DNA of 45,651 nt from contig WFWH01000021.1 in NCBI GenBank assembly GCA_015491245.1, positions 1 through 45,651 on the forward strand. Direction: 5' to 3'. Source of the DNA: Patescibacteria group bacterium (lineage in GTDB: Bacteria > Patescibacteriota > Minisyncoccia > Phycocordibacterales > UBA12088). Shown piece after piece: positions 1-45,651 of the stretch (within the stretch, counting starts at the first letter, position 1; every line of letters starts with the position of its first letter). The notes beneath the pieces were generated by a model, which saw only the letters and a program-made list of their open reading frames with translations, was not told the DNA's origin and ran no database searches. A program made the translations under genes and the position numbers.

Positions 1-1044
1 AAGATAATATTGCCGGCAACTGCGACATTTTTTGTAGGCATTGCCATTACCCCTGCAGTTGCTCGGGTGTTGTACCGCTATAAGGCATGGAAAAAAGAGA
101 GCGTCCAATACACCACTGATGGTAAAGAAGCCACTATCACCAAGCGCCTGCACGCAGACGAATCCCGTAAAGTGCCGCGCATGGGAGGGGTGGTAGTGTG
201 GTTGAGCGTGCTCATAGTAACTGCAATTCTGTGGCTCGCGGCTGTGTTAGATGGCGCCCTCGCCCATAAATTAAATTTCCTGAGTAGAAATCAAACCTGG
301 CTCCCACTGGTGGCACTCCTCATAGGCGCCGCCATAGGACTTGTAGATGATTTATATACCGTATGGGGAAAAAAGGACCAAAAGGGAGGGGGGCTTTCCT
401 CCAAAAAGCGCCTGCTGTTGGTGGGTGGTGCCGCGTTAGTAATGGCGTGGTGGTTCTACACACGCCTCGGCGTCTCGGAAATTATTATCCCCTACTGGGG
501 ACCATTGGATTTAGGGGTGCTATTCCTACCGTTTTTTGTCGCAGTTATGATAGGCATTTTCGCCGGCGGCGTCATTGATGGGTTAGATGGATTGTCTGGG
601 GGTGTATTTGCTTCCATTTTCGCCGCATACGGATTTATCGCTTTCAGCCAGCAGCAAATTGATCTCGCCGCATTCTCCTTTTCCGTACTGGGAGGCCTCT
701 TGGCGTTTTTGTGGTTTAACATACCGCCTGCACGATTTTATCTCTCTGATACCGGCACCACGGCTCTGGCGCTTTCACTTACCGTTATTGCATTTCTCAC
801 ACGACAGGTGGCGGTGCTTCCCATTATTGCCGCACTGCTCTTTGCCGCGGCGGGTTCCAGCGCTCTCCAACTGCTTTCCAAGCGATTCATAGGAAAAAAA
901 ATATTTATTGTGGCACCCTTCCATCACCACCTACAGGCCAAAGGATGGCCGCCTGAGAAAGTTACCATGCGCCTTTGGATTCTTGGCATTATGTTTGCCT
1001 TTCTTGGTGTTATCGTCGCAGTCACCGGTGTGCCCGCGCCATAA
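1..1044 (+). CDS. mraY: Phospho-N-acetylmuramoyl-pentapeptide-transferase (5'-partial; frame is open to the window edge)
   Basis: MraY-like motifs (KVPRMGGVV, GLVDDL, DGLDGLSGG, PFHHHLQAKGWPPEKV); codons 1-9 are in frame upstream of the listed TTG start. Confidence 0.93.
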   Translation, partial: KIILPATATFFVGIAITPAVARVLYRYKAWKKESVQYTTDGKEATITKRLHADESRKVPRMGGVVVWLSVLIVTAILWLAAVLDGALAHKLNFLSRNQTWLPLVALLIGAAIGLVDDLYTVWGKKDQKGGGLSSKKRLLLVGGAALVMAWWFYTRLGVSEIIIPYWGPLDLGVLFLPFFVAVMIGIFAGGVIDGLDGLSGGVFASIFAAYGFIAFSQQQIDLAAFSFSVLGGLLAFLWFNIPPARFYLSDTGTTALALSLTVIAFLTRQVAVLPIIAALLFAAAGSSALQLLSKRFIGKKIFIVAPFHHHLQAKGWPPEKVTMRLWILGIMFAFLGVIVAVTGVPAP

Positions 1045-1110
1045 AACCCAACACTAGCCACTTCTGCAGTACCCACGTCAGCTCCCCCACAGGTTAGCAT
1101 TCGCGCACCC

Positions 1111-2211
1111 ATGCATAGGCGCCACGTAGATCGCATCTTCCTTATCATTACCGTTTCCTTGCTCCTCATCGGATTTTTGATATTCAGCTCGGCCTCCCTC
1201 GGCCTCCTTGCGCGCACGGGGGCACAGTATTCTACCCTCGCAGTTAAGCAATTATTCAGTGTAGGGTTGGGTATTATTGCTATGCTCGCGCTTGCGCGCA
1301 TCCCGTACCGTACCTGGCGCCCCTGGGCCCTCCATATTTTCATAGCTGCCCTGATCCTTTCACTCCTGGTATTCGTACCGGGGTTAGGGTTTACCTACAA
1401 CGGTGCGCGGCGCTGGATTGTGGTCGGTGGCTTTTCACTCCAACCATCCGAATTTCTCAAATACGCTTCTATTATTTTCACCGCCGCGTGGCTGGCAAGC
1501 ACACCGCGTCTGGAGCATCGATATACCAAACGTCTCATTCCTTTTTTAGGTATTATTGGCGCTATCACCGCGGTCCTCTTGCTCCAGCGCGATAGTGGTA
1601 CCTTATTGGTTATCGTCGCCTCGCTTACCGCCATGTACGTAGTCGCAGGCGCCCCATGGCGCGACGTTGGCATCCTCGCCGTAGTGGGCGTAGTGGGTGC
1701 GACTCTCTTGGTGCTATGGCGCCCCTACATCCTGCAGCGCTTTCTCACCTTTTTGGATCCATCCTCAGATCCACTCGGCGCCGGTTACCAATTGCAGCAA
1801 TCTCTCATAGCGATTGGATCTGGTTCTTGGCTCGGTCGCGGTTTTGGCCAGAGTATCCAAAAATTCAATTTCTTGCCGGAACCCATAGGAGACTCTATCT
1901 TTTCTGTTGCCGCAGAAGAGTTTGGATTCCTTGGTGGGCTGTTACTACTTTCACTGTTTGCACTCTTTGCCTACCGCGGTCTTAGTATTGCAATGCGCAG
2001 CCGAGACATCTTTGGTGGACTGCTGGTTGTGGGGATTGTTATAATCATTGTGCTGCAATCCTTCGTAAATATCGGTTCCATGTTGGGTGTACTTCCACTT
2101 ACTGGCGTGCCGCTGTTGTTTATCAGCAACGGGGGAACCGCTATGGTGGGTGCGCTGGCGGGTGTGGGCTTGGTGCTCAGCGTATCGCGTGCTGCGCAGC
2201 GCACACGGTAG
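1111..2211 (+). CDS. ftsW: FtsW/RodA/SpoVE family lipid II polymerase/flippase
   Basis: SEDS family features (QPSEFLKYA, RDSGTLLV, GGTAMVGALAGVGLVLSVSR); next to mraY and murG. Confidence 0.9.
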   Translation: MHRRHVDRIFLIITVSLLLIGFLIFSSASLGLLARTGAQYSTLAVKQLFSVGLGIIAMLALARIPYRTWRPWALHIFIAALILSLLVFVPGLGFTYNGARRWIVVGGFSLQPSEFLKYASIIFTAAWLASTPRLEHRYTKRLIPFLGIIGAITAVLLLQRDSGTLLVIVASLTAMYVVAGAPWRDVGILAVVGVVGATLLVLWRPYILQRFLTFLDPSSDPLGAGYQLQQSLIAIGSGSWLGRGFGQSIQKFNFLPEPIGDSIFSVAAEEFGFLGGLLLLSLFALFAYRGLSIAMRSRDIFGGLLVVGIVIIIVLQSFVNIGSMLGVLPLTGVPLLFISNGGTAMVGALAGVGLVLSVSRAAQRTR

Positions 2212-2258
2212 CCCCAGTAAGGACAGTGAAGGCGCGGCCAAGGGAACACTAAGATACT

Positions 2259-3404
2259 ATGAAAATTCTTTTCACAGGCGGGGGCACCGGTGGCCATTTT
2301 TATCCCATTATTGCCGTCGCAGAAGAGGTGTTAGCGCTGGCGGAGGAAAAACGGCTTATCGCCCCCGAATTGTTTTACGTGGGGGTGGATCCTTACGATG
2401 AGAAATTGCTCTATGAAAACGGCATCCGCTACCTGCATGCACCCGCAGGAAAGCTGCGCCGCTACCCCTCGCTTAAGAATGTAACCGACTTATTCAAGAC
2501 TGCATACGGGTTTTTCAAAGCGCTCTCTCAGCTGTTCTCCCTCTATCCAGATGTAGTGTTTAGTAAAGGGGGATTTGCGAGCATTCCCACTGTGTTGGCG
2601 GCGCGCGTACTAGGCATCCCTATTGTGATTCACGAGTCGGATGCGATCCCGGGAAGGGCTAACATGCTCGCCGCACGCTTTGCGTACCGTATCGCCCTTT
2701 CATATCCTCAGGCACTGGATTACTTCCCCAAAAAATGGCACGAAAAAATTGCAGTGGTGGGAGTGCCAATACGGAAAGAGATCACCCACCTTCAGCGTGA
2801 AGGAGCGCATGAATTCCTCGGTTTCGTTCCCCACGTGCCTACCCTCTTGATTATGGGGGGATCTCAGGGGGCCAAGCGCATCAATGACACGGTGCTGGAG
2901 GCCCTCCCTGAGCTCGTAGCGCACTACCAGATAATCCATCAAACAGGAAGAGCGCACGAAGAGGAGGTCCAGAAAACCGCGGCGGTCATTCTAGAAAAAA
3001 ACCCCCACAGAGGTCGCTACAAGGCTTATGGCTACCTAGATGATCTCGCGCTTCGCATGGCGGCAGGCGCGAGCGATTTAATCGTGGCACGCGCAGGTTC
3101 TACCACCATTTTTGAGGCTGCGGCATGGCAAAAGCCCCTCCTCCTCATCCCAATCAGCGAAGCGGTATCACGCGACCAAAGAAAGAACGCCTACGCAGCC
3201 GCCCGTGCTGGATTCGCAGTGGTAGTGGAGGAGAACAACCTAACGCCGCACCTTCTTGTATCAGAAATAGCGCGCGTCATTGGCGACGATGCGCTGCGCG
3301 AACAAATGGCGCGTGCAAGTGCACAATTTTACCGCCCGGACGCAGCGCGTAAAATTGCAGAGGTGCTCTTGGGTATTGCTTTGCGGCATGAGCGGTATAG
3401 CTGA
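2259..3404 (+). CDS. murG: UDP-N-acetylglucosamine--N-acetylmuramyl-(pentapeptide) pyrophosphoryl-undecaprenol GlcNAc transferase
   Basis: N-terminal MKILFTGGGTGGHFYPIIAVAEE, GGSQGAKRIN and DLIVARAGSTTIFE motifs. Confidence 0.95.
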   Translation: MKILFTGGGTGGHFYPIIAVAEEVLALAEEKRLIAPELFYVGVDPYDEKLLYENGIRYLHAPAGKLRRYPSLKNVTDLFKTAYGFFKALSQLFSLYPDVVFSKGGFASIPTVLAARVLGIPIVIHESDAIPGRANMLAARFAYRIALSYPQALDYFPKKWHEKIAVVGVPIRKEITHLQREGAHEFLGFVPHVPTLLIMGGSQGAKRINDTVLEALPELVAHYQIIHQTGRAHEEEVQKTAAVILEKNPHRGRYKAYGYLDDLALRMAAGASDLIVARAGSTTIFEAAAWQKPLLLIPISEAVSRDQRKNAYAAARAGFAVVVEENNLTPHLLVSEIARVIGDDALREQMARASAQFYRPDAARKIAEVLLGIALRHERYS

Positions 3405-4833
3405 AAAAGAACACCGAAACACTCGTGAGCGCGCCTGTTTGCCTTCCTCCACGCGCGTACCGCGTCGCGTATGGTGGTGGCCGGTTTGCACGCTCTTTTT
3501 TTTGCTGATGTCCGCGGTTACTTTTCCGCCTGTCTCGTCCCTGTTGCGTGCGCAAGAAAATCAGGTGCAGCTATTGCGCCAGCGAATACTGGAACAAAAC
3601 AAGCGCCTTGCGGAACTGCGTAAGGAAATAGAATCCTACCAACAGCAGCTGATTGAAGTAGAGCAGGAGAAGAAAAGTTTGCAATCTACAGTGTCCGAGC
3701 TGGAGCTCTCCCAAAAAAAGATTGCAACGCAGATACAGATTACCGAAAGCGAAATTAATACCGCCACCCTACAAATACGTGAGTTAGATATCGATATAAG
3801 AGAGAAGGAACTACTTATACGCAACAACAGGGATGCCATCGCCGATTCACTGCGCGAAATGAACGAGTTGGAAGAGGAAACGGTACTGGAAGCGTTACTC
3901 AAGCATGACTCGCTCACCGAATTCTGGGATACACTTGCAAAAATTTCCAATTTTCAGGAATCACTCAAAACGAAAACAGACGCGCTGCGGGCGCTGCGTG
4001 ACGAACTTATACGCACCCGCACCGCCCAGGAGAAAAAACGCCAGCGGCTTGCACAGTTGCGCGCCGAGCTCACAGGGGAAAAAGAAGTACTGGTATCTAC
4101 CCTTACTGAAAAGGCGCAGCTTTTGAAGGAAACCCAGAATGAAGAGGAGCGCTATCAAGCGCTGCTGGAGCGTAAACGGCGTGAGCGCGACAAATTCCTC
4201 GCGGAAATAGCCAGTTTGGAGGCTGAGCTGAATTACGTGCTTAACCCTCGCAGCATTCCTAAAGCAGGGCGCGGCGTACTCTCATGGCCCTTGGAACCCT
4301 CGGTGTTCAATACCCGTTGCGCCTCTCTAGCAAATGCCTTAGGTAACCCCTACTGCATTACCCAATATTTTGGTAATACCGACTTTGCGCGAAGAACTGC
4401 GGCATACCGCGGACAGGGGCATAACGGCATTGATATAGGTGTTCCGCTCGGCACCAAGGTTATTAGTGCCCTCTCGGGCCAGGTAATCGGCACCGGCAAT
4501 ACCGACGAAATACCCGGATGCTACTCGTGGGGTAAATGGATTGTCGTGCGGCACAACAATGGGCTCACCACGCTCTATGCGCACCTCTCGCAAATCTCCG
4601 TGCGCGAGGGGCAAACAGTAAACACCGGCGATCTTCTCGGCTATAGCGGCAATTCCGGCTTTTCTACCGGACCCCACCTGCACTTTACCATTTATGCAAG
4701 CGATGGTATGGTGATACAAAAGCTAGGAGACCTTCAGCGCCAGCAGGGAAGGGGGCGCACCGGCTGTTCTGACGCGCGCATGCCCACGTCCAAGGGATTT
4801 GAAGCGTACCTCAATCCGCTTAATTATCTCTAA
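3388..4833 (+). CDS. Coiled-coil murein hydrolase activator / M23 family metallopeptidase (EnvC/NlpD-like)
   Basis: N-terminal TM segment, long coiled coil, C-terminal M23 domain (GHNGIDIGVPLGTKV, TLYAHLSQ, GPHLHFTIY); ATG at 3388 preferred over the listed 3280 start. Confidence 0.88.
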   Translation: MSGIAEKEHRNTRERACLPSSTRVPRRVWWWPVCTLFFLLMSAVTFPPVSSLLRAQENQVQLLRQRILEQNKRLAELRKEIESYQQQLIEVEQEKKSLQSTVSELELSQKKIATQIQITESEINTATLQIRELDIDIREKELLIRNNRDAIADSLREMNELEEETVLEALLKHDSLTEFWDTLAKISNFQESLKTKTDALRALRDELIRTRTAQEKKRQRLAQLRAELTGEKEVLVSTLTEKAQLLKETQNEEERYQALLERKRRERDKFLAEIASLEAELNYVLNPRSIPKAGRGVLSWPLEPSVFNTRCASLANALGNPYCITQYFGNTDFARRTAAYRGQGHNGIDIGVPLGTKVISALSGQVIGTGNTDEIPGCYSWGKWIVVRHNNGLTTLYAHLSQISVREGQTVNTGDLLGYSGNSGFSTGPHLHFTIYASDGMVIQKLGDLQRQQGRGRTGCSDARMPTSKGFEAYLNPLNYL

Positions 4834-4858
4834 AGAATTAAGCGCGAGCCTGCACAAG

Positions 4859-5110
4859 ATGGAACATCAGGAACAAAAAAAGGAGCTTGTGGTGCAGGAG
4901 CAAAAAGATATGCCACCCGCGTTTTCCAATGCGGTGAATATTACCGTCGCCGATGACGCGGTTTTCCTGCAATTTCTCTACCTGCGCCCTAATACCGATG
5001 CTGCAAAATTGGTAGGGGAGATAGTGCTCACACCCAAGCACGCGATTGCATTCCAGAAATTACTGGAAGAAACTATCAAAAAACACTTTACGCGCCACTT
5101 GGAGCCGTAA
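4859..5110 (+). CDS. DUF3467-like small protein
   Basis: 83 aa from ATG 4859; FSNAVNITVADDAVFLQFLYLRP...IVLTPKHAIAFQKLLEETIKK resembles DUF3467. Confidence 0.7.
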   Translation: MEHQEQKKELVVQEQKDMPPAFSNAVNITVADDAVFLQFLYLRPNTDAAKLVGEIVLTPKHAIAFQKLLEETIKKHFTRHLEP

Positions 5111-5874
5111 CGAACCCAGGGGTGGGTACGGCATGTACGACACCGCTCATGCGTGGGTGCAGCAATTGGGGAGGGGGTGATCTAGGATAAGCCCGAACCG
5201 ACAGGCTGCCCTGCACAGGCATGCGCAATATTTCTTACCGTGCACCGAATTTGCTTTCCCGACAGGACCAGAAAAGCTGCACACGCACGACAAGCAATAA
5301 ACAATATTGTGCGACATTAAACTAGCAGCGCGGCGCCAAGGAAGGGTATTGGCCCACTTCGACAGAAAGTATTTACCAGCTCCAAGGCAGAGGGTAAAGA
5401 AAAATGTATGCAGAGAGGGGATATACCGCGGTACAGTGCGGCGGCAGAATCCGGATGCAAATGCGGTAATGAGCGCAGCTGCCACTCACCTGGCGCTGTG
5501 TGATGCACTGGTGCCAACCGCATATCAAGAGGGGGTTTTTGTGTCTCCTTTCCTTCGTGCGCTAGCCGCACTGGAGTAGCGCCTCCTGAGGAAGGTATCC
5601 CTTCTTGGATAGCGATAAGTCGCCACCACCCCTGCCCCGGAGGTGTTGGTATATGTCGCAAAAGATATATTGTGCGACATTTAATAACCTGTAAAACTGG
5701 CCGTGCCGCAATATGCACAAGGAGCGGCAACGCCACAGATCGCTACTTCCTCCACCCCCCTTCTCGGTTATGGAACGCGACAATGCGCTAAAACACAGAA
5801 AAAGAATGCGCTTAAAACTGCGCGCGCTTTTTATTACGACATTTTTCCGCGTGCTTGCTTGTGGGCTCTCCTTC

Positions 5875-6075
5875 TTAAAATTTCTCCCAGCGCGGATACA
5901 ACGGCGCCACGATAATGAACAGCGCCCCCGCAACAATCCAGAGCCCTGCTTTTTTCCACCACGGCGCCTCTTTGCTTTTCTCTAACTTTGGCCACAGAAA
6001 CGCGAGCGCTACCGCCAGCGGGACAATCATAATGCCCATGATGACCTTGAGTGCCGCATGTAAGATATCACGCAT
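5875..6075 (-). CDS. Small hypothetical membrane protein (66 aa)
   Basis: Two hydrophobic segments; co-directional with the next gene. Confidence 0.5.
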   Translation of the reverse strand: MRDILHAALKVIMGIMIVPLAVALAFLWPKLEKSKEAPWWKKAGLWIVAGALFIIVAPLYPRWEKF

Positions 6076-6080
6076 AGTGA

Positions 6081-6602
6081 TTACCTTTGGACTACTTCAC
6101 CGCCCCAGCATGCAGCTGACGCCCTCCATGGCGCAGTTCCCTTTTGCCGGTAAAGATAGCGCGCATAGGCGAGATTGTCCTCCAGGCGTGTCAAATCCAA
6201 CCCCATACGGCGTGCGGCGGCACCGTGGTAGCGCTCGTTTATCTGCATTACCCCCACATCGCTCGGCACCTTCCTGCCGCGCAGTACCGAACCGTCCGCT
6301 TCAAACTGCCGAAATTCTGATTCGCACGCGGCGATGCGTATCATAATAGGAATATCCTTGAAGTACGCACGCACACGCGCCTCCACCTCTTCGCGAGATA
6401 GGACGCGCTCCCGCGGGCTGCGCGGTGCTCCGCGCGCCATAACAACCTCTGGAGTATACTGGGGATGCAGGTAGGCTCCTTGCGACATCGCCACTGGCGT
6501 GGCCGACGGCGCCGCTCCCTCCCCCGAAAAATTTAATACGGTAAAGAGTAGCAGAGATAAAATAAGCCGTCTGCTAGCTGGTAATTTCGCACACAGAAGC
6601 AC
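6081..6602 (-). CDS. Secreted lytic transglycosylase/lysozyme-like protein
   Basis: Signal peptide; IAACESEFRQF...SDVGVMQINERYH...NLAYARYLYRQKG typical of SLT-type folds. Confidence 0.8.
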   Translation of the reverse strand: MLLCAKLPASRRLILSLLLFTVLNFSGEGAAPSATPVAMSQGAYLHPQYTPEVVMARGAPRSPRERVLSREEVEARVRAYFKDIPIMIRIAACESEFRQFEADGSVLRGRKVPSDVGVMQINERYHGAAARRMGLDLTRLEDNLAYARYLYRQKGTAPWRASAACWGGEVVQR

Positions 6603-6722
6603 CGCTGTGGTGCACCGACCTATACAATAATTACCGTGCGCCGCAACGATGAAATCCCGTATACGAAAAAACCCAGTACCAATCGGTACCGGACTTCAGC
6701 GCAAGGATACCATATCTAGGTA

Positions 6723-6751
6723 TTGATTACAATAAAAAAACGTGGTATAAT
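6723..6751 (+). promoter_or_regulatory. Sigma70-like promoter on the + strand (TTGATT-N17-TATAAT)
   Basis: -35 at 6723-6728, -10 at 6746-6751, 17-bp spacing; points away from any + strand CDS. Confidence 0.5.
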
Positions 6752-6794
6752 ATGTGTTACGGGTGAGCGCGCAGCGGCGTGTGCGGTGCACAAA

Positions 6795-7637
6795 CTATTC
6801 GGCAATATGGGAACCCGCTAACACCAAAGCGCCATGTAAGCCGCCAAAATCCCCCAGTGCTGCTTTTTTAATTTCGGGGAGATCGGGATAAATAGTGCAA
6901 AGCGCCGCCACATGTGCGGCAACGCGCGCCACTGAAATCGCAGGGTCACCGATCATCATAGACCCCCCGAGCACCACCACATCAGGCGACCAATGCACAA
7001 TTACATTGTTCACCACTACTGCGACCCATTGCGCGAGCTCCTCCCATACGCGCGGATCCTCTATCTCATACGCCTTCCGGCCAAAACGGTTAGCAGTTGC
7101 GGTGCCGGAAATGAGCATTTCCGCCTCACCACGCGTCCCACAGGCGCGGCAGAGGGTGTGGTCTAGGTCAATGATTTGATGCCCGGGTTCAAAATTGTAG
7201 CGTCCGTGGTCAATCGCTCCAGACACAATGCGCGCGCCCCCCACGCCGGTGCTCACTGTGAGATAGGCAACAATGTCATATCCCACCCCTGTACCCATGT
7301 GTGCCTCTCCCAGTCCTACCACACTTGCATCATTTTCCAGCACCACCGGTGCAGCGAGCCGCACTGAGAGGTCTTCAGCGATCTTTCTCCCCTCCCACGC
7401 CGTGAGGTGCGGCGAGGAAAGCAGGGTGCGACGATCGGCACTGAGTACTCCGGGGACACCCCCCGCAGCGACCTGTATTTCCCTTCCCTCGGCCATGCTC
7501 TGCACCGCATCCACCAATGCCGCAATACCATCCTCATACGAAGCGGGAGTACGAAACACCCGCGGAGACCCTATTTCCTTACCGTCGGAAAGGGCGACTC
7601 GGGTTTTGGTCCCTCCAATGTCAAAGAGTGCGTACAT
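6795..7637 (-). CDS. ROK family sugar kinase (probable glucokinase)
   Basis: FDIGGTKTRVAL, VENDASVVGLGEA, STGVGGARIVSG, CRACGTRGEAEMLISG. Confidence 0.9.
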   Translation of the reverse strand: MYALFDIGGTKTRVALSDGKEIGSPRVFRTPASYEDGIAALVDAVQSMAEGREIQVAAGGVPGVLSADRRTLLSSPHLTAWEGRKIAEDLSVRLAAPVVLENDASVVGLGEAHMGTGVGYDIVAYLTVSTGVGGARIVSGAIDHGRYNFEPGHQIIDLDHTLCRACGTRGEAEMLISGTATANRFGRKAYEIEDPRVWEELAQWVAVVVNNVIVHWSPDVVVLGGSMMIGDPAISVARVAAHVAALCTIYPDLPEIKKAALGDFGGLHGALVLAGSHIAE

Positions 7638-7654
7638 ATGACCAATTACCGCGC

Positions 7655-9052
7655 CTAAGGATCATTTGAGGTGCGGGATTCTAAAACTTGGCGCGCAATT
7701 TCCTTGTAGCGCTCCACATGAGGCTGATCAAATGCATTTACCTCCAGCAGTGCTCCCACATACATCACCTGTAGCATGAGTATCTGGAGCAACACCCCAA
7801 TCGTATGGGCGTCCCGTGCCCCAAGACGCCAAGTGCAGTACGGCAAGGCGCGCTCGCGATACGCGCCCTGTATCCCCATCAAAATTGCGCGAGAAACATC
7901 CGAGGCGCTACGATCCGCAATCATCTCTACCGCGGTGGGAAATACCCTCCCCTCTTCGGACGGTATGCGCGCCGCGGTACCATCCTCTTCTTCTACGGTA
8001 ACAAACGAGGTCACTTTATCTTTCGGTCCGCCAAGGTACAACTGTCCCACAGAATGCAAATCGGTGGAGCCGACCGAAACAGTAGGGGTAAAGCCCGCTT
8101 CCACCACCTCTCCCCGCACATTGTGTAATTTACCCAAACTCTCGCCCACGAGCTGCCGATACCATTTCCCCACCGACTCTAGCGCAGGAGAAAAAGTGAA
8201 AAAATCCAAAATGCGATGCCCCGACTGATAGGCATGGAAGAGAAATATCGCGCTCTGGTAAGCGCGGTCTTCTTCTTTTTCCCCCTCGAGCGCCATGAGC
8301 GCTTCTTGCGCCCCACGGCGAAGAGACGCAATATCGCACCCTGCAAGCGCAAGCGGCACCAATCCCACCGCGGTAAAAACGCTATAGCGCCCACCCACCA
8401 TAGGAGGGTGCGGCACCACGCACACACCGGCAGCACGCGCCGCCTCCGCGAGAGGGGAGTGGTCCTCACTAATGACCACTACCCTCCCCTTTCCCGCTGT
8501 GCCAAATTTTTCCGTAAGTGCTGCAATGAGCAGCTCTGCGTTGAAAACCGTTTCCGTGGTGTTGCCCGACTTACTCACTACAACCATTACGATTTCTTCC
8601 GGTAGTTGCAGCGCATCGATAAGCGCTTTTCCGCGCGCAAGTGCCTGGGCATCTACGGTATCAAAAAAAACCATCCGAGGGGTGTTGTAGCTATCTTGAG
8701 TGGGAAATTGCGTCGCATGAAATCCACCCAGTGCGTCATATACCGCGCGCGTTCCTAAGTTAGAGCCGCCGATGCCTATCACCACCACGTAGCGCAGAGA
8801 AGACGTGCGCAGCTGCGCCACCGCTTCTTGTGCCTGCGCCGTGTGCGCTTCGTCGTGAGGGGCAAGAAGCGAAGCCTCAGGAGCTTCTCGCTGCCGCGCT
8901 GTATATATCCGCTGGAGCTTTTCTCGGTACCGCTCCATACCTCTGCTCGCTCCGGCAGCTGATATAGTTTCTGCGCCTGTGTCCGAAGAGAAGATTTCAA
9001 GGTTCACCATACGATGGAACTTTATGGTAGCTACCGTACTTTCATACTGCAC
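7655..9052 (-). CDS. pgi: Glucose-6-phosphate isomerase
   Basis: VIGIGGSNLGTRAVYDAL, VSKSGNTTETVFNAELL, GGRYSVFTAVGLVPLALAG. Confidence 0.93.
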   Translation of the reverse strand: MQYESTVATIKFHRMVNLEIFSSDTGAETISAAGASRGMERYREKLQRIYTARQREAPEASLLAPHDEAHTAQAQEAVAQLRTSSLRYVVVIGIGGSNLGTRAVYDALGGFHATQFPTQDSYNTPRMVFFDTVDAQALARGKALIDALQLPEEIVMVVVSKSGNTTETVFNAELLIAALTEKFGTAGKGRVVVISEDHSPLAEAARAAGVCVVPHPPMVGGRYSVFTAVGLVPLALAGCDIASLRRGAQEALMALEGEKEEDRAYQSAIFLFHAYQSGHRILDFFTFSPALESVGKWYRQLVGESLGKLHNVRGEVVEAGFTPTVSVGSTDLHSVGQLYLGGPKDKVTSFVTVEEEDGTAARIPSEEGRVFPTAVEMIADRSASDVSRAILMGIQGAYRERALPYCTWRLGARDAHTIGVLLQILMLQVMYVGALLEVNAFDQPHVERYKEIARQVLESRTSNDP

Positions 9053-9053
9053 G

Positions 9054-9827
9054 CTACATATCTGCGTTTTTGGACGTTTTTTTTCGGGTACGATGCGTGG
9101 CGGGCAAATCGACGAGAGAGAGCACCAATTGGTGGGCCTCGTGGGCGGAATTCACCACGTGCAGTATGTCTATATCCTTTGCATCTATGGTTTGGTAGCG
9201 TTCCAGGAGCGTGGTGCGGAAAAATTGCAGTAGCGGTTCCCAATAGGCACGCCCCACAAGGATAATGGGGAGATTTTTTATTTTTTTGGTTTGGACCAAG
9301 GTAAGTATCTCAAACATCTCATCGAGCGTCCCAAAACCGCCCGGAAAATAGATGTACACTTCCGAGGCAAATGCGAGCGACACTTTTCGCGTAAAAAAGT
9401 AATGAAAAGATTCTGAGTCCGTAACGTACTGATTGAGATTTTGCTCTTCCGGCAAGAGAATGTTAAGCCCCACAGAAGCGCCGCCGCCCTCACGCGCGCC
9501 GCGGTTCGCCGCTTCCATAATGCCGCCCCCGCCGCCAGTAATAACGGCAAAGCCACTCTCGGCGAGCAGCTTCCCTAATGCGCGCGCTTCGTGGTAGTAG
9601 GGAGAATCTTCAGGCGCGCGCGCCGATCCGAAAATGCTCGCGGCAAGATCGTACTTGCGCAAAAGCTCAAATCCCTGAACAAATTCGGCGATAATTTTAA
9701 AGATGCGCCACGAAGAGACAGTGTCGGATTCGCGATCGCTCAGTATCTCCTCCTCTACGCGGCAACGCCCGCCGTAAGGGCGCACATACTCCTCGCGAGA
9801 ATCATGAGTTTTAAAGATGCGCGGCAT
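9054..9827 (-). CDS. LOG family / TIGR00730-type Rossmann-fold protein
   Basis: ITGGGGGIMEAANRGAREGG and YFPGGFGTLDEMFE motifs; ATG at 9827 likely. Confidence 0.88.
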   Translation of the reverse strand: MPRIFKTHDSREEYVRPYGGRCRVEEEILSDRESDTVSSWRIFKIIAEFVQGFELLRKYDLAASIFGSARAPEDSPYYHEARALGKLLAESGFAVITGGGGGIMEAANRGAREGGGASVGLNILLPEEQNLNQYVTDSESFHYFFTRKVSLAFASEVYIYFPGGFGTLDEMFEILTLVQTKKIKNLPIILVGRAYWEPLLQFFRTTLLERYQTIDAKDIDILHVVNSAHEAHQLVLSLVDLPATHRTRKKTSKNADM

Positions 9828-9944
9828 GGTGCTGGTATTGTAGCACGGACCTGCCGCTTCCCTATCCCCTGCGTGCGCCATGGGGCTGCGCCAGAGCGTA
9901 GCAATCGCTCACGAGAGGCGCGGCGTGCAGAGAGACGCACCCAC

Positions 9945-10721
9945 TCACTCACGGGCACGCTGCGGCAACAACGCGCAGTCAGTAACTACCTGCACCTCCC
10001 GCATAGAGTGGATGACGCACACCGGAAGGCGCGCACGCCGGCACGCTTTTTCGTTAAGCGCCTGCCGCAGGCGCCGACACTTCTTGCTACCCACTGCGTA
10101 CAATGTGGCGTGATCCACCTTTTTCTGCAAAAAAGCGGCAGTGGCGGTAATACGGCGTGGATGGACAGTAATCCCTTTCGGTAATAGGAGCGGGGCGACC
10201 CATGCAGAACTACCCTCACTGAAAAGCGCTTCCTCAAACCGCGTACCGCGCGCCCCGGGCAAAAGGCCCGCAGTGTGGCCGTCTTCCCCCATACCAAGCA
10301 CCGCGACAATTTTCGCCGAAGGATGCGCTGCGAGCCACGCGCGCCACGCACGCGCTATGCGGCGCGCAAGTGCGGCAGCACCCTCGCCGCGCTCCGGCAC
10401 TGTGGGAATAATCTCCCACCCCACCTGTACACAATTGCGGTAAAAATCCGTAGTGGTGAACTGTAGAAAATTGTTGTTTTGCGGATCGCGCGTAACGCGG
10501 TCGTCTAGCATGGAAACTGCCCCCACGGAACCGCGACAGAGAGGTGAGATATTCATGCACGCAAGCGCCGAACCGCCGGAGAGGAGAAGTAACACGGGGA
10601 TGTGGCGGTCCCTCTCACGCTCAAGCACATCGCACACCAACTGGCTACACTTCTCACGCACGCGAGATGCGGGATACGTATGGAGCGTAATGCGGGGAGA
10701 AATCCTACGCATGGTGCCCAT
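9945..10721 (-). CDS. pgl: 6-phosphogluconolactonase
   Basis: LLLSGGSALACM, DDRV, AVLGMGEDGHTAGLLPG; overlaps gnd start. Confidence 0.85.
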   Translation of the reverse strand: MGTMRRISPRITLHTYPASRVREKCSQLVCDVLERERDRHIPVLLLLSGGSALACMNISPLCRGSVGAVSMLDDRVTRDPQNNNFLQFTTTDFYRNCVQVGWEIIPTVPERGEGAAALARRIARAWRAWLAAHPSAKIVAVLGMGEDGHTAGLLPGARGTRFEEALFSEGSSAWVAPLLLPKGITVHPRRITATAAFLQKKVDHATLYAVGSKKCRRLRQALNEKACRRARLPVCVIHSMREVQVVTDCALLPQRARE

Positions 10722-11640
10722 CCTGCGCCGCGCGGGGTGCCGTATCCGCTGCAGCCACTGTGGGATGGCTACCAAACTGTGCGCGCAAAGCCGCCACCAT
10801 TTTCATGGCAAAGGAGGGGGTGGTACGGCTTGCTTTTCTTTCCCGCAGGGCGGTTTCCAATGCAGGCATGTGCGCGAGGCGCGCCAATTCCTCCATCTCT
10901 TCCTCGGTGTCGCCTCGTGGTACCGTACCGGCAATTTTTTTCAGACCGGGGTCTTCTTCCCACGCTTTTTGCGCCCACCGCGTGAGGGCGCCCTCAATAA
11001 TGGAACCGTGGTTGTATACCGAGAGCACCGTGCCAATATCGGTACCAAACAACCCACGCGCTTTCTCCAGCGCACCCACTCCCTCCCCCAACGCCTGCAT
11101 CATGCCGTACTCTATGCCGTTGTGCACCATCTTTACAAAATGCCCCGCGCCGCTCTCTCCCACGTAGCCGTAGCCCCCTTCTTGCGCCAAATCGCGGAAT
11201 ACTTGCTCCACACGCGCCACTGCCTCCCGTGGGCCACCCACCATGAGGGTGGCGCCGGTGCGGGCGCGCACGGTGCCGCCGGAGACACCCACATCAATGA
11301 AGTGCAGGCCCAATGCGCGCGCACGCTCTGCGCGAGCGCGCGTTTCCTCAAAAAAGGTGTTGCCGCCGTCCACCACCGTGTCGCCACTTTCCAAGAGAGG
11401 GAAGAGCTCCTGCACTACCCCTTCTACATGGCGCCGCTGCACCATAATGAACACGAGGCGAGGCGCGGAAAGGCGCCGCACCAGATCGGCAATATTCTCT
11501 GCGCCCTCGGCACCAGCTTGTGCCGCGCGTGCCACCGCCTCCGCATTCACGTCGTAGGCAACTACCTCATGCCCTTTTTCCAAAAGAAGCGCCACCATGC
11601 CGCTCCCCATGCGGCCGAGGCCGATAAAGCCAACCTGCAT
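10705..11640 (-). CDS. gnd: 6-phosphogluconate dehydrogenase, decarboxylating (short GndA/GntZ-like form)
   Basis: MQVGFIGLGRMGSGM, DGGNTFFEET, DVGVSGGTVRARTGATLMVGG, VKMVHNGIEYGMMQA. Confidence 0.93.
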   Translation of the reverse strand: MQVGFIGLGRMGSGMVALLLEKGHEVVAYDVNAEAVARAAQAGAEGAENIADLVRRLSAPRLVFIMVQRRHVEGVVQELFPLLESGDTVVDGGNTFFEETRARAERARALGLHFIDVGVSGGTVRARTGATLMVGGPREAVARVEQVFRDLAQEGGYGYVGESGAGHFVKMVHNGIEYGMMQALGEGVGALEKARGLFGTDIGTVLSVYNHGSIIEGALTRWAQKAWEEDPGLKKIAGTVPRGDTEEEMEELARLAHMPALETALRERKASRTTPSFAMKMVAALRAQFGSHPTVAAADTAPRAAQDGHHA

Positions 11641-11701
11641 ACGAAAAAATATTGCCGGTTACCCCTCCAGTGTACCCCGCCCCGCACAAACCGCCAAATC
11701 T

Positions 11702-11731
11702 TTGGCATTTTGCACATATGAGTGGTATGGT
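11702..11731 (+). promoter_or_regulatory. Putative promoter TTGGCA-N18-TATGGT upstream of the 96-aa orphan ORF
   Basis: -35 at 11702-11707, -10 at 11726-11731; SD AGGAG at 11751-11755. Confidence 0.45.
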
Positions 11732-11761
11732 TATCGGCAGCGTAACAAACAGGAGAGAGAG

Positions 11762-12052
11762 ATGCGTCGCCATCTTTTCGCGGCAGCAATCGCCGCCGCC
11801 TCATCACTCGCTGATGGCAACTTCGCCTTCGGCCAGGAGAAGGCGCACGCAGCGGTGGCATCCGCAGCAGCAGCGTGGGGCGAACGGCTCCGCGAGAATC
11901 CTTCGCTCCTCTTCGGCCCGGGACGCTCAGCGTCGCCGCGGACCGAAAAGAAAGGCCCCAAAAGAGGAGCGAACTGTAAGTGGGACCCAAAACAGGTCCC
12001 TTGGGCCATTTTCCACTGCTGCCCCAACAAAAGGAGCGACTTGGTGTCCTGA
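11762..12052 (+). CDS. Hypothetical 96-aa secreted-like, Cys-containing protein
   Basis: Strong SD (aggagagagag-ATG), putative promoter and downstream hairpin; N-terminal MRRHLFAAAIAAASSLA; C-terminal NCKWDPKQVPWAIFHCCPNK; no family recognised. Confidence 0.55.
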   Translation: MRRHLFAAAIAAASSLADGNFAFGQEKAHAAVASAAAAWGERLRENPSLLFGPGRSASPRTEKKGPKRGANCKWDPKQVPWAIFHCCPNKRSDLVS

Positions 12053-12075
12053 ACGAAAACTGTATTTTCGGATCA

Positions 12076-12108
12076 AAGAGCCGCTCGCAGGAGTCTGCAG
12101 CGGCTCTT
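12076..12108. terminator. Strong hairpin (AAGAGCCGCT c GCAG gagt CTGC AGCGGCTCTT)
   Basis: 10-bp perfect outer stem plus 4-bp inner stem; short T-rich stretch on both sides. Confidence 0.6.
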
Positions 12109-12141
12109 ATTTCACAGAGATTCTTATTACGCGGAGTCGGA

Positions 12142-12177
12142 TGCGCCGGAGGAAAAACATGAAAAACCTCCGGCGCA
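12142..12177. terminator. Perfect 11-bp hairpin (TGCGCCGGAGG / CCTCCGGCGCA) just past the trailer end of the CRISPR array
   Basis: 14-nt A-rich loop (T-rich on the minus strand); lies 33 bp beyond the terminal repeat. Confidence 0.5.
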
Positions 12178-12210
12178 CTCCCATAGTACCACATTAATAC
12201 CCGCTCTTGA

Positions 12211-13309
12211 ATTTACATAAGTAGAAATTTTATATAAGGATTAGACAGGAAGCAAGCAGATCTTGCAATAATTATCTACATAAGTAGAAATTTTATATAA
12301 GGATTAGACACGCATTGCGTTTGCTACCTCCAAAATCTACATAAGTAGAAATTTTATATAAGGATTAGACAGCATAATAATTTCTGCGAGGACAGAAAAT
12401 CTACATAAGTAGAAATTTTATATAAGGATTAGACATGCGCAGTGAGCTCGCAGCCCTTGGATCTACATAAGTAGAAATTTTATATAAGGATTAGACCTGC
12501 ATAGGAATATGCAGAGCGTGGCAATCTACATAAGTAGAAATTTTATATAAGGATTAGACTGGTGCTTTGTGAAGTAGTAGACGGATCTACATAAGTAGAA
12601 ATTTTATATAAGGATTAGACGGGAAGGAGTGCACGCAATGCGTCCGAATCTACATAAGTAGAAATTTTATATAAGGATTAGACGATGTCAACGCCCATCC
12701 ACTGGTTCATATCTACATAAGTAGAAATTTTATATAAGGATTAGACTCCCTCTGCTGCGGTAATCGACATTAATCTACATAAGTAAAAATTTTATATAAG
12801 GATTAGACTGCGCAACCGTCACATCATGATCAGGATCTACATAAGTAGAAATTTTATATAAGGATTAGACCCGCAAGTGTGGTGAGCCGCTAACTACCAT
12901 CTACATAAGTAGAAATTTTATATAAGGATTAGACAGGGACGCCGGTGTGCGTTTGCCCATCATCTACATAAGTAGAAATTTTATATAAGGATTAGACTCG
13001 CAAAAAATGGCTCAACAAAGCCGATCTACATAAGTAGAAATTTTATATAAGGATTAGACCTGGCGGGTTGAGCAGGAGCGGCGGCTATCTACATAAGTAG
13101 AAATTTTATATAAGGATTAGACGCCAGAATAGCCAAACTAGCTGGTTTATCTACATAAGTAGAAATTTTATATAAGGATTAGACTGGCAAAAACAACTTC
13201 ACCGCAGTAGAATCTACATAAGTAGAAATTTTATATAAGGATTAGACTGGTCCGCTCTATGTCTTCGCGGGTAATCTACATAAGTAGAAATTTTATATAA
13301 GGATTAGAC
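12211..13309 (-). CRISPR. Type V-A CRISPR array: 18 x 36-bp repeats, 17 spacers (25-28 bp)
   Basis: Consensus on +: ATCTACATAAGTAGAAATTTTATATAAGGATTAGAC; crRNA sense (minus): GTCTAATCCTTATATAAAATTTCTACTTATGTAGAT with the Cas12a handle AATTTCTAC-TTAT-GTAGAT. Repeat starts: 12211, 12274, 12335, 12399, 12461, 12524, 12585, 12648, 12711, 12773, 12835, 12899, 12962, 13024, 13087, 13149, 13212, 13274. Variants: 12211 (C3T) and 12773 (G14A). Confidence 0.99.
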
Positions 13310-13657
13310 AGCTGATATGGCCTTGTTGAGCCATTTTCTGGAAAGGGGCGATAAATTATTTTCCAAAAAATCTTTATTTTTATTCACCCCCCTCATAGAA
13401 AGACCGAGGTTTTGCTTTTGAAGCGGTGGAAATACGGGGCGGAGGGAGCACCTATCGGCTTCCCCGCCCCGAAATTCCCATGAAAGAGGTGGGCGCGCCG
13501 AGCGCCGCCGCTTTACAACCTCTTATTACACAACTCAACCGGGCCGTCTAAACAATCCTTACACTGAAACTTCCACCTATGCCATTGCCGCCTCACTTCC
13601 CTCCATTTTCGCAGAGGAAAGTGAAACGGTACGGTATGGAATTTTCAATGTGCTTTC
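13310..13657 (-). promoter_or_regulatory. CRISPR leader region (cas2-array intergenic), AT-rich near the array
   Basis: Opposite end from the degenerate terminal repeat; minus strand reads GTGAATAAAAATAAAGATTTTTTGGAAAATAATTTATCGCC...; GC-rich hairpin CGGGGCG/CGCCCCG at 13435-13471 may terminate the cas operon. Confidence 0.7.
13546..13581 (+). repeat. Diverged CRISPR-repeat-like element, inverted relative to the array
   Basis: Minus strand CATAgGTgGAAgTTTcagTgTAAGGATtgttTAGAC versus repeat CATAAGTAGAAATTTTATATAAGGATTAGAC: ordered matching blocks, transitions, 4-nt and 1-nt insertions. Confidence 0.4.
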
Positions 13658-13939
13658 CTACGTGAATACCAGCACCTCCCCTTCTTCATTCGCCGCCGCA
13701 CCGTATCGGATTACCTTTTTCCTATCCGCCGGAGTGACCGGAATAATAAGTATGCTGTCGGCGCCGGTAAACTTCTTCTTATATTTTAATTCTACCTCAG
13801 CAAGGATATTTTGCAACACCCGCTCACTGTGGCGTACCTCAAACACCGAGTACTGCAGGCGGCGCCCATAGCGCGAAAGAAATTTGGCGAACTTCGCCCG
13901 CAACTTATCGTCTGAAAAATCGTAAGCTACCAGCAGCAT
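13658..13939 (-). CDS. cas2: CRISPR-associated endoribonuclease Cas2
   Basis: MLLVAYDFSDDKLRAKFAKFLSRYGRRLQYSVFEVRHSE; 93 aa; overlaps cas1. Confidence 0.95.
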   Translation of the reverse strand: MLLVAYDFSDDKLRAKFAKFLSRYGRRLQYSVFEVRHSERVLQNILAEVELKYKKKFTGADSILIIPVTPADRKKVIRYGAAANEEGEVLVFT

Positions 13940-14973
13940 ACTCCGTGTGGATCCTCACTCCCCTCCCCCTTGGCGGGTGACGCCTCCGTCGGTAAAAACG
14001 CCGAGGGGGCGCGCGTATATTTACGCACGTCAAACTCTCTCAAAGGATGCCGCCCGGGCAGCATGATATGACGATAAAGCCCTTGTATATAAGCATAAAT
14101 ATCCTCCTTTCTCTCCATGATGGCATCGCTGAAGATGCGATAGTACTTCGGCGCCGCATTCCACGGGAGAGCGTAACCGCCCTGCTTCGTTTTGCAGAAA
14201 TCCTCTTCTTTTATCCGGCCCAACCGGTACGCTTTTAACAGCGCCCTGTCCACGAGACAACGGAACGGTTCCACCGTATCCACCACCAATGATTTTCGGG
14301 CAAAAAACAACTGGTGGTATACCCCCTTGTAGAGGTCAAAGCCGTAGGTGCGCAGCAGCGCCTCGGAGAAATTCCCCAACAAGGTGTATCCGATGTCCAA
14401 CAAAAGATTGGGTATGTCCTCTTTTGCGCGCGGCGCGCGGCGCCGCCACCCTATTTCATGGAAAAACCGCCGGAAAAAGCTGCGTGAAGAAGACCCCTCT
14501 ATGCCCAACAATGCCGCGCGATCTTTTGCCGCGCGCACCTGCTCCAGTATCCGCCGCACGTCGCTTTGGCGCGCGTCTTTTCCCAAAAGGCGCAATTGGT
14601 TTTTTATCTTGTTGGCGACTATGTGTTTTGCAATGAAGAAATTTTCTTCCTCGGAAAGCGCATACTGCCGCATCCGCAAAAGATAGTTCCCCTCCGCGCC
14701 CCCTCCCAAAGAAGCGTACGTACGGTAGTTTTGGTTCAAAAAAAAGAAAGAAACTCCCAGCTCCACCCCCTTGCGCAGCAAGACGCTGGTAAAAGACATC
14801 TCTCCGACAAAAAATACCGCAAGGGCCCTGTGGCACGATGCGCGGTTAACCACCTTTCCGTCTTTGCTGAACACAATATGGTCATTCTGAAACCGCACCG
14901 CGGTTTCACCCTTGTGTGCCCGCGCATCAATAAAAAGTATTTGCTTTTCTTTAAAATCCGCAGGGGAAAGCAT
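13927..14973 (-). CDS. cas1: CRISPR-associated integrase Cas1 (type V)
   Basis: 348 aa; LFIDARAHKGETAVRFQNDHIVF..., SFFFLNQNYRTYASL; position between cas4 and cas2. Confidence 0.95.
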   Translation of the reverse strand: MLSPADFKEKQILFIDARAHKGETAVRFQNDHIVFSKDGKVVNRASCHRALAVFFVGEMSFTSVLLRKGVELGVSFFFLNQNYRTYASLGGGAEGNYLLRMRQYALSEEENFFIAKHIVANKIKNQLRLLGKDARQSDVRRILEQVRAAKDRAALLGIEGSSSRSFFRRFFHEIGWRRRAPRAKEDIPNLLLDIGYTLLGNFSEALLRTYGFDLYKGVYHQLFFARKSLVVDTVEPFRCLVDRALLKAYRLGRIKEEDFCKTKQGGYALPWNAAPKYYRIFSDAIMERKEDIYAYIQGLYRHIMLPGRHPLREFDVRKYTRAPSAFLPTEASPAKGEGSEDPHGVCCW

Positions 14974-15001
14974 ATACTGAAATCCTTATCATCGCCGCCC
15001 G

Positions 15002-15544
15002 CTACCACGCCAAGTTGCCGTAGATGCTACGCGCACCGCGCGCATCCACCTCCCTCTTTACCAAATCGCGCGCATTGAGCGCGCGCATGGCGCGCAGCAC
15101 CTCTTCCAGCTCTTTCCTGTCCTCGGCGCCGGGCAGGGGTATGCGGTAGCGTTTGTTGTCCTCCAGAGAATGGAGTGAAATTTTCTCCACTGGCATCCCG
15201 CCCTCCTCCAGCGCATACACCTGCGCATATATTTGCAAGACGTAGCCGCGGTACACCGCTTTTATCCTCGTCTTGCGCTCTATGAGATGCCGCGTGCGCG
15301 CATCATAAATATCAATGCGCCCTCCCACCTGCAGAGCCTCCGACCATGCATACAAGCCGGAAAGAACCTGCCGACTGGTGCTGTAGGTTCCCGCATCCAG
15401 ATTTTCGTGCAGCAATTTCCCTTTTACCTGCGGCTGCTGCTTATACGTCGCATCGGCATAGCCCATGTGCGCCCCGTGCAGGTAGAGCGATGCGCTGCTG
15501 AAAAGGAAATCGTTGATTTGCGAGAAGGTAATGTATTGCTCCAT
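15002..15544 (-). CDS. cas4: Cas4-like RecB-fold nuclease lacking all cysteines
   Basis: FSQINDFLFSSASLYLHG, KGKLLHENLD, GGRIDIYDARTRHLIERKTRIK, YRGYVLQIYAQVYAL; 180 aa; C-terminus DARGARSIYGNLAW with no Cys. Confidence 0.93.
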   Translation of the reverse strand: MEQYITFSQINDFLFSSASLYLHGAHMGYADATYKQQPQVKGKLLHENLDAGTYSTSRQVLSGLYAWSEALQVGGRIDIYDARTRHLIERKTRIKAVYRGYVLQIYAQVYALEEGGMPVEKISLHSLEDNKRYRIPLPGAEDRKELEEVLRAMRALNARDLVKREVDARGARSIYGNLAW

Positions 15545-15550
15545 GTTCCC

Positions 15551-15590
15551 TTAACACAAAGGCACCCCGCAAAGAGCGCCTTTGTGTTAA
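15551..15590. promoter_or_regulatory. Perfect 13-bp inverted repeat TTAACACAAAGGC-N14-GCCTTTGTGTTAA upstream of cas4
   Basis: Directly abuts the -10 element of the putative cas4 promoter and spans the predicted TSS. Confidence 0.7.
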
Positions 15591-15619
15591 AGAATAGCAC
15601 AAATTATGCTGGATGTCAA
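15591..15619 (-). promoter_or_regulatory. Putative internal promoter for cas4-cas1-cas2 (TTGACA-N17-TATTCT)
   Basis: Minus strand: -35 TTGACA (complement of 15614-15619), -10 TATTCT (complement of 15591-15596), 17-bp spacing. Confidence 0.6.
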
Positions 15620-15646
15620 ATTCTATGCCTTATCTTCATTTCCGCG

Positions 15647-18600
15647 CTACTTGAGGCGGGTAAACACTTCCTGATCCCACAGCGCGCGCTTGACGTACAG
15701 ATCGGGGTCGGCGCGGCCGGAGCGCAGCTGCTCCAGCGCGATCAACCCTTTGCGGGCGATGTTGTAGGCACCGACCGCATCACCGTTTTTAAGGTGCGCA
15801 TCTTCTGCGCGGGTGTCAAACCCGCAACGCGGGCACTGCAAAAAATCCACCTCCTCCTGCTCCTTCTCTCCCTCACGGTAGTGGTTGCGTATCTGCAATA
15901 AGGTGTTGAGGTAGTACACAAACGCCCGCCACGTGGCGGCGTCATCGCAGGCGAGCATTTCTTCCATCACGTTGTTGCCGCTCTGAATCGCCGTACCCAT
16001 GCCGGCCACCGCGCCGGAAAAGCCAGGCAGCGCCCCCTCCGGCGCCCCCGCGCCCACCACGCGGCGCAGGGCATCGGTCAGTGCGGCGGCGCTTATGGCA
16101 ACCGTCTTGCGGGTGGCCGCATCCCACCGCAGGCGATCCACGGCGCTGGTGAGGCGCACGGTGCCGCCGTCTTCTTCGCGACGATACGTAATGTGGATGG
16201 CGCCTTCCTCGCCGTACAATTCTTCTATCCTGCGCTCAACCTCTTTCTTAACTTGCTCCACTCCCCCGCCCCGGTAATTGAGATAGAGATCTTTCCGCCA
16301 ACCGCACTGCGGACACGTGGTGGAAGTGTAATCCGGGGATACGAAGAATACGATGCCGTGTTGCCCCTGCAATTTTTGCAGTGAGACGGTAGCGCGCTTA
16401 CCTTCCCGCAAACAAACCAGTTGCGGTGCGGAAAACGCATGGGGGTTTTCTTTGTCTATCACCAACTGTAGCTTTTCCAGCAGCGCTTTTTGGAATTGCT
16501 GGTATACGCTGCGCTCAAATTGCCCACCGCGCTTTTGCATAAAGCGAAAATGAAGGTTCTCCAACGCGATTACCGCATCATGCTCCAGCGCTTTTTGCAC
16601 GAGGAAATGCATCACGTGCGAAAGGTAGCCCGCTTTGAGTTTGGCGATGTTTTCCACCGCGCGCCACTGCTGTTTCGCCTCCTTGCGCTCCTGCGCGCGT
16701 GCCTCCAACAAGCGCGCGTAGTCGGCGCCTCCGATGGTGTTCAGGTCACCCCCCTCGCGATAGCGGCCGCGGGCATCGACCAGCGCCCAGTACAGCAAGT
16801 GTCTCTCGCCGCGATCAACGCCCAGCACCGCGCGCGGGATCTCCAAAAGTTTAACCCTGACTTCCTCATTGAATTCTTTGTGTTGACGCTCCTTGAGATG
16901 ATTATTGATTTTAACAGGAAAATGAAAGTGCAGTTTGCGCTCGTAGTAGCGATGTTGCTCGTACACCGGCTCATCGCCGCGGCGGGCCAGTTTGCCGCTC
17001 GCCAGCATTTTGGCATGCGGCTTGTCTTCACGGCGGTCGCGGAGGAAAATCTTTCCGCTGCCAGCCAGCATGAAGCGCAAAGGCACCTGCGACATATTCT
17101 CATCGGAGAAGAGCGTGCGGAAGAGAATGGTGTGGGTGTTGGGAGCGCCACATGCGCGGGTGCACAGGTCTTTGTTGCAGATGCGGAAGAGGAGTACCTT
17201 TCCCTCGCCGACCAAACGGTCCAGCAGCGCCACATCAAGGGGCTGCCACCACGCTTTGACGGCTTGCTGCCTGACGTCGCCGACAAACTCCTCGTAAGAG
17301 TCGTAGCGCTCTTTGAACGAGAAACTCAGTCCCGTGCCCCTCCTCTCGTGGTACTGTATCAGGCATTTCTTGTAGTACTCAATGAAAGTGTCAATGGCGT
17401 CCCCCACCACTTCACGTGCAAGTTTTTTTCCGTAACCGTATTTCTCAACTAGTGCAAACACCTCGGCGGGCAGATGCTTTCGCTTGTGCTCTCTCAAAAT
17501 CTTGTTTTCTCCTCCCTGCCTTGCGCCGGTCTTTCTCGTCGCCACGCCGTTTATCATCATCAGATTGGGAATATCTTTCGCGGGGTCGGCCATTATCTGC
17601 AGCATAAACATTTCCCACTCCGGTTTCCCGCCGCCGCGGTGCGCGGTAGGGGCGTTTTCGCAGAGCGCGCGGACGGCTGCGGCGCCGCTGAACACCGCAA
17701 GGTGCAGGGCGCCTTCCCCGTCTCTCACGAACAGCCCGAGGTTGTCACTCAGTTTGGTTTTGCTCCATCCTTCAAGAAAATTCGGTGAGAAATACACGCG
17801 CACCTCTTTGGGCACATCGGTCACCTTCGTCAGATAGTTGCGAATTTTGTTGAATGCTTTTTGTGGCCGCAGTTCCGCGATGCGGTGCTCCAACAGCCGC
17901 CACGCGTCATAAAATGCCGTGTCTTTGCTCTCCTCCGGAATAGCATCAAGCGCGTCTTCCTTTCCCTTATTGGTGCGGACACGGAAGGTGTGCTCTAGGC
18001 GCGCCAGCTCCACATACGCTTCCAAATATTCACGCCACGCCCGCACCATCGCTTCCCATGCTCCCTTGGCGGGACGGCGCTTTCGGGCAACCGCCGCGCG
18101 CAATTCCGCCACGGCATCGTCAAACTTTTTCTGAAGGGAGGGGAGCGGCTTAAAGGCGGCTTTGGCGCGATGATCCGCGTGCACCGAGCGCACCTCGCCG
18201 CCTGTGATGCGCGCCAAGGTGTTATAGCGCCACCGCGCCACAAAATCCTCCCAAGAAAGCGGCGCGCCGTCGCCGAGACGCCGCCATGCCGTACCGCTTT
18301 GCTCTACTAAATTGCGCAGTGCGCCTAATGTAGTGTAATCCTTGGAAATCGCCTTCTTGCCGCGAAAGAGGTCGTTTAGCGCCTGCCACTCGCTTAAAAT
18401 TTCTTGCGCCACTGCGCGCACCGTACTCTTGTGGAGGTAGATTTTTTCCTCTTGGTGCCCGCCGCGCTCAAGCTTTGCAAAGAAATCCTCAAAGAAACGG
18501 CGCGCCTGCGCCCACAGCAACGGCGCCTGTTCGGCAACATGCTCCAAAACTTCCAGCAGCGCTTGGTCGCTATCAATGTACTCCACGCGCAGCTCCCTCG

Positions 18601-19549
18601 GAGCGCCGATTTGCCGGTACAGCGGCACCAAGTGCGGCAGCGGGCGCTCATCTTTAGAGCGCGTTTGGTTGAAGTGGTTGATGCGCTGGTTAATGCCCTC
18701 CTCGGAAACTTCGCCCGCCTCGCCCCCTGCGCCGCCAATTTTTCGGTTGTACTCCTCAATGCCGCGGTAGCTGAGTACGCGATTGAACGCCCGAGGGGAA
18801 AACATCTCCACCTCGTCCGGCGCCAGCTTGAGCTCCTTCTGGCGAGGGCGAAGGTGTTGTTCAAACACAACGCAATTGCGGGCAAAAAAACCGAGGTTTT
18901 CAACAACACGGCGGGCTATCGTGCCGCTTTGAAGCTCTCCCTTGAAGTAATGCTCTCTGTTGAGCTTGAGGTCTTTCAATGCGGAAGAGAACTTTTCAAA
19001 AGCGGCGAGGTGACGGAGGAACTCTTGATTATCGGCATAGTGCCTTTTCAGCAGCGCAAAGATTTTTTCAGATTTGGCGAAGTCGTCAATGGTTGCCCCG
19101 TGTAATTTTTCGCTCCGGAAAGGCCCGGCGGCAGCGCCGGCGTTCTTTTTGCCGCCTCCTGTACCGAAAAAGGCACCGACCTTGCGGGCGATATCCTGCT
19201 CTAGTTTCCGCAATTCTCCAGCTAGCGCACGACGCCGCTTGGCGTCCGATGCGCGCGCCATATCTCGCCGCACCGCAAGGTATCTCTCAATGTCGTGCAA
19301 ATCCAAAGCGAGACGCTCCAGCGCGTCGTCAATAAAAACGGCGAGCAGCTCGTTCATTTTCTCCTTGAGATGCGGCCGCGCGGCATTGCGCTTCCGGTCT
19401 TCGGGAAAGATATCCCGCGCATCGCGCGCTTCCCAATTAATGTGCTGCGCGGTCGCCGCGGCGGGCTTAAGCTCAAACCGCAACGTTTTCGTCAACGGAA
19501 ATTTCTCATTGAAATCTTTAAAGCGTGGGTTCGCATCAGGAGACGGCAT
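15647..19549 (-). CDS. cas12a: Type V-A effector nuclease Cas12a (Cpf1), 1300 aa
   Basis: FNEKFPLTKTLRFELKP N-terminus; RuvC-I GVDRGERHLLYWALVD; bridge helix WRAVENIAKLKAGYLSHVMHFL; RuvC-II AVIALENLHFRF...RSVYQQFQKALLEKL; RuvC-III GDAVGAYNIARKGL. Confidence 0.98.
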   Translation of the reverse strand: MPSPDANPRFKDFNEKFPLTKTLRFELKPAAATAQHINWEARDARDIFPEDRKRNAARPHLKEKMNELLAVFIDDALERLALDLHDIERYLAVRRDMARASDAKRRRALAGELRKLEQDIARKVGAFFGTGGGKKNAGAAAGPFRSEKLHGATIDDFAKSEKIFALLKRHYADNQEFLRHLAAFEKFSSALKDLKLNREHYFKGELQSGTIARRVVENLGFFARNCVVFEQHLRPRQKELKLAPDEVEMFSPRAFNRVLSYRGIEEYNRKIGGAGGEAGEVSEEGINQRINHFNQTRSKDERPLPHLVPLYRQIGAPRELRVEYIDSDQALLEVLEHVAEQAPLLWAQARRFFEDFFAKLERGGHQEEKIYLHKSTVRAVAQEILSEWQALNDLFRGKKAISKDYTTLGALRNLVEQSGTAWRRLGDGAPLSWEDFVARWRYNTLARITGGEVRSVHADHRAKAAFKPLPSLQKKFDDAVAELRAAVARKRRPAKGAWEAMVRAWREYLEAYVELARLEHTFRVRTNKGKEDALDAIPEESKDTAFYDAWRLLEHRIAELRPQKAFNKIRNYLTKVTDVPKEVRVYFSPNFLEGWSKTKLSDNLGLFVRDGEGALHLAVFSGAAAVRALCENAPTAHRGGGKPEWEMFMLQIMADPAKDIPNLMMINGVATRKTGARQGGENKILREHKRKHLPAEVFALVEKYGYGKKLAREVVGDAIDTFIEYYKKCLIQYHERRGTGLSFSFKERYDSYEEFVGDVRQQAVKAWWQPLDVALLDRLVGEGKVLLFRICNKDLCTRACGAPNTHTILFRTLFSDENMSQVPLRFMLAGSGKIFLRDRREDKPHAKMLASGKLARRGDEPVYEQHRYYERKLHFHFPVKINNHLKERQHKEFNEEVRVKLLEIPRAVLGVDRGERHLLYWALVDARGRYREGGDLNTIGGADYARLLEARAQERKEAKQQWRAVENIAKLKAGYLSHVMHFLVQKALEHDAVIALENLHFRFMQKRGGQFERSVYQQFQKALLEKLQLVIDKENPHAFSAPQLVCLREGKRATVSLQKLQGQHGIVFFVSPDYTSTTCPQCGWRKDLYLNYRGGGVEQVKKEVERRIEELYGEEGAIHITYRREEDGGTVRLTSAVDRLRWDAATRKTVAISAAALTDALRRVVGAGAPEGALPGFSGAVAGMGTAIQSGNNVMEEMLACDDAATWRAFVYYLNTLLQIRNHYREGEKEQEEVDFLQCPRCGFDTRAEDAHLKNGDAVGAYNIARKGLIALEQLRSGRADPDLYVKRALWDQEVFTRLK

Positions 19550-19619
19550 GGTGATAAGGAGATGTTATGAATAATGCGCCGCGCGGGAGTGAAACTGAAA
19601 ACCCCCCACAAGGCGGTGC

Positions 19620-19667
19620 GACCACGCACGAAAATGCCTCATGAGGGGATCTCAATCGTGCGTGGTC
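19620..19667. promoter_or_regulatory. Perfect 12-bp inverted repeat GACCACGCACGA-N24-TCGTGCGTGGTC in the cas12a 5' UTR
   Basis: Begins at the predicted cas12a TSS; loop contains the palindrome CCTCATGAGG. Confidence 0.65.
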
Positions 19668-19673
19668 TTTCAT

Positions 19674-19702
19674 ACTATACCCCCTTCCGTTACTATCATC
19701 AA
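19674..19702 (-). promoter_or_regulatory. Putative cas12a promoter (TTGATG-N17-TATAGT)
   Basis: Minus strand -35 (complement of 19697-19702) and -10 (complement of 19674-19679), 17-bp spacing. Confidence 0.55.
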
Positions 19703-19892
19703 GAGGAGGCGCATTCGTTTTTACCAAGGTGATTAAAAAGAGTAGGGTAGCATCGGGACCGCCTCCCAGAAACAAACGGAGGCGAACGGCGCTCCCGCTC
19801 TCTTTTTCATTAGGCACGATACGCACACGTCGGTGCCGCACGGAAGCCATCCATACAGGGAGCATCTCTGTGGGCGAGAAAATTCTCTCTTG

Positions 19893-21296
19893 TTAGCGAC
19901 TTTGCGCGGGGAATGCGGGAAGGTTGCCATCCTCGTAGATAACCGGCTCCTCTTTTTGCCATTGCTCCAACACCGGCATCAAAAAGCGCCACGAGTATTC
20001 TACCTCCTTGCTGGAGAGGAAGAGCGTCTGGTTGCCCTCAATGATGTCTAGCAGAAGCTTTTCATAGGCGTCATGCATGCGGTAGCGCCCGGTGGGTACG
20101 AAGGGGAACTCCACGTACCGCTCTTCTATCTCCATGCCGTAAGAGGGCTTGCGCGCCCACAGGCGCAAACCGGTCGCCGGATCCGGCTGGATGCGGAAGC
20201 GCAAGAGGTTGCGGCGCGCACCTGAGAGATTTTCAGGGCACATGCAAGAGGGTATTTCTTTGAAGTGCAACACTATTTCAGAAAGGGTTTGCCCTGCTTT
20301 TTTCCCTGACTCCAATACCACCGGCGTTCCCCGCCACCGGGAGTTGTCGAGTTCCGCTTCCAGTAAAAAATACGTTTCCGTATTGGAATCGCACGGCACA
20401 TGGTCTTCCGTGCGGTACGAAGCGTACTGCCCCTTTACGCGGCGCCCGCCTTTGCGCAGGCGCAGCGCCGCCATCACCTCGGCGCGGCGCGCGCGCACCG
20501 CCCCTGCTTCATACGCGCCCGGATCCTCCATAGCAATGAGTGCGAGCATCTGCAAGAGATGGTTTTGCCCCACATCGCGCAGCTGCCCTACTCCGTCGTA
20601 GAACGCACCCCTTCCGTCCATGCCGCGCGATTCCAAAATGCGCACCTCTATGCGCGCCACGTAGTTGCGGTTCCATATTGGCTCAAATATGCTGTTGGCA
20701 AAACGGAATGCGAGAATGTTCTCCAGCGCCGACTTTCCCAGGTAGTGGTCAATGCGGAAAATCTGCTCTTCTTTAAAGAGGAGCGAGAGCTTGCGCTCCA
20801 GTGCTTGTGCCGTATGCAGGTCTTCCCCAAACGGCTTCTCAACCACCAAGCGCGTCCACCCCGCGCCACCGCCTACACACCCTACCGACAGCCCGCTGTC
20901 GGCGAGATTTTGGAAGAGGGGGTCGTAAAAACGTGGCGGCACGGCAAGGTAAAAGAGTTTGTTGGTACAGGCTCCCACAGCGCGATCTTGCGCAGCGAGA
21001 AAGGCCGAGAGCGTGCCGTAGGATTTGGGATCGGTAAAATCACCCGCCACATATTCCGCGCGCGCCACAAATGCCGCCACCTCCTCCGGGTGCGTATGAG
21101 AGTGCGCATCCAAAGCGCTGCGTACCATGCGCCGAAATGCTTCCGTGCTAAGCGCCGATTTGGCAAACCCCACTATACGGTACTCGGCGGGGAGGTGCCC
21201 CGCGCAGTGCAAATCCAGCAGCGCGGGAAACAGCTTGCGCCTTGCAAGATCGCCGGTTGCCCCGAAGATAACCAATGTGAGCGGAGTATGATTCAT
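19893..21296 (-). CDS. zwf: Glucose-6-phosphate 1-dehydrogenase
   Basis: VIFGATGDLARRKLFPAL, VVEKPFGEDLHTA, RIDHYLGKSALENILAFRFAN. Confidence 0.95.
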   Translation of the reverse strand: MNHTPLTLVIFGATGDLARRKLFPALLDLHCAGHLPAEYRIVGFAKSALSTEAFRRMVRSALDAHSHTHPEEVAAFVARAEYVAGDFTDPKSYGTLSAFLAAQDRAVGACTNKLFYLAVPPRFYDPLFQNLADSGLSVGCVGGGAGWTRLVVEKPFGEDLHTAQALERKLSLLFKEEQIFRIDHYLGKSALENILAFRFANSIFEPIWNRNYVARIEVRILESRGMDGRGAFYDGVGQLRDVGQNHLLQMLALIAMEDPGAYEAGAVRARRAEVMAALRLRKGGRRVKGQYASYRTEDHVPCDSNTETYFLLEAELDNSRWRGTPVVLESGKKAGQTLSEIVLHFKEIPSCMCPENLSGARRNLLRFRIQPDPATGLRLWARKPSYGMEIEERYVEFPFVPTGRYRMHDAYEKLLLDIIEGNQTLFLSSKEVEYSWRFLMPVLEQWQKEEPVIYEDGNLPAFPAQSR

Positions 21297-21310
21297 GGTA
21301 CCGTTACGTG

Positions 21311-23179
21311 TTATTCTTGATGCGCTGCCGGAGACGCCTCTCCTCCTTTGGTTGAGCGTTCCCGCAAAAGACGATCTAGTAAAAATGCGCTGTTAATAAG
21401 GCCTATATGCGTATACGCTTGGGGAAAATTGCCCAAAAATTCCTTGGTGCGCGGATGCATCTCCTCGGCATAGAGGCCGACATGGTTGGCGTAGGAGAGC
21501 AAGGTTTCAAAGACCGATACGGCGCGGGGGAGCTCGCCGGCAAGCGCGAGCGCATCTACATACCAAAATGATGAGAGCAAAAATGCGCCTTCCTCCTCCT
21601 CCATGCCATCAAAAGAGGTGTAGCGGCGCACCAGCACGCCGTCTTCGCCGCACACAAGCTCGCGCTCAATCGCACGTACGGTCGCTTTCATTTTAGGATC
21701 GTCCCCCTTAAGGAATCCCATCACGGGCATGAGCAGGAGCGCCGCATCCAAATCCTCTTCCCCCAGCGCCTGTGTGAAGGATTGCTTGCGCGCACTCCAC
21801 CCCTCGCGGCATATCGCCTCGCGTATGCGGCGGCGCTCAGCGCGCCACGTGTCGGTGTCTCCCTCAAACCCGAAGTGTTCCGCAAGGCGTATCGCCCGAT
21901 CCAGCGCCACCCAATTCATCAGCGCCGAATAGGTGAAACGCTTCTTGCCGCCGCGCACCTCCCACAGGCCCTCATCCGGCTCACGCCATATCACGCACAC
22001 GTAATCGGCAAGGTCGCGCAGTACGCGCCAGCGGTGCCGATCAATGGAGTTACCGGAAAGCCGGTGCAGCGTATAGGCGACATTGAGTACGCTCCCGTAC
22101 ACATCCCACTGCTTTTGGTCATGCGCAGCGTTTCCGATGCGCACCGGCCGTGAATTGCGGTACCCTGAGAGGTGGTTCAGCCGCTCCTCGTGCAAATCCA
22201 CCTCCCCGCGCAAACCATACATGATTTTCAGGTGTTCCGGCCCCTCCATGGTGCAAATGTTAACGAGCCAATTCAGGTAGCGCTCTGCTTCGGTAACATG
22301 CCCCAACTTGAAAAACGACTCCAACAAAAACGAGGAGTCCCGCAGCCACGTAAAGCGGTAATCCCAATTGCGCGCCCCGCCAATCCACTCGGGCAGCGAG
22401 GTGGTGGGTGCGGCAGCAATGGTGCCTACCGGCTCAAAAAATAGCGCCTTGAGCACCAGTTTGGAGCGTATGAGCGCATCGCGCCACCGCTCGGGCAGTG
22501 CGCAAGTACCCGTCTCGCACGTGCGGCACCAGCGGCGGTGCTTTTGTATCGTCTCGTTCAATTCGCGCTCATGGTGTTCGTAGTTATCTTTCATCAAGTC
22601 CACCTCGCCCGTGTTGTAGCGGAACACGAAAAACTCATCACGTCCCGCCTTGAGGGAGAACACGCACTCTGCCACCCCCTCTGCCACAGAGAACTCTTGG
22701 CCGCTGACCAACACACCCCGCATGTGTCCATGCTCAGCGCGCACGCCGCCTGCTATTTTGTACAGGCGTGTGGTGCCGCGCGCGTAATCAAACCGCGGCG
22801 CAAAACGCACCGCAATGGTGCACTCCCCTTTCCTGCAGGTAACGCGCCGCTTAATTTTAAACGTGGTATCTTCCTCGGGCGGCACATAGTGGCGCTCTTT
22901 TTCCAGAGGGAGAAAATCGGTAACGTCCCATACCCCGCGCGCCGTGGTGAATTCGGTTACCAAGATGTTGGTCTCCTCTATATAGTACTGGCGCACGCGG
23001 TAATTCTCACAGGGGCGTATGGACCAAAAGCCGCCACGCGCCTCATCCAGTAGGGCCGCAAAAACAGTGGGAGAATCCACAAACGGTGCGGGTGCCCAAT
23101 CAATGCTGCCATGTTTGCTCACCAGCACCGCCGAGCGGCGATTACCAATGAGCGCATAATCACGAATAGGGGTATACAT
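21311..23179 (-). CDS. Glycoside hydrolase family 15 protein (glucoamylase/trehalase-like)
   Basis: YALIGNRRSAVLVSKHGSIDWAPAPFVDSPTVFAALLDE, WIGGARNWDYRFTWLRDSSFLLE, PQAYTHIGLINSAF. Confidence 0.9.
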   Translation of the reverse strand: MYTPIRDYALIGNRRSAVLVSKHGSIDWAPAPFVDSPTVFAALLDEARGGFWSIRPCENYRVRQYYIEETNILVTEFTTARGVWDVTDFLPLEKERHYVPPEEDTTFKIKRRVTCRKGECTIAVRFAPRFDYARGTTRLYKIAGGVRAEHGHMRGVLVSGQEFSVAEGVAECVFSLKAGRDEFFVFRYNTGEVDLMKDNYEHHERELNETIQKHRRWCRTCETGTCALPERWRDALIRSKLVLKALFFEPVGTIAAAPTTSLPEWIGGARNWDYRFTWLRDSSFLLESFFKLGHVTEAERYLNWLVNICTMEGPEHLKIMYGLRGEVDLHEERLNHLSGYRNSRPVRIGNAAHDQKQWDVYGSVLNVAYTLHRLSGNSIDRHRWRVLRDLADYVCVIWREPDEGLWEVRGGKKRFTYSALMNWVALDRAIRLAEHFGFEGDTDTWRAERRRIREAICREGWSARKQSFTQALGEEDLDAALLLMPVMGFLKGDDPKMKATVRAIERELVCGEDGVLVRRYTSFDGMEEEEGAFLLSSFWYVDALALAGELPRAVSVFETLLSYANHVGLYAEEMHPRTKEFLGNFPQAYTHIGLINSAFLLDRLLRERSTKGGEASPAAHQE

Positions 23180-23286
23180 GCGCGTGCAAAGGTGCGCGGC
23201 GCCGCGTACAGCGCTCCGCGCCGTTTATAATCCAAGTATAGAAAAAAACACCCGTGCAATATCGTTGTGCGTGTGCATAATCCAAA

Positions 23287-23904
23287 CTAGCGCGGCGCTT
23301 CAACCTGCGGAAAACCCTCCGGAACGGGATACTGCGCAAACTCCGGCAGGAGCGGCCGCCCGTAGAAGAGGCGATGAATGACCTCGGCATGGGAGAGTGC
23401 ACCCGTCAGCGCATTGTGCGGCTCCGGCTCATCGGGGATGCCCACATAGTTGAGAACCGCGTCCAAGTTAAGCGCCGAGCGGCGGTGTTCCTCGTCAAAC
23501 GGCGGCGTGATGCCGCGCAGCGCCATGTGCAGGTAGGCCATACTGTGGGTATCCAGGGTGCGGTACGCGAAGGGGAATTCTTCACCCCACCGCAGGCAGG
23601 CGGCCTTGATGAAATCACGGTCGAAAGAAACGTTCTGCCCTGCGAGTGTGCGGTCACGCACCCCTTCCGCCCATGCGAGAAAATTGCGCAGGAGCTCCTC
23701 CTCGCTCATTTTGTTCGGATCGGTCACCTCCTCACGGGAAAACCCGTTGACCGCCAGCGCATCGTCATCTATGTGCGCGCCGTCCCACACACGGCACTCC
23801 AGATACAAGCGGTTGTCCGGGTGCTCCAGGTCTAATGCGCCCAGTGAGACGATGGAATGCTTGGCGTAATCGGTCCCTGAGGCCTCTATGTCCACGACTA
23901 GCAT
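23287..23904 (-). CDS. DEDDh 3'-5' exonuclease-like protein
   Basis: MLVVDIEASGTD...YAKHSIVSLGAL, LAGQNVSFDRDFIKAA, HNALTGALSHAEVIHRL. Confidence 0.82.
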   Translation of the reverse strand: MLVVDIEASGTDYAKHSIVSLGALDLEHPDNRLYLECRVWDGAHIDDDALAVNGFSREEVTDPNKMSEEELLRNFLAWAEGVRDRTLAGQNVSFDRDFIKAACLRWGEEFPFAYRTLDTHSMAYLHMALRGITPPFDEEHRRSALNLDAVLNYVGIPDEPEPHNALTGALSHAEVIHRLFYGRPLLPEFAQYPVPEGFPQVEAPR

Positions 23905-23952
23905 GCAGGCAAGTATACTCCTCCTCAAAGAAAAAACACAAGGGTGCGGCGC

Positions 23953-24276
23953 TCACAGCCACTCGCGCGCTTTGCGCCGCATGCGGGAGAAGGTGCGGGC
24001 AATGCGGGGGTGCCGCCGCTCCCCCGCGCGCAGCAGCGCATCAAACCACGACGAGGTAAAAGAGAGAAGAAACACACCCAAAAAAAGGAAGAGCGCCCCC
24101 TGCAAAAAGGGGAGCACCAGGCCAGGTATGCCCAGTGCCACAAACGCGGCACCCAACAGGCGCGCGCGGCGCTTTTGCCGGGGGGAGAGCGAAGGCAACG
24201 CCTCGCCGGTACCACTCTTCGCGCGTTTCGTGGCTTTTGTGGGAGGTTCGGGGTGCATGCCGCGCCATTGTACCAC
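23953..24276 (-). CDS. PGPGW/DUF454-like small membrane protein
   Basis: GIPGLVLPFLQGALFLFLGVFLLSF. Confidence 0.55.
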   Translation of the reverse strand: MVQWRGMHPEPPTKATKRAKSGTGEALPSLSPRQKRRARLLGAAFVALGIPGLVLPFLQGALFLFLGVFLLSFTSSWFDALLRAGERRHPRIARTFSRMRRKAREWL

Positions 24277-24285
24277 AAGGTACGT

Positions 24286-24678
24286 TTACTCAGGAGAGAT
24301 GCCTGGGCAATTTGCCGCAGGGCGATAGCCCGCGCGCTTCGCCTCTTCCGCTGAGGCGAACCAGCGGCGGTTTTCCTCTTTGATGCGCGCTGCGCCTGCG
24401 CACCACGGCAGGTGGTACACCGACCCATTCACCGAGCCGACGACCCTGCCTGCGGGCACCCGTGTACTCCCTCCCATTTCCTCCACCGCGGGCGCTGAGG
24501 ACGCAGCAGACACCGCTTCTGCCCATGGCGCACGCGCCACCTCGAGAGGGGGCGGCGGCGTGGCGCGCAGAGAGAGGCGCCCCAGCGCAAAACCACCCAC
24601 CCCCACCGCGACAATAATGAGCGCGGTGCCGAAGTCCTGCACCTTGTCAGAGCGCAAAAACTCTGCTATATTACGCAT
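24286..24678 (-). CDS. Membrane-anchored protein with Ada-type metal-binding-like C-terminus
   Basis: N-terminal TM helix; GSVNGSVYHLPWCAGAARIKEENRRWFASAEEAKRAGYRPAANC. Confidence 0.6.
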   Translation of the reverse strand: MRNIAEFLRSDKVQDFGTALIIVAVGVGGFALGRLSLRATPPPPLEVARAPWAEAVSAASSAPAVEEMGGSTRVPAGRVVGSVNGSVYHLPWCAGAARIKEENRRWFASAEEAKRAGYRPAANCPGISPE

Positions 24679-24749
24679 TGTCCTCCATTGTCTCCAAAAC
24701 ATCGGTATCAAGCAAGGATAGTGGGAGGGGCACCTAACCATTAGCATTT

Positions 24750-25046
24750 ATGGCACACAGAAAAGCAGGAGGGAGCGCGCGCAGTTTGCGCGACTCCAAG
24801 CCTAAATACCTCGGCACCAAACTCTACGACGGCGAGCGCGCCAAGGCAGGTTCCGTGATTGTGCGCCAACGCGGCTCTAGGATTCTTGCGGGCAAAAACG
24901 TCGGCACCGGGAGAGACTACACGCTCTTTGCGCTTGCCGAGGGCGTGGTGCGCTTTCGCGAGATGCGCAAAACGCGCTTTAACGGTACCACGGTTAAAAA
25001 AAAGGTAGTAGATGTGGTGCCGCATGCGGAAGGTTCCCCGTCATAA
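24750..25046 (+). CDS. rpmA: 50S ribosomal protein L27
   Basis: [44 protein letters not shown]...[20 protein letters not shown]. Confidence 0.95.
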
Positions 25047-25108
25047 AATTGACCAATACGGCTTCCTCGCGCGTATCTTTGATAATCGGAAAAGGAAAAA
25101 AGCAAAAG

Positions 25109-25138
25109 TCGCCGCTCTTTAAAAGAACGGCGATTTTT
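25109..25138 (+). terminator. Rho-independent-type terminator after rpmA
   Basis: TCGCCG CTCTTTAAAAGAA CGGCGA followed by TTTTT. Confidence 0.75.
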
Positions 25139-25163
25139 GCATTAACACCCTTGCGGTCAGAAA

Positions 25164-25610
25164 CTAGCCCTCCGCCTTCACAAACAGGGTAACCCGCGCC
25201 TGCGCCTCTCCGTGCGCAAGGGGTATCTCGTACTCTCCGGTCTCCTTTATCGGCTCTTGCCTCATGATATGGCGCGCATCCACGGCAACCCCGCATTTCT
25301 CGGAAAGCGCCTTCGCGATGTCCTCAGCTTTTATCCCGCGAAAAAGGTGCCCGCGCTCGTTGGCGGGAGCGGCAAGGTGCACGCTTTGCCCGTGCAGCCG
25401 CGCAAACGCCTTGCGCAGGGCTTCTTCTTGTTCCGCTTGCTTTTTCTGCGCCGCTGCACGCTTTGCTTCCAGGGCGCGCACGCGCGCTTCCGTGGCCATC
25501 TCTGCCAATCCGCGCGGCAAGAGAAAATTGCGCGCGTACCCGTCTGCGATTTCCTTTACCTCGTATTTATGCCCCACTTTCGGCACGTCTTGAAGCAAAA
25601 TTACTTTCAT
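25164..25610 (-). CDS. rplI: 50S ribosomal protein L9
   Basis: [36 protein letters not shown]. Confidence 0.95.
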
Positions 25611-25616
25611 GGTGCG

Positions 25617-26846
25617 CTACTGAGTGGTAATGCGGCCATTTAATAGGAATTCCGCCGCTTTTTCAAGTTGCGGGTCCCGTCCCGCTTCTACATCTTCGGG
25701 GGTCACCTCCACCGTGATATCGGGCTCCAAACCGTTTTCGGAAATAGAGCGCCCCTTGGGGGTAAGCCAACGCGCGACCGTCACTTTGAGAAATGTGTCA
25801 GGGGTCACCTCCACAAGCTCCTGCACCGATCCTTTGCCGAAGGTGCGCATACCCACCAGGGTTGCCCGCTGGTGATCCTGGAGCGCCCCCGCCACTATCT
25901 CCGACGCCGAGGCGCTCCCCTCATTTACCAGCACAGCAATGCGCCACCATGGGCGATACACGTTGTAGCCAAGGCTCCGCTGCACCCGCTCTTCCCCATT
26001 GGCCCCGAACTTTTCGATCACCACTGGCTTCCCCATGGGAAGGAACCAACTAGATATCTCTACCGCAGATTCCAAAAATCCTCCCGGATTGCCACGCAGA
26101 TCAATAATCAGCTTTCCCGTTCCCGCGCGTATAAACTCCCGCAGCGCCTTTTTGAATTCTTCCGAGGCAGTTGCGCCAAAGTTGTACAGCGCAATCACGA
26201 ATACGCCATCGTCCCGAAGGTAGTATTTGCTGGTAGGAATACGAATGGTGTCACGGACGATGCGTATCTCCAAAATCTCCTCTGTGCGTTCTCGTGCAAT
26301 ATCCAGCTTGACTTCTGTACCTTTTTCCCCCCGGATGAGCCGCACCGCCTCATCAATACTCATGTCCTTAGTGGGTTTGCCGTCAATGGCGAGAATGCGG
26401 TCGCCTGCAAGAATACCTGCTTTCTCTGCGGGGGAGTCTTTAAGGGGGGTGATAACCGTCAAGATGCGGTCGCGTACTCCCACCTCCATACCCACGCCGC
26501 CAAATTCGCCGCTAATATTCTCCTCAAAAAGGGTTGCTTCCTGTGGAGGGAGAAATACCGTATACGGGTCGCCGTAACTCTTAGCAAGCCCTTCAATGGC
26601 GCCCCACAGGCGGTCTTGGGGAGTAATTTCTTCTGTAGTGGTAGCAGGGATATATTTTTCCTCCAAGAGGCGCCAGGCTTTCCAGAGAGGTGAAAAATCA
26701 ACATTTTCCGGGGGCTGTGCGAGGCTGGCGCGAAAGCCACTCAAAATGCTTGCCTCCAGTTTTCCGTCACCGCGCACATACACACCGGCAAAAAAAGAAA
26801 ACACCACCAGAAGCAGTGCGGCAAGGTAATGGGACGTTCTCAACAT
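25617..26846 (-). CDS. S41 family C-terminal processing peptidase (PDZ)
   Basis: GVGMEVGVRDRILTVITPLKDSPAEKAGILAGDRILAIDG, LRGNPGGFLESAVEISSWF, NEGSASASEIVAGALQDH. Confidence 0.92.
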   Translation of the reverse strand: MLRTSHYLAALLLVVFSFFAGVYVRGDGKLEASILSGFRASLAQPPENVDFSPLWKAWRLLEEKYIPATTTEEITPQDRLWGAIEGLAKSYGDPYTVFLPPQEATLFEENISGEFGGVGMEVGVRDRILTVITPLKDSPAEKAGILAGDRILAIDGKPTKDMSIDEAVRLIRGEKGTEVKLDIARERTEEILEIRIVRDTIRIPTSKYYLRDDGVFVIALYNFGATASEEFKKALREFIRAGTGKLIIDLRGNPGGFLESAVEISSWFLPMGKPVVIEKFGANGEERVQRSLGYNVYRPWWRIAVLVNEGSASASEIVAGALQDHQRATLVGMRTFGKGSVQELVEVTPDTFLKVTVARWLTPKGRSISENGLEPDITVEVTPEDVEAGRDPQLEKAAEFLLNGRITTQ

Positions 26847-27003
26847 GTGCGCAAATAGCAGCCGGGCTTGGATACCCATGCAGCACACTCAAGTATCGCA
26901 AAAAGCGACGCGCGCCGCAAGCGTCACGAGGTGCATTCCTTCTCCACACTCGTACGGCGTTTTGGCCCTATGACCCCGGCAAGACGCGGTATACTAATGC
27001 CGT

Positions 27004-27921
27004 ATGATAGAGCGCTATGAGTATAGCGGCATTACGTGGCTTGACGTACTCAAACCTACTTCGGAAGAGATCCGCTCCCTAATGTACGAATACCAGCTTC
27101 CCCCCACCGTGGCGGAAGAGCTTATGCTCCCCTCCCTGCGCCCGCGCGCCGAATTGCATCCCGAGGGCCTGCTGTACCTGGTACTGCACTTCCCCGCCCT
27201 CAGGCACACCAACAGCCAGTCCCGCAGCCAAGAAGTGGATTTCATATTGACGCGCGACACGCTCATTACCGTCCGCTACGATACGGTGGACGCGCTGCAC
27301 AAGTTTTCCAAGCTGTTTGAGGTGCGCAGCATATTGCTGGACCGCGGCGAGGTGCCGCATGCCGGACACATATTCTTTGCCATGGTGATGAAGCTATACC
27401 GCTCCATCGGGCACGAGCTGGACTACCTGCGCGATAAACTGGAGGATATAGAGAAGCATATTTTTGAGGGGCGCGAGCGCGAAATGGTGGTTGCACTCTC
27501 CCACACCAGCCGCGACCTTCTGCGCATCAAACAAGCCCTGTTCACGCACGAGCCTGTGTTGGAGAGCTTGCGCGAGTCCTTGCTTGCGCTGTTTGGCGCA
27601 GAATTTGAGAACGAGCTGAGCACCATAGAGGGAGAGTTCTACCGCATCTCCTCCCTGCGCACCATGAACGGCGACACGCTGTGGGAATTGCGCAAGACGA
27701 ACGAGGACCTGCTCACCACCAAACAGAACGAGATAATGAAAAAGCTGACCCTCTTGGCGTTTGTCACGCTTCCCCTGAGCGTCATGGCGGGGCTGTTCGG
27801 CATGAACGCCCAGTATATTCCCCTCATCGGAAACCCATTTGACTTTTGGGTCATCGTGCTCCTCATGGTGTCGTCTATGCTGCTCTTGGCTGCGTACTTC
27901 AAGAGAAAAGGGTGGTTTTAG
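27004..27921 (+). CDS. corA: CorA family magnesium/divalent cation transporter
   Basis: C-terminal TM pair with GLFGMN motif. Confidence 0.9.
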   Translation: MIERYEYSGITWLDVLKPTSEEIRSLMYEYQLPPTVAEELMLPSLRPRAELHPEGLLYLVLHFPALRHTNSQSRSQEVDFILTRDTLITVRYDTVDALHKFSKLFEVRSILLDRGEVPHAGHIFFAMVMKLYRSIGHELDYLRDKLEDIEKHIFEGREREMVVALSHTSRDLLRIKQALFTHEPVLESLRESLLALFGAEFENELSTIEGEFYRISSLRTMNGDTLWELRKTNEDLLTTKQNEIMKKLTLLAFVTLPLSVMAGLFGMNAQYIPLIGNPFDFWVIVLLMVSSMLLLAAYFKRKGWF

Positions 27922-27975
27922 TAGCCATGTTTTTTCTCTGGACACACCTGAGTTTTGCCGTAAGATAGGGGTACT

Positions 27976-29448
27976 ATGCAGTTTCCCTTGGGGGGCGGCA
28001 ACACCGCGGCGGACAAGAAGCCGCCGCTTATGCTGCACAACACCCTTACCGGAAAAAAAGAGCCCTTCCACCCCTTAAAACACAACGAGGCGCGCCTTTA
28101 CCACTGCGGTCCCACCGTGTATGACTATGCGCACCTCGGCAATTTGCGCGCGTTTGTGTTTGCCGATATCCTGCGGCGCACCCTTGCGTTTTTCGGGCAT
28201 GAGGTGCGGCAAGTCATCAATATCACCGATATAGGCCACCTCACCTCGGATGCCGACGTAGGCGAGGACAAAATGGCGCTCGCCATTAAGCGCGAGGGAG
28301 AGGAGATGACCCTGGAGGGCCTGCGCCGCATCGCCGACAAATACACACAGGCATTCCTGCACGACCTGGAGCGCCTCAATATCCTCATGCCGCACGCGCT
28401 TCCCCGCGCCTCCGAATACATTCCCGCACAGATCGCCTTGGTGCGTACGCTCGTGGAGAAAGAGTATGCCTACGAAACCTCGGACGGCATCTACTTTGAC
28501 ACCGCGCGCTTTCCCCACTATGGCGCGCTCGGCCATATCGCGCGCGAGGGGCAAAAAGAAGGTGCGCGGGTTGCAGAAAATCCGGAAAAGCGCAATCCGG
28601 AGGATTTTGCCCTGTGGAAGAAAGGAGGTGATTTGGGCTGGGACAGCCCGTGGGGGAAGGGGTTTCCGGGATGGCACACGGAGTGCGTCGCCATGATCCA
28701 CGCGCTTTTGGGAAAAACCATTGACATCCACACGGGCGGCATAGACCACATTCCGGTCCACCACAACAACGAAATTGCGCAGGCAGAGGCGGCAACCGGC
28801 AAGCCCCTCGCGCGCTTTTGGCTGCATGTCGCGTTCCTCACGATTGAGGACACGAAGATCTCCAAGTCTCTGGGCAACACCGTGTACCTCCGCCACGTGG
28901 AGGCGCGCGGCTACCGCGCACTGGACTATCGCTACCTCCTGCTCACCGCGCACTACCGCTCTCCCCTCAACTTCACCTGGCGTGCCCTGGACGCCGCGCA
29001 CACCGCCCTGCGCCGCCTCCAGCAGTACTATTTTTCCGAATTGCGCGGGGCGCCAGAAGGCAATCCCGATCCCCGCTTCCTGCAGGCACTTGCCGCAGCG
29101 CTCGGGGACGACCTCGACACACCGCGCGCCCTCGCGCTCTTGTGGGAGACGGTAAAAGATTCGCGCATGCCGCGCGAGGCAAAGCGCGCCTCGCTGCTGG
29201 CCGCGGACCGCGTACTCGCACTAGGGCTTACCGAGCTAGAAACACAGGTACAGAAGCTCTCTTTTGCCGCTCCCCTCCCCCCCAAAGACCTCCCCGAAGA
29301 GGTCCGCCTTTTGGTGATCGCCCGCGAGGAAATGCGCGAGCAAAAAAATTGGGCGCGCGCGGACGAACTGCGCGAGGAAATCGCACGCAAGGGATTCCGC
29401 GTGGAAGACACCCCCGAAGGGCCGCTGGTATACCCCGAAAAATCCTGA
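27976..29448 (+). CDS. cysS: Cysteine--tRNA ligase
   Basis: YHCGPTVYDYAHLGNLRAFVFADILRR, GWHTECVAM, KISKSLGNTV. Confidence 0.95.
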   Translation: MQFPLGGGNTAADKKPPLMLHNTLTGKKEPFHPLKHNEARLYHCGPTVYDYAHLGNLRAFVFADILRRTLAFFGHEVRQVINITDIGHLTSDADVGEDKMALAIKREGEEMTLEGLRRIADKYTQAFLHDLERLNILMPHALPRASEYIPAQIALVRTLVEKEYAYETSDGIYFDTARFPHYGALGHIAREGQKEGARVAENPEKRNPEDFALWKKGGDLGWDSPWGKGFPGWHTECVAMIHALLGKTIDIHTGGIDHIPVHHNNEIAQAEAATGKPLARFWLHVAFLTIEDTKISKSLGNTVYLRHVEARGYRALDYRYLLLTAHYRSPLNFTWRALDAAHTALRRLQQYYFSELRGAPEGNPDPRFLQALAAALGDDLDTPRALALLWETVKDSRMPREAKRASLLAADRVLALGLTELETQVQKLSFAAPLPPKDLPEEVRLLVIAREEMREQKNWARADELREEIARKGFRVEDTPEGPLVYPEKS

Positions 29449-29545
29449 GGCGGGCTCCGTCGGGCGCGTTGTGCACAGGTAATGCACAGCCCCGGCGCCG
29501 CTCCGCGGGCGCACATTGCCGCGGCGGTGGTATACTAAAATCACC

Positions 29546-30940
29546 ATGGGGAAGCAAGGGGTATCGCTGCGGGTGCCGCCGCAAAATATAGAAGCGGAGC
29601 GTGCGCTCTTGGGCGCCCTCATGCTGAAAAAAGACGCGCTCTTTGACGTGGTGGATCTTATTACGCCTGATGATTTCTATGCGGAAAAGCATCGCACCAT
29701 CTATTCGGCCATACTCTCCCTTTTTTCCAAGAGCGAGCCGGTAGATTTGCTCTCGGTTTCCAGCCGCCTCAAGAGCGAAAAGCTGCTGCAGAGCATCGGC
29801 GGCAGCACGTACCTCACCGAACTGGTCAACACGACTCCTGCCGCAGGCAATGCGCTCCACTACGCCTCTCTGGTGCACAAAACTGCCATCCTGCGGCGCT
29901 TGATTGACGCGGGAGAGTACGTGGCAGAGCTGGGCTATGAAGAAGCCGATGATATTGAAGAGGTGCTGGACCGCGCCGAGAAGAAAATGTTTGAGGTGAC
30001 CGATGCGCCCTCGCTGCACAAGTTCGTCCCGATGAAGAACTTGGTGCTGGACTCTTTTTCCCAGTATGAAGAGCTGAGCAAAACCAAAGGCGCCATTCGC
30101 GGCGTCCCCTCGGGCTTTCCCGCGCTGGACGCCATTCTCTCCGGATTCCAAAAATCCGACCTCATTATCTTGGCAGCGCGCCCCTCCATGGGAAAAACCG
30201 CGTTTGCCCTGGACATTGCGCGGCATACCGCCATCCGCCACAAAACGCCGGTGGGCATTTTCTCGCTGGAGATGAGCGCCCAGCAATTGGTGGACCGCAT
30301 GCTCGCCGCCGAGGCGCGCGTAGACGGCTGGCGCCTGCGCACGGGCGGCAAGCTCACCGACGCGGAGTACGAGTCGCTGCACGCCGCACTGGAGCGCATG
30401 GCAGAAGCGCCCATTTACATAGACGACCAGCCCGCTAACAACATTCTCAACATGCGCTCGGTGGCGCGGCGCCTCAAGCGCGAGCAGGGGTTGGGCCTGC
30501 TCATCGTGGACTACCTCCAGCTCATGGCGCCCACCCGCACGCGCGCTTCCGACTCTATGGTGCAACAGGTAACTGAAATATCGCGCTCACTCAAACAGCT
30601 TGCGCGCGAGCTGGACGTGCCCATCATCGCCCTTTCCCAGCTCTCGCGCGAAGTGGAAAAGCGCGGCGGCCGCCCGCGCCTCTCCGATCTGCGCGACAGC
30701 GGCAGCATAGAGCAGGATGCCGACGTGGTGATGTTCATCCATCGCGAAGATAAGATGCACAAAGAAACGGACCGCCCCAACATTGCGGAAATACTGGTGG
30801 AGAAGCACCGCAACGGGCCCATCGGCAAAATAGAGCTCTACTTTGACGAGAAAAAGGCATCGTACCTCTCCATTGAAAAAGCGGATTTTGGCGCGCTGGA
30901 GGCGATGACCGCCGATGAGGGCGATGACGGTACGTTTTGA
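29546..30940 (+). CDS. dnaB: Replicative DNA helicase
   Basis: PPQNIEAERALLGALM, LAARPSMGKTAFALDIA, IFSLEMSAQQLVDRML, LIVDYLQLM. Confidence 0.95.
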   Translation: MGKQGVSLRVPPQNIEAERALLGALMLKKDALFDVVDLITPDDFYAEKHRTIYSAILSLFSKSEPVDLLSVSSRLKSEKLLQSIGGSTYLTELVNTTPAAGNALHYASLVHKTAILRRLIDAGEYVAELGYEEADDIEEVLDRAEKKMFEVTDAPSLHKFVPMKNLVLDSFSQYEELSKTKGAIRGVPSGFPALDAILSGFQKSDLIILAARPSMGKTAFALDIARHTAIRHKTPVGIFSLEMSAQQLVDRMLAAEARVDGWRLRTGGKLTDAEYESLHAALERMAEAPIYIDDQPANNILNMRSVARRLKREQGLGLLIVDYLQLMAPTRTRASDSMVQQVTEISRSLKQLARELDVPIIALSQLSREVEKRGGRPRLSDLRDSGSIEQDADVVMFIHREDKMHKETDRPNIAEILVEKHRNGPIGKIELYFDEKKASYLSIEKADFGALEAMTADEGDDGTF

Positions 30941-31017
30941 CAATTAAAACCAATTTACGGGGCAACTACTGCAAATCTTCAGGCCATACTAAAGGATTCT
31001 GTTTGCCAGAAAACAAC

Positions 31018-31039
31018 ACCGCCGGCAAATGCCGGCGGT
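31018..31039. terminator. Perfect 10-bp hairpin ACCGCCGGCA aa TGCCGGCGGT
   Basis: Between dnaB (+) and the convergent orphan gene (-). Confidence 0.65.
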
Positions 31040-31062
31040 TGTAGAAATTCTTTCCTACAAAA

Positions 31063-32214
31063 TTAACCCACTAGCCACCTTCTTTTAATGGCCCACGTTT
31101 CTATGTTCTTGTTAAGTTCTTCCAATCCCTTGCTCCTCTCCTCGGCCCCGCTATGAAAACTCTCCGGGAGAGGATACTTTTCGGTAAAGCACCCCCACCA
31201 CAACTCGGACCCGACCCTGTAGCGTTGCGTCCGGACCAGTTCGTACAGCAAGACTCGTCTGTACGCCGGGTCATAGGTGTGTATCTTTTGGATAATCCAA
31301 TAAATTGAGAGCTCGCGAATGTAGTAGCGCTTCGCGCTGACTTCCACTGCGGTTTCCCATGTCCGCACTGGGCGCAGAGCTGCATCCAGTCCCGCAATGG
31401 TGACGGGCCAATTCCGCGTATTGTCACGAGAGGAATCTTCCTCTTCGAGAACCCCGAGTGCGCGCGCGACCATGAAGAGCCACCGATATGCCGACGGCAT
31501 TTGCACTGCGGCGCTGAGGCATGCGAGATGGCAGCACAGCCATCGCATTGCCTCGGGCAGAACGGGCTTCCAGCCGCAAGGTGCCGCCTCCGCGCTCGCC
31601 ATACGGAGCATAACTCGGAACGCAGGCTGCGCGCGCCGAATAACGAAAGAAAAGTCTCCCCGCACCGAGGAAATCATCGCATCGTTGTACCGCAGGACCT
31701 CCTCTAGCGCCCCAACATCCCGCACGTAGGCACTTTGTCCTTCCTTTGGAAAAATCTCTGAAGCTCTCGCCGCAGGCGAGGTAATCCGCAACACTCTCGG
31801 CCAAGGATTTGAATGCAAGACGGGCTCTTCCCCTTTTTTGAGGCGCAGGGCGCCCAGGATAGTTCTGAATACTCCCGAAGAATCCGATGCCACTATCACG
31901 CGGAGAGCATCGGACTCCGTTCCCTGCGGTGGAATTACGTCTATCGTATAATGACCCCAATGACCCGCCCTTGCGGCATATACCGCATCGGCGTAAGAAA
32001 TAGGGTAATTGTCACGGCTCCACACCGCGTCGGTGATAATGTCAGTCGGCGCCCTTCCACGTGGCTCCAGCAGAGGAACTGTGTTGGCCTGCTCCCAAGA
32101 CAATGCGAGCGGGCATTTCAGTTCGTCTGCTCCGGGCACATACCACTGATGGGCGTTGCGCGCAGGAGATGGAAAGATAAGCAACTCGCGGTAACCCTTC
32201 AAGCCATTCTTCAT
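31063..32214 (-). CDS. Orphan hypothetical protein (383 aa)
   Basis: Long ORF with a strong SD (GAGGAGGTGCAAG-ATG) and flanking regulatory-looking DNA; no family recognised. Confidence 0.65.
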   Translation of the reverse strand: MKNGLKGYRELLIFPSPARNAHQWYVPGADELKCPLALSWEQANTVPLLEPRGRAPTDIITDAVWSRDNYPISYADAVYAARAGHWGHYTIDVIPPQGTESDALRVIVASDSSGVFRTILGALRLKKGEEPVLHSNPWPRVLRITSPAARASEIFPKEGQSAYVRDVGALEEVLRYNDAMISSVRGDFSFVIRRAQPAFRVMLRMASAEAAPCGWKPVLPEAMRWLCCHLACLSAAVQMPSAYRWLFMVARALGVLEEEDSSRDNTRNWPVTIAGLDAALRPVRTWETAVEVSAKRYYIRELSIYWIIQKIHTYDPAYRRVLLYELVRTQRYRVGSELWWGCFTEKYPLPESFHSGAEERSKGLEELNKNIETWAIKRRWLVG

Positions 32215-32254
32215 CTTGCACCTCCTCTTCTCTGTCCTGCCGCCAGCATAACAT

Positions 32255-32273
32255 ATTTACTAAGCAAGTAAAT
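32255..32273. promoter_or_regulatory. Operator-like palindrome ATTTACT-N5-AGTAAAT upstream of the orphan gene
   Basis: Perfect 7-bp dyad about 40 bp upstream of the 32214 start codon. Confidence 0.5.
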
Positions 32274-32435
32274 CGCACAGAATGAGGAGGCCACGATTCA
32301 TCGGCTCAAAGGAATAGCTTGCTTCTCCTCCGCGCGCCCACAGCGCACGGCTCTGTGCGCAATGTGCCACAAAAGCGCTGCGGCAACAGGGCACCGCCCC
32401 ATGCACGGCGCGGCATAATTTGCTACGCTTATGCC

Positions 32436-33101
32436 ATGCAAGATTTTGAAGCACTGGAGGAAAAAATGAGGGCACTGCCCGGCGTGGGGCCGCGGCAAGC
32501 GCGCCGCATGGTGTTTTTCCTCTTACGCCAGCGGCGCGAGTGGACGGAAGAGCTCACTACTTTGATACGCGCGCTGCGTACGCGTGTTGCAACCTGCGAG
32601 GATTGCCGGCGCTTTTTCCTCCCAAGCCGAGAGGGAGAGGCGCGCTGCCGTATCTGTGCCGACCCGCACCGCCCCGACCACACGCTCATCATCGTGGAGA
32701 AAGAGGTGGACTTGGAAAACATAGAGCGCAGCGGCGCAGTGGAGGGGAAATACTTTGTGTTGGGTGGCCTTTATGCCCCGCTCGCCAAAGAGCCGGCGCG
32801 GGCGCTGCGCCTTGCCCACCTAGACGCGCTCTTAGCACGGCGCGCGGCGCAACTGAAAGAGGTGATTATCGCGCTTGCCGTCAACCCCGATGGCGAAGAA
32901 ACCCGCCGCTTTCTCGTGGAGCGCCTTGCGCCGCTTGCACAGCGCTACGGCTTTGCGCTCACCGCGCCTGCGCGCGGCCTCTCTACCGGATCCGAATTGG
33001 AGTACGCCGACCCCCAAACACTGCGCAGCGCATTTGCAGGGCGCGGCAGAACGACACCGTTGCCGCGCCGCGCGGAGCACGGCGCGGCGCCCCCCGAATA
33101 A
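32436..33101 (+). CDS. recR: Recombination protein RecR
   Basis: LPGVGPRQARRMVFFLL, CEDCRRF...CRICAD zinc finger, LIIVEKEVDLENIERSGAVEGKYFVLGG (Toprim). Confidence 0.92.
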   Translation: MQDFEALEEKMRALPGVGPRQARRMVFFLLRQRREWTEELTTLIRALRTRVATCEDCRRFFLPSREGEARCRICADPHRPDHTLIIVEKEVDLENIERSGAVEGKYFVLGGLYAPLAKEPARALRLAHLDALLARRAAQLKEVIIALAVNPDGEETRRFLVERLAPLAQRYGFALTAPARGLSTGSELEYADPQTLRSAFAGRGRTTPLPRRAEHGAAPPE

Positions 33102-33199
33102 TTTGGCTCATAAAGGGCGCCGCGCACGCGAGAATGCGTCGTGCGCCGGCACCCCCCGTGCGCGACACTTTGCGCGTTTCCTCCCCCTCTTCCCCGCTA

Positions 33200-34486
33200 T
33201 CACTCCGGCGCCGCCTCAAGGGTGGCGGTAAGCGTCAATTCTTTTCCGTCACGTATTACCGTGAGTGTGATGGTTTGCCCTATTTTTTTAGTGCGTATCA
33301 CGGCGGCGAGGCTTTTTTCCTTCAAGGACACGCCGTCCACTGCGATAATGATGTCCCCTTCCTTTAGGCCCGCTTTGTCCGCAGGGGAACCCGGCAATAT
33401 GGCGATATCCATTGGGGTTTTGCCGCGGGCGATGAGGGCACCGTACTCTACGGGAAGATCCTCTGCTTGGGCAACGCTCTTATTGACCATGGTGTAGCGC
33501 ACCCCCAAGAATGGGTGCTTTATTTCCCCAAACTGCTGCACTGAGGCAACAATATCTTTCACCACATTGGCGGGTATGGCAAAGCCGACGTTTTCCGAAC
33601 CCATGGCGACCGCCACGTTGACCCCGATAACCCTACCTCGAGAATCCAAGAGCGGTCCGCCGGAATTGCCGGGATTAATCGCCGCATCGGTTTGAATGAC
33701 GTCATCCAAGAGCTCCGGCGCGCCACCCAGGCCCCCAGCCACAATGGAGCGCGACAATCCCGACACCACGCCGACAGAAACCGAATTGCGAAATTCCCCC
33801 AACGCATTGCCTATTGCAATCGCCGTTTGCCCCAGCTTCAGCGAATCCGAGTCGCCGAACGAGAGGAAGGGAAACGTGCGCCCCTTCGCATCTTCCACCT
33901 TGAGCACCGCAATATCCAACACGGAGTCTTTCGCGAGGATTTTGACCCCGTACTCTTCCCCGTCCTCGGTGAGGATGGTGAATTTGGCGCCCGGTATATC
34001 CACCACATGGCGATTAGTCACCACCAAGCCGTCGCTGCTCACAAAAAATCCGGAACCCGCGCCCACCTCTTTCTCTTCAGTGCCGTGAGGGCGCCGCCGA
34101 GGAATGCGAAACTTGAACTGGTCGCCAAAGAGCCCGCCAAACGGGTCGTACTCTTCATAAAACTGCTCAAACACCGGCACGTCCTGTGTCACGATTACTG
34201 AAACCACCGCGGGATTGGTGCGGTCTACAATAGAAACGATTTGCTCCTCGGTCGCTCCCAAAAAGCCCGCACCCGCTGCACCTCCCTCTTCTCCTGCCGC
34301 AGGGGCACCGGAAGGAAAGCGCTCATGCACATACTCGGATGCCAGAAAGCGCACCACCTCCCCGCGGTACGCATACAGCGCCGCACCTGCCGCACCCATT
34401 ACCGCCATTACCATTAGAAACGATATGGCGAGCGCACGGAGCAATATTCGCTGCTCCCTTACCTCATGCCTGTGTGGTTCCTCCAT
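33200..34486 (-). CDS. Trypsin-like serine protease with PDZ domain (HtrA/DegP family)
   Basis: GSGFFVSSDGLVVTNRHVV, DSVLDIAVLKVE, INPGNSGGPLLDSRGRVIGVN; C-terminal PDZ. Confidence 0.93.
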   Translation of the reverse strand: MEEPHRHEVREQRILLRALAISFLMVMAVMGAAGAALYAYRGEVVRFLASEYVHERFPSGAPAAGEEGGAAGAGFLGATEEQIVSIVDRTNPAVVSVIVTQDVPVFEQFYEEYDPFGGLFGDQFKFRIPRRRPHGTEEKEVGAGSGFFVSSDGLVVTNRHVVDIPGAKFTILTEDGEEYGVKILAKDSVLDIAVLKVEDAKGRTFPFLSFGDSDSLKLGQTAIAIGNALGEFRNSVSVGVVSGLSRSIVAGGLGGAPELLDDVIQTDAAINPGNSGGPLLDSRGRVIGVNVAVAMGSENVGFAIPANVVKDIVASVQQFGEIKHPFLGVRYTMVNKSVAQAEDLPVEYGALIARGKTPMDIAILPGSPADKAGLKEGDIIIAVDGVSLKEKSLAAVIRTKKIGQTITLTVIRDGKELTLTATLEAAPE

Positions 34487-34550
34487 ACCTCACCTACAAA
34501 AATTTAGAATGAAATCTGGCACGGCGCTCTGCGCCGCCTGCACCAGCATT

Positions 34551-36371
34551 TTACTCCACCGTTACCGATTTCGCCAGATTGCGCGGGCGGTCCACGTCAA
34601 GGCCGCGCGCGCGGCCCATGTAGTAGGCGAACAGATGCAGGGGCACCACGCTCACCATGGGGCTTAGGTGCTCCGAAACAGCCGGCACCTCCACCACTGC
34701 ATCGGCAATCTCGCGCACCACGGTATCCCCCTCGGTCACCACGGCAATAACCGGCCCTTCGCGCGCTTTTATCTCCTCAAGGGTGGAAACGTTTTTCTCG
34801 TACACGCTGTCTTGCAGCACTACTGCGATAGTGGGAAAATGCCGATCAATCATGGCGAGCGGTCCGTGCTTGAGCTCTCCCGCGGCATACCCCTCTGCGT
34901 GCACATAGGTTATTTCCTTGAGCTTGAGCGCACCCTCGTACGCCACCCCCACATTTCCCTTGCGTGCGAGAAACAGGAAATCGCGCGCGTCTTTCCACCG
35001 CGCCGCCAGCGCGCACACCTCTTCGCGGCGCGCGAGCACGGCGGCCACTTTTTCGGGGAGGGCGAGCATCTCGCGCGCCAGCACCTCTCCCTCCGCCTCA
35101 CCCATCTCGCGCTGGCGCGCCAAAAAGAGCGCCAGCAAGGCAAGCACCTCCAGTTGGGAGAGGTACGCTTTGGTGGAGGCAACACTGATCTCCGGCCCGG
35201 CGTGGTTGTAAATACCCGCATCCGTTATGCGCGTAATGGACGAGCCCACCACGTTGACAATGCCGAGCGTGAGGAACCCTTTTCGCTTCGCTTCTTTTAC
35301 CGACTCCAGCGTGTCGGCGGTCTCCCCTGATTGGGTAATGGCCAATACCGCGCTGTGCGGGCGGTGTACCATGCGGCGATAGCGGAATTCGGAAGCGGCC
35401 TCCACGTCCACGTGTATGTCGGTCAATTCTTCAATGAGGTATTTCCCGTAGAGGCCCGCGTAAAAAGCGGTGCCGCAGGCAACGATGGTGAGGTGCCGCA
35501 GCGCGCGCAGCTCATCCGCGAAGCGCTCAATGCCGCCCAGCACCGCGCGCCCCTCTTCGGGCACCAAGCGCCCCCGCACGGAATTTTTCAGCACCTCCGG
35601 ACCTTCCATTATTTCTTTCAGCAAATAAGTCTCGTAGCCCTCTTTTTTCAAATCTTCCGGATCCCAGTCCAATGGAGACACTACCGGCGCGCGCGCTTGT
35701 TGGTCAAAAGTGAAGATGCGGTACTCGCGCGGCGTCAGCACCGCATACTCGCCGTCTTCCAGATACACTGCACTGCGGGTGTGCGGCAGGAGCGCAGTGG
35801 GGTCCGAAGAGACGAACATACCCTCCTCCCCTACCCCCACGGTTATTGGGCTCCCCCAGCGCGCCGCAAACAGCACGTCGGGGCAGCGCGCATCAATGAC
35901 CGCAATGCCGTAGGCGCCGCGCACATGAGAGAGCGCGCGCGCGAGCGCTTCTCCCGTGAGGCAAGCATCGCCCGCTTCTTTTTCTATGAGATGCGCGATA
36001 ACCTCGGTGTCGGTTTCCGATTCAAAGGTGTGCCCCTCTTCCTCCAAGCGCGCCTTGAGCGCCTTGTAATTTTCCACTATGCCGTTGTGCACCACCCACA
36101 CATGGCCGTGTGCGCCACGGTGTGGGTGCGCGTTTTTGCGCGTGGGCTTGCCGTGGGTCGCCCACCGCATATGGCCGATGCCCGAGGTGCCAGTGAGGTC
36201 ATCCGGCAGCTCATTTATCAGGTTATGCACCGCCCCCACCTCTTTAAAGGCGCCGGCGCCGGGTATGAAAATGCCCGCGGAATCATACCCGCGGTACTCC
36301 AGCGCCCGCAGGCCCTCCAAAAGAATGGGGAGCACTTGCGTGCGCCCGGTATAGCCAAAAATGCCGCACAT
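34551..36371 (-). CDS. glmS: Glutamine--fructose-6-phosphate aminotransferase (isomerizing)
   Basis: MCGIFGYTGRTQVLPILLEGLRALEYRGYDSAGI; two SIS domains; C-terminal DVDRPRNLAKSVTVE. Confidence 0.96.
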   Translation of the reverse strand: MCGIFGYTGRTQVLPILLEGLRALEYRGYDSAGIFIPGAGAFKEVGAVHNLINELPDDLTGTSGIGHMRWATHGKPTRKNAHPHRGAHGHVWVVHNGIVENYKALKARLEEEGHTFESETDTEVIAHLIEKEAGDACLTGEALARALSHVRGAYGIAVIDARCPDVLFAARWGSPITVGVGEEGMFVSSDPTALLPHTRSAVYLEDGEYAVLTPREYRIFTFDQQARAPVVSPLDWDPEDLKKEGYETYLLKEIMEGPEVLKNSVRGRLVPEEGRAVLGGIERFADELRALRHLTIVACGTAFYAGLYGKYLIEELTDIHVDVEAASEFRYRRMVHRPHSAVLAITQSGETADTLESVKEAKRKGFLTLGIVNVVGSSITRITDAGIYNHAGPEISVASTKAYLSQLEVLALLALFLARQREMGEAEGEVLAREMLALPEKVAAVLARREEVCALAARWKDARDFLFLARKGNVGVAYEGALKLKEITYVHAEGYAAGELKHGPLAMIDRHFPTIAVVLQDSVYEKNVSTLEEIKAREGPVIAVVTEGDTVVREIADAVVEVPAVSEHLSPMVSVVPLHLFAYYMGRARGLDVDRPRNLAKSVTVE

Positions 36372-36578
36372 AACGAATACCCGAAAGTATACCACCGTCC
36401 CGCCCTGCGGGAAGCGGCGCTTTTCTCCGCAGTTGCTTTCTAGTACTCCGCGCGGCGCAAAAAGTAACTGCCAAAGGCAAGGGGCGCCGCAGCGCGCCCT
36501 ACTCAGGCGCGCACCCCTCCCGCCTGTGTATGCGAGAGGGGGTGCTGCAACTATCGTTCAATAAAAACAAGCAGCAAG

Positions 36579-36616
36579 CGCCGCGGCTGCGCACCGCATT
36601 GGGTGCAGCCGCGGCG
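36579..36616. terminator. Perfect 12-bp GC hairpin CGCCGCGGCTGC / GCAGCCGCGGCG
   Basis: Between rplU and glmS. Confidence 0.65.
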
Positions 36617-36640
36617 TTTGTAGGTAGCGGCATTCCCCGC

Positions 36641-36961
36641 CTACGCCTTAACTGCTGCCACTTTTACCTTGTGGTAGGGCTGGCGGTGGCCTATCTTGCG
36701 CGAGCGGTTACTCTTTGCTTTGAATTTTCGGATGTAGAGCTTTTTTCCCTTCCCCGCCTCGGTGAGCTCTGCCTCCACCGTAACCCCGGCAAGATACGGA
36801 TCCCCTACGCGCAGCTCTTTGCCATCGTCCCACAGGAGCACTTTGTCAAACACCACCTTCTCTCCCACGGAAGCCACTCCCGCGAGCTTTTCAATGGTGA
36901 TTTCCTGCCCCTCCGCGACCCGATACTGCTTGCCGCCGGTTTCAATTATCGCAAATGCCAT
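36641..36961 (-). CDS. rplU: 50S ribosomal protein L21
   Basis: MAFAIIETGGKQYRVAEGQEITIEKL...KSNRSRKIGHRQPYHKVKV. Confidence 0.95.
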   Translation of the reverse strand: MAFAIIETGGKQYRVAEGQEITIEKLAGVASVGEKVVFDKVLLWDDGKELRVGDPYLAGVTVEAELTEAGKGKKLYIRKFKAKSNRSRKIGHRQPYHKVKVAAVKA

Positions 36962-37029
36962 AGTGGGGGGATTATACAGAAAAAACGCCGAGAGCGCAAT
37001 CCTAGGGAGCCGAGAGTGCGGCGCAGCGG

Positions 37030-38133
37030 TTATTCCTCCCCGCGGCGTGGCTTGTCTAGCGAAAGCGGCGCGATGCGCTTTTCCTCGCCCGTTATCTTTA
37101 CCACGTCTTTGTCTATCTTACCCAGCTCTTTGTGGGCGGCGTTGTAGGCGTTCACCGTGGTGGAAAGCGCATTGCCTAGTTTTTGCATGTAGGTGTCATA
37201 CGCCCCCAGATGCCGCCCCAAATCGCTGACGCGCTTCATTATTTCCTGCGCCTGCTCCTCTATTTGCAGGGCGCGCAGGCCCTGCAGGACCGTTTGGAGG
37301 TAGGCGAGGAACGACGTGGGCGAGGTGAGCAGTACGCGGTACTCGCCGGCGGCGCGCTCCAACAATGACTCGTCCGCGCCGATTTTATTCACCAGCAAAT
37401 CGTAGTAAATCGCCTCGTGCGGGATAAACATGAATGCAAACTCCATGGTGCCTTCTTTGGGGCGGATGTACTTGCTGGTTTCCTTTATGCGCTGCTTTAA
37501 GTCGTTGACAAACGCCTTTTCCCATTTTACGCGCAGTGCGGGGTCCCGCGCCTCCTGCATGCGGTTGTAGTTTTCCAGAGAAAATTTCGCGTCTATCGGC
37601 ACAATCTTGTCCTTGATGAAGATGGCGGCATCCACCACTTCCCCGTCGGCAAAGCGGTACTGCATCGTGTAGCTCTCGGGCGGCAGGGTGTTTTGCAGCA
37701 CCGACTCCAAAAAATACTCCCCCAACACGCCGCGCTGCTTGGGATTTTTCAAGATATCCTGCAGGTGCTGCAGTTGGTCGGCAAAGGAGATGACCTGCTT
37801 GTTCGTCTCGTCCAATTTGGTAAGGCCCTGGGTCACCTCGCGCACCACGCGCAGCGACTCGGAAAGCTGGCGCTTCATGGAGTCGTGGAGCTGGCGCGAC
37901 GACTCGGTGATGGCGCTCGTGGATTCGCTCAGGCGCGCATCCAGCACGCGCGCATTTTCCTGCAGGCGCTCATGCACCGCGCGCGTAAGCTCTTGCATTT
38001 GCTGCTGCAGCAGGAGGAGCGGCGCATCGGGCGCGGCATCGCCTCTCCCGCGGCGCAGCAGCAGCCACCACGCGAGCGCATTGCCCAGCGCAAAGAGCGC
38101 CGCAAACACCAGTAGCAAAACAAGAGTTTCCAT
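37030..38133 (-). CDS. rmuC: DNA recombination protein RmuC
   Basis: N-terminal TM plus coiled coil; GEYFLESVLQNTLPPESYTMQYRF, VVDAAIFIKDKIVPIDAKFSLENY. Confidence 0.92.
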   Translation of the reverse strand: METLVLLLVFAALFALGNALAWWLLLRRGRGDAAPDAPLLLLQQQMQELTRAVHERLQENARVLDARLSESTSAITESSRQLHDSMKRQLSESLRVVREVTQGLTKLDETNKQVISFADQLQHLQDILKNPKQRGVLGEYFLESVLQNTLPPESYTMQYRFADGEVVDAAIFIKDKIVPIDAKFSLENYNRMQEARDPALRVKWEKAFVNDLKQRIKETSKYIRPKEGTMEFAFMFIPHEAIYYDLLVNKIGADESLLERAAGEYRVLLTSPTSFLAYLQTVLQGLRALQIEEQAQEIMKRVSDLGRHLGAYDTYMQKLGNALSTTVNAYNAAHKELGKIDKDVVKITGEEKRIAPLSLDKPRRGEE

Positions 38134-38138
38134 AGCGG

Positions 38139-40820
38139 CTATTCTACCAGACCGGGGCGTTTCCGGTACCGCCGCACAAACAACAGGTACTTGGCGATTT
38201 CTATGGTGGCAAGGTTGAAGAGCCCTACCCCCGCCAGTATGGCAAGGTCAAAAGAGGTGAGCGGCGTGAGCGACAACAGGGTGCGCAGCGCGGGCAGCGA
38301 CACCGCCGCCACCAGCAAGCTTATGCTCACCAAGAGCGCCCCCAAAAGGTAGCGATTGTCAAAAGGATTGATGCGCCACAGCGGCGTATCCAGCGATTTG
38401 AGGGAAAAGGAGAAAAAAATGACCCCCAGCGAGAGCGCCACGAACATCATGGTGCGTATCTCACCGAGCGGCAGCGAGAGTGCACGCAGAGAAAAGTAGA
38501 GCGCGACCAGAAAAACGCCGGTAACCGTACTCACCGCCAAAATGAGCGTCCTGAGTTCCGGGGTAATCATCCGCTGAGACGACGATGAGCGCGGATCACG
38601 CTGCATAGCGTGGGGATCTTTTTTCTCAAACGCGAACGCAAAACTCATAAACCCCTCCTGCACGATATTCGCCCACAGAATTTGCGAGGGCAACAGGGGC
38701 AACGGCACGCCCACCATTAGCGCCGCGGCAATAACAAACACTTCACTGAAGCTGGTAGAGAGCAAATACGCGATAATCTTTCGCAAGTTGTCAATAATGC
38801 GCCGCCCCTCTTCAATGGCCGCCGTAATGATGGTAAAGCTGTCGTTGAGCAGCACCAAGTCGGACGCCTCTTTCGCCACCTCGGTACCCGAACCCACCGC
38901 GACCCCGATGGATGCGGCGCGCAGTGCGGGCGCATCGTTCACCCCGTCGCCCGTCATTGCCACCGCCTCGCCGCGCGCACGCAACACTTCAACCATGCGC
39001 AGCTTTTGCCGCGGCGTGGCGCGTGCAATGACCGCCACCTGCCGCAGCAAGAGCTCGTAGAGCGCGTCGTCATCATAGCGGGCGAGCTCTTCTCCTCTGA
39101 CGGCGATGTTAGCACCCGCAAGGATGCCCACGCGGCGCGCCACCGCGCGCGCGGTTTCAATGTTGTCGCCCGTCACCATAATGACGCGCGCGCCCGCTTC
39201 CTGCACCTCGCGTATGGAATCGGCGACATCTTCACGCAGAGGATCCTGCAGGGCGATAAACCCCGCAAATACGAGGTCACGCGGTATTTCCTCTTTATCA
39301 TCCGGAAACGCGTGCCACGCCACCTCACGGTAGCCGACACCGATGAGGCGCAAGCCGTCGCGGCTGCGCGCGTCACATTGCGCGAGGAACGCTGCGCGCA
39401 CCTCGGGTGCCATCTTCATTTTTCTTCCGTCGCGGTAAAAGTGCGTAGCGCCCTCCAGCAAAAGTTCGGGCGCGCCGGCCACGAACAGCCGCCGCTCATG
39501 CTTTCCCGCACGCGCGTACAGCGCCGCGGCAAAGCGCTGCGCGGAAGAAAACGGCAGGTAATCCAGCCGCGTCCACACTTCCGAAAGGTGTGCCTTGGAA
39601 ATGCCCGCTTCCAAACCAGCAAGCACCACCGCCTTCTCCACGGGGCGGCCGTGGACAGTGAGCTTGCGCGGCGCATCTTCCTGTTCCTCCACAAACGCAT
39701 CCGCCACCATAACGGCGCACTCCAGCGCAAACCGGTCGTCGCGTGTCCAATCGTCAGCGGATTCGTCCCGCGTTCCCAGCGAGCTCTCGGTATGGATTTC
39801 CTTCACGCGCATCTTGGCTTGGGTGAGCGTACCGGTTTTGTCGGTGAGGATGATGGTGGTGGAGCCGAGCGTTTCCGCCGCAAGTAAATTGCGCACCAAG
39901 CCGCCGCGCTTGAGTATCTCCTCCATGCCTATCGCCAGCACCACGGTAACCGCGGCGGGCAGCCCCGAGGGTATGGCGGCGACCGCAATGGCAACCCCGA
40001 TGAGCAGCATTTCCTCCAGCGGCTCACCCCGCACCACCCCCAAGGCAAAAATGCCGGCGGCGATCGCCGCAATCCCATACGCGAGGAAATGCGCCAGTCC
40101 TTGCAGTTTCCGCTGCAGGGGCGTGGCGCCCTCCTCCACACTTCCCAACGCGGCGGCGATTGTGCCCACTTCGGTGGCATCGCCGCACGCAACCACCACG
40201 CCTTTGCCGCTCCCCTCGGTCACCAGCGTGCCCATATACAGCATGTTAGTGCGCTCGGCAAGCGGCGTGTCCGTGGGGAGCACGCCCGGCTCTTTCCGCA
40301 CCGCGAGCCACTCGCCAGTGAGCGCCGCCTCGTTCACCCGCAGCTCTTTCGCCTCAATGAGCCGCACGTCGGCCGGCACCTTCCATCCCGCCTCCAGCAA
40401 AACAATGTCACCGGTCACCAAATCTTCGGCGGGAATGTTATGCTTTTTTCCGCCGCGCAAGGCAATGGCGCGCGTGTGTTGCGATGCGCGCAATTTTTCA
40501 AATGCTCTGGACGCGCGCTCCTCCTGCAGCACCCCCACGATGACATTGATGAGCAATGCGACCGCAATCACAATGGCGTCCAAGTATTCCCCCAACACCA
40601 CGGTGAACGCGCCCGCAATCAGGAGCACATATACGAGCGGGCTTTTGAACTGCGCAAGAATTTTTTCGTATAGGGGACGGCGCTCTTCTTCGGCAATGCG
40701 GTTGGGGCCCTGTGCCGCCTGCCGCCGCGCCGCCTCTTCTTCCAAGAGGCCCTTGTGCGGGTTGGTTTCCAAATGCTCCCACACTTCCTCTAGGGAGAGC
40801 TGATGCCAAGGTACGCTCAT
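38139..40820 (-). CDS. Cation-transporting P-type ATPase (SERCA/PMCA-like)
   Basis: ILTDKTGTLTQAKM, MTGDGVNDAPALRAASIGVAVG; start set at 40820 (MSVPWHQLSLEEVWEHLE) because the upstream ORF extension is antisense to the yqeY-like gene. Confidence 0.94.
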   Translation of the reverse strand: MSVPWHQLSLEEVWEHLETNPHKGLLEEEAARRQAAQGPNRIAEEERRPLYEKILAQFKSPLVYVLLIAGAFTVVLGEYLDAIVIAVALLINVIVGVLQEERASRAFEKLRASQHTRAIALRGGKKHNIPAEDLVTGDIVLLEAGWKVPADVRLIEAKELRVNEAALTGEWLAVRKEPGVLPTDTPLAERTNMLYMGTLVTEGSGKGVVVACGDATEVGTIAAALGSVEEGATPLQRKLQGLAHFLAYGIAAIAAGIFALGVVRGEPLEEMLLIGVAIAVAAIPSGLPAAVTVVLAIGMEEILKRGGLVRNLLAAETLGSTTIILTDKTGTLTQAKMRVKEIHTESSLGTRDESADDWTRDDRFALECAVMVADAFVEEQEDAPRKLTVHGRPVEKAVVLAGLEAGISKAHLSEVWTRLDYLPFSSAQRFAAALYARAGKHERRLFVAGAPELLLEGATHFYRDGRKMKMAPEVRAAFLAQCDARSRDGLRLIGVGYREVAWHAFPDDKEEIPRDLVFAGFIALQDPLREDVADSIREVQEAGARVIMVTGDNIETARAVARRVGILAGANIAVRGEELARYDDDALYELLLRQVAVIARATPRQKLRMVEVLRARGEAVAMTGDGVNDAPALRAASIGVAVGSGTEVAKEASDLVLLNDSFTIITAAIEEGRRIIDNLRKIIAYLLSTSFSEVFVIAAALMVGVPLPLLPSQILWANIVQEGFMSFAFAFEKKDPHAMQRDPRSSSSQRMITPELRTLILAVSTVTGVFLVALYFSLRALSLPLGEIRTMMFVALSLGVIFFSFSLKSLDTPLWRINPFDNRYLLGALLVSISLLVAAVSLPALRTLLSLTPLTSFDLAILAGVGLFNLATIEIAKYLLFVRRYRKRPGLVE

Positions 40821-40890
40821 GGGGCTATTGAAAAAAAGGTGCGGCTGTGGTTTTCTGTGAGTAACCGCCACTATCATTGTACCCTTCCCT

Positions 40891-41346
40891 ATGCTCATCA
40901 ACCAAATAAAAGAGGATATGCAAAAGGCGCTGCGTGAGAAAGACGCATTGCGCCTCACCACGCTGCGCGGCCTCATCGCCGCCTGCGCGTACGAATTGAC
41001 GGCAACGGGCCGCACGCCGCAAGACACGCTTTCCGATGAAGAGGTGCACGCCGTTATCCGCCGTGAGGTAAAGCGCCGCCACGAAGCGACCACCCAGTAT
41101 GAAAAGGGAGGGCGCCCCGAATTGGCGCAAAAAGAGCGCGACGAGGCTGCGGTGCTCTCCTCGTACCTTCCCGCTGCGCTGCCGCGCGAGGAAATAGAAA
41201 AGGCGGCACGGGAGAAAATGGCATCCCTCGACATTACCGACAAAAAAGACATGGGGCGCCTCATGGGCGCGCTGATGCAAGAACTGAAACCGCGCGGCGC
41301 CGACGGCGCCACGGTGAAAGAAGTGGTGGAGCGACTTCTCTCGTGA
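40891..41346 (+). CDS. GatB/YqeY domain-containing protein
   Basis: MLINQIKEDMQKALREKDALRLTTLRGLIAA...LSSYLPAALPREEIEK...MGRLMGALMQELK. Confidence 0.92.
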   Translation: MLINQIKEDMQKALREKDALRLTTLRGLIAACAYELTATGRTPQDTLSDEEVHAVIRREVKRRHEATTQYEKGGRPELAQKERDEAAVLSSYLPAALPREEIEKAAREKMASLDITDKKDMGRLMGALMQELKPRGADGATVKEVVERLLS

Positions 41347-41380
41347 GGCTGCAGAATGCCGCTTTTTCTGTTTTCGCGTT

Positions 41381-41824
41381 ATGGAAAAAACTGGCTCCGA
41401 ACCCACGCCCGCAACCCCCGACTCCCCCACACGCGGCAGCAGCGCCGCAGAACATGGGGCACAAAAAGAAGCAACCCCGAAAGTGCACTTTGCCTTTACG
41501 TATCCCTCTTCCGTCGGCAATGTGCAGGTCGCGGTGCGCGCATGGCGCACGCAAGAGGGTGGCACCGCCCTTCACATACTCAGCATGGAGTTCTGCGACC
41601 GCCCCGGCGGAGAGGCACTCTCGGATGGCGAGAGGAACCGGATCAGGCAAGCGGCGCAAGAGAGAGCAGAGGCGCACCTCTGCGCGGCTGAAGCAGAACA
41701 GGAGCGCCGCCTTGAAGAGGCGCGTGAAAATGAACGATGTCGGGGTGACTATGACGCAGACGATGAGGTACCTCCCGATCATCGCGGCGGGGATAATGAC
41801 GGTTTCCCTCTGCGCGAGGAATAA
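41381..41824 (+). CDS. Hypothetical protein (147 aa)
   Basis: ORF downstream of the yqeY-like gene with ATG; no family recognised. Confidence 0.4.
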   Translation: MEKTGSEPTPATPDSPTRGSSAAEHGAQKEATPKVHFAFTYPSSVGNVQVAVRAWRTQEGGTALHILSMEFCDRPGGEALSDGERNRIRQAAQERAEAHLCAAEAEQERRLEEARENERCRGDYDADDEVPPDHRGGDNDGFPLREE

Positions 41825-41920
41825 TTGCAAAAGGCGTCTTGTACGCTCTTAACTCTTAACCAAGAGGCTCTTGGAAAGAGGGGAGCAACGCGGCTAATTC
41901 TGCCCCGCTTTTCTCCTGGA

Positions 41921-42541
41921 TCATTTTGCGCGGCAAGGGGCGTTAGGGCGCTCCCAAAAAGAGCGCTGCACCACAAACCGATACGGCTTTTCCCGCCACT
42001 CTTGCGCATAGGCAATGCCGATGCGTGGCGTGCGCGCAACGGCGCGGACGGGAATGCGGATGCCGCGATCTTCCACCCACAAGCCGCGTGAGGGTACCGC
42101 GGGAAGCGCATTGAAAGCGCGCCCCACGCAAAGGCGCCGCGTCACGCGGCCGGGACCCTCCACCCACTCCCCTGCGCACGCGACCCCGCGAATGAGCACC
42201 GCCGCGGGATACCCCTCCCTTCCCGTCACCACATTCAGCATCTCGTGCATGCCGTAGCAGAGGTACACATACCAGTGCCCCGCGGGACCGAACATCACTT
42301 CCGTGCGCCGCGTCCTGCCTTTGTACGCGTGGCACGCCTTGTCGTGCGGTCCTGTGTACGCTTCCACTTCGGTGATAATGCCCTCCAGGCGCGCTTTGCC
42401 GCGCGTGCGCACCAGCACTTTTCCCAAAAGATCACGCGCCACCTGAAGCGCCGGCCGCGCAAACCACTGCGGCGGCAAGGGGCGCCCTTGCCGAAAAGAA
42501 GCGGCCGGTGCCTCTGCTGCAGAATGGTTTTTCTCACTCAT
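41921..42541 (-). CDS. DNA-3-methyladenine glycosylase (AAG/MPG family)
   Basis: ARDLLGKVLVRT, ITEVEAYTGPHDKACHAYKGRTRRTEVMFGPAGHWYVYLCYGMHEMLNVVT. Confidence 0.92.
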   Translation of the reverse strand: MSEKNHSAAEAPAASFRQGRPLPPQWFARPALQVARDLLGKVLVRTRGKARLEGIITEVEAYTGPHDKACHAYKGRTRRTEVMFGPAGHWYVYLCYGMHEMLNVVTGREGYPAAVLIRGVACAGEWVEGPGRVTRRLCVGRAFNALPAVPSRGLWVEDRGIRIPVRAVARTPRIGIAYAQEWREKPYRFVVQRSFWERPNAPCRAK

Positions 42542-43289
42542 GATTCTTCTCCTTTTCCGCGGGAGCGCCCGAGGCGCAGGCACAGCGCAGCGCGCACCCC
42601 TCTCCCGCCTCTGCCGCCTCCATACGCAAGGCGCCTTCCACCCGATAGGGGCCCACCCTGGTGCGGCGCAGCGCGGCAAGGGTGGCGGGAACTCCCACGC
42701 GCCTCCCCCACTCCTCGGCAAGTGCGCGAATGTACGTGCCGCTCCCCACCTCCCACTCCACCTCGGCATGTACGCGCAGGCCGCCCTCTTCTCTACGGAA
42801 TGAGATAAGCCGCGCGCGGCGCACCTCCATGGGCCTCACAGGTACCTCTACCGCCTCGCCGCGCCGCGCGCGGCGGTAGAGCGGCACGCCGCCGCGCTTT
42901 ACTGCGCTGTAGCGCGGCACCGGAAGAGGTAAGACTCCGGTAAGAGACGCGAGCGCCCGCTGCGCTTCTTCTTCGCTAAGCGAGAGTGGGGTATCCACCT
43001 CCTCAACCACACGCCCCTCCAAATCACCCGTGTCACGCCGCTCTCCAAATCGCACGGTGGCGCGGTAGGTTTTGGGCATGCCGATAATTTCCTTTAGGCG
43101 CTTGGTCCCCTCCCCCACCCCCACCACGAGAAGGCCGGTCGCGCGCGGATCCAGCGTGCCCGCGTGCCCCATTTTGCGCACTCCGCATACTTTGCGCAAT
43201 ACGCGAATCACATCAAATGAGGTCATACCGGCAGGCTTGTCCACCAAAAGCAACGCGGGATACGTATGGTGTTTGTTGCCTTTCTCCAT
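42534..43289 (-). CDS. truB: tRNA pseudouridine(55) synthase
   Basis: LLVDKPAGMTSFDVIRVLRK, KMGHAGTLDPRATGLLVVGVGEGTK. Confidence 0.95.
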   Translation of the reverse strand: MEKGNKHHTYPALLLVDKPAGMTSFDVIRVLRKVCGVRKMGHAGTLDPRATGLLVVGVGEGTKRLKEIIGMPKTYRATVRFGERRDTGDLEGRVVEEVDTPLSLSEEEAQRALASLTGVLPLPVPRYSAVKRGGVPLYRRARRGEAVEVPVRPMEVRRARLISFRREEGGLRVHAEVEWEVGSGTYIRALAEEWGRRVGVPATLAALRRTRVGPYRVEGALRMEAAEAGEGCALRCACASGAPAEKEKNHE

Positions 43290-43312
43290 ATCTGCAAAAG
43301 AGGCGTACGCCC

Positions 43313-43864
43313 TTAAGAGAGTGTGGTGAGAAGCGCATCCCATGACGCTACGCGCTCCCACTCCGTATCGGCATTTTGATAAAGGGAAAAGCGGTCAAAA
43401 AGTACCTTGCGCACCGGGCGCGGGAGGTGCCGCAGCACTTCAGGAGAATCATCCACAAACACCCGCACGCCCAGCGCGTGCGCCACCGCCGATTTTTCCT
43501 CATCGCGGTGCACGAAATGAACGCGGTCCGGAGGAAAAAACGGCAAGTGGCGGCGCACCCACGCGCGCGCGTGCGGCGCCCCGTGCGCCCGCCGAGAGAT
43601 GATGACAGCGGGCAGGCGCGCGGTAAGGGCGCGCAGCGCCGCTACCGCGCCGGGCAAAGGGGGCGCATGCCGCGAGAGCGGCCCGTAGAGCGCGCGCTTG
43701 AATGCACGGACGGTCTCGGGCGCAAGGGACACATCGCGCATGTGGTACAGCACCGCGTCTGAAAGGTGCGCCAATCCGAAGCGTGCGGCAAGCAAGCGCC
43801 GCTGCGGCAGATGATCCACGATGGTGTCGTCCAAGTCAAACGCGAGCGGAAATTGCCTTTCCAT
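43313..43864 (-). CDS. HAD superfamily hydrolase-like protein
   Basis: MERQFPLAFDLDDTIVDH; FVDDSPEVLRHL. Confidence 0.75.
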   Translation of the reverse strand: MERQFPLAFDLDDTIVDHLPQRRLLAARFGLAHLSDAVLYHMRDVSLAPETVRAFKRALYGPLSRHAPPLPGAVAALRALTARLPAVIISRRAHGAPHARAWVRRHLPFFPPDRVHFVHRDEEKSAVAHALGVRVFVDDSPEVLRHLPRPVRKVLFDRFSLYQNADTEWERVASWDALLTTLS

Positions 43865-43924
43865 GATGGTGCAGTAGCAAGATGTCGTGTACCGTGCGGC
43901 GCACTCGACGCGCCGCACTTCCCT

Positions 43925-44893
43925 TTAAAGGCCGATAAGCTTTAAGAGGAAAAAGGCGTAGAGGATGAGGAACATAATGCCCTCCCAGCGGTACAAGCGC
44001 CGTGCCATGCCGATAACCAGCAGCACGAGCGAGGCAACGCCCAAAATGGGAAGCCCGATGCGCAGGGTCGCTTCATCCAGCGCAATGCCGCCCAAGAGCG
44101 CGGGCAAACCGACCGCAAGCAAAATGTTAAACGCATTGGAACCGAAAATATTCCCGAGCGCCACTTCAAAATTGTTTTTCTTCAGCGCACGCACAGATAC
44201 CGACAGCTCCGGCAGTGAGGTGCCGAGCGCCAGCGCGCTGATGGAAAGCACACCCGGCGGCACTTTGAGTGCTTCGGCGAGCCCTATAAGCGCCTCCACG
44301 ACAAATTTGGCGCCGCCCAAAAGTCCGGCAAGGCCCAACACGGCAAAAAACACCACCGAGCCCGGTGGAAAAAATTTCATCGCCTTGCGCTCGGCGCGTA
44401 TCTCTGCCCTTTTCTCCGCTACCACCACATCCATGCCGTTTTTCGCGGAAAAGAGGTAAAAGAGGTAGACCGCATACGTCGCCGTGAGCAGCAGGGCCTC
44501 AATCAGGCCAACCTTGCCGTCCCACGCCACCCCCATAAAAAGCGCGGTGGAGAGCACAAAAAACGGCAGTTCGGCGTCCAGCAGGTCTTTGTCAATGCGG
44601 ATGCGGTTGCCGATGAGGGCGACAATGCCGCCCACCAGCAGGATATTGGCGATGTTGGATCCCACTGCGCCCGCAGCCACCACTTCTGGCACGCCGCGCA
44701 ACACAGCGACTATGGACGAGGTAAGCTCCGGCAGCGAGGTGCCCACACCCACAATGAGCACGCCAATCACAAACGCCGGCATTTTGAAAAAAAGCCCGAG
44801 GCGCTCGGCATTTTCCAAAAACACATCTGTCCCTTTGATCATGAGGTAGAGGGAAAACAGGAAAATCCCCGCCCATATGAAAAGCTCCCACAT
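43925..44893 (-). CDS. Calcium/sodium antiporter (CaCA family)
   Basis: Paired alpha repeats GVGTSLPELTSSIVAVLRGVPEVVAAGAVGSNIANILL and ALGTSLPELSVSVRALKKNNFEVALGNIFGSNAFNILLAVG. Confidence 0.93.
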   Translation of the reverse strand: MWELFIWAGIFLFSLYLMIKGTDVFLENAERLGLFFKMPAFVIGVLIVGVGTSLPELTSSIVAVLRGVPEVVAAGAVGSNIANILLVGGIVALIGNRIRIDKDLLDAELPFFVLSTALFMGVAWDGKVGLIEALLLTATYAVYLFYLFSAKNGMDVVVAEKRAEIRAERKAMKFFPPGSVVFFAVLGLAGLLGGAKFVVEALIGLAEALKVPPGVLSISALALGTSLPELSVSVRALKKNNFEVALGNIFGSNAFNILLAVGLPALLGGIALDEATLRIGLPILGVASLVLLVIGMARRLYRWEGIMFLILYAFFLLKLIGL

Positions 44894-45006
44894 GCGCGGT
44901 ATTGTACCACATGACCCCTTCCCTTCCGCAGATATTGCACGTCATTTTGGAAAATGTGCTATGTTGCGTGCCAGAAGATGAGCGGTGGCAGAAAGGAGAA
45001 AATGAG

Positions 45007-45651
45007 ATGGAAGAACTTACCCCGCGGGTATTCCGCGAAAGGACCGGAATAGATCTAGGCACAACGATTGACCTTGCCCGTATAGATAGAATAGTGGCGC
45101 CACGCGCACTCACAAAGGTCGAGGTAATGCTTCGTATGAGCAGGCAATACCTTCGCAGAATGCTAGATGGCGTAACGCTGGAAGGCGCCAATGCGCACCC
45201 CTATAGGGGATTGCAATTTTCGGTAGAGACAGTGGGGGGAGGTGGCCTTAAAAGGGCGCAGACGTTTGTGGAGGAGCAAAAACTGCTCTCGCTCGTTCGC
45301 GCTTTCGGCACCCTCTCCAGCGAATTTTGCGGAGAGAGCGGCTTTGCCGCACTGGCGCCCTATATTCTGCTGGGAAGAGATGGAGCGGGGCGTTTCTGTC
45401 TTGCCCACTATCTTCCACCCATCGTGGAAGAGCACCACACCGCGGGGCGCGTGCTCTTGGACGGGACTCATCGTGCGTCGTTGGTTGTCGCGGTGGGGAA
45501 CGGGATGACGGCGCTCGTAATAAAAAACGTCACCGTTCCATTTCCCGTCACCCCAGTTGCAGCCGATGAGGTTCGACTGGTCGCCACAAAACCAACAAAA
45601 AGAGCAGAGCGTTTTAAGAACTTAAATCCCTGTTTTTTCCGTGACCTCAAA
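45007..45651 (+). CDS. Hypothetical protein, 3'-partial (weak ParB/Srx-like LLDGTHRASL motif)
   Basis: 215 codons open to the window end, absent from the ORF track because no stop is reached; SD AAGGAG upstream; MEELTPRVFRERTGIDLGTTIDLARIDRIVAPRALTKVEVMLRM... Confidence 0.65.
   Translation, partial: MEELTPRVFRERTGIDLGTTIDLARIDRIVAPRALTKVEVMLRMSRQYLRRMLDGVTLEGANAHPYRGLQFSVETVGGGGLKRAQTFVEEQKLLSLVRAFGTLSSEFCGESGFAALAPYILLGRDGAGRFCLAHYLPPIVEEHHTAGRVLLDGTHRASLVVAVGNGMTALVIKNVTVPFPVTPVAADEVRLVATKPTKRAERFKNLNPCFFRDLK

What the first reader, a model, noticed from the sequence alone, without database searches (positions are those of the whole stretch)
12998..13343. Spacer 13 matches the array's own leader-proximal sequence
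Seen in sequence: spacer 13 (12998-13023) in crRNA sense is CGGCTTTGTTGAGCCATTTTTTGCGA. The + strand at 13318-13343, 9 bp past the first repeat, is TGGCCTTGTTGAGCCATTTTCTGGAA: 21/26 identical with a 15-nt uninterrupted run (TTGTTGAGCCATTTT). The crRNA would therefore be antisense to the pre-crRNA leader transcript and would address the leader DNA. The 5' flank on the protospacer strand is GATA, not the usual T-rich Cas12a PAM, and positions 1 and 5 mismatch, so cleavage should be disfavoured. Hypotheses: (a) a partially matching guide that tunes array expression or acquisition, analogous to known partial-match autoregulatory guides such as CreR-type RNAs; (b) a spacer taken from a related CRISPR leader on a competing strain or mobile element; (c) chance.
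Basis: partly seen in the sequence, partly recalled or inferred. Interest (0 to 1): 0.7.

Follow-up and report, generated by a model that had tools for sequence, protein, structure and literature searches.

The report
Cas12a spacer resembles a CRISPR leader stem-loop
One immune-memory spacer of a Patescibacteria Cas12a CRISPR array closely resembles the control region just in front of that array, in a spot that turns out to be part of a conserved and apparently undescribed RNA hairpin shared by many Cas12a leaders; the spacer was perhaps copied from another CRISPR locus, but it probably cannot cut its own leader, and chance resemblance is not excluded.

Summary
Spacer 12998-13023 matches leader 13318-13343 at 21/26 positions with a 15-nt run, on the strand stated. 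It is the fifth spacer from the leader. Chance is small per array (1 of 100,000 shuffles reaches 21/26), and the next-best own-leader run among the other V-A spacers is 10 nt.

The window's own leader keeps only the repeat-proximal arm. The spacer also shares 12-15 nt with arms of other V-A leaders.

Against a leader origin: no candidate has a TTTN PAM although cas4 is intact; no near copy was found; and the spacer has a longer (20-nt) run in another species' cas12a gene, which is not its full source either.

Best reading: an inert spacer captured from a related V-A leader (about 45%); chance resemblance comes close (about 38%). A CreR-like guide is poorly supported: no PAM, mismatches at guide positions 1 and 5, no equivalent in 29 other arrays. 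The leader stem-loop is the more durable result.

The parts
12998..13023 (-). spacer (13th from the low end, 5th from the leader); crRNA sense CGGCTTTGTTGAGCCATTTTTTGCGA
13318..13343 (+). leader segment resembling the spacer (21/26, 15-nt run); 5' flank GATA, no TTTV PAM
13319..13332 (-). leader-end palindrome GGCTCAACAAGGCC, 9 nt before the first repeat; corresponds to the repeat-proximal arm of the conserved V-A leader stem-loop
13310..13390 (-). degenerate remnant of the leader stem-loop (model R1 only 7.5 bits; proximal arm kept, distal arm and core not recognisable)
13399..13412 (-). conserved leader motif AAACCTCGGTCTTT found in most V-A leaders examined
13310..13657 (-). leader / cas2-array intergenic region
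12211..13309 (-). V-A CRISPR array: 18 repeats of GTCTAATCCTTATATAAAATTTCTACTTATGTAGAT, 17 spacers of 25-28 nt
13658..13939 (-). cas2
   Evidence: PF09827, TIGR01573
13927..14973 (-). cas1 (V-A type)
   Evidence: PF01867; best NCBIfam match TIGR04329 cas1_PREFRAN, 285 bits against cut-off 300
15002..15544 (-). cas4 (type V)
   Evidence: TIGR04328 above cut-off
15647..19549 (-). cas12a
   Evidence: TIGR04330 above cut-off; PF18501, PF18516

Best explanation
The spacer is an ordinary-length V-A spacer captured by Cas1-Cas2-Cas4 from the leader of a related type V-A CRISPR locus (another strain or a mobile element), not from the present own leader. The piece captured is an arm of a conserved leader stem-loop, so it resembles its own leader without being identical to it. 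Own-leader DNA is spared because it has GATA where Cas12a expects TTTV and mismatches at guide positions 1 and 5. The guide is therefore most likely inert, or at most pairs as antisense RNA with the leader part of the pre-crRNA. Shown: the match, its position on a covarying leader stem-loop, similarity to arms of other V-A leaders, absence of a T-rich PAM. Inferred: capture from a sister leader, and inertness.
For: Match and statistics. The matched segment lies at the same distance (9 nt) from the first repeat as the repeat-proximal stem arm in related loci: GGCTTAACCAAGCC in L132, GCTCAACAAAGCC in L131, GGCTCAACAAGGCC in the window. The stem-loop is real by covariation: 17 of 21 pairs with changes on both sides, 91.8% of cells paired, 0/500 shuffles. 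A model of it finds V-A leaders blindly: G420 was found by the model, not by Cas1, and the element sits directly before a 23-repeat V-A array. The spacer shares 15 nt (GGCTTTGTTGAGCCA) with the L244 arm, 13 with L131 and L234, 12 with L235: it takes the top four places among 15,990 spacer-leader comparisons. At guide position 5, where the spacer differs from its own leader, it agrees with the family consensus. Only two substitutions in 648 nt of repeats make 5/26 post-capture changes implausible, so the source should be a different leader. In F. novicida V-A, spacers come preferentially from plasmids that carry cas genes or the adaptation module (PMC13034035).
Against: No full-length source found: no copy with up to 3 mismatches in samples of 397 genomes of the order and 380 of the phylum, no convincing hit in IMG/VR, phages or plasmids, and no V-A Cas1 on virus or plasmid records. 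Neither the own leader (GATA) nor the family consensus (GAAA) offers the TTTN PAM that Cas4 enforces in V-A (PMC13034035), and cas4 here looks intact. The spacer also has a 20-nt run in the L131 cas12a gene; that run is longer than the leader run and shows that striking partial matches need not be the source. Shuffled sets of all 533 spacers contain a run of 15 or more against some leader in 51 of 400 cases. No other array has a leader-derived spacer.
Confidence: 0.45

Rival explanations
1. Chance: the spacer comes from an unsequenced phage or plasmid gene and resembles the leader by coincidence.
For: Most spacers come from mobile elements and those of Patescibacteria are poorly sampled. No candidate has a TTTN PAM. 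The spacer has an equally striking 20-nt partial match in cas12a of another species that cannot be its full source. The finding was picked from a whole window, so the per-array chance of roughly 1e-4 must be multiplied by the number of arrays and windows screened.
Against: 1 of 100,000 shuffles reaches 21/26 in the leader region; own-leader runs of all other spacers examined are 10 nt or less; the match falls on the one conserved leader element and also fits arms of several other leaders.
Confidence: 0.38
2. A selected partial-match guide (CreR-like) or antisense crRNA that tunes expression or processing of the array.
For: The RNA duplex between this spacer and the leader is -37.7 kcal/mol with 24 of 26 positions pairable (three of the five DNA mismatches become G-U); the other spacers reach -9 to -23. 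The predicted pre-crRNA fold pairs them, -112.7 against -97.0 +/- 1.8 kcal/mol with the spacer shuffled. Precedents: CreR in type V-A (PMC12737573) and sRNA PhrS acting on a CRISPR leader (PMC6700203).
Against: No PAM and mismatches at guide positions 1 and 5; the target is not a cas promoter; the guide sits inside the array and is not a stand-alone crRNA-like gene; no leader-matching spacer in 29 other V-A arrays. Cas12a is a DNA-targeting enzyme.
Confidence: 0.06
3. The spacer was taken from the cas12a gene of a competing V-A locus.
For: 20-nt exact run TGTTGAGCCATTTTTTGCGA in L131 cas12a, coding VEPFFA; only about 10 of 300,000 shuffles of the spacer reach 20 nt in 249 kb of V-A loci. V-A spacers are reported to come preferentially from cas-bearing plasmids (PMC13034035).
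Against: The six 5' (seed) bases do not match, because they fall on the SP codons; 'SP[VI]' or a CPxC motif, never 'GFV', stands there in nearly all related Cas12a sequences examined. The 5' flank is TCGC, not TTTN.
Confidence: 0.06
4. Self-capture from the own leader followed by mutation.
For: Same genome, same element.
Against: 5/26 differences against 2 substitutions in 648 nt of repeats in the same array; only four spacers are younger; no TTTN PAM.
Confidence: 0.05

Closest known systems
Self-matching / CRISPR-locus-matching spacers (PMC6990116; V-A acquisition in PMC13034035)
   Same: A spacer resembling the cell's own DNA, tolerated through a missing PAM and seed mismatches.
   Different: The target is the array's own leader stem-loop, the match is only partial, and the review text searched contains no occurrence of the word 'leader'.
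CreR-type crRNA-like autorepressors (PMC12737573)
   Same: Partial complementarity to a regulatory region of the own CRISPR-cas locus; described for type I and V-A.
   Different: CreR recognises the cas operon promoter; here the guide is an ordinary array spacer, the target is the array leader, and there is no T-rich PAM.
Leader-repeat hairpins of type VI arrays (PMC13187072)
   Same: Structured leader RNA directly upstream of the first repeat.
   Different: The V-A stem-loop closes within the leader, about 9 nt before the repeat, and does not use the repeat; in V-A the superfluous crRNA would come from the last repeat (inference from repeat-guide order).
Virus-borne mini-CRISPR arrays with host-like leaders (PMC6858448)
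   Same: Show that CRISPR leaders can travel on viruses and so could be captured as protospacers.
   Different: Archaeal; no virus-borne V-A Cas1 or canonical V-A leader core was found in IMG/VR.
sRNA PhrS, which base-pairs with a CRISPR leader (PMC6700203)
   Same: RNA antisense to a leader transcript.
   Different: PhrS is a separate host sRNA acting on Rho termination in type I-F, not a crRNA.

Membership tests
Type V-A CRISPR-Cas locus | cas12a with cas4-cas1-cas2 and a repeat ending in the TTTCTACT...GTAGAT handle | tested here: met
   TIGR04330, TIGR04328 and TIGR01573 above cut-off; Cas1 best match TIGR04329 at 285 bits (cut-off 300); repeat GTCTAATCCTTATATAAAATTTCTACTTATGTAGAT
Functional Cas12a self-target | TTTV/TTTN PAM 5' of the protospacer | tested here: not met
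   13314-13317 is GATA; the PAM of this particular Cas12a is not known
Functional Cas12a self-target | seed (about guide positions 1-6) without mismatches | tested here: not met
   mismatches at positions 1 and 5
CreR autorepressor | target is the promoter of the cognate cas operon | tested here: not met
   target is the array leader downstream of cas2; cas12a, the first gene of the operon, starts at 19549 on the - strand
CreR autorepressor | stand-alone crRNA-like gene outside the immune array | tested here: not met
   the guide is the 5th spacer of a regular 17-spacer array
CreR autorepressor | represses in vivo with Cas12a | not testable with these tools
   needs a reporter assay
Spacer captured from a V-A leader | full-length match to a V-A leader | tested here: not met
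   best partial matches: 21/26 own leader, 15-nt run in L244, 13 in L131 and L234; only a limited set of leaders was available
Conserved V-A leader stem-loop (this report) | covarying stem with AAAAAGTCG / TTTGCATCTTT core ending about 9 nt before the first repeat | tested here: inconclusive
   related loci mostly 67-98 bits; window 7.5 bits, only the proximal arm and the leader end retained

The most novel reading that the evidence does not exclude
The spacer restores, in trans or in cis on the pre-crRNA, the lost partner arm of a conserved V-A leader stem-loop: its RNA pairs with the leader end at 24 of 26 positions and thereby controls pre-crRNA processing, transcription or new spacer integration at the leader-repeat junction.
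Probability: 0.04. Interest if true: 0.85.

Novelty: new variant of a known kind. Interest (0 to 1): 0.42.

Why it matters
If the spacer really came from a CRISPR leader, V-A systems can record other V-A loci, which would fit laboratory reports that V-A adaptation draws preferentially on cas-bearing DNA. Whatever its source, following it exposed a conserved, covarying stem-loop in the leaders of Patescibacteria V-A arrays that has no Rfam family and was not found in the papers searched. It gives V-A leaders a testable structural element, at RNA or DNA level, right at the spacer-integration site, and a model (R1) that found a V-A array without using any protein.

Tried and rejected
17-20-nt core patterns gave no convincing protospacer; the best was 22/26 in L172, inside a protein-coding frame. 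An insertion-sequence or terminator origin was considered because the spacer reads like a 4-bp hairpin plus a T-run; it was dropped because the 15-mer has no other exact copy in the genome and the palindrome lies at a conserved leader position. Rfam gave only spurious miRNA matches. A leader-repeat hairpin of the type VI kind was rejected because the stem closes within the leader in the sequences aligned. CreR membership was rejected on the tested features. Virus-borne V-A leaders were sought and not found. One other spacer (the 1st from the leader) tried in IMG/VR gave nothing, so the native PAM could not be derived.

Full report
OBSERVATION. The window carries a complete type V-A locus on the - strand: cas12a (15647-19549), cas4, cas1 and cas2, a 348-nt gap, then an array of 18 repeats and 17 spacers read from 13309 down to 12211. 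The match to 13318-13343 is exactly as described: 21/26, a 15-nt run, flank GATA, mismatches at guide positions 1 and 5. The 15-mer has no other exact copy in the 866-kb genome, and the leader itself is single-copy.

CHANCE. Only 1 of 100,000 mononucleotide shuffles of the spacer, and 0 of 20,000 real window 26-mers, reach 21/26 in the 348-nt gap; 0 of 30,000 dinucleotide shuffles do. Sets of 17 dinucleotide-shuffled spacers contain a run of 15 or more in 11 of 20,000 trials. Among 533 spacers of 30 V-A arrays the own-leader run is 15 nt for this spacer and at most 10 nt for all others. The per-array probability is therefore about 1e-4. This is small, but the finding was picked out of a whole window and of an unknown number of windows, so chance is not dismissed.

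WHAT THE LEADER SEGMENT IS. Related V-A loci were collected by Cas1. Their leaders share an AAACCT..GTCTTTAT-like motif and, in most Patescibacteria, a stem-loop ending about 9 nt before the first repeat: distal arm (AAAATGGCTTTGTTGAGCC), AAAAAGTCG, an inner hairpin, TTTGCATCTTT, proximal arm (GGCTCAACAAAGCC), ATTTCCGCT, repeat. On 14 sequences 17 of 21 pairs show changes on both sides with pairing kept, 91.8% of cells pair, no shuffle of 500 reaches the observed values, and sliding the partners destroys the signal. G-U pairs are accepted at about half of the positions, which points to RNA. Rfam has no such family. A covariance model finds the element in 12 of 384 genomes of the class. Eleven of these also have the V-A Cas1, and the twelfth, found by the model alone, is directly followed by a 23-repeat V-A array. 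Most of these sequences were in the training set; G420 and G506 were not.

THE WINDOW'S OWN LEADER. It keeps the leader motif, the proximal arm as a self-complementary palindrome GGCTCAACAAGGCC, and the leader end, but the model scores only 7.5 bits: the distal arm and the conserved core are not recognisable.

THE SPACER AND OTHER LEADERS. The spacer shares GGCTTTGTTGAGCCA (15 nt) with the L244 arm, 13 nt with arms of L131 and L234, and 12 nt with the L235 arm flank; it takes the first four places among 15,990 spacer-leader comparisons. None of 200,000 shuffles of this spacer hits four leaders at 13 nt or more; 2 of 400 shuffled sets of all 533 spacers do. At guide position 5 the spacer agrees with the family consensus and not with its own leader. 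Because the repeats carry only 2 substitutions in 648 nt, five changes in 26 nt after capture are implausible, so a different but related leader would be the source.

COUNTER-EVIDENCE. The spacer also has a 20-nt exact run in cas12a of L131, a Sungbacteria locus, coding VEPFFA (about 10 of 300,000 spacer shuffles reach this). Its six 5' bases do not match there because they fall on the SP codons, and 'GFV' stands in no related Cas12a examined. So neither the leader nor cas12a is a complete source, and at least one of two improbable partial matches is a coincidence. No TTTN PAM is found at any candidate (GATA own leader, GAAA consensus leader, TCGC cas12a), whereas Cas4 enforces TTTN in F. novicida V-A (PMC13034035) and cas4 here is intact by profile. 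No copy with 3 mismatches or fewer was found in order- and phylum-level samples, and nothing convincing in IMG/VR core scans, phages or plasmids. On the other side, the same paper reports that V-A acquires spacers preferentially from cas-bearing plasmids, which raises the prior for locus-derived spacers.

FUNCTION. DNA targeting of the own leader should not occur: no T-rich PAM and two seed mismatches. At RNA level the complementarity is better than it looks in DNA: three of the five mismatches become G-U, the duplex is -37.7 kcal/mol (other spacers -9 to -23), and in the predicted pre-crRNA the spacer and the leader end pair across four repeat-spacer units (-112.7 against -97.0 +/- 1.8 kcal/mol with the spacer shuffled). 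Whether this matters is unknown. No other array shows an equivalent, which argues against a conserved regulatory role.

COMPARISON. CreR guides act on cas promoters and are crRNA-like RNAs separate from the immune spacers (PMC12737573); both features fail here. Leader-repeat hairpins of type VI involve the first repeat (PMC13187072), unlike the V-A stem-loop. Virus-borne mini-arrays show that leaders can move on viruses (PMC6858448), but none of V-A type was found. PhrS shows that RNA antisense to a leader can regulate a CRISPR locus (PMC6700203).

VERDICT. Observation confirmed; interpretation partly supported. Best explanation: an inert spacer resembling, and perhaps captured from, a V-A leader stem-loop arm (0.45), with chance close behind (0.38). 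The conserved leader stem-loop is the more robust outcome. The novelty grade refers to that stem-loop as a new variant of structured CRISPR leaders; the leader-like spacer alone would be a new member of the known kind of self-matching spacers.

Noticed in passing
L130-L136, L234-L245, L261 (leaders): Conserved, covarying stem-loop in Patescibacteria V-A leaders ending about 9 nt before the first repeat, with AAAAAGTCG / TTTGCATCTTT core; no Rfam family. Model R1 finds V-A arrays by itself.
   Followed up: yes
window 15647-19549: The window's Cas12a carries CPxC pairs (TCPQCGWRK and QCPRCGFDTR) like the zinc ribbon of Cas12f/TnpB (weak PF07282 match) where many Cas12a have SPV; L130, L220, L222 and L223 also have a CPxC motif there.
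   Followed up: partly
L131 4002-4021: 20-nt exact run between the window spacer and the cas12a gene of a Sungbacteria V-A locus; the six 5' bases of the spacer do not match.
   Followed up: yes
window 12211-12246: The leader-distal repeat has a substitution in the crRNA stem (GTAGAT to GTAAAT), as expected if the superfluous crRNA of the last repeat is disabled.
   Followed up: no
window 12773-12808: One internal repeat has a substitution in the crRNA stem (TTTCTACT to TTTTTACT).
   Followed up: no
window 12310-12334 and 12621-12647: Two other spacers share the complementary 11-mer ACGCAATGCGT / ACGCATTGCGT.
   Followed up: no
L006 3-797: In genome G005 (same family) the V-A type cas1-cas2 follow a different effector C-terminus that matches no NCBIfam family; the contig is truncated.
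   Followed up: partly
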